Below, piece by piece: positions 1 to 64,000 of a stretch of 64,000 nucleotides of DNA (positions within the stretch are counted from its first letter, which is position 1; every line of letters begins with the position of its first letter). Origin of the DNA: Streptomyces sp. MST-110588 (GTDB taxonomy: Bacteria > Actinomycetota > Actinomycetes > Streptomycetales > Streptomycetaceae); NCBI RefSeq assembly GCF_022695595.1, contig NZ_CP074380.1, positions 1,240,001 to 1,304,000 on the forward strand, read 5' to 3'. The notes beneath the pieces were generated by a model. The model did no database searches. It worked only from the letters and a program-made list of their open reading frames with translations, and was not told where the DNA came from. The translations under genes and the position numbers were made by a program.

Positions 1-111
1 GTCTGGTCAGGCGCCTTCCACAGCTTCGACGAATGGGTGCCGCAGGCCGTGGTCTCGCGCGGCGCGCAGCGCGCGCGGGCCGACTGGCTGCGCCGGCTGC
101 TGCACCGCTGA
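1..111 (+). CDS. C-terminal end of an alpha/beta hydrolase (partial)
   Basis: The window opens inside a reading frame ending at a TGA at 109-111. The 36 visible residues contain GAFHSFDEWVP followed by an Arg/Ala-rich helix (SRGAQRARADWLRRLL). A Gly-x-x-His-x-Phe segment close to the C-terminus is typical of the catalytic-histidine region of alpha/beta hydrolase-fold esterases such as hormone-sensitive-lipase types. Third codon positions are nearly all G or C, which supports coding. The rest of the gene lies outside the window, so neither substrate nor membership of the cluster can be judged. Confidence 0.5.
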   Translation, partial: VWSGAFHSFDEWVPQAVVSRGAQRARADWLRRLLHR

Positions 112-130
112 GCCCGGGCCCCGGGCCCCG

Positions 131-271
131 TACTTCACGGAGGTCGGCCACGTCCTGCCTGCCGGTCTGCCCGAGGACACCCGCCGTGCGATCGAGGAGC
201 GGGTCACCGCGGCGCAGGCCCGTGAACCCGCCCTGGAGCGTGCCGCGTCGGTCGGCTTCGTCATCGAGTGA
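131..271 (+). other. possible coding remnant
   Basis: This frame has strongly GC-biased third positions and reads YFTEVGHVLPAGLPEDTRR and onward to a stop at 269-271. I find no convincing start codon or ribosome binding site. It could be the tail of a gene displaced by a frameshift or a decayed gene. The family is not recognised. Confidence 0.2.
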
Positions 272-280
272 TCCGTCTCC

Positions 281-322
281 GATCCCGTACGAGACGTCAG
301 TGATCCCGTACGTGACGTCAGT
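281..322 (+). repeat. 21-bp direct repeat upstream of the glycosyltransferase genes
   Basis: Two adjacent 21-bp units (281-301 and 302-322) differ by one base and contain GATCCCGTACG and GACGTCAGT; a degenerate third copy follows. They lie 60-100 bp before the first glycosyltransferase start, so they may be a regulator binding site. They do not resemble the TTGCC/GGCAA motif found elsewhere in the cluster. Confidence 0.5.
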
Positions 323-384
323 GATCCGAGTGATTCCAGTGGCTTGAGTGGTCCAAGTGATCAGAGTGACCTCAAGGAGCAGCA

Positions 385-1569
385 GTGAGCGACGACCTGA
401 AGCTGAGCATCGTGATCCCGTACAAGCAGCGTCTGGACAACATCCGGGCCGTCTTCACCTCGCTGGTGGACCAGACGATGGACCGCGCACGGTTCGAAGT
501 CGTGGTCGGCGTGATGGAGTACGCCCCGGAATACGTCGCGCTGTGCCGGGAGTTCACCGACCGGCTGAGCATCGTCTCGGTGCTCACCACCGGGGAGTGG
601 AACACCAGCCGGGCCCGGAACCTGGGCATCCGGCACGCGTCCGGCCAGATCGTCATGGTGCTCGACGCGGATGTCGTGCTCGCCCCCGTGGCGCTGGAGA
701 ACCTCTACGAACGGCACTTCCGGCACGGGCAGAACGTCTGCGTCCTCGGGCAGGTCTTCGGGTACGACGAGGTCGTCGGCTCCGACGTGGAGACGGTCCA
801 GGTCCAGCCGTACGACCACTACCGCAAGCTCCTGGCGGACCTGGAGACGGCGGACCGCGCGCGACTGGACCCCCGCTGGTCGGCGGAGTACGCCCCGGCG
901 CTGGCCCGCTTCCCGTGGGCCTTCGCCCGCACCGGACTGATGGCCCTGCCGACGGCGACGGTCCGCGCGCACGGCCTGCTGCTGGACGAGGACTTCCCCG
1001 GGTGGGGGCCCGAGGACCAGGAATGGGGCCTGCGGATCTCCCGGACCGGCACGCCGCTGGTGCTGGGTCAGGACGTGTACGGGCTGCACCTGCCGCACCG
1101 GCGGGACTTCGCGGCCCAGGACCGGTCGGCGACCCTGAGCAACCGCTACTACCTGGCCAAGTGGCCGCGTCTGGACCTGGAACTGGCCCTGGCCTTCGGC
1201 GGCTGGCTGGAGGCGGACCGGCTCTGCCCGGACGCCGAACGCGAACTGGCCCGGGCGTCCGGGGGCCGCTCGCTGGGAGTGGTACGGGCCACCGTCGGCG
1301 AGCGGTCCGTCCTGTTCGTCGGGGCGGTTCTCGACGCGTCGGGCGAGGCCGCCGACCCCGAGGTCAGGGCGCTGCTCGGCGGCGGGGCCCGCGCCGAGGT
1401 GCTGCCGCTGGCCGGCTTCGCCCTGCCCTTCGCGGACCGCAGCGTGGACGAGTGCCGCGTCCTGGCGCCGGTCGCACGGCTGAGCGAGCGGTACCGGGAC
1501 GCCGTCCACCGTGAGGCCGAGCGCGTCGCGTGCCGGCTCCTGGTGCCGGCCGGCGCCGCTGACCGCTGA
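385..1569 (+). CDS. family 2 glycosyltransferase with GT7-like C-terminal motif
   Basis: A 394-residue predicted cytosolic glycosyltransferase. The N-terminus has the GT-A opening LSIVIPYKQR, and a DADVVL segment near residue 95 provides the DxD metal and nucleotide-sugar site. Around residue 210 is GWGPEDQEWG, the GWGxED motif of the galactosyltransferase/chondroitin-synthase type C-terminal subdomain, usually involved in acceptor binding and catalysis. The GTG start at 385 has AAGGAG at 374-379. It is followed by a second glycosyltransferase-like gene after 98 bp, and both converge on the ABC-transporter genes. I infer that it glycosylates the cluster product or an intermediate; donor and acceptor are unknown. 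The family call is firm, cluster membership less so because no cluster operator precedes it. Confidence 0.8.
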   Translation: MSDDLKLSIVIPYKQRLDNIRAVFTSLVDQTMDRARFEVVVGVMEYAPEYVALCREFTDRLSIVSVLTTGEWNTSRARNLGIRHASGQIVMVLDADVVLAPVALENLYERHFRHGQNVCVLGQVFGYDEVVGSDVETVQVQPYDHYRKLLADLETADRARLDPRWSAEYAPALARFPWAFARTGLMALPTATVRAHGLLLDEDFPGWGPEDQEWGLRISRTGTPLVLGQDVYGLHLPHRRDFAAQDRSATLSNRYYLAKWPRLDLELALAFGGWLEADRLCPDAERELARASGGRSLGVVRATVGERSVLFVGAVLDASGEAADPEVRALLGGGARAEVLPLAGFALPFADRSVDECRVLAPVARLSERYRDAVHREAERVACRLLVPAGAADR

Positions 1570-1667
1570 CCGCTGACCGGGGTCGGTGCCCGCCCCGACC
1601 GGGCCCCGTACTCCCCTGCCCGGGATTCCGCACGCCGTTCCCTCATCACCCGCCTCCGGAGCTGACT

Positions 1668-3089
1668 GTGACCTCATCTACCTCGATTGCCTCTGCGACC
1701 TCCCTTCCCTCTCCGATCTCGACAACCTCGCCGACCTCGCCGACTTCACCTTCCTTCCGGCTCTCCGCCGCTGTGATGTCCCACCCCAGACGGGCCGAGG
1801 CGGCCCACGCACTGGCCGGCCGCTTCCCGGAGCTCGACATGCGGGTCGTGCTCGACCCGGAGCCCGACGGCCCGCCGTCCGCACTGCGCAGCGCACGTCT
1901 GGCCTGGTCCGCGGTGGCCCCCGGCGCCACCCACCACCTGGTGATCCAGGACGACGCGCTGCCGGTCGAGGACTTCCCCGGCCGGCTCGACGCGCTGGTG
2001 GCGGCGCGGCCCGAGGCGGCCCTGAGCCTGTTCACCGAGTGGGGCTCGCGCACCTCCCATACGATCCGGCTCGCGGCGATGCACGGGCACACGCTGGCCC
2101 CGGTCGTCGACGACTACATCCCCTGCGTGGCGCTGGTACTGCCGGCGGAGGTGGCACGCGGCTTCGAGGAGTACGCGCGGACCAAGGTGGACCAGGGCGC
2201 GCCGGATGACATCGCGCTGCTCAACTACCTGGCCGACCGCGGCGTCCAGACGGTGATCCCGGTGGCCAACCTGGTCGACCACCACAATGAGAGGAGTCTG
2301 GTCGGCAACCACGTCATGGGCCACCGCTCGGCGGCCTGCCTCCCGCCGGCCGATGCCGTGCCGCGCGGCCCGCACTCGCTGCTCACCGGGCTGGACACCA
2401 TCCCGTACTACGACTTCTGGGGGCAGTACGCCGACGCATGTCTGCCGGACGACTCCACGGTGGACGGCTGGGTGCGCACCTCGGCCCGTACCGCGCTGCT
2501 CGGCCGGGGCATCACCCAGGACGACCTCGTGAGCGCGTTGCGCGCGGCCCTGGCCAGGCGGCCGGAGAGCGAGTTCCTGCTCGACCGGCTCAGCGAGATC
2601 GTGCTCACCGACGTATGGATCGTCTCGTTCCTGCTCGGAGTCGTGGCCGCCGAACTGGACGAGCACCACGGCGAGTCGCTGGATCTGACCGGTCCGGTGG
2701 CCCGTGCGGCACTGGCGACGCTGGGGCCGGGCGCGGTGCGCCGGGTCGTGCCGGCCCGCTGGCTGCCGACGGTCGGCGCGCTGCTCACCCCCTGCTCCTG
2801 GACGGTGTACGGGCGGGTGTGGCGTCGGTGGCGGCCGGCCGCGGCTGACCCGTTCGCGTACGAGTACGAGGGCGCGGCAGGCCGGAGCGGACCTGCCGCG
2901 CCTTGTGTGCGGTGCCGGCGCACGGTGCGCGCGGCCGGCTCACCGGTAGCTGCGCGCCTGGAGGGCGAAGAGGTCCGCGTACAGCCCCTGGCGGGCGACC
3001 AGCTCGTCGTGGTCCCCGCTCTCCAGGACGGTGCCGCCGTCCAGGACCACGATCCGGTCGGCCATCCGTACGGTGGAGAAGCGGTGTGA
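1668..3089 (+). CDS. putative glycosyltransferase with Ser/Thr-rich N-terminus
   Basis: A protein of 473 residues starting at GTG 1668, with GGAG at 1657-1660. The first 35 residues are almost only Ser, Thr, Pro and Ala. The folded part then begins (MSHPRRAEAAHALAGRFPEL), and an internal ATG at 1776 is an alternative start. A VIQDDALP segment looks like the acidic donor-site motif of GT-A or GT25-like enzymes, followed by an acidic VVDDYIP segment. Family assignment is tentative. The last 50 codons overlap the 3' end of the convergent ABC gene by 150 bp and look compositionally different, so the true end may be near 2848 in another frame if a single base is missing. It probably acts with the preceding glycosyltransferase. 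Confidence 0.6.
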   Translation: MTSSTSIASATSLPSPISTTSPTSPTSPSFRLSAAVMSHPRRAEAAHALAGRFPELDMRVVLDPEPDGPPSALRSARLAWSAVAPGATHHLVIQDDALPVEDFPGRLDALVAARPEAALSLFTEWGSRTSHTIRLAAMHGHTLAPVVDDYIPCVALVLPAEVARGFEEYARTKVDQGAPDDIALLNYLADRGVQTVIPVANLVDHHNERSLVGNHVMGHRSAACLPPADAVPRGPHSLLTGLDTIPYYDFWGQYADACLPDDSTVDGWVRTSARTALLGRGITQDDLVSALRAALARRPESEFLLDRLSEIVLTDVWIVSFLLGVVAAELDEHHGESLDLTGPVARAALATLGPGAVRRVVPARWLPTVGALLTPCSWTVYGRVWRRWRPAAADPFAYEYEGAAGRSGPAAPCVRCRRTVRAAGSPVAARLEGEEVRVQPLAGDQLVVVPALQDGAAVQDHDPVGHPYGGEAV

Positions 3090-4736
3090 GACGAACAGCG
3101 TGACGCCTCCCTGGTCACCCACTTCGCCGGCCGATCCGGCGTACCGCTGGAAGACGGCGTGCTCGGCCGCCGCGTCCAGGGCCGCGGCCGGTTCGTCGAG
3201 CACGAGCAGCAGCGGCCGGCGGCGCAGCGCGGTGCGGGCGAGCCCGAGGGACTGCCACTGTCCGCCGGAGAGTTCCGCGCCGTCGGTGTAGCCGCGTCCC
3301 AGCGGGCCGTCCAGCCCGCCCGGCACCCGCTCGACGACGGCGTCGGCGCCACCCGCCCGCACCGCCGCCAGCAGCGCTTGATCGTCGTGCATCCGGTCCA
3401 GGGCGCCCGCCCCCACGTTCTCCCGGAGGGTGAACTCCAGCCGTGCGAAGTCCTGGAAGAGTGCGCAGACGCGGGCCTTCCACCGCTGTGGCGGGACCTC
3501 GCGCAGGTCGACGCCGTCGACCAGGATCCGGCCGTGGGTGGGCTCGTACAGTCCGCACAGCAGCTTGACGAGCGTGCTCTTGCCGGCGCCGTTCTCACCG
3601 ACCAGTGCGACGGTGCGGCCGGCCGGCAGGTCCAGGGTGACATCGCGCAGTACGGGACGGTCGGTGCCCGGATAGGTGAAACCGACGTTCTCCAGGCGGA
3701 TGCCGCGCCGCAGCCGGGACGGGACGGCCGCCACCGTACGGCCTTCCCCGCGGGGCGGCCGGGCCGGGCGGGTCGGCCAGGTGCGCAGGGTCTCCAGGCG
3801 CTGGACGGTGTAGCTCGCCGCCTGCAGGGCGGACAGCATGCTCAGTGCGGCGGCGACCTGGACGTTGACCTGCACGGCCAGCGTGATGGCCAGGACGACG
3901 TCACCGAGCGACACCGTGCCGCGGACCGCCTGCCGGATCACCAGGTAGATCGCGGCGTAGCAGGCGAGGGCGAAGGCGATCTGGCCCAGGGCGCGCAGTG
4001 CCGCACCGGTCATCTGGCCGCGCCACAGCCGCCGGGTGGCCCGCTCCCAGCTCTGGTCGTGCAGGCGCAGCAGGGCCGGTTCGGCGCCGGATATCCGCGC
4101 TTCCTTGGCCGATGACGGCGTGGTCGCCACGTGCAGCAGGTGGCGGGCCCGCCGGTTGTCCTGTGCCGAGTCCGTACGCGAGCGGTCGATGAAGCGCTGC
4201 GCGTAGCGGCCCATGAGGACCGGTGGGAGGGCGGCGACGGGCAGCAACAGCAGCCAGGGCTCCAGCGATCCGAGGATCGCGGTGGTCAGCAGCAACTGTA
4301 CGGCGAGCGCGCCGAGCTGGAGCAGCGCCTCGATGTGGGCGCGCAGTTTCTGCAGCTCCTCGCGTACGAGTGCGACGGTGTCGGCGAACTCGGAGCTGTC
4401 CAGGTGTTCCACGCCGGGGGTCGCGTTGGCGTAGCCGATCAGCTCCGAGTTGATCCGCGACTCCGCCTGCTCGCCCACTTCGAAGTAGTAGAGGTGGGCG
4501 AAGTGCCCCATGGACAGCTCGATGACCAGGGCGGCGGCGATGCCGATCCCGATGGTCAGCGTGACCGCCAGGCCGCCGGACAGGAGGTGGTCGGTGAAGG
4601 CGCGCAGGGCGAGTGCGACGGCCGGGGTGGCCAGGTAGCCCAGGGCCAGCAGGGCGATTGCTTTGAGCAGTCGGCTGCGGTCGGTGCTCCAGGCGAGGGC
4701 GAACAGCCGGCGGGCGGTGTGCGCGAGGTTCTTCAT
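2940..4736 (-). CDS. ABC exporter half-transporter (TMD-NBD), second subunit
   Basis: A 598-residue fused permease/ATPase. Hydrophobic helices fill roughly residues 20-330. The ATPase domain has Walker A GENGAGKST, Q-loop FQD, signature LSGGQWQ, Walker B LLLVLDEP and the switch histidine in VSHRFST. The ATG at 4736 overlaps the TGA of the upstream half-transporter (ATGA), which implies translational coupling and a heterodimer. Exporters of this SGGQWQ type without a C39 peptidase domain are common in peptide and other natural-product clusters. I infer export of the cluster product and possibly self-protection. The gene is last in the leftward unit that begins with the polyketide synthase. Confidence 0.85.
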   Translation of the reverse strand: MKNLAHTARRLFALAWSTDRSRLLKAIALLALGYLATPAVALALRAFTDHLLSGGLAVTLTIGIGIAAALVIELSMGHFAHLYYFEVGEQAESRINSELIGYANATPGVEHLDSSEFADTVALVREELQKLRAHIEALLQLGALAVQLLLTTAILGSLEPWLLLLPVAALPPVLMGRYAQRFIDRSRTDSAQDNRRARHLLHVATTPSSAKEARISGAEPALLRLHDQSWERATRRLWRGQMTGAALRALGQIAFALACYAAIYLVIRQAVRGTVSLGDVVLAITLAVQVNVQVAAALSMLSALQAASYTVQRLETLRTWPTRPARPPRGEGRTVAAVPSRLRRGIRLENVGFTYPGTDRPVLRDVTLDLPAGRTVALVGENGAGKSTLVKLLCGLYEPTHGRILVDGVDLREVPPQRWKARVCALFQDFARLEFTLRENVGAGALDRMHDDQALLAAVRAGGADAVVERVPGGLDGPLGRGYTDGAELSGGQWQSLGLARTALRRRPLLLVLDEPAAALDAAAEHAVFQRYAGSAGEVGDQGGVTLFVSHRFSTVRMADRIVVLDGGTVLESGDHDELVARQGLYADLFALQARSYR

Positions 4737-6649
4737 GAGGCGACGTCCGTGGTGGATCGGGGTGCCGGCGGCTGCGCCCGCTCGGCGAACCGTTCGGCCT
4801 GGAGGCGGAACAAGGTGGCGTACCGGCCGCCCGCCGCGACGAGTTCGTCGTGGGTGCCGCGCTCGGCGACCCGGCCGTGTTCCAGGACGACGATCTGGTC
4901 GGCGCGGCGGACGGTCGAGAAGCGGTGCGAGATGATCACGGTGGTCAGGCCACGGGTGATGTCCAGGAACCGGTCGAAGAACGCGACCTCGGCCCGGACG
5001 TCGAGCTGGGCGGTGGGCTCGTCCAGGACCATCACCGAGGCTCCGCAGTGCACCGCGTGCAGGGCGCGGGCCAGCCCGATGCGCTGCCACTGCCCGCCGG
5101 ACAGGTCCCGTCCGCCCCGGTACTGGCGCGAGAGCACGGTCGCCGGGCCCTGGGGCAGCGAGTGAAGGATGTCCTCGGCGCCGGCGCGCCGGGCGGCGGC
5201 GCGCAGGGCCTGGTCCGTGGCCCGGTCCTGTGGGGCTCCCATGGCGATGTTGTCGGCGGCGCTGAGTTCGTAGCGGACGTAGTCCTGGAAGATCACGGCG
5301 AGCCGGCGGTGCCAGTCGGGCGCGTCGATGTCGGTGAGGTCGCGGCCGTCGACCGTGATCCGGCCCCCGGTCGGGTCGTAGAGCCGGGTCAGCAGCTTGA
5401 CCAGGGTGGTCTTGCCGGCGCCGTTGAGCCCGACCACGGCCGTGGAGGTGCCGGCGGGCAGTTCCAGGTCGAGTCCGTCCAGGACCGCCCGGTCCTGGGG
5501 CCGGTAGCGGAAGCTCACGTCGTGGAAGCGGATGGCCTGCCGCGGCAGGTCCTCGGCGGGCAGGGAGCGGCCCGGCGCCAGGGCCGGCAGGGTCCGGGCG
5601 CCGTCGCGGAAGGCCAGCAGCGACCGGTAGGCGAGGGAGCCGTACTGGGTCTGTACGTCGCACTCGGGGAAGTAGACCCCGAAGCGCATGAGGATCAGTA
5701 CGGCCTGGAGTGCGATGCCCAGTTGGAGCAGGCTCAGCTCGTCGTGGGTGCCGGCGATCGCCAGCAGGCTCATGACGGTGGCCGCGCCGATGAGCCCGAC
5801 CGTGGAGACCACGGCGAACGGCCGTCCCAGCAGCCGTCGCCGGCCGCGCCACATGGTGGTCAGGTACCGCATGTCCTCGGCGCGGTGCCGGTCGCGCAGC
5901 CAGTCGATCAGCCCGAGGAGGCGGATCTCCTTGGCCGCGTGCGGGCCGGAGGCGAGGTGTTTGACGTAGTTCACCTTTCGCTTCTCACCGGCGAGGCTGT
6001 CGTAGAAGTCACCGAACGCCCCCAGTGAGCCGCGCTGGCCGAAGCGGATCACCAGGGCCGTCGTACCGATCACGGCGGCGGCCAGGGGGGAGAGCGCGCA
6101 GCCCACCAGGGCGACGGCGCCGGTCAGTTGGCAGTACCGGGCGACCAGGGCCAGGGCTCCGGCCGCGGCGTCGCCGGGCGAGGCGGAGGTACGGTCGAAG
6201 GCTTCCCGGGCGGCGTCCAGACGGTCCAGCAGCCGCTGGTCGTCCAGCGCCCGCGCGGGCGCGTCCGTCAGCGCGGCGTGCATCAGCAGGCCCCGGCAGT
6301 TCCGGTCGACGTGCCGCATGACCAGCTCACCGGCGGCGGCCTGGAAGGGGACCAGGGCCTGCTGGGCGCCGAAGGCCGCGCCCGCCACGGCCAGTACGGC
6401 CAGCAGGGACGTCCAGGCGGCGCCGCCCTGGCCGCCGACCGCGGCGGGCACCCGCTGGAGCAGGACGCTCATGGCGACGACGAAGCCCAGGGGCAGCAGT
6501 CCGAGCAGCACGTTGAGCAGCAGGGTCGGCATCAGCGTGCGCGCGGGCACGTGACGCAGCAGTTTCATGATGGTCAGCCAGCGTTGCGAGCGCCGCCGCA
6601 GCTCGCGGGTCACGCGGGTCACGCCGGTCACGGCCGGCTCCCGGTACAC
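4733..6649 (-). CDS. ABC exporter half-transporter (TMD-NBD), first subunit
   Basis: Up to 638 residues; the fold clearly begins at MKLLRHVP, so ATG 6568 is an alternative start, and neither start has a good ribosome binding site. An N-terminal six-helix exporter domain is followed by an ATPase domain with Walker A GLNGAGKTT, Q-loop FQDY, signature DLSGGQWQ, Walker B VMVLDEPT and ISHRFST. It overlaps the next half-transporter by four bases, so the pair should work as one heterodimeric exporter. It lies 143 bp downstream of the unrecognised gene, with a hairpin in the gap. The likely role is secretion of the cluster product. Confidence 0.85.
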   Translation of the reverse strand: MYREPAVTGVTRVTRELRRRSQRWLTIMKLLRHVPARTLMPTLLLNVLLGLLPLGFVVAMSVLLQRVPAAVGGQGGAAWTSLLAVLAVAGAAFGAQQALVPFQAAAGELVMRHVDRNCRGLLMHAALTDAPARALDDQRLLDRLDAAREAFDRTSASPGDAAAGALALVARYCQLTGAVALVGCALSPLAAAVIGTTALVIRFGQRGSLGAFGDFYDSLAGEKRKVNYVKHLASGPHAAKEIRLLGLIDWLRDRHRAEDMRYLTTMWRGRRRLLGRPFAVVSTVGLIGAATVMSLLAIAGTHDELSLLQLGIALQAVLILMRFGVYFPECDVQTQYGSLAYRSLLAFRDGARTLPALAPGRSLPAEDLPRQAIRFHDVSFRYRPQDRAVLDGLDLELPAGTSTAVVGLNGAGKTTLVKLLTRLYDPTGGRITVDGRDLTDIDAPDWHRRLAVIFQDYVRYELSAADNIAMGAPQDRATDQALRAAARRAGAEDILHSLPQGPATVLSRQYRGGRDLSGGQWQRIGLARALHAVHCGASVMVLDEPTAQLDVRAEVAFFDRFLDITRGLTTVIISHRFSTVRRADQIVVLEHGRVAERGTHDELVAAGGRYATLFRLQAERFAERAQPPAPRSTTDVAS

Positions 6650-6731
6650 ACGCGCGTACGGCCGTCCACGGTGGACGTAGCGGTTCCGGTCACAGGTGCA
6701 TCCCTATTCCTTAGACGTCACGGGGGTGTGG

Positions 6732-6781
6732 TGCCGGCCTGCCGGTGTGCTGGCTGCCCACGGGATACGGGCAGGCCGGCA
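6732..6781 (-). terminator. 12-bp stem hairpin after the unrecognised gene
   Basis: TGCCGGCCTGCC (6732-6743) is perfectly complementary to GGCAGGCCGGCA (6770-6781) with a 26-nt loop. It lies between the leftward unrecognised gene and the ABC pair. There is no U-tract, so it may be a partial terminator or an mRNA-stabilising hairpin within the operon. Confidence 0.45.
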
Positions 6782-6792
6782 TCAGGCCGCCA

Positions 6793-7806
6793 TCAGGCCG
6801 GCTGCCCGGCCAGGACGAGTCGGTACAACGCGCGGATGGTGGAGCGCACTTCGAGCAGGTACTCGGTGGCGGTGAAGCGGCGAGCGAGCGCGGGCGGCAC
6901 GGACCGCGGCAGGTTCCCGACGGTGTCCACCACGGCTCCGTGCGGCAGGGCCAGCATCCGCAGGGCCGCCACGTGCTGCGCCGGTACGTTGATGGACGCG
7001 GTCACCAGCAGCAGCCGGGTGCCCGGACGCAGCCCGGCCAGCCGTTCGGAGAAGAAGGCGTAGGTGTCGGCGGTGTCGGCGCGGCGCTCGGCGGGGGCGC
7101 TGGAGGGGGCCGCCACCACGTGAACCGGCGGGATGCCGGCCGCGCGGTAGCGGCGGACGCTCCAGGCGCCGCCGGGCAGCGGCGAGGTCTCCCCCTCGGT
7201 GCTCTCGGGCTCGCCCAGGGCGAAGGCCCGGCGGGTGCCGTGGTCCAGGGCAGCGAACTCTTCGGTCAGCCAGGGCACGCCCGCCGCCGCGGCCAGGGCG
7301 GACTCGTCGCCCACGAAGGGGCGGTGACCGCCGAGCGCGGTGATGTGCCCGGCCAGCACCCGCCGGGAGCGGATGAGGTGTGCGGCGTGGGCGGGGCGCG
7401 CCAGGCAGCCCCTGATCGACCCGCCGAGGATCAGTACGTGGTCGTAGTGGCGCAGCCGCGGCCCGGGATCGTCGCACATGCCCAGGGCCTTGGCCGCCGC
7501 GTGGACCAGTGCCCGTTGCGCGGGGGTGAGGTCGAGTTGGCCCGCCTGGTTGCGTTCGCGGCCCTGCCGGGTGTCCCAGCGCTCGGAGAAGCGGTCCAGG
7601 CGGGCCAGCCGCTCGGCCGTACTGCCTGCTCCGGCGTCCAGGTCGTTCAGCAGGGCCCGGTCCCGGCCGTCCTCGGCGAACGCCTCGATGAGGGCCCGTA
7701 CCGGAGGGGAGAGGGTCCAGGCCGCCGCGTCGGCGGCCGGTGTGCCGTGCGTACCGGCCGCGTCTCCGGTGCCGATCAGTGGTATGCGCTGGAAGCCGTG
7801 GCTCAT
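6793..7806 (-). CDS. unrecognised cytosolic protein in the PKS-exporter unit
   Basis: A 337-residue protein starting at ATG 7806 (MSHGFQRIP), with AAGGAG about ten bases upstream; the frame stays open further upstream but without a better start. I do not recognise it firmly. A central hydrophobic strand plus glycine turn (HVLILGGSIRGCLARP) and a later LLLVTASINVPAQH strand suggest a Rossmann-like alpha/beta fold, loosely reminiscent of DUF218/YdcF proteins. No signal peptide or membrane segment is visible. It sits 81 bp after the PKS stop and upstream of the exporter genes, all leftward, so it is probably co-transcribed and may have a biosynthetic or carrier-release role. Confidence 0.6.
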   Translation of the reverse strand: MSHGFQRIPLIGTGDAAGTHGTPAADAAAWTLSPPVRALIEAFAEDGRDRALLNDLDAGAGSTAERLARLDRFSERWDTRQGRERNQAGQLDLTPAQRALVHAAAKALGMCDDPGPRLRHYDHVLILGGSIRGCLARPAHAAHLIRSRRVLAGHITALGGHRPFVGDESALAAAAGVPWLTEEFAALDHGTRRAFALGEPESTEGETSPLPGGAWSVRRYRAAGIPPVHVVAAPSSAPAERRADTADTYAFFSERLAGLRPGTRLLLVTASINVPAQHVAALRMLALPHGAVVDTVGNLPRSVPPALARRFTATEYLLEVRSTIRALYRLVLAGQPA

Positions 7807-7886
7807 CGCGTGGTGTTCTCCTTGCGTGGTTGTCCCGGGCCCGCCGCCGACGCCGCCGCCCCGTTCCGCGCGGTGGTACGGCCGTC

Positions 7887-10800
7887 TCACGCGTCGGCCG
7901 GCACCGGCGTACGGCCCGTCCGTGCCGACTCCGGCCCTGCCGGGTCCTGCCCTGTCGGCTCCGGCCCTGCCGATTCCGGCCCTGTCGGCTCCGTCTGGGC
8001 CAACAGCCCTGCGACGATGGCGGTCTGCCGGCCCAGCGTCCGGGCGAGCAGCATGTCACGTACCGGGACCTGGACCCCCGATGCCGTACGGATTCTGCGG
8101 GCGAGGTGGGTGATGAGCAGGGAGTCCCCGCCCAGCGCGAAGAAGTCGGCGTCCTCGGTGAGTTCGCCGTGGCCCAGGAGTTCCGCCCACAGGCCCGCCA
8201 CCAGGGACGGTGCGTCGGGCGGGGGTGCCGGGGCAGCCGTGGGAGCGTCCGCCGCGGGCCGGTCTTCGGCCCCGGCCGAAACGGCGGCGGCTTCGCGGGT
8301 GGCGGCGCCGGCCGTCCCGGCCGCCTCCGGCGCCAGCCACCGGGGCCCGGCGAAGGCGTAACCCGGCAGATGCGTCCGCCGCCCCGGGCCGCTGAGTGCC
8401 GTCGGCTCGACGGGCTGTCCGTGCGTCCACAACGCCCCCAGCGCGGTCAGCAGTTCACCGGCGGGGTGCGCGGTACGGGACGGGGACAGTGGTACGGCGG
8501 TCAGGCCGGCGGCGTCGGCCATCGCCGTCAGCGCCCGGCCCGGCCCGATCTCGACGGCCAGGGCGCCCGGGAAGTGCTCGGCGAGGGCCCGGGCGGCTTC
8601 GAGGAAGCGCACCGTGCCGCGGGCCTGCTCGACGAACATCTCCGTGGCCACGGGCGTGCCGGCCGGCACGATCCGGCCCGTGGTGTTCGCCGCGAACGGC
8701 AGTACGGGGCGGCTCGTGACCGTCCCGGCCAGGGCCGCGGCCAGAGCCGGCAGGGCGGGTTCGACGAGCGCCGAGTGGAAGGCCCGGTCGCCGCGCATCC
8801 GGCGGGTGTGGACCCGGTTGCCGACCCGCTCCCGGAACGCCTCGACGGCGTCGGCCGTCCCGGCCGCCACACAACTGTCCGGGGTGTTGACGGCGGCCAG
8901 TTCGAGGCCGGGGCCGAAGGCGGCCAGCAGCTCCCGGGCGTGGTCCTCCGCACAGCCCAGTACGAGCATGGCGCCGGGCGGGCAGTCCTGCATGGCGCGC
9001 CCCCGGGCCACGACGAACCGTGCCGCGTCGGGGAGGGCGAGGACCCCCGCGGCACAGGCGGCGGTGATCTCACCGAGGCTGTGCCCCGCCACGGCGGCGG
9101 GGGCGACACCCAGCGCGGACAGGGCACCGGCCGCCGCGTACTCCAGGGCGAACAGGGCAGGCTGGGCCAGTTCGGTCGCCGTCAGTTCCGCCTCGGGGAA
9201 GGCGGGGTCCAACAGCGCGGCACGCAGCCGTACGGCCATGGCGGGTCCGAAGGCACCGAGGCAGCTTTCCAGGGCGTCGGCGAAACCGGGCAGGGCCTGG
9301 GCGAAAGGCAGGCCCATGCCGGGGAACTGCGTGCCCTGGCCGGGGAAGAGGAAGAGGGCGGGCGCCGGTCCCGCGGCGGGCCGGCTCGCGCGTACCACGC
9401 CGGACCCGGTCGCGAGACGGTCGGCCACCTCGGCGGTGGTCCGCCCGCTGACGGCCAGACGTTCGGGCAGTTCGGCCCGCCCGGCGGCGAGGGTGAAGGC
9501 GACGTCGGCGAGCGGGGCCGGCCGCTGCGCCAGGTGGGCGCTCAGCCGGGCGGCGGCGCGCGTGAGGGCTTCGGGGCCGGCGGCGGACAGCAGGACGGTA
9601 CGGCCGACGGGCTCCCGGCCGTCGTACGCGGCGTCGTGCCCGCCGGCGTCCGTCCGGGCGCCGGGCCCGGTACCGGCCGGCGGCTGTTCGAGGACCACAT
9701 GCGCGTTGGTGCCGCCGATGCCGAAGGAGCTGACACCCGCCCGCCGGGGTCCGGGGCCGGTCCACGGCTGCTCGCGGGTGGGGACGTACAGCGGCGAACC
9801 GTCCGTCTCCAGCAGCGGGTTGCTGCGGGTGAAGGCGGCCACCGGCGGAATCACCCCGTCCCGCACCACCAGCAGCGTCTTGATCAGGGCCGCCAGTCCC
9901 GCGGCATTGTCCAGGTGGCCGACGTTGGCCTTGACCGCTCCCACCGCCACCTGTCCCGGCCGGGCGCCGGTACCGGCCAGCGCGGCCGAGGCCGCGGACC
10001 ATTCGATGGGGTCCCCGACCCGGGTTCCGGTGCCGTGCGTCTCCAGGTAGCCGATGCTCTCGCCGGTGACGTCCGCGGCCCGCAGCGCCGCCCGGATCAC
10101 GGCCTCCTGCCCGCCGACGGACGGGGCGTAGTAACCGGCCTTGGCCGCGCCGTCGTTGTTGACCGCGGTGCCCAGGATGACACCGTACGGCTCGGGGCCG
10201 TCGGCCAGGGCGTCCTCCAGGCGCCGCAGTACCACGCATGCCGCACCGGACCCGGCGACCACGCCGTCGGCGCGCTCGTCGAACGGGCGGCAGTGGCCCG
10301 AGGCGGAGTGCACACCGCCCGGCACGTGGAGGTGCCCCGCCTGGGGGAAGGCCATGCCCGCGGCGACGACGACCGCCTGGTCGCAGTCGCCGTTCAGCAG
10401 TGCCTGGACCGCGGTGTGGACGGCGACCAGGGAGGAGGAGCAGGCGGTCTGCACGGCCACGGCGGGCCCGGTCAGCCCGATCTTGTACGACACCAGGCCG
10501 GCCATGAAGTCCGGTTCGGCGCCGTGCAGCGCGTCTTCGAGGGTCAGCGGGTCCAGCCCGCCGTTGGCCAGCATGGCGCGCAGATAGCCGCTGCCGCTGG
10601 CCGAGGCGTACACACCGGTGACGGGTGCGGGGCCCAGCGGCGGGATTCCGGCGTCCTCCAGGGCGGACCAGGTGACCTCCAGCATCAGCCGGTGCTGCGG
10701 GTCCATCATCTCCGCGTCGCGGGGGCTGACCCGGAAGAGGGTGTTGTCGAACCGGTCGGCGTCCGCCAGGTGCCCGTGCACGGGCACGAAATCGGGGTCG

Positions 10801-10970
10801 TCCAGCAGGCTCGCGGCCACTCCCGCGTCGGCCAGCTCCCGCCGTTCGTACCGTCTGGTCAGCACGCGTCCGGCCTTGAGGGCCGACCACCACGCGCTGA
10901 GGTCGCCGGCGCCGGGGAACCGGGCGGCGACGCCGGTGACGGCGACGTCCAGAGATCGATCACGGGTCAT
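7887..10970 (-). CDS. type I polyketide synthase, single KS-AT-ACP module
   Basis: A 1027-residue synthase. The ketosynthase covers residues 8-430 with an intact triad: Cys177 in TACSSS, His312 in HGTGT and His352 in NVGH. The acyltransferase covers about 535-830, with Ser631 in GHSLGE and RAFHS at 730-733; the AFHS form predicts malonyl-CoA. The ACP covers about 920-990 with Ser950 in GGDS. There is no ketoreductase, dehydratase, methyltransferase or thioesterase, so it should extend one starter by an unreduced C2 unit. The last 35 residues are a Pro/Glu/Gly repeat that could be a linker or docking tail. It is divergent from the NRPS gene across a perfect operator palindrome, so the two are probably co-regulated, with the NRPS-bound acyl group as the likely KS substrate. 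Confidence 0.92.
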   Translation of the reverse strand: MTRDRSLDVAVTGVAARFPGAGDLSAWWSALKAGRVLTRRYERRELADAGVAASLLDDPDFVPVHGHLADADRFDNTLFRVSPRDAEMMDPQHRLMLEVTWSALEDAGIPPLGPAPVTGVYASASGSGYLRAMLANGGLDPLTLEDALHGAEPDFMAGLVSYKIGLTGPAVAVQTACSSSLVAVHTAVQALLNGDCDQAVVVAAGMAFPQAGHLHVPGGVHSASGHCRPFDERADGVVAGSGAACVVLRRLEDALADGPEPYGVILGTAVNNDGAAKAGYYAPSVGGQEAVIRAALRAADVTGESIGYLETHGTGTRVGDPIEWSAASAALAGTGARPGQVAVGAVKANVGHLDNAAGLAALIKTLLVVRDGVIPPVAAFTRSNPLLETDGSPLYVPTREQPWTGPGPRRAGVSSFGIGGTNAHVVLEQPPAGTGPGARTDAGGHDAAYDGREPVGRTVLLSAAGPEALTRAAARLSAHLAQRPAPLADVAFTLAAGRAELPERLAVSGRTTAEVADRLATGSGVVRASRPAAGPAPALFLFPGQGTQFPGMGLPFAQALPGFADALESCLGAFGPAMAVRLRAALLDPAFPEAELTATELAQPALFALEYAAAGALSALGVAPAAVAGHSLGEITAACAAGVLALPDAARFVVARGRAMQDCPPGAMLVLGCAEDHARELLAAFGPGLELAAVNTPDSCVAAGTADAVEAFRERVGNRVHTRRMRGDRAFHSALVEPALPALAAALAGTVTSRPVLPFAANTTGRIVPAGTPVATEMFVEQARGTVRFLEAARALAEHFPGALAVEIGPGRALTAMADAAGLTAVPLSPSRTAHPAGELLTALGALWTHGQPVEPTALSGPGRRTHLPGYAFAGPRWLAPEAAGTAGAATREAAAVSAGAEDRPAADAPTAAPAPPPDAPSLVAGLWAELLGHGELTEDADFFALGGDSLLITHLARRIRTASGVQVPVRDMLLARTLGRQTAIVAGLLAQTEPTGPESAGPEPTGQDPAGPESARTGRTPVPADA

Positions 10971-11100
10971 GGAACCACCTTTGACTAGAACGCTGTGCCG
11001 TCCCGGCTACCGCCCGCGTCGCACAGGGGGCTCGGCCGTATCCGTACCCCGGGCCCCGTCCGGCATGGAACCCCCACAGGTTGTCTGATGGAACCACCGC

Positions 11101-11129
11101 GTGGCAACCTGTTGCCACGGATTGGCAAT
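11101..11129. promoter_or_regulatory. divergent promoter operator, perfect palindrome
   Basis: GTGGCAACCTGTTGCCAC (11101-11118) is a perfect 8+2+8 inverted repeat, followed by an extra half site TTGGCAA at 11123-11129. It lies between the PKS and NRPS starts (10970 and 11167). The same GGCAAC-N2-GTTGCC core recurs at 20339-20352, so it is probably the binding site of the cluster regulator. Confidence 0.75.
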
Positions 11130-11166
11130 TACTTGTCTGTGATACCTCCCGGAGGGACGGCAAGCC

Positions 11167-14100
11167 GTGCGACCAGAACCGAGTTGGACCGCGCAAGGAC
11201 CGTGCACGCCGCTCGACGAAGGGCTGCACGAGACGGTCGCACGGACGGCACGGGCCCGCCCCGGTGCCCCCGCCCTCATAGCGGACCGTCAGGTGACGAC
11301 GTACGCCGAGCTGGACGCCACCGCCGACGCCTGGGCCGCTGACCTCGCCGCGCGCGGAGTGCGCCCCGGCGACTTCGTACCGGTCCTGCTGCCCAGGAGC
11401 ACCGAGCTGGTCACCGCGCTGCTGGCGGTGCTCAAGACCGGCGCCGCCTACGCCCTGTTGGACCCCGCCTGGCCCGCCCGCCGCCTCCACGAGGTGATCC
11501 AGGACCTCGCCCCGCCCCTGCTGGTCACCGGCGCGCCCGCCGCACCTTTCCCGGCATCCGGGGCACAGGGTTCCACGGGTCCGCGACCGCCGGTGTGGAC
11601 TCCCCCGGCCAAGACGGCCACCGCGCCCCCTCACTTCCGGCCCGTCGGCGTCAGCGGCACCGATCCCGCCTGTGTCTTCTTCACCTCCGGCACCACCGGC
11701 CGGCCCAAGGGCGTGGTGAGTCCCCACCGGGCGACAGCACGCCTGTTCCCGCCGGACGGCCCGGACGGCTTCGTGCCGTTCGGCGCCGGCACCGTCATGC
11801 CGCTGGCCGCGCCCGTCCCCTGGGACGCCTTCTCGCTGGAACTGTGGGCCGTGCTGCTCCACGGCGGCACCTCACTGATCGTCCAGGAGCCCTACCTGAC
11901 CCCCCAGTTCCTGCGCGAGGGGGTGCGCCGGTACGGGGCGAACACGGCCTGGCTCACCAGCAGCCTGTTCAACATGACCGTGGACGAGGACGTGGCCGCC
12001 TTCGACGGCCTGCGGCACGTCGTCATCGGCGGCGAACGGGTCTCACCCGCCCACGCCGGCCGCTTTCTGCGCCGGCACCCCCGAACCGCGCTCATCAACG
12101 GCTACGGTCCGGTCGAGAGCACCGTCTTCGCCACCACCCACCGCATCACCCCCGCCGACTGCGCCCACCCCGACGGCATCCCGCTGGGCCGGCCGGTCGC
12201 CCGCACCCAGGTGTACGTCCTGGACGGCGACCGCCCGTGCGCGGTGGACGAGCCCGGGGAGATCTGCGTCGCCGGCGACGGGCTGGCCCTGCGCTATCTG
12301 GGGGACGCGGCCCTCACGGACGCGAAGTTCGTCACCGTACGCGTGGACGGCAAGGACCGGCGCGTCTACCGGACCGGCGACCTGGGCCATTGGGGGGCGG
12401 ACGGTCTGCTGCGTTTCCGGGGCCGCGCCGACCGGCAGGTCAAGATCCGCGGGCACCGGATCGAGCCCGCCGAGGTCGAGCGCCAGGTGGTGCGGCTGCT
12501 GCCCGCCGTACGGGACTGCCGGGTGCTGGCCCGTCGTGACGCGGAAGGAACCGCCCAGGAGCTGGTCGCCTTCTGCGTACCGGTCCGGCGGCAGGACCCG
12601 CTGCGCGACGCGCTGCCCGCGCTGTGCGACGCCCTGGTCCCCTACCAGCGTCCCGCCGCACTGGTCAGCGTGGACGCCTTCCCCGTCACCGCGCAGGGCA
12701 AGCTGGACGAGCGTGCCCTGCTCGCCCTGGCACCGCCCGCCGCGCCCGGCCCGCGTCCCGCCGGGACACCGCCGGTCCAAGGCGCCCGGGAAGAGCTGGG
12801 CGGCCTGGACCGGACCACCCGGGCGGTGGCGGAGACCTTCGCCGCGGTGCTCGGCCGTACCGCTGTCCCGCTCGACGCCCCCTTCGACCGGCTCGGCGGC
12901 GGCTCGCTCGCGGCGGGCCGGGTCTGTGCCCGGCTCGCCGCCCGGCTCGGCCGGCCCGTACCGGTCTCCCGGCTGTACGCGCACCCGACGGTCACCGCAC
13001 TCGCCGGCTGGCTGCGGACCACCGGCCGCCCGGCCGCCCGCCGCCCCGCCCCCCTCGCCGACGTACCGCTGACGTCCATGCAACTGGTGTACCTCACCCG
13101 GCATCTGCTCGACCCCGCCGACCCGGCCTCGCACTGCCTGCTTACCTGGGTCATCGAGGGCCGGCCGGACCGGGCGGCGCTCCAGGCGGCGATCAGCGCG
13201 GTCCACCGCCGGCACGAACCGCTGCGCGCCGCCTACGTCCCCGACCCGCGCCCGGTCGCCTTCACCGTGGACATCGAGCCTCCCCCGTTGGAAGTCCTGG
13301 GCGCCCGCCCGACGGTGGAGGCGGCCCTCCAGGCGCTCCGGGCCGAACTGGCCGGCCCCCTGGAGCCGACCGCGGGCGAGGTGTGGCGTACGGCGCTGGT
13401 CCCCGTCGGCACCTCGGACGTCACCGTCCTGGGCTGCGTGGTGCACCACATCGCCTTCGACGGCTGGTCGGAGTCCGTTCTAGCCGAGGACCTCGCGGCG
13501 GCCTACAACTCCGCCTCGGGCGGGCCGCGCACCACACCGCCGCCGCCTCCCACACTGGCGCAGGCGCATCTGATCCGTACCGAGCACCTGGAACAGGCCG
13601 GCCTCGACGGTCATCGCGAGCACCTGCGCGGCGAGCTCACCGGCGTACCCGCCCTGCGCTGGCCGGCGGGGCCGGACCGGCCGGCGCGGCAGCCGGCCGG
13701 CGCCACCGACCGGGTCGAGGTGATCCTCACGCCGGCCGCCGTGGCCGCGGCCGACGCGCTGGCCGCCGAAGCGGGGGTGACCCGGTTCACCGTCCTGCTG
13801 ACCCACTGGGCGCGCAGCCTGGCCGAGGCCACCGGACAACGGGATTTCGCGCTGGGCGTGCCGGTGGCGCAGCGCTTCGGCACCGGCCTGGAGCGGGCCG
13901 TGGGCTGCCACATCACCATGGTCTGCGTCCGGTTGCGCGGCCCGGCCCTGGAAGGCGGCGTCCGCGGCGTACGGGAGACCGGCCGCCTGGTCGCCCGGGC
14001 CTTCGCCGCCCAGGACGTGCCCTTCGGCGAGGTCCTGGACCTGGCGGACGCGCCGCGCACCCACCGGCCGCCGCTCTTCCAGGCGCTCTTCGCCCTCCAG

Positions 14101-14331
14101 GACAACGCGCCGCCACGGCTGGCTCTCACCGGGCTGCGGACCACCTTCCTGCGCCGGCCCTATCTCGGTCTGCCGCTGGAGCTGCACGCCGAGCTGTGGC
14201 CCGAAGAGGGCGGCGGGCTGCGGCTGGAGGTCGCCTTCAGGACACAGGCCGTCTCCCGTACCACCGCCGAGGAGTGCGCCAAACGCTTCGCGGACCATCT
14301 GCACACCACCCTGTCAGGAGTCCCCTCATGA
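11167..14331 (+). CDS. NRPS with A-PCP-C domain order
   Basis: A 1054-residue synthetase. The adenylation domain (about 20-520) has FFTSGTTGRPKGVV (A3), NGYGPVES (A5), YRTGDLG (A7), GRADRQVKIRGHRIEPAEVE (A8) and the A10 lysine in AQGKLDE. Reading the pocket by eye against PheA gives roughly D-A-L-L-V-G-G-V-F-K, which suggests a hydrophobic amino acid (valine-like) but is only a guess. The carrier domain has Ser580 in an unusual LGGGS. The condensation domain (about 630-1050) has HHIAFDGWS, with His761 as the catalytic histidine. Starting with A and ending with C means it loads a starter amino acid and acylates an amine delivered by another protein. There is no thioesterase. GTG start at 11167, with GGAGG eleven bases upstream. 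Its stop overlaps the P450 start. Confidence 0.92.
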   Translation: MRPEPSWTAQGPCTPLDEGLHETVARTARARPGAPALIADRQVTTYAELDATADAWAADLAARGVRPGDFVPVLLPRSTELVTALLAVLKTGAAYALLDPAWPARRLHEVIQDLAPPLLVTGAPAAPFPASGAQGSTGPRPPVWTPPAKTATAPPHFRPVGVSGTDPACVFFTSGTTGRPKGVVSPHRATARLFPPDGPDGFVPFGAGTVMPLAAPVPWDAFSLELWAVLLHGGTSLIVQEPYLTPQFLREGVRRYGANTAWLTSSLFNMTVDEDVAAFDGLRHVVIGGERVSPAHAGRFLRRHPRTALINGYGPVESTVFATTHRITPADCAHPDGIPLGRPVARTQVYVLDGDRPCAVDEPGEICVAGDGLALRYLGDAALTDAKFVTVRVDGKDRRVYRTGDLGHWGADGLLRFRGRADRQVKIRGHRIEPAEVERQVVRLLPAVRDCRVLARRDAEGTAQELVAFCVPVRRQDPLRDALPALCDALVPYQRPAALVSVDAFPVTAQGKLDERALLALAPPAAPGPRPAGTPPVQGAREELGGLDRTTRAVAETFAAVLGRTAVPLDAPFDRLGGGSLAAGRVCARLAARLGRPVPVSRLYAHPTVTALAGWLRTTGRPAARRPAPLADVPLTSMQLVYLTRHLLDPADPASHCLLTWVIEGRPDRAALQAAISAVHRRHEPLRAAYVPDPRPVAFTVDIEPPPLEVLGARPTVEAALQALRAELAGPLEPTAGEVWRTALVPVGTSDVTVLGCVVHHIAFDGWSESVLAEDLAAAYNSASGGPRTTPPPPPTLAQAHLIRTEHLEQAGLDGHREHLRGELTGVPALRWPAGPDRPARQPAGATDRVEVILTPAAVAAADALAAEAGVTRFTVLLTHWARSLAEATGQRDFALGVPVAQRFGTGLERAVGCHITMVCVRLRGPALEGGVRGVRETGRLVARAFAAQDVPFGEVLDLADAPRTHRPPLFQALFALQDNAPPRLALTGLRTTFLRRPYLGLPLELHAELWPEEGGGLRLEVAFRTQAVSRTTAEECAKRFADHLHTTLSGVPS

Positions 14332-15530
14332 CGGCACCCGCCGTGCTGCCCACCCGCCTCACCGATCCCGAACTGCACGCCACCGGTGACCCGCACGCGC
14401 TGTGGCGCCGGATGCGCCGGCACGATCCGGTGTCCTGGCAGCCGCCCACCGAACTGCCCGGATTCTGGTCGCTGACCCGCTACGAGGACATCCGTGCCGT
14501 CTACCGCGACCCCGGGACGTTCAGCTCCGCGCGCGGGGTGCTGCTGCGCCCGTCCAAGCTCGGCGAGGACCCCGGCGGCGGCCTCACCCTCGCGCTGAGC
14601 GACCCGCCGCGCCACAAACAGCTCCGCGCACTGATGGCGGACTGGTTCAGCACCCGTGCCGTCCGCGGCCTGGAGGAGTACATCGGTGCCGCCACGCGTA
14701 CGGTGCTGCGGCGGGCGGTCGAGCGCGGTGAGTGCGAGGCGGTGCACGACATCGCGGGCCGGCTGTCCATGTACGTCATCGGGCACATCATCGGCCTGCC
14801 GCCGCAAGACCACGAACTGCTCTTCCGGTGGACCGACGAGGCGTTCGAGGCCGGTGTCTCGCTGGCCGCCCACCAGGACCTGATGCGGTACTTCATCGAC
14901 CTGATGGACCGGCGGACGGCACAACCCACGGACGACCTGCTCAGTTCCCTGGTGACCGGCACCGCGGACGGTGAGCCGCTGACCGAGGAGGAGATCCTTT
15001 TCAACCTGGAGAACCTGGTCGGCGCCACGGAGAACGGGCGGCTGGCGCTGGCCGGCGGGCTGCTCGCCTTCCTGGAGCACCCCGCCCAGTGGCAGCGGCT
15101 GCGCCGGGAGCGGGACCTGATGCCCTCGGCGGTGGAGGAGGTCCTGCGCTGGACGTCCAGCGCCACGCACAGCATGCGGACCGCCACCCGGCCCACGGTC
15201 ATCCGGGGCCGGCGCATCGAGGCGGGTGACCGGGTGGTGCTGTGGGTGCCCTCGGGCAACCGTGACGAGGACGTCTTCCAGGACCCGTACCGGTTCGACA
15301 TCGCCCGGCAGCCCAACCGGCACCTGGCGCTCGCCTCCGGTGAGCACTTCTGCATCGGCAGCACGCTGGCCCGCGCCGAGATGCGGATCCTGTTCGGCCA
15401 GCTCCTGGACGAGGTGGGCGCCGTCGAGCGCAGCGGCCCCGTCGTACGGCTGCGCTCCATCGCCGTCGGCGGTCCGCACACCCTGCCGATCCGTATCGGG
15501 GCGCGCCGGACGCCGGCCACCCGCGGTTAA
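14328..15530 (+). CDS. cytochrome P450, I-helix threonine replaced
   Basis: A 400-residue class I P450. Cys342 in GEHFCIGSTLARAE is the heme ligand, and EEVLRW gives the ExxR pair. The I-helix reads LVGATENGRLA where most P450s have AGxET; Asn236 replaces the oxygen-activating threonine, as is known for P450cin. That may mean an unusual reaction or a substrate that supplies the proton relay. The ATG overlaps the NRPS TGA by four bases (ATGA), so it is translationally coupled and probably oxidises a carrier-bound or released NRPS intermediate. No dedicated ferredoxin is adjacent. The P450 call is firm; the role is inferred. Confidence 0.92.
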   Translation: MTAPAVLPTRLTDPELHATGDPHALWRRMRRHDPVSWQPPTELPGFWSLTRYEDIRAVYRDPGTFSSARGVLLRPSKLGEDPGGGLTLALSDPPRHKQLRALMADWFSTRAVRGLEEYIGAATRTVLRRAVERGECEAVHDIAGRLSMYVIGHIIGLPPQDHELLFRWTDEAFEAGVSLAAHQDLMRYFIDLMDRRTAQPTDDLLSSLVTGTADGEPLTEEEILFNLENLVGATENGRLALAGGLLAFLEHPAQWQRLRRERDLMPSAVEEVLRWTSSATHSMRTATRPTVIRGRRIEAGDRVVLWVPSGNRDEDVFQDPYRFDIARQPNRHLALASGEHFCIGSTLARAEMRILFGQLLDEVGAVERSGPVVRLRSIAVGGPHTLPIRIGARRTPATRG

Positions 15531-15558
15531 CCGGCAGCCGCCAAAGAGCCATCACGGG

Positions 15559-15585
15559 TTGCCAAAGTTTGCCAACTCAGGCAAG
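15559..15585. promoter_or_regulatory. TTGCC/GGCAA operator upstream of the TauD gene
   Basis: TTGCCA at 15559 repeats ten bases later, and TTTGCC-AACTCA-GGCAAG (15568-15585) forms an inverted repeat with a 6-nt spacer. It lies in the 300-bp gap between the P450 and the dioxygenase, which otherwise shows nothing. It therefore probably starts a separate transcript about 245 bp before the dioxygenase. Confidence 0.65.
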
Positions 15586-15830
15586 CTGCTGCCGGACGCT
15601 GGGCGCTTCCCGGATGCGGCTACGGAGCACCGGGACCGCACCGTCCGGCCGCACCGTCCGCCTTCCCGGCCGGCCCGCTTCACCGGAGGGCCCCAGGGCG
15701 CGGGGCCCCGTCGCTCACCGTCGCCCCTGTTCCTTCCCGCCGTTCCCGCCGCTCCCCTGCATCCGCCGTATCCGCTGCCCGCCTGCTCGTCCCGTTCCCG
15801 TTCCGCCCACCACTTGGAAAGGCACGCATC

Positions 15831-16760
15831 ATGGCCCATTCCCTCACGGCCGACGTCAAGGTCACCCGGCTGACCGGCACCATCGGTGCCGAGATCGGCG
15901 GTGTGGACGCCGGCGGCCCGCTCGGCGACGAGACCGTCGCCCGCATCCGGCAGGCCCTGAACGAGCACAAGGTGGTGTTCCTGCGCGGCCAGGACCTCGA
16001 CTATCAGCGTCAGGTCGCCTTCGCCCGGAACTTCGGTGACCTCACGCTCGGACACCCCATCTACGACGCGCCGTCCGACCAGCCGCACCTACGCGAGATG
16101 GACTCGCGCCACGGCACCCGCGCGAACCACTGGCACACCGACCTGACGTTCATCCAACGGCCGCCGGCCTACGCGTTCCTGCACGGCAAGGTCATCCCCC
16201 CGGTGGGCGGCGACACCATCTGGGCGAACACCGTGACCGCCTACCAGTCCCTGCCCGAGGAGCTGCGGGACCTGGCCGACCGGCTGCGCATCGTGCACAG
16301 CAACGACTGCGACTTCACCGACGACACCTATGCGCACCGCGCGGAGAACGGCGACCAGGACGACTACATCTCCACCCCCTACGAGACGGCGCACCCCGCC
16401 GTCCGCGTACATCCGCAGACCGGCGAACGGGCGCTGATGCTGGGCGGCTTCGCCCGCCGGGTGGTGGGTTACGGACCGCAGGCCTCCCGCGACCTGATCC
16501 GGGTGCTCCAGGAGTACGTGACCCGGCCGGAGCAGACCGTGCGCTGGAAGTGGCGGGCCGGCGACCTGGTGATCTGGGACAACCAGGCGACCCAGCACTA
16601 CGCGGTCTACGACTACGGGAGCGAGTACCGCCGCGGCGAGCGGGTCACGGTCGCCGGCCCGGTCCCGGTCGGCGTCGACGGCCGCCCGAGCACGGTGCTG
16701 CGCGGCGACACCTCGTCGTACAGCACCGGGTCCGCACCGGACAGCGGCGAGGCCGCCTGA
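15831..16760 (+). CDS. TauD/TfdA-family Fe(II)/2-oxoglutarate dioxygenase
   Basis: A 309-residue dioxygenase of usual family length. The iron facial triad is visible as WHTDLTF (His102, Asp104) and QHYAVYDY (His256). An arginine in the following RRGERVTVAG segment should bind 2-oxoglutarate. Start ATG 15831, with GGAAAGG about ten bases upstream. Such enzymes in NRPS clusters usually hydroxylate or desaturate an amino acid, free or carrier-bound. The combination of a TauD enzyme with small NRPS and PKS proteins recalls detoxin/rimosamide clusters as I remember them, but the absence of a ketoreductase here argues against simple equivalence. A dedicated operator precedes the gene. Confidence 0.9.
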   Translation: MAHSLTADVKVTRLTGTIGAEIGGVDAGGPLGDETVARIRQALNEHKVVFLRGQDLDYQRQVAFARNFGDLTLGHPIYDAPSDQPHLREMDSRHGTRANHWHTDLTFIQRPPAYAFLHGKVIPPVGGDTIWANTVTAYQSLPEELRDLADRLRIVHSNDCDFTDDTYAHRAENGDQDDYISTPYETAHPAVRVHPQTGERALMLGGFARRVVGYGPQASRDLIRVLQEYVTRPEQTVRWKWRAGDLVIWDNQATQHYAVYDYGSEYRRGERVTVAGPVPVGVDGRPSTVLRGDTSSYSTGSAPDSGEAA

Positions 16761-16935
16761 GCGGGCCCGGGCCCGGACCGGGTGCGGGCCCATGGGCGCC
16801 GCACCGCAGACGGCCGGTGCCGGCCGGAGGGCATCCCCCGTGGCCCCCGCCGGCACCGGCTACCCGCCGGGCACGCCGAGCGCCACGGCGTTGCCCGGAC
16901 CATCCGCCCAGAAGTGGAAAGGTGTGGATATACCC

Positions 16936-18934
16936 GTGCAGACCGCTCCCTACGGCACATGGGTCTCCCCGGTCACCGCGGCCGACGTGGCCGCCGGCCA
17001 GGCGCTCGTCGAATGGGTGGATTTCGTCGGTGACGAGGTGTGGTGGACCGAGGCCCGGCCCTGGGAGGCCGGACGTGCTGCCCTGGTCCGCCGCCGCTCG
17101 GACGGAACGGTCCAGGACGCCCTCGGCGACGGCTGGGACGTACGCTCCAAGGTCATCGAATACGGCGGCCGGCCGTGGCTGCCGCTCGGCGACGGCCCGT
17201 CCGCGGGCGTCGTCTTCACCCACTGGGACGACCAGCGGGTGTACCGGGCGGTGCCGGGCGGTGCCGGGCGGCCGGCCACGGCCGCTCAGCCCCGGGCCCG
17301 CACGTCCGGGCGGCCTGCGGTACTGCGACTTCGCCCGGGTGGGTGAGGAAGTCTGGTGCGTACGCGAGGAGATGACCGGACCGGCTCCGACGGACCTGCG
17401 CCGGGACCTGGTCGCGCTGCCCCTGGACGGCACCGCGGCCCAGGACCCGGCAGCGGTACGGGTGCTCGGCGCCGGCCATCACTTTCTGACCGGCCCCAAG
17501 CCGTCGCCGGACGGCAGCCGCGTGGCGTGGATCGGCTGGGACCATCCGGCGATGCCGTGGGACGGCACGGACGTGATGTGCGCGCCGGTCGGCCCCGGCG
17601 GGACGCTGGGGCCCGCCCGGCGGGTCGCGGGCGGCCCCGGCATCTCCGTCGGCCAGATCGAGTGGGCCCCCGACAGGCCGGACACCCTGTACGCACTCGC
17701 GGACACCAACGGCTGGTGGAACCTTTACGAGTTCGGCCCGGACGGGGCCGGCCGTGCCCTGTGCCCGCGCGCCGAGGAGTTCGGCGACGCACTGTGGCGC
17801 ATCGGGAGCCGCTGGTTCCTCCCGGCCGGCGACGGACGGCTGTTCGTCGTGCACGGCACGGGCGAGCAGCGGCTGGCCGTCCTGGAGGCGGACGGCTCGC
17901 TGCGGGACATCGGCGCCCCGTACACCGAGTACGCCGCGCCGGCCACCGACGGGAAGCGGATCGCCGCGACCGCCGCAGGCCCGCGGCACGGCCGCCGCGT
18001 GGTCCTTCTCGACCCCGGGGAAGCACGCCCCCAGGTGCTGCGCGCCGCGGAACTCAAGCACGCGGCGTACCTGCCGCGGGGGCACCGCCGGACCTTCCGG
18101 GGCGACGGCGGCGAGGAGGTGCACGCGTACGTGTATCCGCCGTACAACCCCGGTTTCACCGCGCCCGAGGGGGAACTGCCACCCTTTCTGGTTCATGTGC
18201 ACGGCGGGCCCACCAGCCGTACCCGGCTGATCGCCAATCAGGAGTTCGCCTACTTCACCAGCCGGGGCATCGGGGTCGTCGACGTCCAGCACGGCGGCTC
18301 CACCGGATTCGGCCGGCGCTACCGGGAACGGCTGCGGGGGAACTGGGGCGTGGTCGACGTACAGGACTGTGCCACGGTCGTCCGCGGCCTGATCGCCGGC
18401 CGTGAGGCCGACCCGGACCGCATCGGCATCCGCGGAGGGAGCGCGGGCGGCTGGACCGCGGCGGTGTCCCTGACCGCGGAGCCGGACCTGTACCGCGTCG
18501 CCGGCATCTACTTCCCGCTCCTGGACCCCGAGGAGTGGCGGGTGCGCGGCACTCACGACTTAGAGTCGCACTACCTTCACAGCCTCATCGGGCCGTGGCC
18601 GCAGGAGAGGGCCCGGTACGCCGCCCGCTCGCCGCTGCGCCGGGCACACCGCATCCGGGCGTCCTTCGTCCTCATGCAGGGCCTTGAAGACCCGGTCTGC
18701 CCGCCCGAGCAGGCGGTCAGGCTGCTGGACCGGCTGCGCGGCGGGGGCGTGCCGCACGCGTATCTGGCCTTCGAGAACGAGCAGCACGGCTTCCGCAGGG
18801 CCCAGAGCGTCATCCGCTGTCTGCACGCCGAACTCTCCGTGTACGCGCAGTCCTTCGGGTTCCAGGTCCCAGGCATTCCGCGGACCGTCCTGAGCACGCC
18901 GCCGCGCCCGCCGCGGCACCACACGACGCGATAG
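16936..18934 (+). CDS. S9-family (prolyl oligopeptidase-like) peptidase, frameshifted
   Basis: About 665 residues over two frames. From GTG 16936 the first frame encodes a beta-propeller opening (APYGTWVSPVTAADVAAG) and runs to about 17262. Homology-like continuity then passes to the +1 frame (GLRYCDFARVGEEVW and onward) to the stop at 18934. The switch lies in a repeated GGTGCCGGGC stretch. The C-terminal hydrolase domain keeps Ser in GGSAGGWT, Asp in EDPVCPP and His in EQHGF, so the enzyme would be active if the frame is corrected. A TTA codon at 18560 suggests bldA dependence. In this context the peptidase could trim or activate a peptide product, or give self-resistance. The frameshift is either a sequencing error or a recent inactivation. 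Confidence 0.8.
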
Positions 18935-19102
18935 ACGGAAAACAGGGGGGACGCACGGCGGAACACCGACCGCCGACCGTCGTGCTGGGGTTCGGTGGCT
19001 CGCGGCGCTCCTGCCCGCCGGAAGGGCCCGGCGGGCCGGGGCGCCGCGCGGCTGTGTACGTCGCCGCGGCGTGGCGGGGGCCCGGGGCGTTGCCGGCTCC
19101 GG

Positions 19103-20278
19103 TCAGCCGGCGTGCCCGGCCCGTGCCTGGTCCGCCGCCAGGTTGAGCACGGCGTCGGCGAGGAACTTGGCCGCCCAGTTGGGGAAGGCCAGCGGTTCGA
19201 ATCCGCCGGTGAGCGGCCAGGAGCCGGGCAGTGCGCCGACGGCCGCCGGTTCCAGCGGCTGCCGTACCTGGAGTTCCGCCAGCCGGTACACGACCCGTAC
19301 GCACCGGGCCCGCAGTGCGGGATCCGCGCGGCGGACCGCCACGTCGAGCCAGACCGTCACCATCTGCGCGTCCCCGGTCAGACACGCGTAGTCGGCCCGC
19401 GGGGTGAATCCCGCGCCGATCTCCCCCGGCAGAAGGGGGTACAGGGGAGTGCCGAGCCGGGCCAGGCGCAGGGCGCAGGTGGTGGCCGCGTCCGCGCACC
19501 GCTCCCCCAGTTCGCCACCGACCAGGTCCGCGCCGCGCAGCAGTCCGCGCAGGGCGTACCCGATGGTGTGGGTCCACGGCTTCCGGCCCGCGTCGAACGC
19601 CATCCGCTCGATCCAGCCGTCCGGCCGCACCTGCCCCAGCATCCAGCGCAGCGAACGCTCGGCGCAGGCCAGCAGGGCCGTGTCACCGGTGGCCCGCCAG
19701 ACTTCCGCGACCGCCCATGTCACGCGCGCGGAGTAGGTGTTGGGGTAGCCGAAGTGCGACAGCCAGGCGCCGGAGGGCTGCTGGGCGGCGACGAGCCAGT
19801 GTGCCGCGCGTACGGCGGCGTCCAGGGTGGACTGCTCACGCGTCGCCCGCCACAGCTCCACCAGGCCCAGCACGATCTGTCCGACGTCGAACACCACAGG
19901 AGGGCCGTCGGTGCCCGTGCCCCCGGGGAACGCGCCGTCGGACGACTGGAGCCCTTGGAGCCAGTCGCCCACCTCGTGTGCCCGGTCGGCCAGTTGCGGC
20001 TGGTGCAGGGCCTGCGCGGCCCGCAGGAGCGTGGGTATCAGGTAGCCGCTGGTCTCCGGGTACGGAGGCTGCCAGCCATGATTGAGGTCGTAACCGGCCG
20101 AGATCCCCTTGCGGCCGGTGGCGTCGTGGGCGCTCTCGATCCACCGCATCGCATCTGCGAGCGTCCGCAGGTGCGGTGCCTTCACCGTCACGGTTCCCAT
20201 GGGTACGGCTTTCATGGGTACGGCCTTCATGGGTACGGCCTTCATGGGTACGGCCTTCGCCTCGCTCCCGTCCGTCAT
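19103..20278 (-). CDS. alpha/alpha-toroid protein (sugar hydrolase, lyase or epimerase-like)
   Basis: A 391-residue protein made of repeated helical pairs with glycine-rich turns such as LQSSDGAFPGG, QQPSGAWLSHFGYPN and VRPDGWIERMAFD. These are characteristic of alpha/alpha toroids (terpenoid-cyclase-like repeat and unsaturated-glucuronyl-hydrolase-like families). I cannot fix the family or its catalytic residues. No signal peptide is visible. The N-terminus after ATG 20278 carries four near-identical pentapeptides (KAVPM), each containing a possible internal start, so the true start could be near 20200. The gene is convergent with the S9 peptidase and has the cluster operator 60 bp upstream. 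A role on a sugar-containing intermediate would fit the neighbouring deacetylases and alditol oxidase. Confidence 0.7.
   Translation of the reverse strand: MTDGSEAKAVPMKAVPMKAVPMKAVPMGTVTVKAPHLRTLADAMRWIESAHDATGRKGISAGYDLNHGWQPPYPETSGYLIPTLLRAAQALHQPQLADRAHEVGDWLQGLQSSDGAFPGGTGTDGPPVVFDVGQIVLGLVELWRATREQSTLDAAVRAAHWLVAAQQPSGAWLSHFGYPNTYSARVTWAVAEVWRATGDTALLACAERSLRWMLGQVRPDGWIERMAFDAGRKPWTHTIGYALRGLLRGADLVGGELGERCADAATTCALRLARLGTPLYPLLPGEIGAGFTPRADYACLTGDAQMVTVWLDVAVRRADPALRARCVRVVYRLAELQVRQPLEPAAVGALPGSWPLTGGFEPLAFPNWAAKFLADAVLNLAADQARAGHAG
20198..20257 (-). repeat. four 15-bp tandem units encoding KAVPM
   Basis: Four consecutive copies of CATGGGTACGGCCTT (plus strand) lie within the N-terminal codons of the toroid protein. 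Because the unit is 15 bp, copy-number change keeps the frame. Each unit contains an in-frame ATG. Confidence 0.9.
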
Positions 20279-20338
20279 GACGCACCACCCCGGCGGGCGC
20301 CACGTGCGGACGCCCTCCCCCAGCCGGACCACTTGTCA

Positions 20339-20352
20339 GGCAACACGTTGCC
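20339..20352. promoter_or_regulatory. cluster operator palindrome GGCAAC-N2-GTTGCC
   Basis: GGCAACACGTTGCC is a perfect 6+2+6 inverted repeat 60 bp upstream of the toroid-protein start. It has the same core as the PKS/NRPS operator. The following stretch (20353-20684) shows no credible gene. Confidence 0.7.
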
Positions 20353-20684
20353 ACCCTCCTGCACTGCATGTCATTCCTGAGGCAGAATCAGACACATGGA
20401 GACACGCCGCAAGCCACGAACGGCACCGCCGGCCTGCCTCGATTCCCCTGTGACCGCGGGGTGTCCGCGCAGGCCGGCGGCGCCGTTCAAGGATTTGTGC
20501 GGGAAATTGCCGTCATGTCTCCCGATCAGGGCACATCCGGTATGGCGCGACTGCTCACGGTACGTGCCGACCCGCGGTCTTCCGCAGGTTCACGGATAGT
20601 GCTAAGTATGTGAACGGCCGCCCGCCCTGCGGGAAACACCCGCGGCCGGAGATCTTGTCGATCAAGAATGAATGATCAACGATC

Positions 20685-20855
20685 TCACGTATACGGCCAG
20701 TCGATCTCGGGGCCGTCTTTGGCTGTGACCGTAGGATTTCGGGACTGTGGCGCGTCCGCCGCGGCGGGGACGGCCGGATCTTGTATGAGTAATAGGACCG
20801 TCAGGGCAAAAGCACCGAGGGTGCTGGCGTATGCGACAACGGTACGCTCGCGCAT
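20685..20855 (-). CDS. small exported peptide, candidate signalling propeptide
   Basis: A 56-residue peptide starting at ATG 20855, with a strong AGGAG six bases upstream. The N-terminus is MRERTVVAYA followed by a hydrophobic helix (residues 12-24, TLGAFALTVLLLI), a classical signal-peptide layout. A31-A32-A33 could be a signal-peptidase site, leaving a short polar C-terminal peptide ending DGPEIDWPYT. Codon 22 is TTA, so translation should depend on bldA tRNA. The gene is divergent from an HTH/TPR regulator across a shared regulatory region carrying the cluster motif. No cysteines or maturation enzymes suggest a RiPP. The best explanation is a secreted propeptide sensed by the neighbouring regulator; a small membrane protein is the alternative. 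Confidence 0.7.
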   Translation of the reverse strand: MRERTVVAYASTLGAFALTVLLLIQDPAVPAAADAPQSRNPTVTAKDGPEIDWPYT

Positions 20856-20943
20856 GGCTTCTCCTGTCGAAGGCTGTACAGAGACGAAGGCACCGTCGGT
20901 GCCCCCGTTAAACGATTCCAAAGTAACGAGCCAACACGATTTT

Positions 20944-21056
20944 TGACAAGGGTTACCTCGAGCATTGACAACGCCTTGCCAAACTTGAGTCACATTCTTA
21001 CTTCCAAGCCATCGGAGACAACGATCAACTGCGGCGATCCAGGCAACAGGCTTGCC
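20944..21056. promoter_or_regulatory. divergent control region of peptide and regulator genes
   Basis: This AT-richer region holds TTGACAACGCCTTGCCAA (20965-20982), in which TTGACAA and TTGCCAA are 11 bp apart, and GGCAA-CAGGC-TTGCC (21042-21056), an inverted repeat. On the minus strand TTGTCA (20944-20949) followed 16 bp later by GTTACT could be the -35/-10 of the peptide gene. The sites resemble the other cluster operators and suggest autoregulation. Confidence 0.55.
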
Positions 21057-21219
21057 AACCGCCGTGAAGGGGCAGTACATTGAAGGCGCGGAAGCTGTCA
21101 GCCCATTTTGCCTGCGCCACCATCCCGCAGACAGGAGTCGTGGATCTCCCCCCAGGCCAGGCGAAAGCGCACCACGGCTGACAGGGGAAGCATCCGAGCA
21201 CGCGATTTCCGGGATTCCT

Positions 21220-22455
21220 ATGATTGAACAGCCGTTCTTTGGGCGACGTCTCAAAGAGTTGAGGCGGGAGCGTGGTCTCTCGCAGTCTGCTTTGGCGGGA
21301 AAGCAGATCTCCACCGGGTATTTGTCGCGTCTTGAGTCGGGCGCCCGACAGCCCACCGACCGGGTCGTCTCGTATCTCGCCGAGCAGCTCCAACTGGACC
21401 GTTCGGCGTTCGAGGTACCGCCGAACGGCAGTTCACTGGCCCAGGCGCTGAGCATCGCGACGTCCGCGGACTGCGACGACGCGACCGAGAACCTCATCTC
21501 CGTACTCGCCAGGGCCCAGCACGAGGACCCGCTCCTGCGGTGGCAGGCGCTCTGGGTGATCGCCCTCTACCGGCAGCGGCGCGGTGAACTGGCCGAGGAA
21601 CAGCAGTGCTGGGAGAAGCTCGTCCAGATCGCCGACGAACTCGCCCTGCCCGAGCTGCGGTGCCGGGCGTGGACGCAGTACGCCCGGTGCCTGCGCACGG
21701 CGGGCGAGGTCGTACGCGCCGCCGACTTCGCGACCCGCGCCTACGAACTGGCCCGGGACAGCAGTCTCTCCCTGGGCGACACCGGCAACGCGCTGCTCAC
21801 CCTGGTCTCCGCCGAGGCCGAGGCCGGCCGGCTCCCGGACGCCAGGGCGCACGTCGACACCCTGGTCTCCCTCGTGGAGGACAGGTCCGACGCCCTGCGG
21901 GCCGAGGCCCTGTGGTCGGCCGCCACCGTACGCCTGCGCCAGGGCGATCACGAGGCCGCCCAGCAGTTCCTTGAGCATGCCATCGCGGGGCTGGACAGCC
22001 GCGTCGACCTGCTCCTGTGGGTACGGCTCCGGCTCGCCGGCGCTTCCTTCTCCCTACAGGTGACCCCGGCCCGGGTGAGCCGGGCCCGCGTCTACCTGGA
22101 AGAGGCCCGGACCGCACTGTCGCTCGTCGGCACCCCGGTGCTGCGTCAGGAACTGCTCACCCTCCAGGCGCACCTCGCCTTCCAGGAAGGCAGGTACGAG
22201 GACGCCCGTGCCGCGCACGACGAACTCAGCGGCGAGGAACTGCGTCTGACGTACCGGGACCGCATCAGGCTGAGCATCCTGGACAGTCGGCTCCTCATCC
22301 TGGAGGGACACCAGGAAGAGGGGATCGACCGGCTCAAGGAGCTGGGGGAGGAAGCCCGCCAGGCCCTGAACATCGACCTGGTGGCGGAGATCTGGCGGGT
22401 GCTCGCCGAGACCCTGGCCACCGCGCGGCTTCCAGGCGCCGCGCCCCGCGGCTGA
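21220..22455 (+). CDS. HTH (XRE) transcriptional regulator with TPR-like sensor domain
   Basis: A 411-residue regulator. Residues 1-65 form a Cro/CI-type helix-turn-helix (FGRRLKELRRERGLSQSALA, then ISTGYLSRLESGARQP). Residues 80-400 are all helical with repeated A/L-rich helix pairs, as expected for TPR repeats. The frame is open upstream, but ATG 21220 (MIEQPFF) begins exactly at the HTH domain. The layout matches RRNPP receptors such as PlcR, Rgg and PrgX: a DNA-binding head plus a TPR peptide-binding body, next to a small secreted peptide. It probably binds the TTGCC/GGCAA motif found before most operons of the cluster. A constitutive pathway regulator with a small-molecule ligand is the alternative. 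Confidence 0.88.
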   Translation: MIEQPFFGRRLKELRRERGLSQSALAGKQISTGYLSRLESGARQPTDRVVSYLAEQLQLDRSAFEVPPNGSSLAQALSIATSADCDDATENLISVLARAQHEDPLLRWQALWVIALYRQRRGELAEEQQCWEKLVQIADELALPELRCRAWTQYARCLRTAGEVVRAADFATRAYELARDSSLSLGDTGNALLTLVSAEAEAGRLPDARAHVDTLVSLVEDRSDALRAEALWSAATVRLRQGDHEAAQQFLEHAIAGLDSRVDLLLWVRLRLAGASFSLQVTPARVSRARVYLEEARTALSLVGTPVLRQELLTLQAHLAFQEGRYEDARAAHDELSGEELRLTYRDRIRLSILDSRLLILEGHQEEGIDRLKELGEEARQALNIDLVAEIWRVLAETLATARLPGAAPRG

Positions 22456-22460
22456 CGGAC

Positions 22461-22478
22461 GGCCACCGGCCGGCCGGT
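22461..22478 (+). terminator. perfect GC palindrome after the regulator
   Basis: CCACCGGCCGGCCGGTGG is a perfect 18-bp palindrome starting six bases after the regulator stop. It is a candidate transcription terminator without a U-tract, as is common in Streptomyces. Confidence 0.4.
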
Positions 22479-22688
22479 GGTGACGTCCGCCCCGCCCGCG
22501 ACGTCACCGCCGGCCGGCCCGGCACAGGCTCCCGCGCACCGGCCCGGGCTGCCCTTCTCCCGCTGACCGACGTTCCCCGACCGGCCTTTCCCGGTCGACG
22601 TCTGCTGTTCGACGCTTGCTGATCGGCCTTCTGTTTCTGATCACCCTGTCCGTGCCCGACGGCGCCGACCCGAGTCGAGGAGACCTCA

Positions 22689-23650
22689 TTGTCCGCTGGT
22701 GACTGGTTGGGAAGCGAACTGCGTCCCGAAGATCTGCACATCGATGAAGCGCTCGTACGCCGGCTGATCGCCGCGCAGTTCCCGCAGTGGGCGGACTTAC
22801 CCGTCAAGTCGGTCGATGCCCAGGGCATGGACAACGCCACGTACCGGCTGGGCGAGAAGATGTCCGTACGGCTTCCCCGTTACCCCCGGTGGGAGGGGCA
22901 GGTGGAGCGGGAACAGCGGTGGGTGCCCCGGCTCGCCCCGCACCTTCCCCTGCCTGTCTCCGTCCCGCTGGCCAAGGGCGCTCCCGGAGAGGGCTACCCC
23001 TTCGCCTGGTCCGTCTACCGGTGGCTCGACGGCGAGACGGCGGTCCCCGAAGACCTGGCCGACCTCGGGGGACGGCGACCGCCCTCGCGGAGTTCCTGAC
23101 CGCCCTGCAGGGCATCGATGCCGCCGGCGGTCCGCCGCCCGAGTGGAGCAACGGGTTCCGCGGCGTGCCCTTGACCGACGAGCGTGACTCGCCAGTCGTG
23201 GCGGCACGTCTGCGCGCCAGGATCCAGGCCCTGGAAGGTCTGGTCGACACCGAGGCGGTGACCGCGGTGTGGGAATCGGGCCTTGCCGCCCCCGCTTGGG
23301 ACGGGCCGCCCGTGTGGATCCACGGCGACCCGGCCCCCGGCAACCTGCTGGCCGTCGACGGCAGGCTCAGCGCCGTCATCGACTTCGGCACCCTGGCCGT
23401 GGGCGACCCCGCGTGTGACCTGATCGCCGCCTGGACGGTCCTGGACGCCGACTCCCGCAAGGTCTTCCGTGCGGCTTTCCCGGTCGACGACGCGACCTGG
23501 GCCCGTGGCCGCGTATGGGGCCTGTCCGGCGTGCTGCCCTCCCCGGACGAACTCACCGGTGACGACCCCGAGCGGGTCGCCTCGGCCCGCCGCCGCCTCG
23601 ACGAACTCGTGGCCGACCACCGCGAGGAGAACTCCACACCGGCCGGCTGA
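22689..23650 (+). CDS. APH/choline-kinase-family phosphotransferase, frameshifted
   Basis: About 320 residues over two frames. From TTG 22689 (AGGAGA at 22678-22683) the protein reads normally to DLADLGG near 23067, then continues in the -1 frame as TATALAEFLTALQ to the stop at 23650. One extra G in the GGGGG run would restore the gene. The catalytic HGDPAPGN and the metal-binding DFG in VIDFGTLAVGDPACDL are intact. The family phosphorylates aminoglycosides, macrolides or related hydroxylated metabolites, so the likely role is self-resistance or a biosynthetic sugar kinase. Codon at 22797 is TTA (bldA). The frameshift is either a homopolymer sequencing error or a true loss of function. Confidence 0.8.
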
Positions 23651-23667
23651 CCCGGCAACGGTTCCGG

Positions 23668-23689
23668 GCCGGTCGGCCGACCGACCGGC
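23668..23689 (+). terminator. hairpin after the APH-like gene
   Basis: GCCGGTCGG (23668-23676) pairs perfectly with CCGACCGGC (23681-23689) around a 4-nt loop, 18 bp after the stop codon. Confidence 0.5.
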
Positions 23690-23769
23690 GAGGGCTCCGC
23701 GACCATCGGCCGTCGGTCGGCCTCACGACAGTCGCACGACCACCGGCTGCCCCACCGCGGCGGCCACGG

Positions 23770-23804
23770 ACGGCCCCGGCAGCACCCACCGCTGCCGGGG
23801 CCGT
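23770..23804. terminator. 14-bp perfect stem hairpin
   Basis: ACGGCCCCGGCAGC (23770-23783) and GCTGCCGGGGCCGT (23791-23804) pair perfectly around a 7-nt loop. This very stable hairpin should insulate the APH-like gene from the dioxygenase unit. The rest of the 600-bp gap (23651-24247) holds the operator near 23958-24004 and no gene I can support. Confidence 0.6.
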
Positions 23805-23957
23805 TCCACGTCTGCGTACACGCCCTGTTCCGCGGCCTTCGTACGCGCCCACGTGAGCGCCCTCGTACGCGCCCGCCTGCCCACGCACCCGGGCCCGCTC
23901 CCCTCCTGCGGCTTCGAGTCCCCTCGCCGCGTAGCAGCAGGTCGGCGAAACACTTAC

Positions 23958-24004
23958 TTGCCAGCTTATGTCAAAAGGTTGCCAATCCTGTGCCAGCTCA
24001 GGCA
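23958..24004. promoter_or_regulatory. cluster operator region before the PhyH-type gene
   Basis: TTGCCA occurs at 23958 and 23979, followed by the inverted repeat TGCC-AGCTCA-GGCA (23991-24004). Its spacer nearly equals that of the operator before the TauD gene (AACTCA). It lies about 245 bp upstream of the dioxygenase start, the same distance as for the TauD operator. Confidence 0.65.
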
Positions 24005-24247
24005 GACTGACTCGTCGCCGACTCGACAGCGAAAAGCACGGTCCGGTCGGCCGCCCGCATCATGGCCGGAAACCGCGGCACCGGCTCAGCGCACTCACCT
24101 CTCCCCAGGTCCCGTTCGGCCTCCCGCGACCACCGGTTCGTGGCACCCGCGGACGCGGTTTTGCTCCTCAGGGCCGGCGCCGCCGTGACATCCCGGCTCG
24201 GCGTACGAGACACGCAATTGCCGAGAACGCAGAACGGAGTCCCCCTC

Positions 24248-25090
24248 ATGACGACATCAGCATCCGCCCTCCGCGAGGACACGACGCGCCTGGACGGCAG
24301 CCAGAGCGACCGGTTCGCCCGGCTCGGCTATCTGGTCCTGCCCGGCATCCTTCCCGACGACCTGGTCTCCCGCCTCAAACCCGAGGTCGACAGGTGGGTC
24401 GACGACGGCCTGCGGGCGCGATCGATCGCCTCGTGCACCGATCCGGACACCTACGGCACGCCCCCCGTACTGGAACTCGAACTGGCCGCGCACGGCGAGC
24501 TGGTCGGCCACCCGCCCCTGATGAACCTGCTCGGCCGGCTGCTGGGCCCGCGCTTCGTCTTCCACCACCTGCACAGCGACCGGCAGGAGCCCTCCCGCCC
24601 CGGCAAGCCCTGGCACCACGACTACGAACAGAACCCGCAGACCGACCGCGCGCACAGCATGATCCACACGCTGCACTACCTGGACGGCCTGGACGAGAGC
24701 ACGGCCGCCCTCGCCGTCCTCCCCGGCTCGCACCGGACGGTCGCCGAGAAGACCGCGCGAGCCCACCTCGGCACGGAGGAGATACCGGGCGAACTCGTCA
24801 TCGACCGTCTGCCGCGCGGGTCGACGGTCGTTCTGCACTCGGCCCTGTTCCACACCCGCCGCCCCGTCACGGGTGCCGACCGGCCCCGGTACATGATCGA
24901 CGCGTCGTACTGCCAGGCGGGGGTCCGCTGGCCGCCGGTCAAGCCGTACTGGAGGTACATGCTGCGGCGGGGCCGGGAGCTCGGCCTGGACCACGGCACC
25001 TGGCCCGAGCTCTTCGCGGAGCGGCATTTCAGCGAGTACAGCAAGGAATACAGCCGGCCTGCCAACAGGCCCGCCGCACAGTCCGCCTGA
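24248..25090 (+). CDS. PhyH-family Fe(II)/2-oxoglutarate dioxygenase
   Basis: A 280-residue protein of the phytanoyl-CoA dioxygenase family. WHHDYE supplies the His123-x-Asp125 pair and HSALFHTRRP the distal His202 region; the arginine in DRPRYMID should hold 2-oxoglutarate. GILPDDLVSRL near the N-terminus is typical of the family. The ATG at 24248 opens the recognisable domain. The closest preceding purine stretch is GAACGGAG, about eight bases upstream. It is the first gene of a rightward unit with the deacetylase 89 bp downstream. Hydroxylation of a small hydrophilic metabolite is the likely role. The cluster thus encodes two non-heme dioxygenases of different families. Confidence 0.88.
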   Translation: MTTSASALREDTTRLDGSQSDRFARLGYLVLPGILPDDLVSRLKPEVDRWVDDGLRARSIASCTDPDTYGTPPVLELELAAHGELVGHPPLMNLLGRLLGPRFVFHHLHSDRQEPSRPGKPWHHDYEQNPQTDRAHSMIHTLHYLDGLDESTAALAVLPGSHRTVAEKTARAHLGTEEIPGELVIDRLPRGSTVVLHSALFHTRRPVTGADRPRYMIDASYCQAGVRWPPVKPYWRYMLRRGRELGLDHGTWPELFAERHFSEYSKEYSRPANRPAAQSA

Positions 25091-25179
25091 CGCCAAAACA
25101 CGCCGGAACGCGCCGGGCACGCGGGACCGCCCGTGCCCGGCGTGCGTACCGCTCCCCCTTCCACCACAGGAGGAACCAG

Positions 25180-26214
25180 TTGCTGTACTCGGGAATTTCT
25201 TGGAGTGCCACCGGCTACGAGATCGACGTGGTCGACGAGGACGGCCGCCGGGCGGCATCCGCGCTGCGTTTCGCCCCGGGCCGCACCGAGGACATGATCG
25301 AGCACCTGCGGGACATCGGGCGCACGGGTCCGCTGGTCACGGTCGTGGAGAGCACCAACGGCATCCTCGACGGCCGCATGATGGCCGCGGGGCTGAAGGT
25401 CTACCGCGCGGACCCGGATCTGCTGCCCGAGCGCCCGCTGTTCGGGTCGGTGGCGGCCGGCGTCCTGGCGGATCTCGCCCGGCGGGATCTGTCAGCGCTG
25501 GCCGAGCTGGAACGGAACAGGGGCACCCAGACCGGCCGGGAGGCCGACCTGGAGTCGGGCATCGCGGCGAGTACGGCGCAGGTGGCGGCACTGACCGGCG
25601 CCGGACGCTGCCTGGACCACGGGACACGGGACCGCAAGGAGATCGCCCTCACCTTCGACGACGGCCCGCTCCCGCCCTACACCGGTCAGGTCCTGGACGT
25701 ACTGGAGCGCTACGGCGTTCCCGCGACCTTCTTCTGCGTCGGCATGAACGCGGGCGCCCACGCCGAGGACCTGGTACGGATGCGGGAGCAGCGGCACTCA
25801 ATGGGCAACCACACCTGGTCGCACCCCTTCCTTCCCGAACTGTCCCGTGCGCAGTTGCACGAACAGATCGACCGCACCGGGGACGCCATCGCCCGGGCCG
25901 GCGGTGGCGCCGCGCCGACGCTGTTCCGGCCGCCGTACGGTTCGCGTACCCCCGAAGTGATGGGCTGGCTGGCCGACCGCGCGTCGACGGTCGTGCTGTG
26001 GGACGTCGCGCCGGACGACTGGGCCATGCCCGGCGCGCAGACCATCGCCCGGACGGTGCTGGAGCAGGCCCGGCCGGGCTCCGTCGTCCTGCTGCACGAC
26101 GGTGGCGGGGACCGCTCGCAGACCGTCGCCGCCCTTCCTCCGATCATCGAGGGCCTGTTGGCGCGCGGATTCCGTTTCGTGCGGGTCGAGGACCTGATGA
26201 CGGTCGCCGCCTGA
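25180..26214 (+). CDS. NodB-type deacetylase with RNase H-like N-terminal domain (copy 1)
   Basis: A 344-residue protein from TTG 25180, chosen because AGGAGG lies six bases upstream. Residues 1-85 form a small alpha/beta domain (GISWSATGYEIDVV, then VTVVESTNGILDG and AAGLKVYRADP). Its pattern resembles the RNase H-like N-terminus of IS110 transposases, but the first acidic residue is replaced by Ser. Residues 150-340 are a complete NodB domain: TFDDGP, HTWSH, RPPYGSRTP, DWAMPG and LLHDGGGDRSQT, including the catalytic aspartates and zinc-binding histidines. There is no signal peptide, so it should deacetylate a cytosolic N-acetylated sugar or amine intermediate. A second copy of the same fusion lies at 29874-30914. 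Confidence 0.88.
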   Translation: MLYSGISWSATGYEIDVVDEDGRRAASALRFAPGRTEDMIEHLRDIGRTGPLVTVVESTNGILDGRMMAAGLKVYRADPDLLPERPLFGSVAAGVLADLARRDLSALAELERNRGTQTGREADLESGIAASTAQVAALTGAGRCLDHGTRDRKEIALTFDDGPLPPYTGQVLDVLERYGVPATFFCVGMNAGAHAEDLVRMREQRHSMGNHTWSHPFLPELSRAQLHEQIDRTGDAIARAGGGAAPTLFRPPYGSRTPEVMGWLADRASTVVLWDVAPDDWAMPGAQTIARTVLEQARPGSVVLLHDGGGDRSQTVAALPPIIEGLLARGFRFVRVEDLMTVAA

Positions 26215-26370
26215 CCGGCCCGCCCCGGCCCGCCGCCGTATCCGCGCCCGCTCCGCCCTGGCCGGATCTTTTCTCCCGGAACGCGTACGGAACCGGCTCC
26301 GCCAAGGGTTCGACAGAGTATCCGTCACCGCCCGGCGACCGGAGCAGACGCAACTCACCATCGACATTTG

Positions 26371-26397
26371 TGCCAAGACATTGCCACCTGTGACAAC
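26371..26397. promoter_or_regulatory. cluster operator before the alditol oxidase gene
   Basis: TTGCCAC-CT-GTGACAA (26381-26396) is an 7+2+7 inverted repeat with one mismatch, preceded by TGCCAA at 26371. Its layout matches the operator at 11101-11118 in reverse arm order. It lies 50-75 bp upstream of the oxidase start. Confidence 0.6.
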
Positions 26398-26445
26398 CTC
26401 GTGCCAGGCTGTCGACGACAGCTTGCTCCATCGATCGGAGTGTTC

Positions 26446-27720
26446 ATGCCGACGACGTGCGTCGCCAACGTGAACTGGGCCAGCAACGTCACCTACGGAG
26501 CCACACGGATCCACCGTCCCCGTACGCTCGACCAAGTACGCCGCACCGTCGGAAGGAGCGAGCGGATACGGGCCCTGGGCAGCGGCCACTCCTTCAGCCT
26601 CGTCGCCGACACCACCGGTGAACTGATGCGTCTGGACGGCCTGCCGCGCACCGTGCGCATTGACCCGGCCCGCTCGACCGTGACCCTGTCCGCCGGTCTG
26701 CGCTACGCCGAGCTCGCCGGCATCCTGCACCGCGCCGGCTACGCGCTGGCCAACCTCGCCTCGCTGCCGCACATCTCGGTCGCCGGATCCTGTGCGACCG
26801 GCACCCACGGCTCCGGCGACACCCAGCGCTGCCTCGCCGCCTCGGTCGCCGGTCTGCGCCTGGTCGGCCCGGAAGGGGACCTGACCGAGCTGCGCCGGGA
26901 CACCGACCCGCACACCTTCGCGGGGTCGGTCGTGGCGCTCGGCGCGCTCGGCATCGTCACCGAACTGACCTTGGACATCGAGCCCGCCTACGAGATGACG
27001 CAGCGGGTCCGCGTCGCCGTGCCCCTGGACGAGGTCGCGGACCGGCCGGACGCCGTCTTCGGCGCCGCCTACAGCGTCAGCGTCTTCACCGACTGGCGCA
27101 GCGGCACGGCGCAGGTCTGGCTCAAGGCCCGGACCGACGACGGGAGCGGGGCCGGAGCAGTCACCGGGTGGAACGGCGGCCGGGCCGCGGCGCGGCCGGT
27201 CCATCCGGTCCCCGGCATGCCCCCGGAATTCAGCACCGAGCAGTTGGGGACCGCCGGCCCCTGGTACGCACGGCTGCCTCACTTCCGGCCCGAGCTCACG
27301 CCGGGTGCGGGCGAGGAGCTGCAGTCCGAGTACTTCCTGCCGCGCGACGCGGCTCCGGCCGCCTTCGCCGCGATCCGCGCCCTCGCCGGCCGGGTGGCGC
27401 CGGTGCTGCACATCGCCGAGGTCCGTACGGTGCGCGCCGACGACCTGTGGCTGAGCCCCGCGTACGGCCGTGACACCGTCACGTTCCACTTCACCTGGAT
27501 CAAGGAACTGCCGGCCGTGCTGCCGGTGATCAGCGCGGTCGAGGAGGCGCTGATGCCGCTGGGCGCCCGGCCGCACTGGGCCAAACTGACCACGGTGCCC
27601 GCCTCTCGGGTCGTCCCGCTCTACGAACGGTCCCCGGAGTTCGAACAGTTGCTGCGCAAGTACGACCCGGCCGGGAAGTTCCGCAACGCCTTCGTGGACA
27701 GCCTCTTCCCCACCGGATGA
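26446..27720 (+). CDS. alditol (xylitol-type) oxidase, covalent FAD
   Basis: A 424-residue flavoprotein closely resembling S. coelicolor AldO as I remember it. The FAD-binding part has ALGSGHSFS, in which His48 corresponds to the covalent FAD ligand, and LPHISVAGSCATGTHGSG. The C-terminal D-arabinono-1,4-lactone-oxidase domain ends with ARPHWAKLTTVP and DPAGKFRNAF. The family oxidises the terminal carbinol of polyols to aldehydes, releasing H2O2. Start ATG 26446 with GGAG five bases upstream. In this cluster it may convert a polyol or sugar-alcohol intermediate into an aldose, with the downstream reductases adjusting oxidation level. Cytosolic: no signal peptide. Confidence 0.9.
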   Translation: MPTTCVANVNWASNVTYGATRIHRPRTLDQVRRTVGRSERIRALGSGHSFSLVADTTGELMRLDGLPRTVRIDPARSTVTLSAGLRYAELAGILHRAGYALANLASLPHISVAGSCATGTHGSGDTQRCLAASVAGLRLVGPEGDLTELRRDTDPHTFAGSVVALGALGIVTELTLDIEPAYEMTQRVRVAVPLDEVADRPDAVFGAAYSVSVFTDWRSGTAQVWLKARTDDGSGAGAVTGWNGGRAAARPVHPVPGMPPEFSTEQLGTAGPWYARLPHFRPELTPGAGEELQSEYFLPRDAAPAAFAAIRALAGRVAPVLHIAEVRTVRADDLWLSPAYGRDTVTFHFTWIKELPAVLPVISAVEEALMPLGARPHWAKLTTVPASRVVPLYERSPEFEQLLRKYDPAGKFRNAFVDSLFPTG

Positions 27721-27868
27721 ACCACGGCGACAACCACGGAAGCCCTCACTTCATCCCCGTACCTCCGCCCGCCCCATGACTCGCCACCGTCACCCACCCC
27801 TACCGCGCAGTCCTGGCGCTCATCCCTACCACTCACCCCCACCCCCTGCGACAGCTTAGGAAGCCTCA

Positions 27869-28897
27869 GTGGAAAAGCGAACATTCGACAAAGCGGGACG
27901 GCAGGCATCGGTCGTCGGCCTCGGCACCTGGCAGCTAGGAGCGGACTGGGGCACGGTGGACGAGGACGAGGCCCTGGCGATCCTCCGCGCCGCGGTGGAA
28001 TCCGGCGTGACGTTCCTGGACACGGCGGACGTCTACGGCGACGGCCGCAGCGAGCGGCTGATCGGCCGGTTCCTCCGCGAGTTCCGGGGCGGACTTCAGG
28101 ACCAATCCCCGGGCGGGTCCAGGATCGGCGACGCCCCCGACATCCTCGTCGCCACCAAGATGGGCCGCCGGGGCGCACAGGATCCGGCCGAGTTCACCTT
28201 GGACAACTTCCGCGCCTGGACGGACCGTTCACGGGACCATCTCGGGGTCGACACCCTGGATTTGGTGCAGCTCCACTGTCCGCCGACCCCGGTGTTCGGC
28301 TCGGACGCGGTGTACGACGCGCTGGACACCCTGGTCGAGGAGAAACGTATCGCCGCATACGGAGTGAGCGTGGAGACATGTGACGAGGCACTCACCGCGC
28401 TGACCCGGCCCCACGTCGTGAGCGTACAGATCATCCTCAACGCGTTCCGCCGCAAGCCACTGGAACGGGTCCTGCCCGCGGCCCGGGCGGCCGGTGTGGG
28501 CATCATCGCCCGTGTCCCGCTGGCATCCGGTCTGCTGTCGGGGAAGTACCGGCACGACTCGGCCTTCGGCGCCGACGACCACCGCTCCTACAACCGGCAC
28601 GGCGAGGCGTTCGACGCCGGTGAGACGTTCTCCGGCGTGGACTACGACAGCGGGGTGCGGGCGGCGCGGGAGTTCGCCCAGCTCGCGCCCCAGGGCATGA
28701 CACCGGCGCAGGCGGCACTGCGCTGGGTGATCCAGCAGCCCGGTGTGACCACGGTGATTCCGGGCGCGCGTACGGTCGAGCAGGCCCGGGCCAACGCCGC
28801 CGCCGCGACACTGCCACCGCTGCCCGGACCCACCTTGGGGGCGATCGAGGCCCTGTACGACCGGGAGATCCGCGCCCAGGTACATCACCGCTGGTGA
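27869..28897 (+). CDS. aldo/keto reductase
   Basis: A 342-residue AKR. The catalytic tetrad is visible: Asp and Tyr in FLDTADVYG, Lys in VATKMG and His in LVQLHCPP. The C-terminal NADPH-binding VIPGARTVEQARANAAA is also typical. GTG start at 27869 with AGGAAG seven bases upstream. It follows the alditol oxidase by 148 bp in the same direction and precedes an SDR, suggesting stepwise oxidation and reduction of a sugar-like intermediate. No separate cluster operator is seen before it, so it may be transcribed from the oxidase promoter. Substrate unknown. Confidence 0.9.
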   Translation: MEKRTFDKAGRQASVVGLGTWQLGADWGTVDEDEALAILRAAVESGVTFLDTADVYGDGRSERLIGRFLREFRGGLQDQSPGGSRIGDAPDILVATKMGRRGAQDPAEFTLDNFRAWTDRSRDHLGVDTLDLVQLHCPPTPVFGSDAVYDALDTLVEEKRIAAYGVSVETCDEALTALTRPHVVSVQIILNAFRRKPLERVLPAARAAGVGIIARVPLASGLLSGKYRHDSAFGADDHRSYNRHGEAFDAGETFSGVDYDSGVRAAREFAQLAPQGMTPAQAALRWVIQQPGVTTVIPGARTVEQARANAAAATLPPLPGPTLGAIEALYDREIRAQVHHRW

Positions 28898-28923
28898 CAC
28901 GGCGCGCCTGCGCCGAACAACCC

Positions 28924-28975
28924 CTGTCAGACAGCCTCTGCCAGACAGCCTCTGCCAGACAGCCCCTGTCAGCCT
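28924..28975 (+). repeat. 14-bp tandem repeat between AKR and SDR genes
   Basis: Three full copies of CTG(T/C)CAGACAGCC(T/C) and a partial fourth run head to tail in the 168-bp gap. Each contains the self-complementary core CTGNCAG. Function unknown; it could form alternative hairpins in the transcript. Confidence 0.75.
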
Positions 28976-29065
28976 GAACCAGGCATCTGCCCCTGAATCC
29001 CCTGGGTCACTCGCAAAGACCCCACAGTTCTCCGGTCGCCCCGCCACCCCTGAAAGGCCGTGCTG

Positions 29066-29857
29066 ATGCGCATCGCTGGATCCACCGTCCTGCTCACCGG
29101 TGTGACGGGCGGCATCGGCCGCGTCCTCGCCCGCCGCCTCGCCGCGGCGGGCGCCGAACTGATCGTGACGGGCCGTCGCGCGGAAGTGCTGCGGCCCTTG
29201 GCGGACGAACTCGGTGCCCGCTGCGTCGTCGCGGACCTCGCGGATCCGCAGCAGGTGGCCCGGCTCGCCGAGGAGTGCGCAGGTACCGAGATCCTGGTGG
29301 CCAACGCGGCCCTCCCGGCCAGCGGCGACCTTCTCGACTACACCTGCGCGCAGGTTGACCGCGCCCTCGCCGTGAACCTGCACGCCCCTGTCATGCTCGC
29401 CCGTCTCCTGGCCCCGGACATGGTCGCGGCCGGACGCGGACACCTCGCCTTCGTCGGGTCGATGTCGGGGAAGGCCGCCACTGCGGCCTCGTCCCTCTAC
29501 ACCGCGACCAAGTTCGGGCTGCGCGGCTTCGCTCTCAGCCTCCGGCAGGACCTGCGGAAGGCCGGCGTCGGCGTCTCCGTCGTCCAGCCCGGCTTCGTCA
29601 GCGAGGCCGGCATGTTCGCCGCCACCGGCGCCACCCCGCCGGGCGGGGTGCGCACCGTCACCCCGGCGCAGGTGGCCGACTCCGTCCTCCGTGCCGTCGT
29701 ACGGGACGAGTGCGAGGTCAACATCGCACCGATGACATTGCGGCTGCGGTGCGCCGTCGCCTCGCAGTTCCCCGCTTTCGCCGAGCGGGCGCGGCGGCGC
29801 GCCGACACGGACGACGTGACCCGGCAGATCGTCGAGGCCCAGCGCGCCTCGCGCTGA
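29066..29857 (+). CDS. short-chain dehydrogenase/reductase
   Basis: A 263-residue classical SDR. TGVTGGIG near the N-terminus binds the dinucleotide, NAALPASGD provides the NAG-like motif, and Ser plus YTATK give the catalytic residues. ATG 29066 is preferred over GTG 29060 because GAAAGG lies eight bases before it. The GRRAE segment after the second strand suggests NADP(H). It is last in the rightward unit, with only 16 bp between its stop and that of the convergent deacetylase. A role in oxidising or reducing a hydroxyl of the cluster product is inferred. Confidence 0.88.
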   Translation: MRIAGSTVLLTGVTGGIGRVLARRLAAAGAELIVTGRRAEVLRPLADELGARCVVADLADPQQVARLAEECAGTEILVANAALPASGDLLDYTCAQVDRALAVNLHAPVMLARLLAPDMVAAGRGHLAFVGSMSGKAATAASSLYTATKFGLRGFALSLRQDLRKAGVGVSVVQPGFVSEAGMFAATGATPPGGVRTVTPAQVADSVLRAVVRDECEVNIAPMTLRLRCAVASQFPAFAERARRRADTDDVTRQIVEAQRASR

Positions 29858-29873
29858 CACGGCCACGGATGGT

Positions 29874-30914
29874 TCAGCCGTCCGCCGCCGGCCGGTCGGC
29901 CGCCGTCAGCCGGTCGACCGTCACGAGTTCGTAATCGTCCTCGATGAGCGCCTCGATGATGCGCGGGAGGGCCGCCACGGTCTGCGACCGGTCCCCGCCA
30001 CCGTCGTGCATGAGGACGACCGAGCCGTTGGTGATGCCGTCCAGGGCGTTGTCGACGATGGAATCCACGCCCGGCATCGCCCAGTCACACGAATCCCGGT
30101 CCCACAGAACCGTGGTCATCCCCTGGTCCGCGAGCCAGGTCAGCGATTCGGGGGTACGGGAACCGTACGGCGGCCGGAGGAATTCCACGGGCGCGCCGGT
30201 CACTTTCTCGATCGCCTTGTTCGTCGACTCCAGTTGGAAGAGCACCTCGTCACGCCGCAGATCGGGCAGGAAGGGATGTGACCAGGTGTGGTTTCCTATG
30301 CCGTGTCCGGCTTCCGCGATACGCACGATCGAATCCGGGTCGGTGTGGGCGTGCAGACCGACACAGAAGAAGGTGGCCGGTACGCGGTATTCCCGCAGGA
30401 TGTCCAGGACGCGATGGGTGTAGGGCGGAGTCGGTCCGTCGTCGAATGTCAGGGCCACCTGCCGCCGTACGCCGGGTCCGCGTTCCAGGAATTTCCCGCG
30501 GCCGGCGAGTTCCGCGGCCACATCGGCGCTGGCCGCTATCCCGGCCCGGAGTTCGTCCAGGCGGCCCGTGAGCGTACCGGAATCGTCGTTGGTCTCCACC
30601 AGGCCATCCCCGCCGGACAGGCCGCGCCGCGCCATCTCCAGCGCCTCGCTGAATCCCTGCGCCGAACGTGGCGGCAGATCCCAGGGGTCCAGGCGGAAGA
30701 CGCGCAGTCCGGCCGCGCGCAGGGTACCGTCGAGCAGCCCGTTCGTGCTGTCCACCATGACGACGACATCGTCACCGAATTGCTCCGCGATATGGCGCAC
30801 CATACCGCTCACGTCATCGGCGCGGAACCTTCGCGCCGGTAAGGTACGGCCGTCCTCGTGCGCACCCGCCAATTCGTAACCATCAGCATTCCAGGAAATT
30901 CCGGCTGACCACAT
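29874..30914 (-). CDS. NodB-type deacetylase with RNase H-like N-terminal domain (copy 2)
   Basis: A 346-residue paralogue of the protein at 25180-26214. ATG 30914 (MWSAGISW) has GAGAGG seven bases upstream. The N-terminal domain repeats the signature GISWNADGYE, DSTNGLLDG and AAGLRVFRLDP. The NodB domain has TFDDGP, HTWSH, RPPYGSRTP, CDWAMPG and LMHDGGGDRSQT, so both copies should be catalytically competent. Divergence between the two argues for different substrates or old duplication rather than recent copying. It has its own operator about 180 bp upstream and is the last gene on the right that carries the cluster motif. A cytosolic N-deacetylation role is inferred. Confidence 0.88.
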   Translation of the reverse strand: MWSAGISWNADGYELAGAHEDGRTLPARRFRADDVSGMVRHIAEQFGDDVVVMVDSTNGLLDGTLRAAGLRVFRLDPWDLPPRSAQGFSEALEMARRGLSGGDGLVETNDDSGTLTGRLDELRAGIAASADVAAELAGRGKFLERGPGVRRQVALTFDDGPTPPYTHRVLDILREYRVPATFFCVGLHAHTDPDSIVRIAEAGHGIGNHTWSHPFLPDLRRDEVLFQLESTNKAIEKVTGAPVEFLRPPYGSRTPESLTWLADQGMTTVLWDRDSCDWAMPGVDSIVDNALDGITNGSVVLMHDGGGDRSQTVAALPRIIEALIEDDYELVTVDRLTAADRPAADG

Positions 30915-31095
30915 CACGGCACCTCTCACGATATCGCTGACTCGAAAGGAATGACCGAACAGCACTTCTTCGACGGCGTGCCTTCTCGCCCGGGCGCCCC
31001 TCAACACGACGGGCCCGACGACCGGTTGAGCATGGCACACCCAAGAGGGCGCTTCAAGAGTGATCACAAAGTCGACCATCCGCAATGTGTCAATG

Positions 31096-31113
31096 TTTGC
31101 CGAACTCGGCAAA
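31096..31113. promoter_or_regulatory. cluster operator TTTGCC-N6-GGCAAA
   Basis: TTTGCC-GAACTC-GGCAAA is a perfect 6+6+6 inverted repeat about 180 bp upstream of the second deacetylase. It is the rightmost copy of the motif and probably marks the right limit of the cluster. A nearby direct repeat of AACGAGTTCTCCGCGC (about 31207-31240) is the only other structure before the next gene. Confidence 0.7.
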
Positions 31114-31265
31114 GAGTCACCATGCCGCAAGTGCATTTCTCTGCGAACGGGACCGGGGACGATCACGATCCTTTGTGGCTGAAAGACGTGCGGGGGGCGG
31201 CATGAAGAACGAGTTCTCCGCGCCGACAACGAGTTCTCCGCGCTCTGCGGCGACGTAGACAAGGA

Positions 31266-31886
31266 TCAGTCGGCGGGACGGTGGACGCGCCGGTAGACCG
31301 ACCGCAGAAGCTGGGTCTTGGCCGGTCCGTTCACCTGCCACCGCAGATGCCACTCGTCGGCCGAGCGGACGGTGAAGGTTCCGCCGTACAGGTCCTGGGC
31401 GCAGGGATGGCGGGTCGTCCAGTGGCCGGTGCGCAGGTCCAGGTCGTGGAAGGGGCGGCCGTCGGCGAAGGTGACGTCGGCGGTGCCGTCCGGGCGTGGG
31501 CACAGGCGCAGCGTACGGCTCGCCCGGGTGACCGTCGCGCCCCAGGTCAGCTCGCCTTCCTCCGCATGCAGCAGGACCGCTCCGGTGCCGAACGGGGCGG
31601 TGGGGCCGGCTGGGGCGGCGGGGTCGGGGTCGGCCGGGCCGGCAGGGGCGGTGGGTTGCACGGGGCGGAAGTCGGCGGTGCCGCGGAAACTGCCGCAGGC
31701 GCCCGTACGGACGTCGAGGAGGCTGCGTTCGACCGTCCACCGGCCGGCCAGGAACGCGGCGGCGTCGGGGACGGGGTGGAGGCGGGTGGGGTCGGGCTCA
31801 GGGTCGGCGTCAGGGTCGGGTAGGGGGCGCGGATCAGGGGTGAGTCCGGGTCCGGGACGCGGGTCGGGGCCGAGCTCTGTGGGCAT
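31266..31886 (-). CDS. DUF6314-family protein
   Basis: A 206-residue protein from ATG 31886. The first 40 residues are Pro/Asp-rich. The conserved body follows: FLAGRWTVERSLLD, FRGTADFRPV, ADVTFADGRPFHDLDLRTG, HPCAQDLYGGTF and QVNGPAKTQLLRSVYRR. This pattern is that of DUF6314, a beta-rich family of unknown function. It is divergent from the HAD gene and lacks the cluster motif, so I place it outside the cluster. Confidence 0.75.
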   Translation of the reverse strand: MPTELGPDPRPGPGLTPDPRPLPDPDADPEPDPTRLHPVPDAAAFLAGRWTVERSLLDVRTGACGSFRGTADFRPVQPTAPAGPADPDPAAPAGPTAPFGTGAVLLHAEEGELTWGATVTRASRTLRLCPRPDGTADVTFADGRPFHDLDLRTGHWTTRHPCAQDLYGGTFTVRSADEWHLRWQVNGPAKTQLLRSVYRRVHRPAD

Positions 31887-32121
31887 GTCTCCATTGTCGC
31901 TGGTGGAAGGCCGGTGACGGCGGATCGGTGGTCGCTGGAGCGGGGGGAATATGTGGTGTGGGGGCGGGACGTGGTCAGTAGGGTGCGCGGGGCACATCCA
32001 GCGTGCCGGCAACGACGACGGTGATCACGACGGTCTCAGTGATGATCACGGCGACGGACGCGGACACGGACGCGCTGATGCGCAACGGAACAGGCGCGGC
32101 GGCGGCAAAGGGAGCGGTGTG

Positions 32122-32811
32122 GTGCGGGCGGAGCAGGTACTGATCTTCGACGCGGATGACACGTTGTGGGAGAACAACGTCATCTTCGAGCGGGTCATCG
32201 ATGAGTTCCTGGACTGGATGGAGCACCCCGAGCTGGGACGTACCGGCGTGCGGTCCGTGCTGGACGAGATCGAGGCGGCCAACGCCACGGTGCACGGCTA
32301 TGGAAGCAAGGTCTTCCTGCAGAGCCTGGGCGAGTGCGTCGAGCGGGTGCGGCGGCGGGTGGCGACCGCGGAGGAAATGGCGCGGATCGCCGCGTGGGCG
32401 CGGGCCTTCGAAGGCCATGAGGTGGAGCTGATCCCGGGGGTGGCCGAGACACTCACGGAGCTGGCGGGCCGGCATGAGCTCCTCATGCTCACCAAGGGCG
32501 ACGTGCAGGAGCAGCGACGCAAGGTGGACGCCTCATGTCTCGCGCACCACTTCCGGGACGTCCACATCGTGGCGGAGAAGGACGTCCGTACGTACGAGGA
32601 ACTGGTACGAGCCTGCGCACTGGCACCGGCGAGCACGTGGATGATCGGCAACTCCCCGAAGTCGGACATCCTGCCCGCCCGAGCGGCGGGGCTGAACGCG
32701 GTGTTCATACCCAACGCCCACACCTGGGTACTGGAGCACGACGTACTCGACCCCACGGACGAGCAGGTGCTGCACCTGAAGGCGTTCGCGGAGCTGCTCG
32801 ATCACTTCTGA
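32122..32811 (+). CDS. HAD-superfamily hydrolase
   Basis: A 229-residue haloacid-dehalogenase-type phosphatase. Motif I is FDADDTLW with the nucleophilic aspartate, motif II the threonine in LMLTKGD, and motif IV IGNSPKSDILPA. A helical cap lies between motifs I and II, as in subfamily I enzymes (YjjG/PGP-like). GTG 32122 is chosen for its seven-base spacing to GGGAG (32110-32114); GTG 32119 is equally possible. It probably dephosphorylates a small metabolite. Stand-alone gene; the following 250 bp contain only short AGCCTG-type repeats. Confidence 0.85.
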   Translation: MRAEQVLIFDADDTLWENNVIFERVIDEFLDWMEHPELGRTGVRSVLDEIEAANATVHGYGSKVFLQSLGECVERVRRRVATAEEMARIAAWARAFEGHEVELIPGVAETLTELAGRHELLMLTKGDVQEQRRKVDASCLAHHFRDVHIVAEKDVRTYEELVRACALAPASTWMIGNSPKSDILPARAAGLNAVFIPNAHTWVLEHDVLDPTDEQVLHLKAFAELLDHF

Positions 32812-33061
32812 GACGACGTGCCGGCACATCGGTCCCTACGATCCGGCCGGGGTGACGAATCGGCGAGCCTCATACGTTCTTCGCGCTGGGCTGGTCCACG
32901 CCGGACAAGCTGCCCGCGGACAAGCTGCCCGCGCCGCTGCATACGCAGTGCGCGGTCAGCCTGAGACCGCGGCGGACAGCCTGAGGCCGGTAGCGGTCAG
33001 CCTGGCGGTGGGTCGGAGGGGCAGCGAACAGAGGGGGTGTGGTGGCTGGGCCGGGTTCGGG

Positions 33062-34408
33062 TCACAAGAAGCGGGAGCTGCGGACGGGGCCGGCGGAGGG
33101 GCTCTGCTCGCGGGGGCCGGTGAGCCAGTGGTCGCGGACGGTTCGTACGAAGCCGGTCAGGGACTCGTCGGGGTCGGCCGGGGTGTCACCGTCGCCCGGG
33201 TCGGGAGTCGGCTCGGCACGCAGGAGTTCGTTGGCGACGCTCTCGGCAGGACGGTCGTCGGCGCGTTGTTCCGGCATGCCGGGCCCGGTCGGGCCGATGC
33301 CCTTGTCCCACGGGGCGAGTACGAACTGACCGAGCAGGGTGGTGATGTCGGCGGCCACCTCCAGCGGGCTGGTCCAGCAGGTGGCGTGCTCGTAGAGGAC
33401 CTGGCCCGGGGCGCGCTCTCGTAGATGCGCGAGCGTCTGCGGCTCGGCGACGCCGAGGGAATAGGAGATGACGACCGTGTCCGGGCGGCCGGGGGCAAAG
33501 GGCTCGGCGGGGAGGCCGAGGAACCGGGACGCGGCCAGGCCGAGGATACGACTCGAACGGTCGGGGAGGAGGGAAACCGTGCGCGGGCTGACGCCTGCCG
33601 CGTCCAGGACCAGGCGCAGCCGGAACAGCCCGTAAAGAGACTGCTCCGGGGATTCCTTGAGGAGACCGTAACGGCCGGTCATGCCGGAGGTGAAGCCGTA
33701 CGGGGAGAAGGAGGTCAGGATGCCGCCGGTGAGGGCGAAGTGCCAGCCCCGGAGGTCTTGGGCGCCCAAGGGTGCTAGGGAGGTGCTGGGGGCGGCCGTG
33801 GATACGGATGTGGCGCGCCGGAGCATCGAGCGCAGCCGGGTGTGGGCCGGTGCCCAGTCCGCGTCCTCGGGCGCCGGCAGTGTGGCGAGGTGGGTCCGGG
33901 CGCGGTCCAGATCGCCGGCCATCAGGCTGTTGTACGTGAGGAGGTAGCGGTCGGGCCAGGGGCGCAGGGCGGCTTGGTGTTCCTCCAGTACGGCTGCCGC
34001 CTCGGCGTGACGTTCCTCGCGCTCCAGGGCGAGCGCCAGTTGCATCCAGGCACCACGGGCGTCGGGCACCTGCCGCAGGACCTCTCGGAGCATCGGCACG
34101 GCGAGAAAGGAGACACCACGCCCTATGCAGGCAGAGCCGAAGTCGTAGAGGAACTCGGGGCTTTCGGGGGCGGCGGCGAGGGCGGTGGCGGCCTGGACGA
34201 GGTCGTCGAAGTCCATGGCGGCGGCGAGTCGTCCCACGATGGCGGCGAGTTCATGGGTGGGCAGACCAGGGCCTGGGCCGGTGGTGTGACCGGCCCCTGA
34301 GTCCGGGCCTGTCGCGACGGCGCTTCGCAGGACGCGAAGCGCACCAGAGACATCGCCGGACTCGGCGAGGCGGTGCAGTTCCTGGAGGTCCGGGGGTGTG
34401 GTCGACAT
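33062..34408 (-). CDS. TPR-like protein of unknown function
   Basis: A 448-residue cytosolic protein. Residues 1-190 are helical with tetratricopeptide-like spacing (LHRLAESGDVSGALRVL, AWMQLALALEREERHAEAAAVLEEHQAAL, LMAGDLDRARTHLATLP). The C-terminal half contains alpha/beta segments (GWHFALTGGILTSF and DTVVISYSLGVAEPQTL) that I do not recognise. The C-terminus is acidic and Pro-rich. The isolated monocistronic position gives no functional clue. Length and composition argue against an artefact: third positions are consistently G or C. Confidence 0.7.
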   Translation of the reverse strand: MSTTPPDLQELHRLAESGDVSGALRVLRSAVATGPDSGAGHTTGPGPGLPTHELAAIVGRLAAAMDFDDLVQAATALAAAPESPEFLYDFGSACIGRGVSFLAVPMLREVLRQVPDARGAWMQLALALEREERHAEAAAVLEEHQAALRPWPDRYLLTYNSLMAGDLDRARTHLATLPAPEDADWAPAHTRLRSMLRRATSVSTAAPSTSLAPLGAQDLRGWHFALTGGILTSFSPYGFTSGMTGRYGLLKESPEQSLYGLFRLRLVLDAAGVSPRTVSLLPDRSSRILGLAASRFLGLPAEPFAPGRPDTVVISYSLGVAEPQTLAHLRERAPGQVLYEHATCWTSPLEVAADITTLLGQFVLAPWDKGIGPTGPGMPEQRADDRPAESVANELLRAEPTPDPGDGDTPADPDESLTGFVRTVRDHWLTGPREQSPSAGPVRSSRFL

Positions 34409-35004
34409 GGTGTGCTGGTGCTCCTTGTGAGGTGGTTCGGGGTGTATGGGCAGAGGAGGGAAGGAATGGAGCGGTGAGGAAGGCGCGTACGTGTAAGGGA
34501 CGGGGCGGACAGCGTCGTACGTGGTGTGCCGGTCGGCGCGGGACGGCCTCAGCCGGCGGTCGCCAGGAGTCAGCCTCAGCCGTCAGCCGTCAGCCGCGAT
34601 CTCTATGTGGTCGGCACGCGGCGGTACCAGCCGGTGGGGGGCGAATACGAGGCGTCGCGGAGGTGAGGGCGCGGTCGTCGGCGTAGGGCGGCGCGTGGGG
34701 CGGGAGCCGAGCTTCGGGGGCCGGCGCGTTCCGCAGGGCCGGGTGACGGGAGTGCCGGGAGGTGCTGCGGAAGATGAGCGGCGAGGGCGGAGGGGAGGGA
34801 CGGGGCGGCGGAGGCCGGATCGTTGTCCGGCGTCCGCGCGATCACCGCGTGGGGCGGTGGCCGCCCTTCCGGTTCGCCGTGCGGGACACGGAGGTCACGT
34901 AGATCATGTGCAGGATCATGACCCAGCCGTCCTCGGGCCGGCAACTCCATAAGCCGGCCGTCAGCCATCGGCGGTGTGCCGCCGCCCTCGCCCCTCCCCC
35001 GCCG
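34409..35004. other. gene-poor interval
   Basis: I see no supported gene here. Open frames exist on both strands but lack ribosome binding sites and recognisable domains. Short direct repeats (CAGCCGTCAGCCG-type near 34575-34595) are the only structure. Confidence 0.5.
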
Positions 35005-36648
35005 TCACTGCGGGTCGGTGTCCCGCAGCTTCCCGTCCAGGGCCAGCCAGCGTGTGATGCCGATCTCCCGCAGGAAGCGCACGTCGTGGCTGACCACGAT
35101 CAGGGCTCCCTCGTACGACTCCAGCGCGGTGACCAGTTGTCGGACCGAGGACATGTCGAGGTTGTTGGTCGGCTCGTCGAGCAGGAGGAGTTGCGGCGCG
35201 GGTTCGGCGAGCATCAGGGCTGCCAGCGAGGCCCGGAAGCGCTCGCCTCCCGAGAGGGTGCCGGCCTGCTGGTCGGCGCGGGCGCCCTTGAACAGGAAAC
35301 GTGCGAGGCGGGCCCGGACGCGGTTGTTGGTGGCGTCGGGGGCGAAGCGGGCCACGTTCTCGGCGACGCTCAGGCTGTCGTCCAGGACGTCGAGCCGCTG
35401 GGGCAGGAACCGGTACGGCACATGGATCCGTGCCTCCCCCGCCACCGGCTCGATCTCGCCCGCGACCGTACGCAGCAGGGTGGTCTTGCCCGCCCCGTTG
35501 CGTCCGGTCAGCGCGACCCGCTCGGGCCCGCGCAGTTCGATGTCGGCGGACGCGCCGTACCGTGCCCGCAGTGCGCGCAGCGTCAGTACGGTGCGGCCCG
35601 GCGGGACGGCGGTGTGCGGCAGGTCGACGCGTATCTCGTCGTCGTCGCGGACCGCCTCGACGGCCTCGTCGAGGCGGTCCCTGGCCTCCTTCAGTTTCTC
35701 GGTGTGCATGATGCGGTGCTTGCCCGCCGACACCTGCGCCTGCCGCTTGCGCTCATTCATGATGATCTTCGGCTCGCGCTTGTTCGCGGACATCTTGTTC
35801 CCGTAGCGGACCCGGCGCGCCAGCTTGACCTGAGCGTCGGCCAGTTCGCGTTTCTGCCGCTGCACATCGGCCTCGGCGACCCGCACCATGCGCTCGGCCG
35901 CTTCCTGCTCGACGGCCAGCGCGCGTTCGTACGCGGTGAAGTTGCCGCCGTACCAGTGGACCTCACCGCCGCGCAGATCGGCGATCCGGTCGACGAGGTC
36001 GAGCAGTTCACGGTCATGACTGACCACGATCATGGCGCTCGGCCAGTTGGCGACGGCCTCGTAGAGTCTGCCGCGCGCCTGGCGGTCGAGGTTGTTGGTC
36101 GGCTCGTCGAGCAGGAGGACGTCCGGCCGGCTCAGCAGCAGCCCGGCCAGGCGCAGCAGGACGGACTCACCGCCGGAGACCTCGCCGATGGTGCGGTCGA
36201 GGTCGATGGTGTGCAGTCCGAGCTGGTCGAGGGTGGCGCGGGTGCGCTCCTCGATGTCCCAGTCGTCGCCGACGGCGGTGAAATTCTCCTCGCTGACGTC
36301 ACCGTTCTCGATGGCGCGTACGGCCGCGCGGGTCCCGGCGACACCGAGCGCGGCGTCGACCCGCAGCTCCGTGTCGAAGGAGACGGTCTGCGGCAGATAG
36401 CCGACCTCGCCCGCGACCTTCACGCTGCCCCCGGTCGGGGACAGTTCGCCGGCGATGAGTTTCAACAGGGTCGACTTCCCCGCGCCGTTGAGGCCGATGA
36501 GGCCGGTACGTCCCTGGCCCACGACGAACTGGAAGCCCTCCAGCACCGGGGTCCCGTCGGGCCAGGTGAAGTCCAGGCCCGTACAGACCACGGAGGGGGT
36601 GGACGCGGAGGCGGAGGAGGAAGAGAAATAGGGGGAGGAAGATGACAT
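35005..36648 (-). CDS. ABC-F family ATPase (ribosome-associated, possible resistance)
   Basis: A 547-residue soluble protein with two ATPase domains and no membrane segment. Domain 1 has GLNGAGKST and SGGESVLLRLAGLLL with LLLDEPTNNLD. Domain 2 has GRNGAGKTT and SGGERFRASLAAL with LLLLDEPTNNLDM. The charged linker between them (RQKRELADAQVKLARRVRYGNKMSANKREPK) is typical of ABC-F proteins that insert into the ribosomal E site. ATG 36648 follows AGGAGA at eight bases; a Ser-rich start precedes the first domain. The family includes translation factors and antibiotic-protection proteins, and sequence alone does not separate them here. The 500-bp upstream region could hold a regulatory leader. Confidence 0.88.
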   Translation of the reverse strand: MSSSSPYFSSSSASASTPSVVCTGLDFTWPDGTPVLEGFQFVVGQGRTGLIGLNGAGKSTLLKLIAGELSPTGGSVKVAGEVGYLPQTVSFDTELRVDAALGVAGTRAAVRAIENGDVSEENFTAVGDDWDIEERTRATLDQLGLHTIDLDRTIGEVSGGESVLLRLAGLLLSRPDVLLLDEPTNNLDRQARGRLYEAVANWPSAMIVVSHDRELLDLVDRIADLRGGEVHWYGGNFTAYERALAVEQEAAERMVRVAEADVQRQKRELADAQVKLARRVRYGNKMSANKREPKIIMNERKRQAQVSAGKHRIMHTEKLKEARDRLDEAVEAVRDDDEIRVDLPHTAVPPGRTVLTLRALRARYGASADIELRGPERVALTGRNGAGKTTLLRTVAGEIEPVAGEARIHVPYRFLPQRLDVLDDSLSVAENVARFAPDATNNRVRARLARFLFKGARADQQAGTLSGGERFRASLAALMLAEPAPQLLLLDEPTNNLDMSSVRQLVTALESYEGALIVVSHDVRFLREIGITRWLALDGKLRDTDPQ

Positions 36649-36978
36649 ATGCAGGTCTCCTGGTGCGCGTGGCGGGCGGGATGAGCGGCGCGGGAGACAC
36701 CGGGGATCTGCGGAGGGGTTCGGGGCCTCATGCCCGAGAGCCTGGGCCGGAAGCCGAAGCTGGATGCCGGAATCCGGGCCGGGAGGGCACGCCGAGGTCG
36801 CAGACCGGGCCACACGGAGGGGCGCACCACGCAGGCATGTGACGACATGGCTGCGTACGGTCGCACCAACGCACCGCGGGCGGTGTCTCAGGACCTCAGA
36901 CGAGCAACGGCCTTCTCCAATCGGCGAAAACACGGCCCGGAAGCAGGGCCGGGAAGGACGTTACGGGGAGCGCCGCGA

Positions 36979-37007
36979 AAAAGCAAACGCAATTTATGTT
37001 GCGTTTG
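36979..37007 (-). terminator. Rho-independent terminator with U-tract
   Basis: On the minus strand CAAACGCAA pairs with TTGCGTTTG across a 6-nt loop and is followed by CTTTTTC. This AT-rich stem plus T-run is a textbook intrinsic terminator, unusual for Streptomyces. It lies about 150 bp after the P450 stop and 330 bp before the ABC-F start, so it ends the P450 transcript or attenuates ABC-F expression. The flanking intergenic sequence (36649-37154) shows no gene. Confidence 0.65.
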
Positions 37008-37154
37008 AGGAGTGAGGGCGAGGGAAGGGGGGAGGCGGAACCTGTACGGCAGGCAGGCGTGCGCGGCTGCGCGCCTCGCCGTGAGCGTCGTACCCGTGCG
37101 GATCCCGCACACCCGCGCGGACCCTCGTACCGGTTCCTCGTACCCGCGCGGGAC

Positions 37155-38639
37155 TTACGTGCGCTGCCGCAGCCGCACCCGTGCCGGTCCCTTCGCCTGA
37201 AGCGTGATCCCGGCGGCGACCGGGACGTGGGCGTCGACCGCCTCGAACTCGTACGCGCGCAGCAGTACGGCGATCGCCGACAGCGATTCCAGCATCGAGA
37301 AGTACTGTCCGATGCAGGCTCGCGGGCCGCCGCCGAAGGGGAACCAGGTGTACCGGTGCCGGGCCGCCTCCTGCTCGGCCGTGAAGCGCTCCGGGTCGAA
37401 ACGTTCCGGCTCCGGCCACAGCTCCGGGTTCCGCTGGGTCACCCACGGCGAGACGATCACATCCGCGCCGGCCGGAACGCGGAACCCGCCGATCCGGGCG
37501 GCCTCGACGGACCTGCGGCTGATCACCGGGGCCGCCGGATACAGCCGCATGGCTTCCTTGAGCACCCTCGTCAGGTACGGAAGGCGGCCGAGGTCGTCGG
37601 CGGTCGGTGCCCGGCCGCCCAGCACCCGGTCGACCTCCTCCCGCGCCCGCCGCTGCTCCTGCGGGTGGCGGGAGAGCAGGTGGAGGGTGAAGGCCATGGA
37701 GGTGGCGGTGGTCTCGTGCCCCGCCAGCAGGAAGATCAGTACCTGTTCGCGCATCTCGGTCGCGTCCAGGCGGCCGTCCTCCTCGTTGCCGGCCCGGGCG
37801 AGGAGCGTCAGCAGGTCCTCGCCCTCCTGTGCCGCCGCGGCCGGCACCCCGTTCGTACGCCGCCGCCGGGCGATGATGCGGTCGCAGACCTCGAACATGC
37901 GGGCCGTGGCGTCCGCGGCCCGCCGGTTGCCGGGCGTGGGCCAGTGCCGGGGCGGGCGCAGCGGCGAGAAGCCGCGCCGCACCACGTACGTGTTGATGAC
38001 CGGGAGGCAGCGGTGCACGACTTCCACGGCCGCCTCCACATCCGTACCGAAGAGGACACGGGAGACCGTGCGCAGCGCGAGGCGGTTCATCTCCGTGACG
38101 AGGTCCACGGTGGCCCAGGCGCCGGCAGTACCTCCGGCCGGGGCTTCGGCAGGGGTGGAGGGGGCGAGGGCGGCGCGCCAGCGGTCGGCGACGGCGGCGG
38201 CTTCCTCGGCGACGGTTCCGGCGTACCCGTCGACCCGGCGCTTGGTGAACAGCGGTTGCACCAGCCGCCGTTGGCGGAGGTAGTCGGCGTCCTGACTGGT
38301 GAGGAGGCCGTTGCCCAAGGACTGCCGGACTTCTTCGTAGAAGGGGTGGTCCTTGCGGAAGACCGTGGACCCGGTGGCCAGGACCTGTTGGGCGCCCGCG
38401 GGCGAGAAGACCGCGTAGAAGACGCTACGGAGGCCGGGCGGGCCGGCGACGAGACGGACCACGTCGCCATGTTCGCGCCGCGCGCGTTCGAAGGTGCCGA
38501 GGGTGTCGCGCCGCAGGTCGATCATGGACGCCAGTAAGGGGAGGCCTTTGGGGCCCGGTATCGAAGGGGACGTGGGCGCGGGTTCGGAAGCGGGCGCGGG
38601 CTCGGAAGCGGGCGCGGGTGTGGATTCGGAGTTGGTCAT
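37155..38639 (-). CDS. cytochrome P450 (CYP4/CYP102-like type)
   Basis: About 494 residues from ATG 38639; a GTG at 38714 would add 25 hydrophobic residues. The N-terminus is a Pro/Ala/Glu repeat (PAPASEP). The heme site is FPFGGGPRACIGQ, the I-helix LLAGHETTATS keeps the acid-alcohol pair, and the K-helix has KEAMRLYP (ExxR). FxPxRF-like FDPERF is also present. These features match the long-chain or fatty-acid-hydroxylase-like bacterial P450s rather than the short biosynthetic type found at 14328. A small [2Fe-2S] protein gene is divergent only 90 bp away. Substrate unknown. Confidence 0.9.
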   Translation of the reverse strand: MTNSESTPAPASEPAPASEPAPTSPSIPGPKGLPLLASMIDLRRDTLGTFERARREHGDVVRLVAGPPGLRSVFYAVFSPAGAQQVLATGSTVFRKDHPFYEEVRQSLGNGLLTSQDADYLRQRRLVQPLFTKRRVDGYAGTVAEEAAAVADRWRAALAPSTPAEAPAGGTAGAWATVDLVTEMNRLALRTVSRVLFGTDVEAAVEVVHRCLPVINTYVVRRGFSPLRPPRHWPTPGNRRAADATARMFEVCDRIIARRRRTNGVPAAAAQEGEDLLTLLARAGNEEDGRLDATEMREQVLIFLLAGHETTATSMAFTLHLLSRHPQEQRRAREEVDRVLGGRAPTADDLGRLPYLTRVLKEAMRLYPAAPVISRRSVEAARIGGFRVPAGADVIVSPWVTQRNPELWPEPERFDPERFTAEQEAARHRYTWFPFGGGPRACIGQYFSMLESLSAIAVLLRAYEFEAVDAHVPVAAGITLQAKGPARVRLRQRT

Positions 38640-38728
38640 GAGGGTGATACCTACCCCGACGACGCCCGCTGCTACGGCGGTTGTGGCGACCGGTCCGGGA
38701 GCCGTGCGGGCCACGTAGCATGGGGCGA

Positions 38729-39130
38729 ATGATCAGCAAGCGTTCCGGCCGGCCGGCCGTCGAGTCCTCCTGCCGGATCACCGTGTGCCGTGGCTGCTGC
38801 TGTGGTGATCCGCGCAAGGTTCCTGGCGTCGATCATGCCGGTCAGATCCCGCGGCTGCGGGCGGCGCTGGCCGGGGTGGCGCAGGTGCGCGCGTCGGACT
38901 GTCTGGATGTCTGCGATCAGGCCAATGTGGTGGTGGTCCAGCCGTCACCGGCCGGGCGGGCCGCGGGCGGACGACCCGTGTGGCTGGGGCTGGTCAACGA
39001 CGACGAGGCGCTGGAGGACATCGCGGCCTGGATACGCGCCGGCGGACCGGGCGTCGCGGAACCGCCCGGGGTGCTGGACCTGTACGCCTTCACCGTGTCG
39101 CGGCGGGTGCGCGAGGCGCTGGAGGGCTGA
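38729..39130 (+). CDS. thioredoxin-like [2Fe-2S] ferredoxin domain protein
   Basis: A 133-residue protein. CRITVCRGCCCGD and SDCLDVCDQANVVVV supply two cysteine groups, as in thioredoxin-fold [2Fe-2S] ferredoxins. The remainder (LGLVNDDEALEDIAAWI) is the helical end of the fold. ATG 38729 is preferred; ATG 38720 is in frame. The ribosome binding site is weak. It is divergent from the P450 gene, so an electron-transfer role for it is possible but unproven. The phosphotransferase gene follows after 55 bp. Confidence 0.7.
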   Translation: MISKRSGRPAVESSCRITVCRGCCCGDPRKVPGVDHAGQIPRLRAALAGVAQVRASDCLDVCDQANVVVVQPSPAGRAAGGRPVWLGLVNDDEALEDIAAWIRAGGPGVAEPPGVLDLYAFTVSRRVREALEG

Positions 39131-39185
39131 GGGAAAAAGACGGGCGGGGGTGCCGGGCGGTACGGCAGCATGGCGCGCATGGGTG

Positions 39186-40190
39186 ATGAGCATGCGTGAG
39201 GAGCGGCGTCCGTCGGCGGAAGTGGTGGCCCGGCTGATGGCGGAAGCCGCCGCGGCCCGGAGCGGGCCGCCCGGTACACGGGACGGCCTCGGCGACCAGG
39301 TCGGCAGCGGCACTGGTGACGGTGACGGCACCGGTGGCGACGACACCTATGGCGGCGGTGGCGGCGGTCGGATTGCTGTTCGGCCCATTGAGGAGGGTGG
39401 GGATCATTCTTCCTGGTGGGTCGGCTCGGCGTACGTGGCACGTTGTGTACTCGATGAGGACGGGTCCGAACTGCTGCGGCGGGAGATCGCGCTGCGGGAC
39501 CTGATCCGGGCGGATCTCGGCGTACCCGTACCCCGCAGTGTCGCAAGCGGCGAGTGGGCGCCCGGGTACGCGTACACCCTCGACACCCGTATGACCGGGG
39601 TGTCCGGCGAGGAGCGCCCGGTCTCCCCGGCGGGCGAGGCGGATCTCGCCCGGATGCTCCGCGCTCTGGCGGCGGTGCCGGTGGAGGCCGCGCGGGCGGT
39701 GGGTGTTCCGGTGGCGGCCACGTACGCGTCCGGCTCGCTCGTGCACAACGACCTCAAGGGCGAGCATCTGCTCGTCACCGAGGACGGCCGGATCGGCGGG
39801 GTACTGGACTGGACGGACGCGGTGATCGGTGACCCCGCCCAGGACATCGCGGGGCTGGCGATCTCGATCGGTGCCGCCGCGGCCGTACGGACGGGTCTGG
39901 CGGCCGGTTACGGGGCCGGGCTGTGTGCGCGGGGCGTACGGATCGCCCGCCGGGACACCGTGACGCGGCTCTCGGAGCGGCGGCGCGGGCTGGACGACAG
40001 TCCGCTGCCCCTGCTGCGGCGGCAGCTCGCCCGCGCCTGGGAGGCCACCGGGACCGTCCGGGAGGCCGGACCCGGGGACGGACCCGGAGCCGGGAGCGAG
40101 GCCGGAGCCGGAGCCGGGGCGTCCCGCCCCGACGGGCTTTCCGCCCGTAGCGGACATGCGGGGGAATGCGTACCGGCGGATGATCGTTGA
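39186..40190 (+). CDS. APH-family phosphotransferase
   Basis: A 334-residue protein kinase-like phosphotransferase. The catalytic loop reads LVHNDLKGEHLLV and the metal site LDWTDAVIGDPAQDIAGL, where Trp replaces the Phe or Gly-adjacent residue seen in typical DFG. An N-terminal Gly/Asp-rich insert and a C-terminal Gly/Ala-rich tail flank the domain. ATG 39186 is approximate, since no good ribosome binding site is visible. The last codons overlap the region upstream of the following AKR start. The function is a small-molecule kinase; resistance to a hydroxylated antibiotic is possible but not shown by context. Confidence 0.75.
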   Translation: MSMREERRPSAEVVARLMAEAAAARSGPPGTRDGLGDQVGSGTGDGDGTGGDDTYGGGGGGRIAVRPIEEGGDHSSWWVGSAYVARCVLDEDGSELLRREIALRDLIRADLGVPVPRSVASGEWAPGYAYTLDTRMTGVSGEERPVSPAGEADLARMLRALAAVPVEAARAVGVPVAATYASGSLVHNDLKGEHLLVTEDGRIGGVLDWTDAVIGDPAQDIAGLAISIGAAAAVRTGLAAGYGAGLCARGVRIARRDTVTRLSERRRGLDDSPLPLLRRQLARAWEATGTVREAGPGDGPGAGSEAGAGAGASRPDGLSARSGHAGECVPADDR

Positions 40191-40233
40191 AGAACGTGAA
40201 CGTGTACGACAAGACCCAAGGATCGATCAGCTC

Positions 40234-41067
40234 GTGAGCAAGATCCCCAGCATTACCCTCAACAACGGCGTCGCGATGCCCCAGCTCGGCTTCGGTGTCT
40301 GGCAGGTCCCGGACGACGAGGCGTTCACCGCCGTCGGCCTGGCCCTGGAGGCCGGTTACCGCAGCATCGACACCGCCGCCATCTACGGCAACGAGGAGGG
40401 CACGGGGAAGGCGCTCGCCGCTTCGGGCATCGCGCGTGACGAGCTCTTCGTCACCACGAAGCTCTGGAACAGCGACCAGGGGTACGACTCCACCCTGCGC
40501 GCCTTCGACACCTCCTTGGCCAAGCTCGGCCTGGAGTACGTGGACCTCTATCTGATCCACTGGCCGCTGCCCGCCCGCGACACGTACGTGGACACGTACA
40601 AGGCGCTGGAGAAGATCTACGCGGACGGCCGTGCCAAGGCGATCGGCGTGTCCAATTTCCAGCCGCCGCACCTGACCCGCCTGCTGGGTGAGACCTCGGT
40701 CGTCCCGGCCGTCAACCAGATCGAACTGCACCCCCAGCTCCAGCAGGCCGAGACCCGCGCCGTGCACGCCGAGCACGGCATCGCCACCGAAGCCTGGTCA
40801 CCGCTGGGCCAGGGCAAGGGCCTCCTGGAGAACGCGACGATCCGCGAGATCGCCGGGAAGCACGGCAGGACCCCCGCGCAGGTGGTGCTGCGCTGGCACC
40901 TCCAGGTCGGCAACGTCGTCATCCCGAAGTCCGTGACGCCCTCCCGCATCAAGGAGAACATCGACGTTCTCGGCTTCGAACTGGACACCGAGGACCTCGC
41001 CGCGGTCGCGGGCCTGGACGAGGGCAAGCGCCTGGGCCCGGACCCGGCCACCTTCGACGTGGACTGA
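40234..41067 (+). CDS. aldo/keto reductase (2,5-diketogluconate reductase type)
   Basis: A 277-residue AKR of normal length. Asp and Tyr in SIDTAAIYGNEEGTG, Lys in TTKLWN and His in YLIHWP form the tetrad. The C-terminal VIPKSVTPSRIKENI segment binds NADPH. GTG 40234 begins the conserved domain (SKIPSITLNNGVAMPQLGFG); AAGGA lies about eleven bases upstream. Sequence type matches AKR5 enzymes acting on keto sugars and alpha-keto esters. It is different from the cluster AKR at 27869, which has the longer YajO/KCAB-like layout. Housekeeping detoxification is the likeliest role. Confidence 0.9.
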   Translation: MSKIPSITLNNGVAMPQLGFGVWQVPDDEAFTAVGLALEAGYRSIDTAAIYGNEEGTGKALAASGIARDELFVTTKLWNSDQGYDSTLRAFDTSLAKLGLEYVDLYLIHWPLPARDTYVDTYKALEKIYADGRAKAIGVSNFQPPHLTRLLGETSVVPAVNQIELHPQLQQAETRAVHAEHGIATEAWSPLGQGKGLLENATIREIAGKHGRTPAQVVLRWHLQVGNVVIPKSVTPSRIKENIDVLGFELDTEDLAAVAGLDEGKRLGPDPATFDVD

Positions 41068-41107
41068 GCCGGCGGGCGGCCACGGATGTGGGCGCCGCGA
41101 CGGACGG

Positions 41108-41158
41108 GCCGCTCGCCGCGCTCCGGGAGGTAACCCCCTCGGGAGCGCGGCGAGCGGC
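41108..41158. terminator. 17-bp stem bidirectional terminator
   Basis: GCCGCTCGCCGCGCTCC (41108-41124) pairs perfectly with its complement at 41142-41158 around a 17-nt loop. It sits between the convergent AKR and glycosyltransferase genes and should terminate both. Confidence 0.75.
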
Positions 41159-41190
41159 TGCGCCGATACCGACATCAACGGCAGCGGGAG

Positions 41191-41250
41191 CGTCAGCTCA
41201 ACGGCAACCCCGGTAACAAACGTCAGCTCAACGGCAACCCCGGCAACAGC
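41191..41250 (+). repeat. 30-bp direct repeat
   Basis: Two adjacent 30-bp copies (41191-41220, 41221-41250) share CGTCAGCTCAACGGCAACCC and differ at three positions near the 3' end. They lie just past the 3' end of the glycosyltransferase gene. Confidence 0.85.
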
Positions 41251-41258
41251 GGCGTCCG

Positions 41259-42518
41259 TCAGCGCGGCAGCATCGCCTCGATGAGGTCGGCGGCCCTGGA
41301 TGTGCCGCCCTCCGCGAGCGCCTCGGCCTTCAGCCGCGCCGAACGACGGGCGACCTCCGGGTCGCTGGTCAGTTCCGTCAAAGCGGTGCGCAGGGCGTCG
41401 GCCGTGGCGTCGGCGGTGTCGATCCGGCGGGCCACGCCCAGTTCCACGAGCCGGTCGGCGTTGGTGAACTGCTCCGCGCCCTGCGGAACGGCGATCATCG
41501 GTACGCCGGTGAGCAGCCCCTCGCTGCAGCTCCCCATCCCGGCGTGGGTGACGAAGGCGTCCGCCTGCCGCAGGATCGCCAACTGCGGCACCCACGTGCG
41601 CACTTCGACGTTGGAGGGGACCGGGCCGAGCTGCGCCGGGTCGGTGTACTTCCCTATCTGCAGGACGACATGCCATCCCGGCAGCCCGCCGAAGGCGGCC
41701 AGGCACTGCCGGTAGAACTCCGGCTGCCGGGTGTAGGCCGAGCCGAGTGACACCAGCAGCACCTTTTCGGCGCCGTCCGGGCGGCTCCAGCTCCCCTGGT
41801 CCGTACGGTCCCCCAGGCAGGGCCCGACGAAGGTGACGGCCCCGGTGTCGACCTGGTTCACGTACGGCTGCATGGCACTGGAGATCAGCGCCAGAGCCCG
41901 GCGGGGCAGGCCGGAGAAGGCGTCCACGTCCGTGGTGGTGGCTCCACACCTGGCGAGCCAGGACGCGAACTTCTCTTTGTACGCCGAGTAGCCCGGCAGT
42001 TGTGCGAACTGCGCCCCGATCTCCTCCTGCATTCCCTTCCAGGCCACGAAGGTGGGCGAGAGCTGTACGGCGGGCCGGCCCTGCGCCTCGGCGAGCACCC
42101 GGCCCGGGTAGCCGGCGATGTCGTACAGATAGAGATCGGCGGGGTCCCGCTCATAGGCGGCGCGGAGGACCGGCAGGACGCGGATCGCCTCGTCGAGGAA
42201 GAGGCTCGCGGCGGCCACGGGGTCCTCGGGCCAGGTGTTGTCGACGAACGGCAGGCCGGACTCGTACGGGAGGAGCTCCGCACCTGTGGGGGCGATCACC
42301 TCGGCCATGGCCGGGTCGTTGGCGTACGTCACCCGGTGCCCGCGCGCCACCAGTTCGCGGATGATGTCGCGGCCGGGCAGGATGTGGCTGACCAAGGGAC
42401 CGGCCACCATGGCGATATGGGCGGGCCTGCGGGCCGGCAGCCGCCGGGCGGTGGGGGCACGGCGAGAAGACACAACAGACGTGGAGGGCGCGGAAGACGC
42501 AGAAGTCGCGGACGACAT
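41259..42518 (-). CDS. macrolide-type (MGT/OleD-like) glycosyltransferase
   Basis: A 419-residue GT-B enzyme. The acceptor half begins AHIAMVAGPLVSHILPGRDIIRELVARGHRVTYAND. The donor half ends with VTHAGMGSCSEGLLTGVPMIAVPQGAEQFTNADRLVELG, the nucleotide-sugar motif. The family inactivates macrolides and flavonoids by glucosylation (Mgt, OleD, OleI). By eye, the position of OleD's catalytic histidine appears as Val-Ser followed by His, so the active-site histidine may be shifted or missing. The first 30 residues are a Ser/Ala/Arg-rich extension after ATG 42518. The likely role is detoxification or resistance, near the ABC-F gene but not co-transcribed with it. Confidence 0.85.
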   Translation of the reverse strand: MSSATSASSAPSTSVVSSRRAPTARRLPARRPAHIAMVAGPLVSHILPGRDIIRELVARGHRVTYANDPAMAEVIAPTGAELLPYESGLPFVDNTWPEDPVAAASLFLDEAIRVLPVLRAAYERDPADLYLYDIAGYPGRVLAEAQGRPAVQLSPTFVAWKGMQEEIGAQFAQLPGYSAYKEKFASWLARCGATTTDVDAFSGLPRRALALISSAMQPYVNQVDTGAVTFVGPCLGDRTDQGSWSRPDGAEKVLLVSLGSAYTRQPEFYRQCLAAFGGLPGWHVVLQIGKYTDPAQLGPVPSNVEVRTWVPQLAILRQADAFVTHAGMGSCSEGLLTGVPMIAVPQGAEQFTNADRLVELGVARRIDTADATADALRTALTELTSDPEVARRSARLKAEALAEGGTSRAADLIEAMLPR

Positions 42519-42722
42519 GAGGAAACACTCGTTTCAGATCTACGGCATACGGGCGGAACGCGTCGCACCCGGCGGCCCTGTGGGCGGCGCGGGTGCGCAC
42601 GTGAGCTGCGGGGCGGCGGGACCGCCCGCGTCCGCGTCAGCCGTAGATCTGATAGAGGTACATGCCCGGGACGGTAGTCGGCGTCCGGGGCCGGTGTCAT
42701 CCGATTTCCGCGGTGGCGGTCG

Positions 42723-43508
42723 TCAGCGCAGCGCGTAGCCGCCGTCGGGGTAGAGGGTGGAGCCGGTGGTGTAGCCGTTGGTGAAGAGGTAGAGCACGCT
42801 CTCGGCCACCTCCCCTTCCGTGCCGAGCCGGTCCAGCAGCGTGTCCTTGCGGTACTTGGCCGCGTTCGGCTCACGGACCTCGGCCGGGCGGTTCGCCCAG
42901 AGATTGCCGTCGATCATGCCGGGGGCGACGACATTGACGCGTACGGGTGCCAGTTCCACGGCCAGGCCGCGGCCCAGCCCCTCGATCGCCGCGTTGCAGG
43001 CGACGTACGCGGGAGCGACGCCCGCCGGCCGTACGCTCGCGGCGCCGGACATCAGGACGATCGAGCCGTCGGCGGCGAGCTTGGGCGCAGCGTACTTCGC
43101 CGCGTAGTACTGGCCCCAGAACTTGGAGACGAAGGGGCTTTCGGCGGCGCTGTCGCTCAGCTCCAGCATGGGGCCGGTCTCGTACGACGCGGCGGGCGTA
43201 AAGAGGTGGTCCACACGATCCAGGCCGGCGAAGAAAGCGGCGAGGGACTCCTTGTCGGTGTTGTCGACGGTCCGCCAACTCGCCGCGGGGCCGAGCTCGT
43301 CCGCGGCTGCGGCGAGTTTGTCGCGGCTCCGGCCGCCGAGTACGACGGCGGCGCCGGCGGCCACCGCTCGACGGGCCACTTCCAGGCCGATGCCGGAACC
43401 GCCGCCGATGATGACGACGGTCCGGCCGGCCAAGCGGTGGCCGGCGGGGACGGCGGGGGCGGCGGGGCTGGTGGAGGTGGCGGGAGTGGCGGGCGATTCG
43501 GCGGGCAT
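42723..43508 (-). CDS. SDR-family oxidoreductase with YxxxN active site
   Basis: A 261-residue SDR from ATG 43508, with AAGGAGG four bases upstream. A Pro/Ala/Ser-rich start leads into VVIIGGGSGIGLEVARR, the dinucleotide site; GGRSRD suggests NADP(H). The Ser lies in VLMSGAASVR, but the expected YxxxK reads YVACN, so the catalytic lysine is replaced by Asn. Related SDRs with this change exist in actinobacteria, but the activity may be altered. The C-terminal GSTLYPDGGYALR is typical of FabG-like proteins. It is 204 bp upstream of the glycosyltransferase gene on the same strand. Confidence 0.85.
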   Translation of the reverse strand: MPAESPATPATSTSPAAPAVPAGHRLAGRTVVIIGGGSGIGLEVARRAVAAGAAVVLGGRSRDKLAAAADELGPAASWRTVDNTDKESLAAFFAGLDRVDHLFTPAASYETGPMLELSDSAAESPFVSKFWGQYYAAKYAAPKLAADGSIVLMSGAASVRPAGVAPAYVACNAAIEGLGRGLAVELAPVRVNVVAPGMIDGNLWANRPAEVREPNAAKYRKDTLLDRLGTEGEVAESVLYLFTNGYTTGSTLYPDGGYALR

Positions 43509-43746
43509 ACGGCCTCCTTGGGACGTGGGCGCGGCTGCCGTTGGCGCCCGGCCGGCCGTGTGCGTACGGCGTTCACCGGCGTACGTATGGGTGCTCCCCG
43601 GCATCGCCTTCACCGGATGGCGTGGCCGGGCGGGGCGGCAGGTCGGCAACGGTTGATCATGAGCGGCAACCGGCGGCCCGCGCTGATCATTCCCGCGCCG
43701 ACAGCCGGACACCCGCCATGGCGCCGCCGTGCCCACGCACCTGACC

Positions 43747-44769
43747 TCAGGCTGCGCGCGCCGTGTGGACCGTCTGCGCCGACAGCAGGAACACATCGGG
43801 CCGGCGGGCGATCCCGGCCTCGTCGTCGGGGTCGACGAGCCGGGCGAGGGTGGCCCGGTCCTCCTCGTCCAGGTGCTCGCCGCACAGTCCGGCGAGGTGG
43901 CTGAGCTGGGCGATGATGTGCTCGCGCGCGGCGGTGGACAGCGGGGCCGGCAGGTCCAGCAGGAAGCTGCGGGTACGGGGCGTGTGCAGTCCCGCGTCGG
44001 TGAGGAAGGAGGGCCAGTCCTCGACGGTCCCGGTGACGCCCGGCAGCGCGGCCCGTATCCGCGTGAACGCGTCCTCGTGGGCGGCGTCGAGACGCGCCTG
44101 GAGTCCCGGGCGGCCGATACCGAAGTCGCGGGGCAGTACACGGCGCTCCAGCCCGCCTTCGGCCGCCGCGAGCAGGCCGTGGGGCCGAAGGTGCCGGGCG
44201 AGAGCGGCGACGGCGGCCCGCTGGTCACCGACGTGGTGCAGCGCCTTGCTGGACCAGATGAGGTCGGCTTCCCCGATTCCGAGGCCGGTCGCGGTGCGCA
44301 GCTCCTGCGCCGTGTGCGGGAGTTCGGCCCGGAGCGTACGGACCCGGTCGGCGAGCCCGAGCCGGGCAGCACGGTCCCGGGCGCGTTCGAGCAGTGCCTC
44401 GGTCGGGTCCACCGCCACGATCTCGGCGTCCGGGAACACCTCCGCCAGCAGACAGGTCATGACACCCGGTCCGCTGCCGACGTCGAGAACCCGACGTACA
44501 CGACGAACCGCGTCCTCGTCCGTTCCCTTGTCCGTTCCCTTGTTCTCGCCCTCGCCCCCGTTCGCGTCCGTGTCCGGGCTCCGGTCCGTCCCGTCCGTGG
44601 CGGTGAGCAGCTCGCGCAGCCAGTCCGCCGCCTGCCGCAGGAGCGGGGTCTGTACCTCCGCGCCCTGTTCGAGGACGGGGCCCATGACGGCCCAGTCGAT
44701 GTGCACGCCGTCGTCGTGGTCGTGGTGGTGGTGTTCCGAAACGGGGCTCATGGCGCGAGGGTCGGGCAT
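43747..44769 (-). CDS. class I SAM-dependent methyltransferase
   Basis: A 340-residue methyltransferase. Motif I is VLDVGSGPGVMTCLLAEVF, followed by IVAVDPTEALLERA and the post-motif DLIWSSKALHHVGD. The N-terminus carries a His/Asp cluster (EHHHHDHDD) that could bind metal. Between residues 58 and 85 is a low-complexity Asp/Lys/Gly insert. MSPVSEHH at 44751 is an alternative start; neither has a convincing ribosome binding site. Substrate unknown. Its neighbours are oxidoreductases without an obvious pathway. Confidence 0.82.
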   Translation of the reverse strand: MPDPRAMSPVSEHHHHDHDDGVHIDWAVMGPVLEQGAEVQTPLLRQAADWLRELLTATDGTDRSPDTDANGGEGENKGTDKGTDEDAVRRVRRVLDVGSGPGVMTCLLAEVFPDAEIVAVDPTEALLERARDRAARLGLADRVRTLRAELPHTAQELRTATGLGIGEADLIWSSKALHHVGDQRAAVAALARHLRPHGLLAAAEGGLERRVLPRDFGIGRPGLQARLDAAHEDAFTRIRAALPGVTGTVEDWPSFLTDAGLHTPRTRSFLLDLPAPLSTAAREHIIAQLSHLAGLCGEHLDEEDRATLARLVDPDDEAGIARRPDVFLLSAQTVHTARAA

Positions 44770-44878
44770 CGGCCCGCGGGAGGCAACCCTTGTTGCTGTC
44801 TCGGCAACACCGAAAGGAGTGAGAAGGAGTCAGAAGGAGTCGGGAGGCCGAGGAGTGAGGAGGCCGGAGTCGGGGCGG

Positions 44879-45520
44879 TCAGTAGGCCACCGTGAATCTG
44901 GTGCGGTGGTGCTTGGGCCGCTCGGCCTCGTCCAGCAGGGCCACCGCGAGGTCCTCCATGGAGATCGCCGACCGGCCCTCGGCGTCGACCAGGAGTTCGT
45001 CGCCGCCCAGCCGGTAGTGGCCGGTGCGCTCGCCCGGTTCCAGGATCGCGGGCGGGCTCAGGTAGGCCCAGTCCGCCCGTGTCCCGGCCTGGCACACGGC
45101 GTGCTGGGCAGCGCAGGCCAGCGCGATGTCCCGCCAGGCGGCGGGCAGGAATCCCGGGGTGTCCAGCACGGTCGTGCCGCCGGAGCCGGGCACGGTCAAG
45201 GTGGCGGCGCCCCCGACGAGCAGCAGCCGTACGCCGGTCCGGGCGACCCCGTCCAGCAGCGCCTCGGTGGTGGTGACGAGCTGCCGCTCCCCGCCGGGCG
45301 CCGGACGGGTCGCGCTGATCACGACGTCCTGTCCGGCGCTCAGCCCGGCGACGTCCTCGGCATCGGCCGCGTCACCGGTCCGTGGCACGGCGGTGGCGGG
45401 CAGTTCACGGAAGCGGGCCGGGTCCCGTACGACTGCGGTGACCTCATGCCCCCGGGACAGTGCCTCGGCCACCACGCGGCTGCCCACGTTCCCGGCCGCT
45501 CCGAAGACCACGATGCGCAT
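44879..45520 (-). CDS. NAD(P)-binding atypical SDR (NmrA/YwnB-like)
   Basis: A 213-residue Rossmann protein starting at ATG 45520, with GAGGAG seven bases upstream. MRIVVFGAAGNVGSRVVAEALSRGH is the NAD(P)-binding start with the GxxGxxG pattern of atypical SDRs, followed by AVVRDPARF. DVVISATRP and ILEPGERTGHYRLGGD are also typical of the YwnB/flavin-reductase-like group. Likely a stress-related reductase or redox sensor. A repetitive stretch of GATGCCGCTGATG-type units lies upstream at about 45540-45640. Confidence 0.85.
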   Translation of the reverse strand: MRIVVFGAAGNVGSRVVAEALSRGHEVTAVVRDPARFRELPATAVPRTGDAADAEDVAGLSAGQDVVISATRPAPGGERQLVTTTEALLDGVARTGVRLLLVGGAATLTVPGSGGTTVLDTPGFLPAAWRDIALACAAQHAVCQAGTRADWAYLSPPAILEPGERTGHYRLGGDELLVDAEGRSAISMEDLAVALLDEAERPKHHRTRFTVAY

Positions 45521-45643
45521 GCTGTCGCTCCTCTTCACTGATGTCGCTGATGTTTGCGCTGATGCCGCTGATGCTGGCGCCGGGGCCGCTGATGCTGGCG
45601 CCGGTGCTGCTGATTTCGCTGATGCCGCTGATGTCACTGCCGA

Positions 45644-46627
45644 CTACCGGAACGGGGTGGCTTCAGAGGCCGGTGAGCTGGACGGTTCTGTGGCGGGCGG
45701 AGACGTCGCGATGGGCGGCGGGGGAACAGATCCTCCTGCCTCGGCTGCCGCGGTACGGCGCGACGTCCGGACGGTACGGCGCGACGTCTGGGCCGCGACG
45801 AGGGAGGCCAGGACGACGAGGCCGCCCAGGGCCTGGACCGGGCCGAGTCCCTGACCGAGCACCAGCCAGCCGAGCGCGGTGGCGACCAGGGGACTGAGCA
45901 GCCCGAGGAAGGCGACGTGGGTGGGCGACAGGGCCCGGATCCCCCGGAACCACAGCGTGTAGGCGAGGGCGGAGCCGATGACCGCGAGGTAGGCGTAGCC
46001 GGCCAGGTTGGCGGCGGTCGGTGCCGCGGGCGGCAGCCCCTCCACGAGGAGGGCGACCGGGAGCAGCAGCAGTCCGCCGGCGACGAGTTGCCAGCCGGTG
46101 GTCGCCAGGAGCGGCGCCGTGGAGGACCACCGCTTGCTCAGGACGACCCCGGTGGCCATGACGGCCGCGCCGCCCGCCGCGGCGGCCACGCCCATTCCGT
46201 CCAGGCGGGCGTCGGCACGCAGGACGAGCAGGCTGACCCCGGCCACGCCCGTGACGGCAGCGATGGCGGTGCGCGGGGTCAGCCGCTCGCCGAGGAATCC
46301 GGAGGCCAGCACGGCGACCAGCAGGGGCTGGATCGCGCCAACGGTCGCGGCGACCCCGCCCGGGAGCCGGTAGGCGGCGATGAACAGCAGGGCGAAGAAC
46401 GCCCCGATGTTCAGGGCGCCGAGCACCAGCGCCCGCCACCACCAGATGCCGCGCGGCAGGCACCGGGTGACGAGGACGAGTACGAGGCCCGCCGGGAGGG
46501 CGCGTACGACCGCGGCCAGCAGAGGGCGGCCCGGCGGCAGCAGTTCGGTGGTGACGAGGTAGGTGGTTCCCCAGATCGCGGGCGCCAGCGCGGACAGCGC
46601 GAGGATCCCTGCGCGGCGGCCCGGCAC
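45644..46627 (-). CDS. EamA-family (DMT) transporter
   Basis: About 327 residues with ten predicted membrane helices in two EamA halves (ILALSALAPAIWGTTYLVTTELLPPG and VMATGVVLSKRWSSTAPLLATTGWQL). The C-terminus is a Ser/Pro/Thr-rich tail. The start is uncertain: GTG 46627 opens the membrane domain, whereas longer frames run into the repeat array. It is divergent from a MarR regulator, the usual arrangement for a repressor-controlled metabolite or drug exporter. Substrate unknown. Confidence 0.85.
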   Translation of the reverse strand: MPGRRAGILALSALAPAIWGTTYLVTTELLPPGRPLLAAVVRALPAGLVLVLVTRCLPRGIWWWRALVLGALNIGAFFALLFIAAYRLPGGVAATVGAIQPLLVAVLASGFLGERLTPRTAIAAVTGVAGVSLLVLRADARLDGMGVAAAAGGAAVMATGVVLSKRWSSTAPLLATTGWQLVAGGLLLLPVALLVEGLPPAAPTAANLAGYAYLAVIGSALAYTLWFRGIRALSPTHVAFLGLLSPLVATALGWLVLGQGLGPVQALGGLVVLASLVAAQTSRRTVRTSRRTAAAEAGGSVPPPPIATSPPATEPSSSPASEATPFR

Positions 46628-46677
46628 ATGCGAGTTGCCCGGTTCTGAAACGTTTGCACTGCTCCGATTGCTTAGCA

Positions 46678-46743
46678 CTAAGCCAATGTACCTCACTCCT
46701 AAGACAATTACCTCACCTCTAAGGCAACTACCTCAGCACTAAG
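46678..46743. promoter_or_regulatory. phased operator array between EamA and MarR genes
   Basis: CTAAG occurs at 46678, 46699, 46719 and 46739, with CCTCA at 46691, 46711 and 46731. The unit is about 20 bp (CTAAGNCAATTACCTCACN). The 20-bp period is two helical turns, so sites face the same side of the DNA. CTTAGCACTAAG at the left end is palindromic. This is probably a multi-site MarR operator covering both promoters. Confidence 0.75.
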
Positions 46744-46763
46744 CCGTCGACTAGGCTGAGGCG

Positions 46764-47270
46764 ATGAGCATGACCGATCACGTGGACCGCGTACTGGAGC
46801 AGTGGGCCGCTCAGCGCCCCGACCTGGACGTGTCACCGATGGCGGTGTTCGGGCGCCTGAAGCGGGCCTCGCGGCTGGTCGACGCCGAACTGCGCCGCGT
46901 CTTCGCCGCCCACGACCTCGACGCCGCGTCCTTCGACGTACTCGCCACCCTGCGCCGCAGCGGCCCCCCGTACCGCCTGACCCCCGCCGCGCTGATGCGG
47001 GCCGCGATGGTCACCTCCGGCGCCATCACCCAGCGCCTGGACCGCCTGGAGGCACGCGGCCTGGTGGCCCGCGCCTCCAGCGCGTCGGACGGCCGCAGCG
47101 TGCACGTACTGCTCACGGACCAGGGCCGTACGGTCATCGACCAGGCTCTGCCCGACCACGTCGAGAATGAACACCGCCTGCTGGCCGCCCTCTCGGAGAC
47201 CGAACGCGAGGCGCTGGCCCACTCGCTCCGCCGCCTCCTGGAGTCCCTCGGGGACACGACCGCGCGCTGA
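46764..47270 (+). CDS. MarR-family transcriptional regulator
   Basis: A 168-residue winged-helix regulator. The recognition region reads LTPAALMRAAMVTSGAITQRLDRLEARGLV followed by the wing ARASSASDGRSVHVLLTDQG, with the conserved Asp-Gly-Arg. Flanking helices (LKRASRLVDAELRRVFAAHDL and the C-terminal LSETEREALAHSLRRLLESL) form the dimer interface. ATG 46764; ATG 46770 is better spaced from GAGG. It starts only 20 bp after the last repeat of the array, so it is probably autoregulated together with the divergent EamA exporter. Confidence 0.9.
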   Translation: MSMTDHVDRVLEQWAAQRPDLDVSPMAVFGRLKRASRLVDAELRRVFAAHDLDAASFDVLATLRRSGPPYRLTPAALMRAAMVTSGAITQRLDRLEARGLVARASSASDGRSVHVLLTDQGRTVIDQALPDHVENEHRLLAALSETEREALAHSLRRLLESLGDTTAR

Positions 47271-47374
47271 TGGTGGTGGCGGGATCCGCATGGGGGCGGC
47301 GAGCGGGACGACGGACGGGCCGGCGGACGAGCGGGCCGGCGGACGAGCGCGGATTCTCCGCTGCCCCTCCCTCC

Positions 47375-48277
47375 CTACCGCTCGCCCTCCACGGCGTCCT
47401 CCCCGTTCCCGTTCCCGTTCCCGTTCCTCAGCTCCGCCTCGCGCAGCAGAACCGCTTCCCGGTAGGCCGTGATGACCGGCTGGTGGCGCTCTCGGATTTC
47501 CCCGCGCGTCCGCTTCCCTTGCTTGATCCAGTACGGGCCGAGGAACAGGCAGCCCGCCACGACGGCGTGCGCCAGCGCGTACGCCATCCAGTCATCCCCC
47601 GTGAAGCCGCCCGGGAGTTCGTGGTTGATCCAGGCAGCGCCGACGGCGACCGTGGCGAATGCGCCGACGAGAAAAGCGAAAAACGTGCCCACGACGAGTC
47701 GGTCTCTTTTGGCGCGCAATTTCCGTATGCCGCTTTCCGCCGCCTTCAGGGTCGCCTCGTCCAGCGGGTCGAAGCCGTCCTGTTCGCGGTACCAGTCCGC
47801 CACCCGGGCCGCCGCGGCGCTCCGCCGCAATTCTTCCGGGTCCGGGCCTCCCCGGACGTCCACGTCCATCACCGATCCAGGCTGGGTGCCCTCCCGGTAG
47901 AAAAGCCATGGCCCGCCCGTTCCGTGCGTCTGCCGGGCGAACCCCAGCTCCTGTGCGAGCTGGTCGGCTTCGGCCGTGGTGATGGCGGGGTATTCGCCCG
48001 GAGCGACGCGCACATGTCCACGGAGATTCGGTACCCCCGTCCGCAGCGTACGGCTGAACTCTTCCACTTGTTCGGCCCGCGGAATCTTCGCCCGTTGCCG
48101 CCGGGTATCCCATACGGTGTAGAGAGCGAATGCGGCGTACAGACCGGCGATGAGCCATACCCACCACGGAAAGCCCCACCCGACGTCAGCGCCTGATGGA
48201 GCTGCCACAGTGCACAATACGTCTTCCCCCGGTCGGCAGTGGACGGTCTGCGGTTGATGGACAGGGCTCTGTCCCAT
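47375..48277 (-). CDS. membrane protein of unknown function
   Basis: A 300-residue protein from ATG 48277. A first membrane helix (VWLIAGLYAAFALYTVW) lies near residue 45, and two more (VGTFFAFLVGAFATVAVGAAW and MAYALAHAVVAGCLFLGPYW) near residues 205 and 240. Between them is a cytosolic or external alpha/beta domain. The C-terminus ends in an Asn/Gly repeat (NGNGNGNG) encoded by a GTTCCC hexamer repeat. No family recognised. It lies divergent from the SseB/DUF1266 gene. Confidence 0.75.
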   Translation of the reverse strand: MGQSPVHQPQTVHCRPGEDVLCTVAAPSGADVGWGFPWWVWLIAGLYAAFALYTVWDTRRQRAKIPRAEQVEEFSRTLRTGVPNLRGHVRVAPGEYPAITTAEADQLAQELGFARQTHGTGGPWLFYREGTQPGSVMDVDVRGGPDPEELRRSAAAARVADWYREQDGFDPLDEATLKAAESGIRKLRAKRDRLVVGTFFAFLVGAFATVAVGAAWINHELPGGFTGDDWMAYALAHAVVAGCLFLGPYWIKQGKRTRGEIRERHQPVITAYREAVLLREAELRNGNGNGNGEDAVEGER

Positions 48278-48459
48278 CGCCGACCAGGCTTCCCGGCACA
48301 CCGTCGCCAAACATACACATCGGCTCGTCAGCCTCGTCAACAAGGCATTCCCCCACCCGCCATCGTGCGTACGGCGGTCAGGAATGTGCCTACGAAGGCC
48401 GAGGGTGTACGCGATACCCCGATTCCGCCGATGCGACGGGTCCGCCGTATGGTCTGAGC

Positions 48460-49713
48460 GTGGCAACTCCGGGATGGGTACCGCCGACCGAAACCGAACG
48501 GCGGCTGTGTGAAGCGACGGCTCGTGGCGACTGGGAAGGGCAGATCGCGGCGATCGCCGGTGAGGACCTCTACCTGGCGGCACCCCAGCCGGGCCAGGAT
48601 CCGCTACCCGTGTACGACGACCCCGTCGCGGGCGGCAGGTGCATCCCGGTCCTCACGCGCGGCATGCTGCCGCCCTGGCATCCGCAGCAGTTCTTCGACC
48701 GCGTCTCGGTCGAAGAACTGGCGCAGGACTGGCCCAACAACAAGTGGAAGCTGGCGATCAATCCGGGTACGCCCTGTGGCGCGTACCTGCCCGCCTCCGA
48801 CGCGCACCGCGCCATGTGGCTGCGGGCCCGCGCACAGGGCGGCGTACGGCCCGGCGGGCTGCTGACCACGCACTTCGGCGGTCCGCTGCACGGCCCGCTC
48901 GCGCACGGGCTGGCGTGCGGCGCACCGATCGCCGTGCACCACAGCGTGCCGTGGAACGAACTGGGCACCGTTTTCGTCGACCATGCCGCGGACGCCCAAC
49001 TGCTGTACGAACAGTGGTCGGTCGTGGATCCCGCGTCCTGGCGGCAGCGGCTGGAGCAGTTGCTGAACGGGCAGTACGTACCGGCCGAGACCGAAGCGGC
49101 GCTGCGCGCCCGCGCCGCGAACGGCCCGGCGGCGGAGGCCGGGACGGAGGAGGCCGAGGAGTCCGCGGGGGCCGCGGGGGTCGCGGGGGCCGCGGAAACG
49201 GCTGGGGCTGAGGAAGGGGGCACGGCGCCGGAGGACGCGGAGAAGGACTCCAGTGGTACCGCGGGTGCCGGTGCTGCCGCGGATGCCATCGCAAGTCCCG
49301 CCGACTCCTCCGGCTCTGCTGGTTCCACCGACTCCTCCGGTCGCCCCGGACTTCCCGCGCTCGTCGGCACGTACGAGGACCGCTTCCGTACGGACGGAGT
49401 GCTGCCCGCCGAGGGCCGGGTGGTCTCCATCGTCGCGCTCGACCTCGTGCACGCCGTGAACCTCGTCCGCTGGGGCCTGGGCGCCCGTTTCTGCGCTCCC
49501 CCGGAGGCCGAAGAAGCGGTGCTGCGCGCGGGGGCGCAGGCCAGGGAGGTCTACTCCTCCTGGGAGGAGTTCTCCGCCGGCTACGTACTGGGGCGCATGC
49601 TCGCCTTCGACAACGGCTGGTTCGGTTCGCACTACGCCGAGGCGCTGCACATCCACCGCGTGCTCACCCAGGACCCGTCCTCGCCCTGGAAGGGCCTCCC
49701 CTTCAACGCCTGA
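48460..49713 (+). CDS. SseB-like and DUF1266 domain protein
   Basis: A 417-residue protein from GTG 48460. Residues 20-200 fit an SseB N-terminal domain (PVLTRGMLPPW, VEELAQDWPNNKWKLAINPGTPCGAYLPA). A low-complexity Ala/Gly/Glu/Ser linker covers about 205-295. The C-terminal DUF1266 domain runs from about 300 (LVRWGLGARFC, SSWEEFSAGYVLGRML) to the diagnostic end DPSSPWKGLPF. The combination is common in Streptomyces and of unknown function, sometimes linked to secretion or toxin-associated loci. No toxin genes are adjacent here. Confidence 0.8.
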   Translation: MATPGWVPPTETERRLCEATARGDWEGQIAAIAGEDLYLAAPQPGQDPLPVYDDPVAGGRCIPVLTRGMLPPWHPQQFFDRVSVEELAQDWPNNKWKLAINPGTPCGAYLPASDAHRAMWLRARAQGGVRPGGLLTTHFGGPLHGPLAHGLACGAPIAVHHSVPWNELGTVFVDHAADAQLLYEQWSVVDPASWRQRLEQLLNGQYVPAETEAALRARAANGPAAEAGTEEAEESAGAAGVAGAAETAGAEEGGTAPEDAEKDSSGTAGAGAAADAIASPADSSGSAGSTDSSGRPGLPALVGTYEDRFRTDGVLPAEGRVVSIVALDLVHAVNLVRWGLGARFCAPPEAEEAVLRAGAQAREVYSSWEEFSAGYVLGRMLAFDNGWFGSHYAEALHIHRVLTQDPSSPWKGLPFNA

Positions 49714-49762
49714 CCGCCTGACCGCCTGACCGCCTGACCGTCTGATCGCCTGACCGCCTGAC
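49710..49762 (+). repeat. TGACCGCC tandem repeat over a stop codon
   Basis: About six copies of a 9-bp unit (CTGACCGCC with variants) begin at the stop codon of the SseB/DUF1266 gene. Every unit carries a TGA, giving stops in the frames it passes through. Probably slippage-derived; it could act as a stop barrier. Confidence 0.8.
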
Positions 49763-49847
49763 ACGGGCACCCATACCGACGCAGGCACCAACACCAGCAC
49801 CGGCATGCCGTCCGTCCTCGGCCTCCTCCTGGGTGTAGGGCAGTGCC

Positions 49848-51305
49848 ATGGAGACAACGATCTGCCTGTTCACCTCCGACCTGCGGCTGCGCGATCAGCC
49901 GGTGCTGCACGCCGCCGTACGGTCCGGTGCCCGGGTCGTACCGCTGTTCGTCGTGGATTGCGGGATCGCGGACGCCGGGTTCGCGGCCCCCAACCGGGCG
50001 GCGTTCCTGGCCGAAGCGCTGGCCGATCTCGATGCCGGACTGCGTGCCCGGGGTGGCCGACTGGTGGTCCGTACGGGTGAGAGCACCGCCGTGACCTGCG
50101 AGGTCGCCGCCGAGGCCGGGGCGGCGCGGGTGCACATCGCGGCGGGCGTGAGCGGTTACGCGCTGCGCAGGGAACGCCGACTGCGCCAAGCCCTGGGACG
50201 TGCGGGGCGCGAACTGGTGGTGCACGACGCCGTGATCACGGTGGTGCCGCCGGGCGAGGTGGTGCCATCGGGCCGCGGCCGGGACCACTTCGCGGTGTTC
50301 ACTCCGTACTTCCGGCAGTGGCAGCGCGCCGGACTGCGGACCGTGCTGCCCGCGCCGCGCGCCGTACGGGTACCGGAGGAGATCGCCTCCGAGCCGCTGC
50401 CGACGGCGCAGGCGTTCGCCCCTGGCGGGCGGCCGTCCCCGGGCATCCCACGGGGTGGCGAGGGGGCGGGGCGCCGGCGCCTCAGCGCCTGGATGCGCTC
50501 CGGGGTGGCCGGGTACGAGGAGCAGCAGGACGACCTGTCGGGCGACGCCACCTCGCGGCTCTCCCCGTACCTGCATTTCGGCTGTCTGTCCCCCGTCGAG
50601 GTGGTCCGTCTGGCGGGGGACCGGGAGGACGCGGGGGCCGAGGCGTTCGTACGGCAGCTCGCCTGGCGGGACTTCCACCACCAGGTGCTGGCCGCCCGCC
50701 CGGACGCGGCACACACCGACTACCGGACGCGGCACGACCGGTGGCGGCAGGACGCGGCGGAAGCCGCTTCGGAGGCCGCCGCAGAGGGCGATCCGGAGGC
50801 CACGGCAGGTGTCGCGCGGGAGATCGCGGCATGGAAGGAGGGCCGGACCGGCTATCCGGTGGTGGACGCGGCGATGCGGCAGCTCCTGTACGAGGGGTGG
50901 ATGCACAACCGGGCCCGGATGCTGGTGGCGAGTTTCCTGACCAAGACGCTGTACGTGGACTGGCGGGTGGGCGCGCGGCACTTCCTGGACCTGCTGGTGG
51001 ACGGCGACCTGGCGAACAACCAGCTCAACTGGCAGTGGATGGCGGGCACCGGCACCGACTCCCGCCCCCACCGCGTCCTCAACCCGCTGATCCAGGCCAA
51101 ACGTTTTGACCCGTACGGAGAGTACGTACGCCGCTGGGTGCCGGAGCTGGCCGGAGCCAGGGAGCTGCTGCCGGGCGCGGCGGTGCACCAGCCGTGGAAA
51201 CTGCCCGACGCGGCCCGCGCGAGGCTGGACTATCCCGAGCCCGTCGTCGACCTGGCCACGGGACTGGCACGGTTCCGGCATGCCAGGGGGCTGGACCGGG
51301 CGTAG
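49848..51305 (+). CDS. phr: cryptochrome/DNA photolyase (class I)
   Basis: A 485-residue flavoprotein. The N-terminal photolyase domain begins TTICLFTSDLRLRDQPVLHAA and holds the antenna chromophore. The FAD domain contains RLSPYLHFGCLSP, QLAWRDFHHQ, GYPVVDAAMRQL, WMHNRARMLVASFLTK and the C-terminal NNQLNWQWMAGTGTDSRPHRVLNP. These are characteristic of CPD photolyases that use light to split pyrimidine dimers. ATG 49848 opens the domain. A Pro/Gly-rich insert lies near residue 190. It stands alone as a housekeeping UV-repair gene. Confidence 0.93.
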   Translation: METTICLFTSDLRLRDQPVLHAAVRSGARVVPLFVVDCGIADAGFAAPNRAAFLAEALADLDAGLRARGGRLVVRTGESTAVTCEVAAEAGAARVHIAAGVSGYALRRERRLRQALGRAGRELVVHDAVITVVPPGEVVPSGRGRDHFAVFTPYFRQWQRAGLRTVLPAPRAVRVPEEIASEPLPTAQAFAPGGRPSPGIPRGGEGAGRRRLSAWMRSGVAGYEEQQDDLSGDATSRLSPYLHFGCLSPVEVVRLAGDREDAGAEAFVRQLAWRDFHHQVLAARPDAAHTDYRTRHDRWRQDAAEAASEAAAEGDPEATAGVAREIAAWKEGRTGYPVVDAAMRQLLYEGWMHNRARMLVASFLTKTLYVDWRVGARHFLDLLVDGDLANNQLNWQWMAGTGTDSRPHRVLNPLIQAKRFDPYGEYVRRWVPELAGARELLPGAAVHQPWKLPDAARARLDYPEPVVDLATGLARFRHARGLDRA

Positions 51306-51830
51306 GCGGCGGAGGACCGATCCGTACGCCTGCCGTCCGGCCCGCCCGGCGCATCCGTACGCCCGGCGCATCCGTACGGTGGCGGTACGCCCCATACGGT
51401 GGCCGGTCGCCCCGTACGACGGGGAGCGGCGTCGGCCGCTGAACGCCAGCCAACGAGCGTATGGCCGCGTCATACGACACATACGACATGAGAACGCCGG
51501 TCACCGACGCGCCCCCACCAGCTCCCCACGTCCCGTATCGCCGTCGTTCCAACTCACCACCCGGCCTCATCTCGACCGGGAACGACACACTGAGGACGAC
51601 ACGCGCACGGCACATGGACGCCACGTGGACGGATGACCGGCCGGCTGCTGTTCGTCCGGGTCCGGACAGCACCCGGCAGCAGGGCCGGCCGCGTTCCGGA
51701 CCTGACGCGAATCCGTTTCCGGCCGGGGTTCCGTGTCACTCGTGACGTAGCACGGTGGAGGCATGGCACCAAAGAGGAACAACCCGGAACGACCAGGAGA
51801 CAACGACCAGGAGACGAGGAGCTGGACCGT

Positions 51831-52445
51831 ATGACGACCAACGCGGATGTGACCACGGCAGGCGAGCCCCGGGCGACTTCCGGACAGCCCGCTGAAATGT
51901 CCACCGGCACGGCCACGGGCGCGAGGACGAGTACGGGCGTGGCCACCGGTGGCACCCCGCGCACGGATGCGGGTACGACGGTCGCGAAGAGTGGGAGGAC
52001 GACGGTGGACGCCGGCTCGCCGGGCCACGGCACGCCCGCCGCGCTCCGCGGACGGACCACCATCGCCGATGGGGTGGTCGAGAAGATCGCGGGCATGGCG
52101 GCCCGCGAGGTACCGGGCGTGTACGCCTTGGGCGGCGGACTGGCCCGTCGGCTGGGGGCGGTACGCGGTCGGGTCCCGGGCGGCGGCCGGTCCGCGGCCG
52201 GCCTCGGCGTCAAGGTCGAGGTCGGCGAGCGGCAGACCGCGGTGGATCTGGACATCGTCGTGGAGTACGGCGTGCCCATCACCGAGGTCGCGGGCGACAT
52301 CCGGGAGAGCGTGATCTCCGCGGTGGAGCGGATGACGGGCCTTGAGGTGGTCGAGGTGAACGTCGCGGTCGTCGATGTACGGCTGCCCGGCGACGAGACG
52401 GAGGCCGACGACGAGGGCGACGGCTCCCAGTCCCGCGTCCGGTGA
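51831..52445 (+). CDS. Asp23/Gls24-family envelope stress protein
   Basis: A 204-residue protein from ATG 51831, with GAGGAG nine bases upstream. The first 75 residues are Thr/Ala/Gly-rich. The Asp23 domain follows: RGRTTIADGVVEKIAGMAAREVPGVYALG, VEVGERQTAVDLDIVVEYG, and IRESVISAVERMTGLEVVEVNVAVVDV. The tail is acidic. Members are small cytosolic proteins tied to cell-envelope stress and occur in multiple copies in Streptomyces. The 525 bp upstream (51306-51830) hold only short CATCCGTACG repeats. Confidence 0.88.
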   Translation: MTTNADVTTAGEPRATSGQPAEMSTGTATGARTSTGVATGGTPRTDAGTTVAKSGRTTVDAGSPGHGTPAALRGRTTIADGVVEKIAGMAAREVPGVYALGGGLARRLGAVRGRVPGGGRSAAGLGVKVEVGERQTAVDLDIVVEYGVPITEVAGDIRESVISAVERMTGLEVVEVNVAVVDVRLPGDETEADDEGDGSQSRVR

Positions 52446-52770
52446 CGACCCGGCGGCGGACGCTGACTCGGCACCCGGTGAGGATTCCGGCGGCGGGCGG
52501 TGACTTGCCGACGGGTGAGAATTCCGGCGGCCGGCGCTGACTCGCCGACGGGTGAGGATCCGGTGTCCGGGTGACGCCCGTCCGCCGGGTGATCATCCTC
52601 CGTATGGTGACCAGCCGACGCGCGGTGACGGCACGACGTAGGGGGATGGTGCGACGTACGGTCTCGGCGCGGCATACGGTGACGGCGCGACGTACGGTGT
52701 CGGCTCGGCGCACAGCGACGACCGCCACCCGCCGGAAACGGCCCGCGGGCGGACGAGGGATTGCCGTACC

Positions 52771-52852
52771 GCCTACGGGGCAAATCGAACGTGACCGCTC
52801 CCCCAACTGGGGGTTACCCGAAGGCGCGTAACCGGAACCCTGGCTCAGCACG
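52771..52852 (+). repeat. hairpin repeat, copy 1
   Basis: First of four copies of an element of about 84 bp. It has an invariant GGGCAAATCGAACG near the 5' end, a CCCCC-AACT-GGGGG hairpin, then TTACCCGAAGG and GGAACCCTGGCTC. Orientation is given as read on the plus strand; the functional strand is unknown. Confidence 0.8.
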
Positions 52853-52895
52853 TAGATCGACGAAGCGGACCGGCCACCACCACGACGCACCGGGC

Positions 52896-52979
52896 CACCT
52901 ACTGGGCAAATCGAACGCGCCCATCCCCCAGCCGGGGGTTACCCGAAAGCGGGTGGCCAGAACCCCGGCTCAGAACACG
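52896..52979 (+). repeat. hairpin repeat, copy 2
   Basis: Same element, with hairpin CCCCC-AGCC-GGGGG. The loop differs from copy 1 while the stem is kept. The 5' end reads CACCTACTGGGC, shared with copy 3. Confidence 0.8.
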
Positions 52980-53045
52980 AACGGCCGCCGCGAACGGCCC
53001 TCGCGAACGGAGGCCGCTCAGCCACCACTACAAGGCGGCCGACCA

Positions 53046-53130
53046 CACCTACTGGGCAAATCGAACGCGGGTCTCCCCCCAACAAGGGGTTACCCGAAGG
53101 GAGGCGGCCAGAACCCTGGTCCGGGACTTG
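53046..53130 (+). repeat. hairpin repeat, copy 3
   Basis: Same element. CCCC pairs with GGGG across a loop of variable sequence (CCAACAA), followed by the conserved GGGGTTACCCGAAGG and GGCCAGAACCCTGG. Confidence 0.8.
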
Positions 53131-53352
53131 GCCCTTGTCCACGGCGCGGCGCGGTTCGGGTACGCGGCGCGGCGCGGGTGCGGTACTGGGCTTGGCGCTG
53201 GGCTCGGCCCAGATTCGAGGCTCGCCCTTGGTGCGAGCTCGGCCCAGGTGGGCGGAGCTGACGCAGCGGGGACGAGGCGCAGGCCCAGGCGCGAGGCACA
53301 GGCCCAGCGGGTACGGGTCGGGGGCGGGCCGGCGTGGCTGCGTGGGGTAGCC

Positions 53353-53435
53353 GCCTACGGGGCAAATCGAACGCGGGTGTTCCCCCAGGTAGGGGTTACC
53401 CGGAGGGGGGTGGCCGGAATCCTGGTTCGGGGCGC
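53353..53435 (+). repeat. hairpin repeat, copy 4
   Basis: Same element, most diverged at the 3' end (GGCCGGAATCCTGG). The GGGCAAATCGAACGCGGGTG core and the CCCC/GGGG hairpin are kept. It lies 223 bp after copy 3, so spacing of the array is irregular. Confidence 0.8.
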
Positions 53436-53902
53436 GGCCTCATGGCGGGGCGGCATGTTCGTGGCGGGGGGCGGCATGTTCGTAGCGGGGGCGGCGTGTT
53501 CGTAGCAGGGGGACATGTCCCTAGCGAGGGGGCGGCATCTTCGTGGCAGAGGGGCGGCATGTTCGTGGCGGGGGTGGGCATGTCCGCGGCGGGGCCGGTG
53601 ATCCGTACTGCGTGGGGACCGGCCCGGCGGTCGCGGAGAGGGCCGAGGGCATGGCCATGGTCCCGGGCCGGGGTCCGGACCAGGCACGATGGTCTCCTGA
53701 CAGCGGAATGGAAGCACGGAGAGGACGGGACACCAGATGGGCGGGGACGGTGTGCGCCGCGGGCTGGAACGGGTGCCTGGGAGAACGGCGTCGGGAGGAG
53801 CGGGGAAGTGGGAACGTACGGGGGTGAGGGCGCATGTACGGTCATTGGCCTCTGCTGTCGTGCCGACGCCGTGTGTCCGGTCCGGGATGGGCCAGGTGGG
53901 CC

Positions 53903-54994
53903 ATGAGTGCTGATGCCACCCCTATGGGTCCTATGGGTGCGGCGGCCGGTGCCTCCGCCGTTCCGTCCACCGCACCTTCCGCCGATTCGGACAGCACGCC
54001 GGACACCGCGTCGAAGACCGGATCGGGCAGCGCGCCGCAGAGCGTGCCTGAGACCGGCTCGGGCGAGGCGTCGGACGGTGCTTCCGTCTCCACCACTGCG
54101 GACGCCGCCCGCCCGTGTGGGCCGAAGTCCCTGCCCAGTCTGGCCGAGTGCCGCCTCGCGGCCCGCCGTACGCCCGTCTCCGTATGGAATGACGACGTGT
54201 CGGACTGGGCGGCCAGTCTGACCTACTACTCGGTGCTGGCCCTGCTGCCCTCGGTGATCGTCACCGTCTCGCTGGTCAGCCTGACGGACCCGGCGTCGAC
54301 CGAGGACCTCATCAACCACCTCAGCTCTCTGGCACCGGCCGGGTCCGGCGCCACGGTCCGCCGCGCCCTGGTGGGCATGGCGCACCAGCGCACCGCCGCC
54401 TGGATGCTCGTCGGTGGCGCCACCGTCAGCGCGCTGTGGTCCTCGTGCAGTTACCTGGCGGTGTTCCGGCGGGCCCTGCACGCCATGCACCGGGTCAAGG
54501 ACGACCGGCCGCCGTGGCACAAGGCGCCTCGTATCCTCGCCACGGCGCTGTTGCTTCTGGCGCTGCTCATCAGCAGCGCGGTGGCCCTGGTGGTCAGCGG
54601 CCCGGTCGCGCGCACACTCAGCAGGGTGCTGGACCTCGGCGCGGCGGGCGAGGCGATGTGGGGTCTGTTGAAGTGGCCGCTGCTGTTGCTCCTGGGGACC
54701 GTGCTGGCGATGGTGCTGTTCCGTTCGGGACCGCCCTGCTCGCGCGGGGTACGGCGGGCGGCGCCCGGTGGGGTGCTCGCGGTGCTGCTGTGGCTGGTGT
54801 CCTCGGCGGGCTTCGCGGTGTACGTCTCCTATGTCGGTACGTTCAACCGGCTGTACGGTTCCCTCGCCGGGCCCGTCGTCTTCCTGGTGTGGCTGTGGTT
54901 CTCCCACCTGTCGCTGCTGAGCGGCGCGCAGTTCAACGTCGAGCTGATACGGGCCCGTACGGGCCAGGTGCCGGCTCCTCGCCGAACCTCCTGA
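53903..54994 (+). CDS. YihY/BrkB-family membrane protein
   Basis: A 363-residue protein from ATG 53903. The first 75 residues are a disordered Ser/Ala/Thr/Pro-rich extension. Then WNDDVSDWAASLTYYSVLALLPSVIVTVSLVSL, typical for the family start, and five further helices follow, including ILATALLLLALLISSAVALVV, LLLLLGTVLAMVLF and GVLAVLLWLVSSAGFAVYVSYV. The conserved YGSLAGPVVFLVWLWFSHLSLLSGAQFN ends the domain. Function of the family is unsettled (once misassigned as RNase BN). Followed by a convergent pterin dehydratase gene. Confidence 0.88.
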   Translation: MSADATPMGPMGAAAGASAVPSTAPSADSDSTPDTASKTGSGSAPQSVPETGSGEASDGASVSTTADAARPCGPKSLPSLAECRLAARRTPVSVWNDDVSDWAASLTYYSVLALLPSVIVTVSLVSLTDPASTEDLINHLSSLAPAGSGATVRRALVGMAHQRTAAWMLVGGATVSALWSSCSYLAVFRRALHAMHRVKDDRPPWHKAPRILATALLLLALLISSAVALVVSGPVARTLSRVLDLGAAGEAMWGLLKWPLLLLLGTVLAMVLFRSGPPCSRGVRRAAPGGVLAVLLWLVSSAGFAVYVSYVGTFNRLYGSLAGPVVFLVWLWFSHLSLLSGAQFNVELIRARTGQVPAPRRTS

Positions 54995-55051
54995 ATCACC
55001 CGTATTTCCTGAACCATCTGCACCGCTGGAACCACCGGTCGGGCTGGTCCG

Positions 55052-55363
55052 TCAGCGTGCCCCGTGGCCGGCCGAGACGGCTTCGATCCTGCGCGCCAGT
55101 TCGAAGTCGCGCTCGGTGATCCTGTCGCCCGCGCTGTGTGTGCTCAGGGACACGGTGAGCGTGTTGTACCCCAGCCGCAGATCGGAGTGGTGGTTCAGCT
55201 CCTCCTGCAACTGGGCGACGTGGACGACCATCGCGGCGGCCGGTACGTGCTTGTCGAAGCCGTACGTACGCGTCAGCCGGCCGTCGCCCACCGACCAGCC
55301 GGGCAGTTCCGCGAGGCGGTCCTCGATCTCCTTGTCCGTGAGGGGATCCATCTGATCGTTCAT
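55052..55363 (-). CDS. 4a-hydroxytetrahydrobiopterin (pterin carbinolamine) dehydratase
   Basis: A 103-residue protein of normal family length. WSVGDGRLTRTYGF opens the fold, and ELNHHSDLRLGYNTLTVSLSTHSAGDRITERDFELARRI holds the conserved histidine pair and the [ED]xHHP-like motif (here NHHSD). It dehydrates 4a-hydroxy-tetrahydropterins formed by aromatic amino acid hydroxylases. Without such a hydroxylase nearby it may serve another pterin or act as a general recycling enzyme. ATG 55363. Confidence 0.9.
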   Translation of the reverse strand: MNDQMDPLTDKEIEDRLAELPGWSVGDGRLTRTYGFDKHVPAAAMVVHVAQLQEELNHHSDLRLGYNTLTVSLSTHSAGDRITERDFELARRIEAVSAGHGAR

Positions 55364-55597
55364 CTCGCTCCGCCTGTCTCTCGGTCCCGTCCGGCGCTCG
55401 TGCCCGTGGTCTTGCGTTCATCGCGTTCACGTTCGTGGTCTTGATTGCAGCAGCTCCAGCCTGGCACGCCGAGGACGCTTTCGCGCCAATGTACGCACGG
55501 TCCCGCCGTGGCCTTCCGTGGTGATTGAGGCACTTCTAAGCTCCTGCGCCTGACGTGGCCGTTACCGACGACGGCGGTAGTAGGCGGTGGAGCAGCG

Positions 55598-57601
55598 ATG
55601 GACGCAGCCAGGCGAAACGCGGACGGCGGGGACCGTAGGGGTCCTACGGATGGCGGAGATCCCACGGGTCGCACGGATCGCACGGATCGCGCGGGTGGCA
55701 CGGGTCGTACCGGGCGTACGGATCGCGCTGGCGGAACGGGCAGTGGCGCGGGCGCCGCCGGGTCGCGCAGGAGCTTTCTCGGTGGCGCGGCGGCGCTCGG
55801 CGGTGCCCTTGCCCTCGGTGCCACCGCCCCCGGTACCGCCTCCGCCTCCGCGACCGGTCGCTCCACCGCCGCCGCGGCCGTTCCCGGTCCCGCCGCGCGC
55901 CGTACGGCCCGCCGTACCGGGCAGAACGCACGGAACGGACAGACCGTGGCCGTCCTCGGCGGAGGTGTGGCCGGGCTGACCGCCGCGCACGAACTGGCCG
56001 AACGCGGCTTCCAGGTCACCGTCTACGAGCGCAAACCCGACGGACTCGGCGGCAAGGCCCGCAGCATGGACGTCCCCGGCAGCGCGCGGGGTGGCCGCAA
56101 GCCGCTGCCCGGCGAGCACGGCTTCCGCTTCATCCCGGGCATCTACCACAACCTCCCGGACACCCTGCGCCGCATCCCCTTCCCCGGGAACGCGCACGGC
56201 TGCCACGACAACCTGGTCGCCTCGACCGAGGTGATGCTGGCCCGTACCGGAGGCCGGGAGGACATCCGTATCCCCTTCTCCTCGCTCGGCACTCCCCCGC
56301 CGGTGCTGACGCCCGACGCGTTCCTGCGCATGCTGACGGGGCTGCTGGAGACCTTCACCAACCTGCCCGCCCATGAGATCGCCTACTTCGCCAACCGCCT
56401 CCTGGTCTTCTTCACCAGTTGTGAGCGGCGCCGGCTGGAGGTGTGGGAGCGCACGCCGTGGTGGAGCTTTCTGCGGGCGGCGTCGATGTCCGCCAACTAC
56501 CAGCGGCTGCTGGCCATCGGGCTGACCCGTAACATCGTCGCCACCAAGGCGGAGATCGCCTCCACCAAAACCGTCGCGACCTGCGCCGAGGCGTTCATCT
56601 TCAACGTTCTGGGGCGGGGTGCGGACGGTGAGCCGGACCGCGTACTGAATCTGCCCACCAACGAGGCGTGGATCACCCCGTGGGTGAACCACCTGCGGTC
56701 GCTGGGCGTCGAGTTCCGGGTGGGCTGGACCGTACGGGATCTGACGCTCGCGGGCGGACGGATCACCGAGGCCGTCGTCGACGATCCGCGGGGCGCGCGG
56801 CGGTCCGTCCAGGCCGACCACTTCGTCCAGGCGATGCCGGTCGAGCACGCCCGGCGTACGTGGAACGCGTCCGTACGGGCCGCCGACCCGCAACTGGCGC
56901 GCTGCGACAAACTGGAGACGGACTGGATGACCGGCATCCAGTTCTATCTGACCGAACCGACGCCCATCATCCACGGGCACGTCAACCACATCGACTCGCC
57001 CTGGTCGCTGACGGCGGTCGGGCAGGCGCAGTACTGGAAGAACCGTGACTTCCGCGCGGACTACGGGGACGGGGTGGCGGCGGACTGCCTGTCCGTGGAC
57101 ATCTCCGAGTGGGACAGACCGGGCATCCTGTACGGCCGGACGGCCAAGCAGTGCACCCGCGAAGAGGTGGCGCGCGAGGTGTGGGCGCAGATGAAGGCCG
57201 GACTGAACGACACGGGGAAGACGGTCCTGCGGGACTCCACGCTCCACTCGTGGTTCCTGGACCCGGCGGTGGACGGCCTGGGGACGCCCCGGCCCACCAA
57301 CGACGAGCAGTTGCTGATCCACCCGACGGGCACCTGGTTCAACCGGCCCTCCCCCAGGACCGCGATCCCCAATCTCTTCCTCGCCGGGGACTACGTCGCC
57401 GTGGACATCGACCTGGCGACGATGGAGGGCGCCAACGCCTCGGCGCGGCAGGCGGTGAACGCGCTGCTGGACGCGGCCGGGTCCGGCGCCGGCCGGTGCG
57501 AGGTCAAGCGGCTCTACCGGGCGCCGGAGTTCGAGGCGCTGAAGAAGCACGACGAGACACGTCTGCGGTGGGGGCTGCCGAACGCTTTCGATCTGGGGTG
57601 A
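55598..57601 (+). CDS. Tat-exported FAD-dependent amine oxidase/desaturase-like flavoprotein
   Basis: A 667-residue flavoprotein. An unusual 50-residue N-terminus of GRTDRTDRAGGT-type repeats precedes a Tat signal (SRRSFLGGAAALGGALALG, then ASA). The FAD fingerprint follows: VAVLGGGVAGLTAAHELAERGFQVTVYERKPDGLGGKARS. The C-terminal NLFLAGDYVAVDIDLATMEGANASARQAVNALL closes the two-part nucleotide site. It belongs to the amine oxidase/phytoene desaturase superfamily (COG3349-like). Substrate unknown; periplasmic or cell-surface location is implied. The long pre-Tat extension may mean that the true start is further in, but I see no better start. Confidence 0.82.
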   Translation: MDAARRNADGGDRRGPTDGGDPTGRTDRTDRAGGTGRTGRTDRAGGTGSGAGAAGSRRSFLGGAAALGGALALGATAPGTASASATGRSTAAAAVPGPAARRTARRTGQNARNGQTVAVLGGGVAGLTAAHELAERGFQVTVYERKPDGLGGKARSMDVPGSARGGRKPLPGEHGFRFIPGIYHNLPDTLRRIPFPGNAHGCHDNLVASTEVMLARTGGREDIRIPFSSLGTPPPVLTPDAFLRMLTGLLETFTNLPAHEIAYFANRLLVFFTSCERRRLEVWERTPWWSFLRAASMSANYQRLLAIGLTRNIVATKAEIASTKTVATCAEAFIFNVLGRGADGEPDRVLNLPTNEAWITPWVNHLRSLGVEFRVGWTVRDLTLAGGRITEAVVDDPRGARRSVQADHFVQAMPVEHARRTWNASVRAADPQLARCDKLETDWMTGIQFYLTEPTPIIHGHVNHIDSPWSLTAVGQAQYWKNRDFRADYGDGVAADCLSVDISEWDRPGILYGRTAKQCTREEVAREVWAQMKAGLNDTGKTVLRDSTLHSWFLDPAVDGLGTPRPTNDEQLLIHPTGTWFNRPSPRTAIPNLFLAGDYVAVDIDLATMEGANASARQAVNALLDAAGSGAGRCEVKRLYRAPEFEALKKHDETRLRWGLPNAFDLG

Positions 57602-57728
57602 TGAGCCTGTACGTGGCCCCCGTACGTGGCCCTTGTACGTAGTTCCTGTCCGTAGTTCCTGTCCGTAGTTCCTGGGCGTCGCTTCTCTGTGTGCTGGTGT
57701 TACGACCGGCATCGGTTACCGTCACCGC

Positions 57729-58541
57729 ATGACAACTGTTGCGGTCTCCCCGCAGATCACGGGCGTGGGCGCGTTGTTGCGCGAGTGGCGGGACCGGCGC
57801 CGGATCAGTCAGTTGGAGCTGGCGATCCGCGCCGACTCCTCCGCGCGGCACATCAGCTTCATAGAGACGGGCCGCTCGCGGCCCAGCCAGGAGATGGTGC
57901 TGCGGCTCGCCGAGCACCTCGACGTCCCCGTACGGGAGCGCAACGCGCTGCTCGTGGCGGCCGGTTACGCGCCGCGGTTCCCGGAGACGTCGATGGACGC
58001 CCCCTCCATGAAGGCGCTGCGCTCGTGCATGGACCGGCTGCTGACGGGGTACGAGCCGTTCCCGGCGCTGGTGCTGGACGGGATGTACAACGTACAGGCG
58101 GCCAACCGGGGCATCATGATGCTGATGGAGGGCGTCGACGAGGAGCTGCTGCGCCCGCCGTTGAACGCCATGCGCATCACCCTCCATCCGGGCGGTCTGG
58201 CCCCGCGCATCCGTAACTTCCTGGAGTGGCGCCAGGATCTGTTCACGCAGATGAACCGGCAGTTGGCGGTGGTGCGCTCGGCACCGCTGCGCGCGCTGTA
58301 CGAGGAGGTGAGCGGCTATCCGCTGCCGAAGGGAGGGCGGGAGGTGTCGGCCGTGGCCGGGAACCGCGCGTCGTTCGCACTGCCGATGATCATCGAGCAC
58401 GGCGGACGGGTGCTGTCCTTCATCTCCACGATCGCCACCTTCAACACCCCTATGGACGTCACGGTCTCCGAGCTGGCGCTGGAGACCTTTCTGCCTGCCG
58501 ACCCGGAGACCGCCGAGTATCTGAAAACAGCGCTCGGTTGA
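57729..58541 (+). CDS. XRE regulator with MmyB-like ligand-binding domain
   Basis: A 270-residue regulator from ATG 57729. Residues 12-70 are an HTH (LREWRDRRRISQLELAIRADSSARHISFIETGRSRP). Residues 105-265 form a PAS-like MmyB domain (PALVLDGMYNVQAANRGIMML, RAPLRALYEEVSGYP, FISTIATFNTPMDVTVSELALETFLPAD). Such regulators in Streptomyces bind fatty-acid-like ligands and are often beside oxidoreductases. The upstream flavoprotein gene (same strand) or the convergent SnoaL gene are candidate targets. Short GTCCGTAGTTCCT repeats lie just upstream. Confidence 0.9.
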   Translation: MTTVAVSPQITGVGALLREWRDRRRISQLELAIRADSSARHISFIETGRSRPSQEMVLRLAEHLDVPVRERNALLVAAGYAPRFPETSMDAPSMKALRSCMDRLLTGYEPFPALVLDGMYNVQAANRGIMMLMEGVDEELLRPPLNAMRITLHPGGLAPRIRNFLEWRQDLFTQMNRQLAVVRSAPLRALYEEVSGYPLPKGGREVSAVAGNRASFALPMIIEHGGRVLSFISTIATFNTPMDVTVSELALETFLPADPETAEYLKTALG

Positions 58542-58643
58542 GTACGGTGCTCGGCCAAGTACCGTGCTCGGCTGAGTACGGCGCTGTCTCAGGCGTCGGG
58601 GCCGGGGCGGCAGGCGGCCAGGCGATCTGCTCCCGTGGTGCTC

Positions 58644-59063
58644 TCAGGCGGCGGGTACGCGGTCCAGGAAGCCGTGGACGGAGGCGATCCGGCCGTCCGC
58701 GGCGAGGGTGATGACGTCGGAGCCGGCGACCGGTGCCGAGCCGTCGGCGGGGGAGACCAGCTCCCAGCCGAAGCGGGCGATGTGGTGGTGCCCGTCCACG
58801 GCGCCGAGCTGCCGGAAGCGGAACCCGGGGAACTGCTCGTGCACCGCGCCGATGACGGCGGCGAGCTGGTCGTGGCCCGCGACGTCGGCCAGCGGGTCGG
58901 TGTAGCTGCCGTCCTCGGTGAAGGCGGCGGCCACGGCCTTGGCCCGGTCGGCCGGGTCGGTGGCGTTCCACGCCTCCAGGTAGCGGGTCACGGCGGCCTC
59001 GTACTCCTGCGGCTGGAACTGGGCAGCGGCCTGGGTCTGGGTCTGGGTCTGGGGCTGCGTCAT
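58644..59063 (-). CDS. SnoaL-like/NTF2-fold protein
   Basis: A 139-residue single-domain protein. A Gln/Thr repeat (QTQTQTQ) precedes the fold (VTRYLEAWNATDPADRAKAVAAAFTEDGSYTDPLADVAGHDQLAAVI, then FPGFRF and HHIARFGWELVSPADG). This is the cone-shaped NTF2-like fold of polyketide cyclases, ketosteroid isomerase-like proteins and many uncharacterised proteins. No polyketide context is nearby. Possibly regulated with the DUF72 gene, which is divergent. Confidence 0.85.
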   Translation of the reverse strand: MTQPQTQTQTQAAAQFQPQEYEAAVTRYLEAWNATDPADRAKAVAAAFTEDGSYTDPLADVAGHDQLAAVIGAVHEQFPGFRFRQLGAVDGHHHIARFGWELVSPADGSAPVAGSDVITLAADGRIASVHGFLDRVPAA

Positions 59064-59282
59064 GTCGGGTCTGCTCCATATACGGGTCGGTACGGCGGCG
59101 TCGGATGTCGCGCCGATCGATGGGACGGTCCGCGGGCCGGAGTGCGCCGGCCCGTGAACCGATGCCTCTACCCTGCCGGGAGCCGCGGGAGGGGTCGATT
59201 ACGTCCGGGGTAATGGAGGCGGCGCGGGAGCGGGAACGGTGGGGTGGTGGTACCACCGCCGGGTCCGGGTACGCGCGTGACC

Positions 59283-60413
59283 ATGGCGGACATTTTGGTG
59301 GGCACCTGCTCGTGGACCGATCCGGCGCTGGTGGCTTCCGGCTGGTATCCGGCGGACTGCCGGGACCCGGCGGGGCGGCTGCGGTACTACGCCTCCCGGC
59401 TGCCGGTCGTCGAGGTGGACTCGACGTACTACGGGCTGCCCAGCACCCGCAACAGCGCGCTGTGGGCGGGGCGCACGCCCGGCGGCTTCGTCTTCGACGT
59501 CAAGGCGTTCGCGCCGTTGACCGGCCATATGACGCGGGCCGGGTCGCTGCCCAAGGACCTGCGGCCCGCCGGTCCCCCGCAGCGTCCGGTGCCCGCTTCC
59601 GCGCTCCCGCCCGACGTCCTGGACGAACTGTGGTCGCGCTACCTGGGCGCGCTGCGCCCGCTGGCGGACGCGGGGCGGCTGGGGGCGCTGCTGTTCCAGT
59701 ACCCGCCGTGGTTCGGGCCGGGGCCCGGTGCCGAGGAGCAGCTCGTACGGTGCCGGGAGCGGACGGCCGGGCTGCGCGTCGCGGTGGAGTTCCGGCACCG
59801 GGACTGGCTGGCGCCCGGGAACCTGGAGCGGACCACGGGGTTCCTGCGCGAGCGGGACATGGCGCTGGTGGCCGTGGACACCGCGCAGGGGCTGCGGACC
59901 TCGATGCCGCCGGTCGCCGTCGCCACCTCGCCCGCGCTGTCGGTCCTGCGGTTCCACGGCCGCAGCCCGGCCTGGTCCTCGGGCGGCAAGGAGGACCGGT
60001 ACCGGCATCGCTACGCCCCCGGCGAACTCGCCTCCTGGGTACCGCGCGTCCGTACGCTCGCCCGGCACAGCGCGGAGGTCCATGTGCTGTTCAACAACTG
60101 CTGCGGTGATGCGGCGGTGCGCGCCGCCGAGATGATGACGGACCTCTTGGAGGAGGCCGGGCTCTCTCCCCGCCCCGGCCTGTCCACCGGGCCGCGGGCG
60201 TCGTCCGTCCCGACGCAGCTCAGTCTGCCGGCCGAACAGGGACCGGAGGAGGCGGGGCCGGGTCCGGGCGCCGGGGCCGGTTCGGATCCGGGCGTCGGCT
60301 CCGGTACGAGTGCCGGGGCCGGTTCGGGTGCCGGGTACGGGGCGGATGCCCGGTCCGGGCCGGACGCCAGGTCCCGGCCGGATGCTCGGCGGGCGTCCGG
60401 TGGGCCTCGCTGA
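59283..60413 (+). CDS. DUF72-family protein
   Basis: A 376-residue TIM-barrel-like protein from ATG 59283. DILVGTCSWTDP, YASRLPVVEVDSTYYGLPS, FDVKAFAPLTGH, GALLFQYPPWF, VAVEFRHRDWL and VLFNNCCGDAAVRAA are the conserved DUF72 blocks. The last 60 residues are a Gly/Ala/Pro/Asp repeat encoded by GGTGCCGGG-type DNA repeats. Family function is unknown (YecE-like). GTG 59277 is an alternative start. Divergent from the SnoaL-like gene. Confidence 0.88.
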   Translation: MADILVGTCSWTDPALVASGWYPADCRDPAGRLRYYASRLPVVEVDSTYYGLPSTRNSALWAGRTPGGFVFDVKAFAPLTGHMTRAGSLPKDLRPAGPPQRPVPASALPPDVLDELWSRYLGALRPLADAGRLGALLFQYPPWFGPGPGAEEQLVRCRERTAGLRVAVEFRHRDWLAPGNLERTTGFLRERDMALVAVDTAQGLRTSMPPVAVATSPALSVLRFHGRSPAWSSGGKEDRYRHRYAPGELASWVPRVRTLARHSAEVHVLFNNCCGDAAVRAAEMMTDLLEEAGLSPRPGLSTGPRASSVPTQLSLPAEQGPEEAGPGPGAGAGSDPGVGSGTSAGAGSGAGYGADARSGPDARSRPDARRASGGPR

Positions 60414-60566
60414 CCGGTCGGCCGCAGCCTTTCTGCCCGGCTGTGGCTTTTGTGTGCCGCCACGGCCCTGTGCCCGGCCACGGCATCCGTACGCGGTCCC
60501 GGTACGCGTACGGCGGTCCCGGCACGCGTACGCGTACGGCGCGCCGGAACCGCGGTCGCGGGCGTG

Positions 60567-62015
<1,449 letters not shown>

Positions 62016-62338
62016 GGCGTGGTGGGCCTCTCGTCGTTCTGTGCGGCCCGGAGGCACCGGGCGAGTGCATATGTTCTTCGACCGGCCATCCACCTCCAAA
62101 TCAGCGGGTTTCGTTCGGTGCGGCGTGGTGGGCGGGCGGACATCTTGCGGGATCGCCCGCCCCCGCCGCAGTTCGTCCGCCACCACACATGGTCACAGAA
62201 TGTCACAGGGCACTGACAATGCGGTGACACCACGGCTGACGTGCGCAGACATCGGCCGGTCCGGCCGCGTCACGGTCGCGGCGGCAGCCGCACGCACGTA
62301 CAAGAACTGGCGCACCCTGCCGCCGCAGAATCGGGGCC

Positions 62339-62782
62339 ATGGAAAGCAGCACGAAAACCAGCACGAAAAGCAGCGCGGAAAACAGCGCGGAGATCCGGCC
62401 TGTCAATTTGTTCGAGGCCCTGACGACCTTCGACGAGGTCTACAGCCCCCGCATCGCGGCCCGCATGAACGATTACGACGTACGGATCGCGCACACCAAG
62501 GGCGACCACATATGGCACGTGCACGAGGACACCGACGAGTTCTTCCTCGTCCTGGACGGACGGTTCGACATCGCCCTGCGCGACGCCGACGGCGCGCAGC
62601 GCACGGTCTCGCTGCACCGGGGCGACGTCTTCGTCGTCCCCAAGGGCACCGAGCACAAGCCGTCGTCCCCGGGGGCCTCGATCCTCATGTTCGAGCCGTC
62701 GGGGACCTCCTCGACGGGTGACCGTCCCCTGGAGGAGGTCCCGGACCACGTGGACAGCACCACCGGTCACGAACTCGTGTGA
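62339..62782 (+). CDS. cupin-domain protein
   Basis: A 147-residue single-cupin protein. Motif 1 is HIWHVHEDTDEFFLVLDGRFDIAL (metal-type histidines and glutamate) and motif 2 GDVFVVPKGTEHKPSSP. The N-terminus is Ser/Thr/Lys-rich (ESSTKTSTKSSAENSAE) after ATG 62339. Typical of small metal-binding cupins that act as isomerases, dioxygenases or sugar-binding proteins. Convergent with the DUF3224 gene. Role unknown. Confidence 0.88.
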   Translation: MESSTKTSTKSSAENSAEIRPVNLFEALTTFDEVYSPRIAARMNDYDVRIAHTKGDHIWHVHEDTDEFFLVLDGRFDIALRDADGAQRTVSLHRGDVFVVPKGTEHKPSSPGASILMFEPSGTSSTGDRPLEEVPDHVDSTTGHELV

Positions 62783-62796
62783 CGCGGGCGACCGCC

Positions 62797-63246
62797 TCAG
62801 CCGAGGCGGTACTCGAAGGTGTACGGCACGGATGTCATGCCGTGCTCATGGGTGAAGCCGCCGGTGCCGGTCAGACCCGCCAGTTCCCCGGTGCCGGAAC
62901 CCGGCACGACCTCGAAGGTGCAGACGGTGCCGTTCTCGCCGAAGGTACCCCGCTCCTCCAGGACGAAGCTGCCCTTGCGCCCGTCGAGGCTGCCGGTCAG
63001 CATCTCGTGGCCGACAAAGGTGCCGGTGGTCGCGGTGAGGTACGCGATGGTGTACGCGCAGGCGGTGCCGGCGGCTTCCATGGAGCCGGTGAAGGCGTTG
63101 GTGACGGTGGCGCGGGCGAGCCGGGGTCCGCCCGCGCCCGCCTGCCCGCGCACCTCGTGCTCCTCCCAGTTCTCGAAGGTGAACGTGCCGGTGGCGCGCG
63201 TGGTCCTGCTGTCGGCGGACTGGGTGTCGGTGGATTCGGCGGTCAT
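62797..63246 (-). CDS. DUF3224-family protein
   Basis: A 149-residue beta-barrel-type protein from ATG 63246, with GAGGAG about eight bases upstream. ATGTFTFENWEEHEV, AYLTATTGTFVGHEMLTGSLDGRKGSFVLEERGTF and GELAGLTGTGGFTHEHG are the hallmark segments of DUF3224. The family is lipocalin-like in shape and of unknown role. It is divergent from a WYL-domain regulator across a perfect palindrome, which suggests that regulator controls it. Confidence 0.88.
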   Translation of the reverse strand: MTAESTDTQSADSRTTRATGTFTFENWEEHEVRGQAGAGGPRLARATVTNAFTGSMEAAGTACAYTIAYLTATTGTFVGHEMLTGSLDGRKGSFVLEERGTFGENGTVCTFEVVPGSGTGELAGLTGTGGFTHEHGMTSVPYTFEYRLG

Positions 63247-63333
63247 GGTGCGGGCTCCTCTTTGTCGTCGTCTCGAAGTCGTCCCGGTCGTCGGTCCGAC
63301 GCCGCTGTGCGGCGCACGGCTCACTCTGGTGCC

Positions 63334-63360
63334 CGTACCTGACACCTCCTGTCAGGTACG
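63334..63360. promoter_or_regulatory. perfect 11+5+11 palindrome, putative WYL-regulator operator
   Basis: CGTACCTGACA (63334-63344) and TGTCAGGTACG (63350-63360) form a perfect inverted repeat with spacer CCTCC. It sits 28 bp before the regulator start and 88 bp before the divergent DUF3224 start. This position and symmetry fit autoregulation by the adjacent regulator. Confidence 0.75.
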
Positions 63361-63387
63361 GTTCCGGCCGCGGCGAGAATGGCGCCC

Positions 63388-64000
63388 ATGCGTGCCGACC
63401 GCCTCCTGACGCTCCTCCTGCTGCTCCAGAACCGGGGCCGGATGACCGCCCCCGAACTGGCCGCGGAGCTGGAGGTCTCGGTGCGTACGGTCTACCGGGA
63501 CATCGAGGCCCTCGGCGCGGCGGGCGTACCGGTCCTGGCCGACCGTGGGCCGCTCGGCGGCTACCGGCTGACGGACGGCTACCGCACCCGGCTGACCGGC
63601 CTGACCGACGCCGAGGCCGGGTCGCTCTTCCTCGCCGGTGTCCCGGGGCCGGCCGCCGAACTGGGCCTGGGCGCCGAACTGGCCACCGCCCGGCTGAAGA
63701 TGACGGCGGCCCTCCCGCCCGGTCCGGGCGAGCGGGCGCGGCGCGTCCAGGAGCGCTTCCACCTCGACGCGTCGGGGTGGTTCCGGCAGGCCGACCCGGT
63801 GCCGCATCTGGCGCAGGTGGCGGAGGCGGTATGGGAACAGCGGACGCTGCGCGTGCGTTACCGGCGCTGGGGCGGTGAGGTACGGCGGGAGCTGCGCCCG
63901 CTGGGCCTCGTACTCAAGAGCGGCATCTGGTACGTGGTGGCGCGGGCACCGGAGGCCGCGGGCACCGACACCGACACCGGCACCGACACCGGCGGCGGTA
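63388..64000 (+). CDS. HTH/WYL-domain transcriptional regulator (YafY-like), cut by window end
   Basis: The first 204 residues of a larger protein, open at the window end. Residues 1-55 are an HTH_11-type DNA-binding domain (ADRLLTLLLLLQNRGRMTAPELAAELEVSVRTVYRDIEALGAAGVPV), followed by GGYRLTDGYRTRLTGLTDAEA. The WYL domain begins at LRVRYRRWGGEVRRELRPLGLVLKSGIWYVVA. Family members sense small ligands or nucleic acids. Its position next to DUF3224 with a shared palindrome suggests local control of that gene. Confidence 0.88.
   Translation, partial: MRADRLLTLLLLLQNRGRMTAPELAAELEVSVRTVYRDIEALGAAGVPVLADRGPLGGYRLTDGYRTRLTGLTDAEAGSLFLAGVPGPAAELGLGAELATARLKMTAALPPGPGERARRVQERFHLDASGWFRQADPVPHLAQVAEAVWEQRTLRVRYRRWGGEVRRELRPLGLVLKSGIWYVVARAPEAAGTDTDTGTDTGGG

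Follow-up and report, generated by a model that had tools for sequence, protein, structure and literature searches.

We propose that an RRNPP-like receptor and the propeptide encoded beside it form a peptide pheromone system that controls a PKS-NRPS cluster in Streptomyces sp. MST-110588, a reading to which we assign a probability of roughly three in four. Its computed basis consists of a recurring C-terminal peptide core, the linkage of that core to receptor relatives, an operator and its placement, and the predicted fold of the receptor. Export and trimming of the peptide, its uptake, its binding to the receptor, the receptor's contact with DNA and the resulting effect are inferred. The pairing of peptide and receptor is well supported by sequence comparison, and the propeptide likely acts as an exported signal. 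Throughout, "the window" is the whole 64,000-nucleotide stretch that was analysed; the source genome, 7.9 Mb long, consists of a single contig.

A candidate propeptide gene divergent from a putative HTH-TPR receptor gene

The initial annotation described a 56-codon gene with a ribosome-binding site, divergent from a 411-residue regulator. Both are present as claimed, and their start codons lie 364 bp apart. The features of the pair are as follows:

20685..20855, minus strand: propeptide gene, 56 codons, ATG start, C-terminus EIDWPYT; the 56-residue translation is MRERTVVAYASTLGAFALTVLLLIQDPAVPAAADAPQSRNPTVTAKDGPEIDWPYT
20861..20865, minus strand: AGGAG, ribosome-binding site of the propeptide gene (from the sequence), 5 nt before the ATG
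20694..20705, minus strand: codons of the core I51-D52-W53-P54, the word conserved across the peptide family
20757..20855, minus strand: signal-sequence-like N-terminus, residues 1–33, with AAA at its end (by eye and hydropathy)
21220..22455, plus strand: receptor, 411 aa, XRE-type HTH and TPR superhelix (domain matches and structure model)
21238..21405, plus strand: receptor HTH domain, residues 7–62 (HTH_31, E 4.4e-11)
22045..22047, plus strand: codon of Ser276, in helix 264–280, the column scoring best against core residue 2

Read by eye, the propeptide has a basic start followed by a hydrophobic stretch, with AAA at residues 31–33; its best 12-residue hydropathy is 2.75. The signal sequence that had been claimed is seen here as a signal-like N-terminus. 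The polar C-terminus DGPEIDWPYT, also pointed out initially, is present in the window, but IDWP alone is conserved in relatives. A protein search with the window peptide as sole query returned zero matches. The pattern of IDWP followed directly by a stop is absent from the source genome; the window peptide itself ends IDWPYT.

The regulator has the N-terminal Cro/CI-type HTH and TPR-like body ascribed to it, as judged from HTH_31, a TPR_12 match (E 1.8e-8) and a predicted structure with pLDDT 91.5. An HTH at the N-terminus with a TPR domain at the C-terminus is an RRNPP trait. So are a short neighbouring propeptide gene with an export signal and a conserved word close to the propeptide's C-terminus; the pair shows both, the signal as judged by hydropathy. 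In Foldseek and structure comparisons the model resembles PlcR, NprR, Rap and AimR, and its best Foldseek match is PlcR with PapR7 and DNA. APPBP2, MalT and LGN score against the model as high as the RRNPP folds, or higher. The predicted fold thus agrees with RRNPP receptors, yet its TPR likeness is non-specific.

Pfam includes a model named RNPP_C. Because no curated RRNPP sequence model was found among the Pfam and NCBIfam matches of the receptor at E ≤ 1, we call the pair RRNPP-like and stop short of assigning it to the RRNPP family. The receptor gave four matches among PDB sequences, none reaching past the HTH, and the HTH of ComR was the only named RRNPP protein among them. Phage records contained no match to the receptor at E ≤ 1e-10.

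A conserved xDWP core beside receptor relatives

A receptor relative at E ≤ 1e-60 occurs in 63 of 392 genomes of the genus, and the source genome holds one. Our first set comprised 70 receptor genes taken from 72 matches. The second comprised 58 loci from a family-wide search in which 70 of 394 genomes matched, in 9 of 17 genera; it overlaps the first, since L182 is the Kitasatospora plasmid already taken as L166 and numerous receptors in it are related to those of the first. A collection scan with the receptor query gave one distant locus. Class-wide, 11 of 394 genomes had a receptor match, one of them outside the genus. That genome has two receptors and no C-terminal core ORF beside them; a divergent ORF 322 bp upstream carries an internal LEWP.

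ORFs beside receptor relatives have little in common except a C-terminal [I/V/L][D/E/G]WP. We counted ORFs of 20–110 codons, at most 700 bp upstream of the receptor, with the core no farther than 12 residues from the C-terminus. In the first set the true motif order gave 40 ORFs, 30 of which end exactly at WP, against 9 in total for all 23 permuted orders; the remaining 1.00 Mb of that set held 14 ORFs with the true order. The second set gave 27 loci against 6 for all permuted motifs combined. Because these counts far exceed the permuted-motif controls, the linkage of the core to receptors is more than chance.

Under a wider rule, which also admitted Ser, ORFs of as many as 140 codons and cores as far as 25 residues from the C-terminus, a core ORF lay within 700 bp upstream of 41/70 receptors in the first set and 31/58 in the second, leaving 29/70 and 27/58 without one. 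Conservation of the small ORF beside orthologous regulators, a check suggested with the initial annotation, is borne out by these figures, and so is the RRNPP-like layout it had proposed: the core ORF recurs by receptors and the TPR fold is RRNPP-like, though non-specific. At least six of the nine genera with a match contain core ORFs (g1, g143, g147, g148, g150 and g153). A start-free scan adds TEWP at L185, IEWP at L190 and TDWP at L201, all outside every count given here. At L138 the propeptide lies 29 kb away from the receptor on the same contig.

The peptide family surfaced through receptor loci first and then through a profile of 20 aligned peptides, across which W and P are invariant. 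The profile found 49 database proteins including the seed rows, none informatively named; 48 of the 49 carry 2–5 WP words, but the multi-copy profile biases this share. OG553_RS01135 of NZ_CP108163.1, whose annotation reads hypothetical, is an IDWP propeptide with three copies of the core. Across 295 genomes, the IDWP-stop pattern (with a TGG codon also admitted) was not above its reversed control. Of the 30 loci from that scan, 14 have a true stop, and these include known receptor neighbours and L138.

Hydropathy alone indicates a hydrophobic N-terminus in 26/41 and 26/31 nearby core ORFs of the first and second sets, and two or more cores are present in 12/41 and 7/31. No hydrophobic leader is found in 15/41 and 5/31, some of which are short and polar. 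Two DWP ORFs, one polar and leaderless and one leadered and multi-copy, are found at each of L042, L043, L044, L087 and L167, within about 3 kb of the receptor. The ISWP variant of the core occurs at L127, in three copies, and at L214. The propeptide of L225 has five IEWP cores and lies beside a receptor of 35% identity, and the one on the Kitasatospora plasmid has six IGWP cores.

The members that lack a leader are what one would expect if the peptide were a private intracellular ligand, a cytoplasmic co-regulator of its receptor whose leader is vestigial or lost. We consider this unlikely, given the hydrophobic N-termini of the remaining ORFs and the five loci that pair a leaderless ORF with a leadered multi-copy one; tandem copies, moreover, fit release by a protease. 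The same hydrophobic segments could instead mean that a small membrane peptide acts as an anti-regulator by tethering the receptor to the membrane. Leaderless members lose the segment yet keep the core, however, and tandem cores would have no clear role in a tether, which makes this explanation barely credible. An exported signal remains our preferred reading of the propeptide.

Gene order varies with lineage. The order is divergent in the clade of the window. In a clade of 14 rows (peptide in 11) and another group of 6 (peptide in 5), the peptide is upstream of the receptor on the same strand. IDWP is found on both sides of the deepest split of the midpoint-rooted tree. Core types cluster on this tree, with 27 changes compared to 44.7 when labels are shuffled.

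In 52 pairs with core labels assigned by hand, receptor column 276 scored highest against core residue 2, at 0.41 compared with 0.25 for the runner-up; columns 272, 275 and 318 came next. Labels for L082 and L096 came from ORFs with an internal core and that for L107 from an ORF with a weak ribosome-binding site; L044 and L087 have both IGWP and IDWP ORFs, and there the nearer ORF supplied the label. A rule set before the second set was fetched (S with IDWP, A with IEWP, R with IGWP, D/E with [VL][DE]WP) was right in 30/35 further pairs (S 16/20, A 5/6, R 7/7, E 2/2), or 29/34 without the previously seen L182, whereas a constant guess of Asp for core residue 2 was right in 17/35. The misses were L195, L203, L207, L214 and L224, the last with a chance-like ORF; none of the rules applied to L226.

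Independent contrasts for column 276 gave 3–4 for, 0 against and 5–8.5 without change, which is not significant, and ten other columns outscore it in kinship-corrected tests. The association of residue 276 with core residue 2 is suggestive, and much of it follows lineage. Co-variation between the peptide C-terminus and the TPR pocket, as first suggested, is matched by an association at this column but not established beyond kinship. Direct contact of the peptide with the TPR groove may be reflected in conserved receptor residues and in this association.

Candidate operator copies and the PKS-NRPS cluster

A palindrome, GGCAA-N4/5-TTGCC, was read by eye from aligned intergenic regions of the closest relatives. 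Its copies in the window (no strand assigned) and the genes concerned are listed here:

21042..21056: exact operator GGCAACAGGCTTGCC between the propeptide and receptor genes
20967..20980: operator with one mismatch, GACAACGCCTTGCC
20339..20352: exact operator, immediately before the first start codon possible for the 19103–20332 gene
19103..20332, minus strand: GH127-like gene (E 1.3e-7)
11103..11116: exact operator, flanked by the divergent PKS and NRPS genes
11124..11137: operator with one mismatch, forming a tandem with the 11103 site
23970..23983: one-mismatch operator, weak, upstream of the PhyH-type gene at 24062–25090
7887..10970, minus strand: PKS gene, KS-AT-ACP, predicted target
11167..14331, plus strand: NRPS gene, A-PCP-C, predicted target

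The three exact operators (11103, 20339 and 21042) compare with a Markov expectation of 0.02 per window, in line with the earlier remark that the pair sits beside copies of the cluster operator. One-mismatch copies are weaker evidence, with 7 seen and 3.2 expected. Genome-wide there are six exact operators, three of them in the window, and the reversed control pattern occurs 13 times; since the genome total is below this control, it is the clustering of the copies that constitutes the evidence. The only exact copies outside the window are at genome positions 1466161, 1634382 and 6144554. The first of these is followed, about 170 bp on, by the HTH stretch of a different XRE gene, the tail of which looks cupin-like by eye.

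Near receptors (–600 to +50), the first set had 41 exact operators in 46.8 kb, counted over 72 rows including two duplicates, against 47 in 1036 kb elsewhere. The second set had 27 in 37.7 kb against 12 in 496 kb. An exact operator accompanies 34/70 and 24/58 receptors, respectively. In the co-directional group, the upstream kilobases hold an exact operator in 1/20 cases and one with at most one mismatch in 8/20, compared with 7/170 background tiles. A promoter-like site for the receptor gene (21052–21081, plus strand) has a first hexamer that overlaps the 21042 operator; the propeptide gene showed no such site. Further exact operators, often paired, lie 1.3–3 kb downstream of the receptor start at L079, L080, L084, L091, L093, L095 and L097, where they perhaps belong to promoters of neighbouring cluster genes. 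The predicted regulon consists of the PKS-NRPS genes and the propeptide-receptor pair itself.

Neighbour families were counted by simple gene prediction in flanks of unequal length. On that basis the commonest family after the receptor is linked by BLAST to the window NRPS and occurs in 34/70 fetched stretches (two members Pfam-checked); the next family occurs in 15/70. A PapA-like gene is common to nine stretches, which belong to the IEWP clade and related receptors, and a sigma-factor gene is present in nine stretches (one representative of each Pfam-checked). Receptor relatives were also found on 36 plasmid records, 35 from Streptomyces and 1 from Kitasatospora, of which six were inspected.

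Tandem cores behind leader-like N-termini resemble multi-core RiPP precursors, and ATP-grasp, P450 or PqqD-type genes are annotated by some loci. The core might then be a substrate of modifying enzymes, with the receptor merely regulating its production. We think this very improbable: no RiPP modification-enzyme family recurs beside receptors in the fetched flanks of the 70 stretches, and the core type associates with receptor residue 276.

Two other genes of the window deserve mention. Matches to an APH-type phosphotransferase (22689–23650) fall in two overlapping ORFs in different frames, and a relative is annotated as a single gene in NZ_CP108163.1. An S9 prolyl-oligopeptidase-family gene near the pair (16550–18934) might cleave after the Pro of IDWP-YT; we rejected it as a conserved processing partner because relatives occur in only 3 other stretches.

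Proposed mechanism, known systems and significance

The signal-like N-terminus probably directs export of the propeptide, which would then be trimmed to a short IDWP-bearing peptide, perhaps ending at Pro as in many relatives. An oligopeptide permease could return this peptide into the cell; SBP_bac_5 genes are present in the source genome. Inside, the peptide would bind the concave groove of the TPR receptor and alter the action of its HTH at GGCAA-N4/5-TTGCC operators. These precede the receptor gene, the peptide gene and the PKS-NRPS genes, an arrangement that would provide both autoregulation and cluster control. Activation of the cluster by the peptide, as opposed to repression, is a guess that we favour only slightly.

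Among known systems, PlcR-PapR of the Bacillus cereus group, the top Foldseek match, is similar in combining an HTH-TPR receptor with a short propeptide gene. It belongs to another phylum, however, and PlcR entries have 280–284 aa as opposed to 411 here; the xDWP core, the tandem-copy precursors of some relatives and the NRPS-type neighbours also set the present system apart. The receptors of NprR-NprX, Rap-Phr and AimR-AimP show 8–14% identity to the window receptor, and Rap has no HTH. ComR-ComS is alike in the HTH match described above. Both ComR-ComS and Rgg-SHP of Streptococcus are Firmicutes systems whose peptide words and operators differ from those of this pair. In gamma-butyrolactone systems the signal is an enzyme-made small molecule and the receptor is TetR-type, whereas here the signal would be a gene-encoded peptide and the receptor an HTH-TPR protein.

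In Streptomyces, gamma-butyrolactones too carry signals between cells for antibiotic clusters, and the accessible part of the same source describes Streptomyces signalling in terms of such small molecules (PMC13220807). Among the Streptococcus systems, one in Streptococcus mutans is reported to control a RaS-RiPP cluster (PMC8092268). RRNPP_Detector, as described in the sections open to view, looks for adjacent propeptide-receptor pairs and predicted 196 biosynthetic clusters under such control, so the link from pair to cluster is not new in itself (PMC10075063). Unlike the pair described here, its candidates are presented in those sections as belonging to Firmicutes and their mobile elements, and Actinomycetota are named there solely for small-molecule signals (PMC10075063). 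A study that searched one Streptomyces genome for genes of signalling peptides reported no strong candidate (PMC11019849). We found no report of such a system in Streptomyces in the open PMC literature.

On balance we lean towards a broader reading, in which Streptomyces and sister genera would use an xDWP peptide code as cluster-specific pheromones for NRPS/PKS clusters, both chromosomal and on linear plasmids. The peptides would come from single- or multi-copy propeptides and be read by HTH-TPR receptors with specificity set by the region of residue 276, in pherotypes IDWP, IEWP, IGWP, ISWP and V/L-D/E-WP. If this is true, natural pherotypes and tandem-copy precursors make specificity directly testable, and adding or expressing a peptide of four to seven residues would be a cheap handle on silent clusters. 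It would also extend intracellular peptide signalling to another phylum, in which these bacteria may control antibiotic-type clusters with short gene-encoded peptides.
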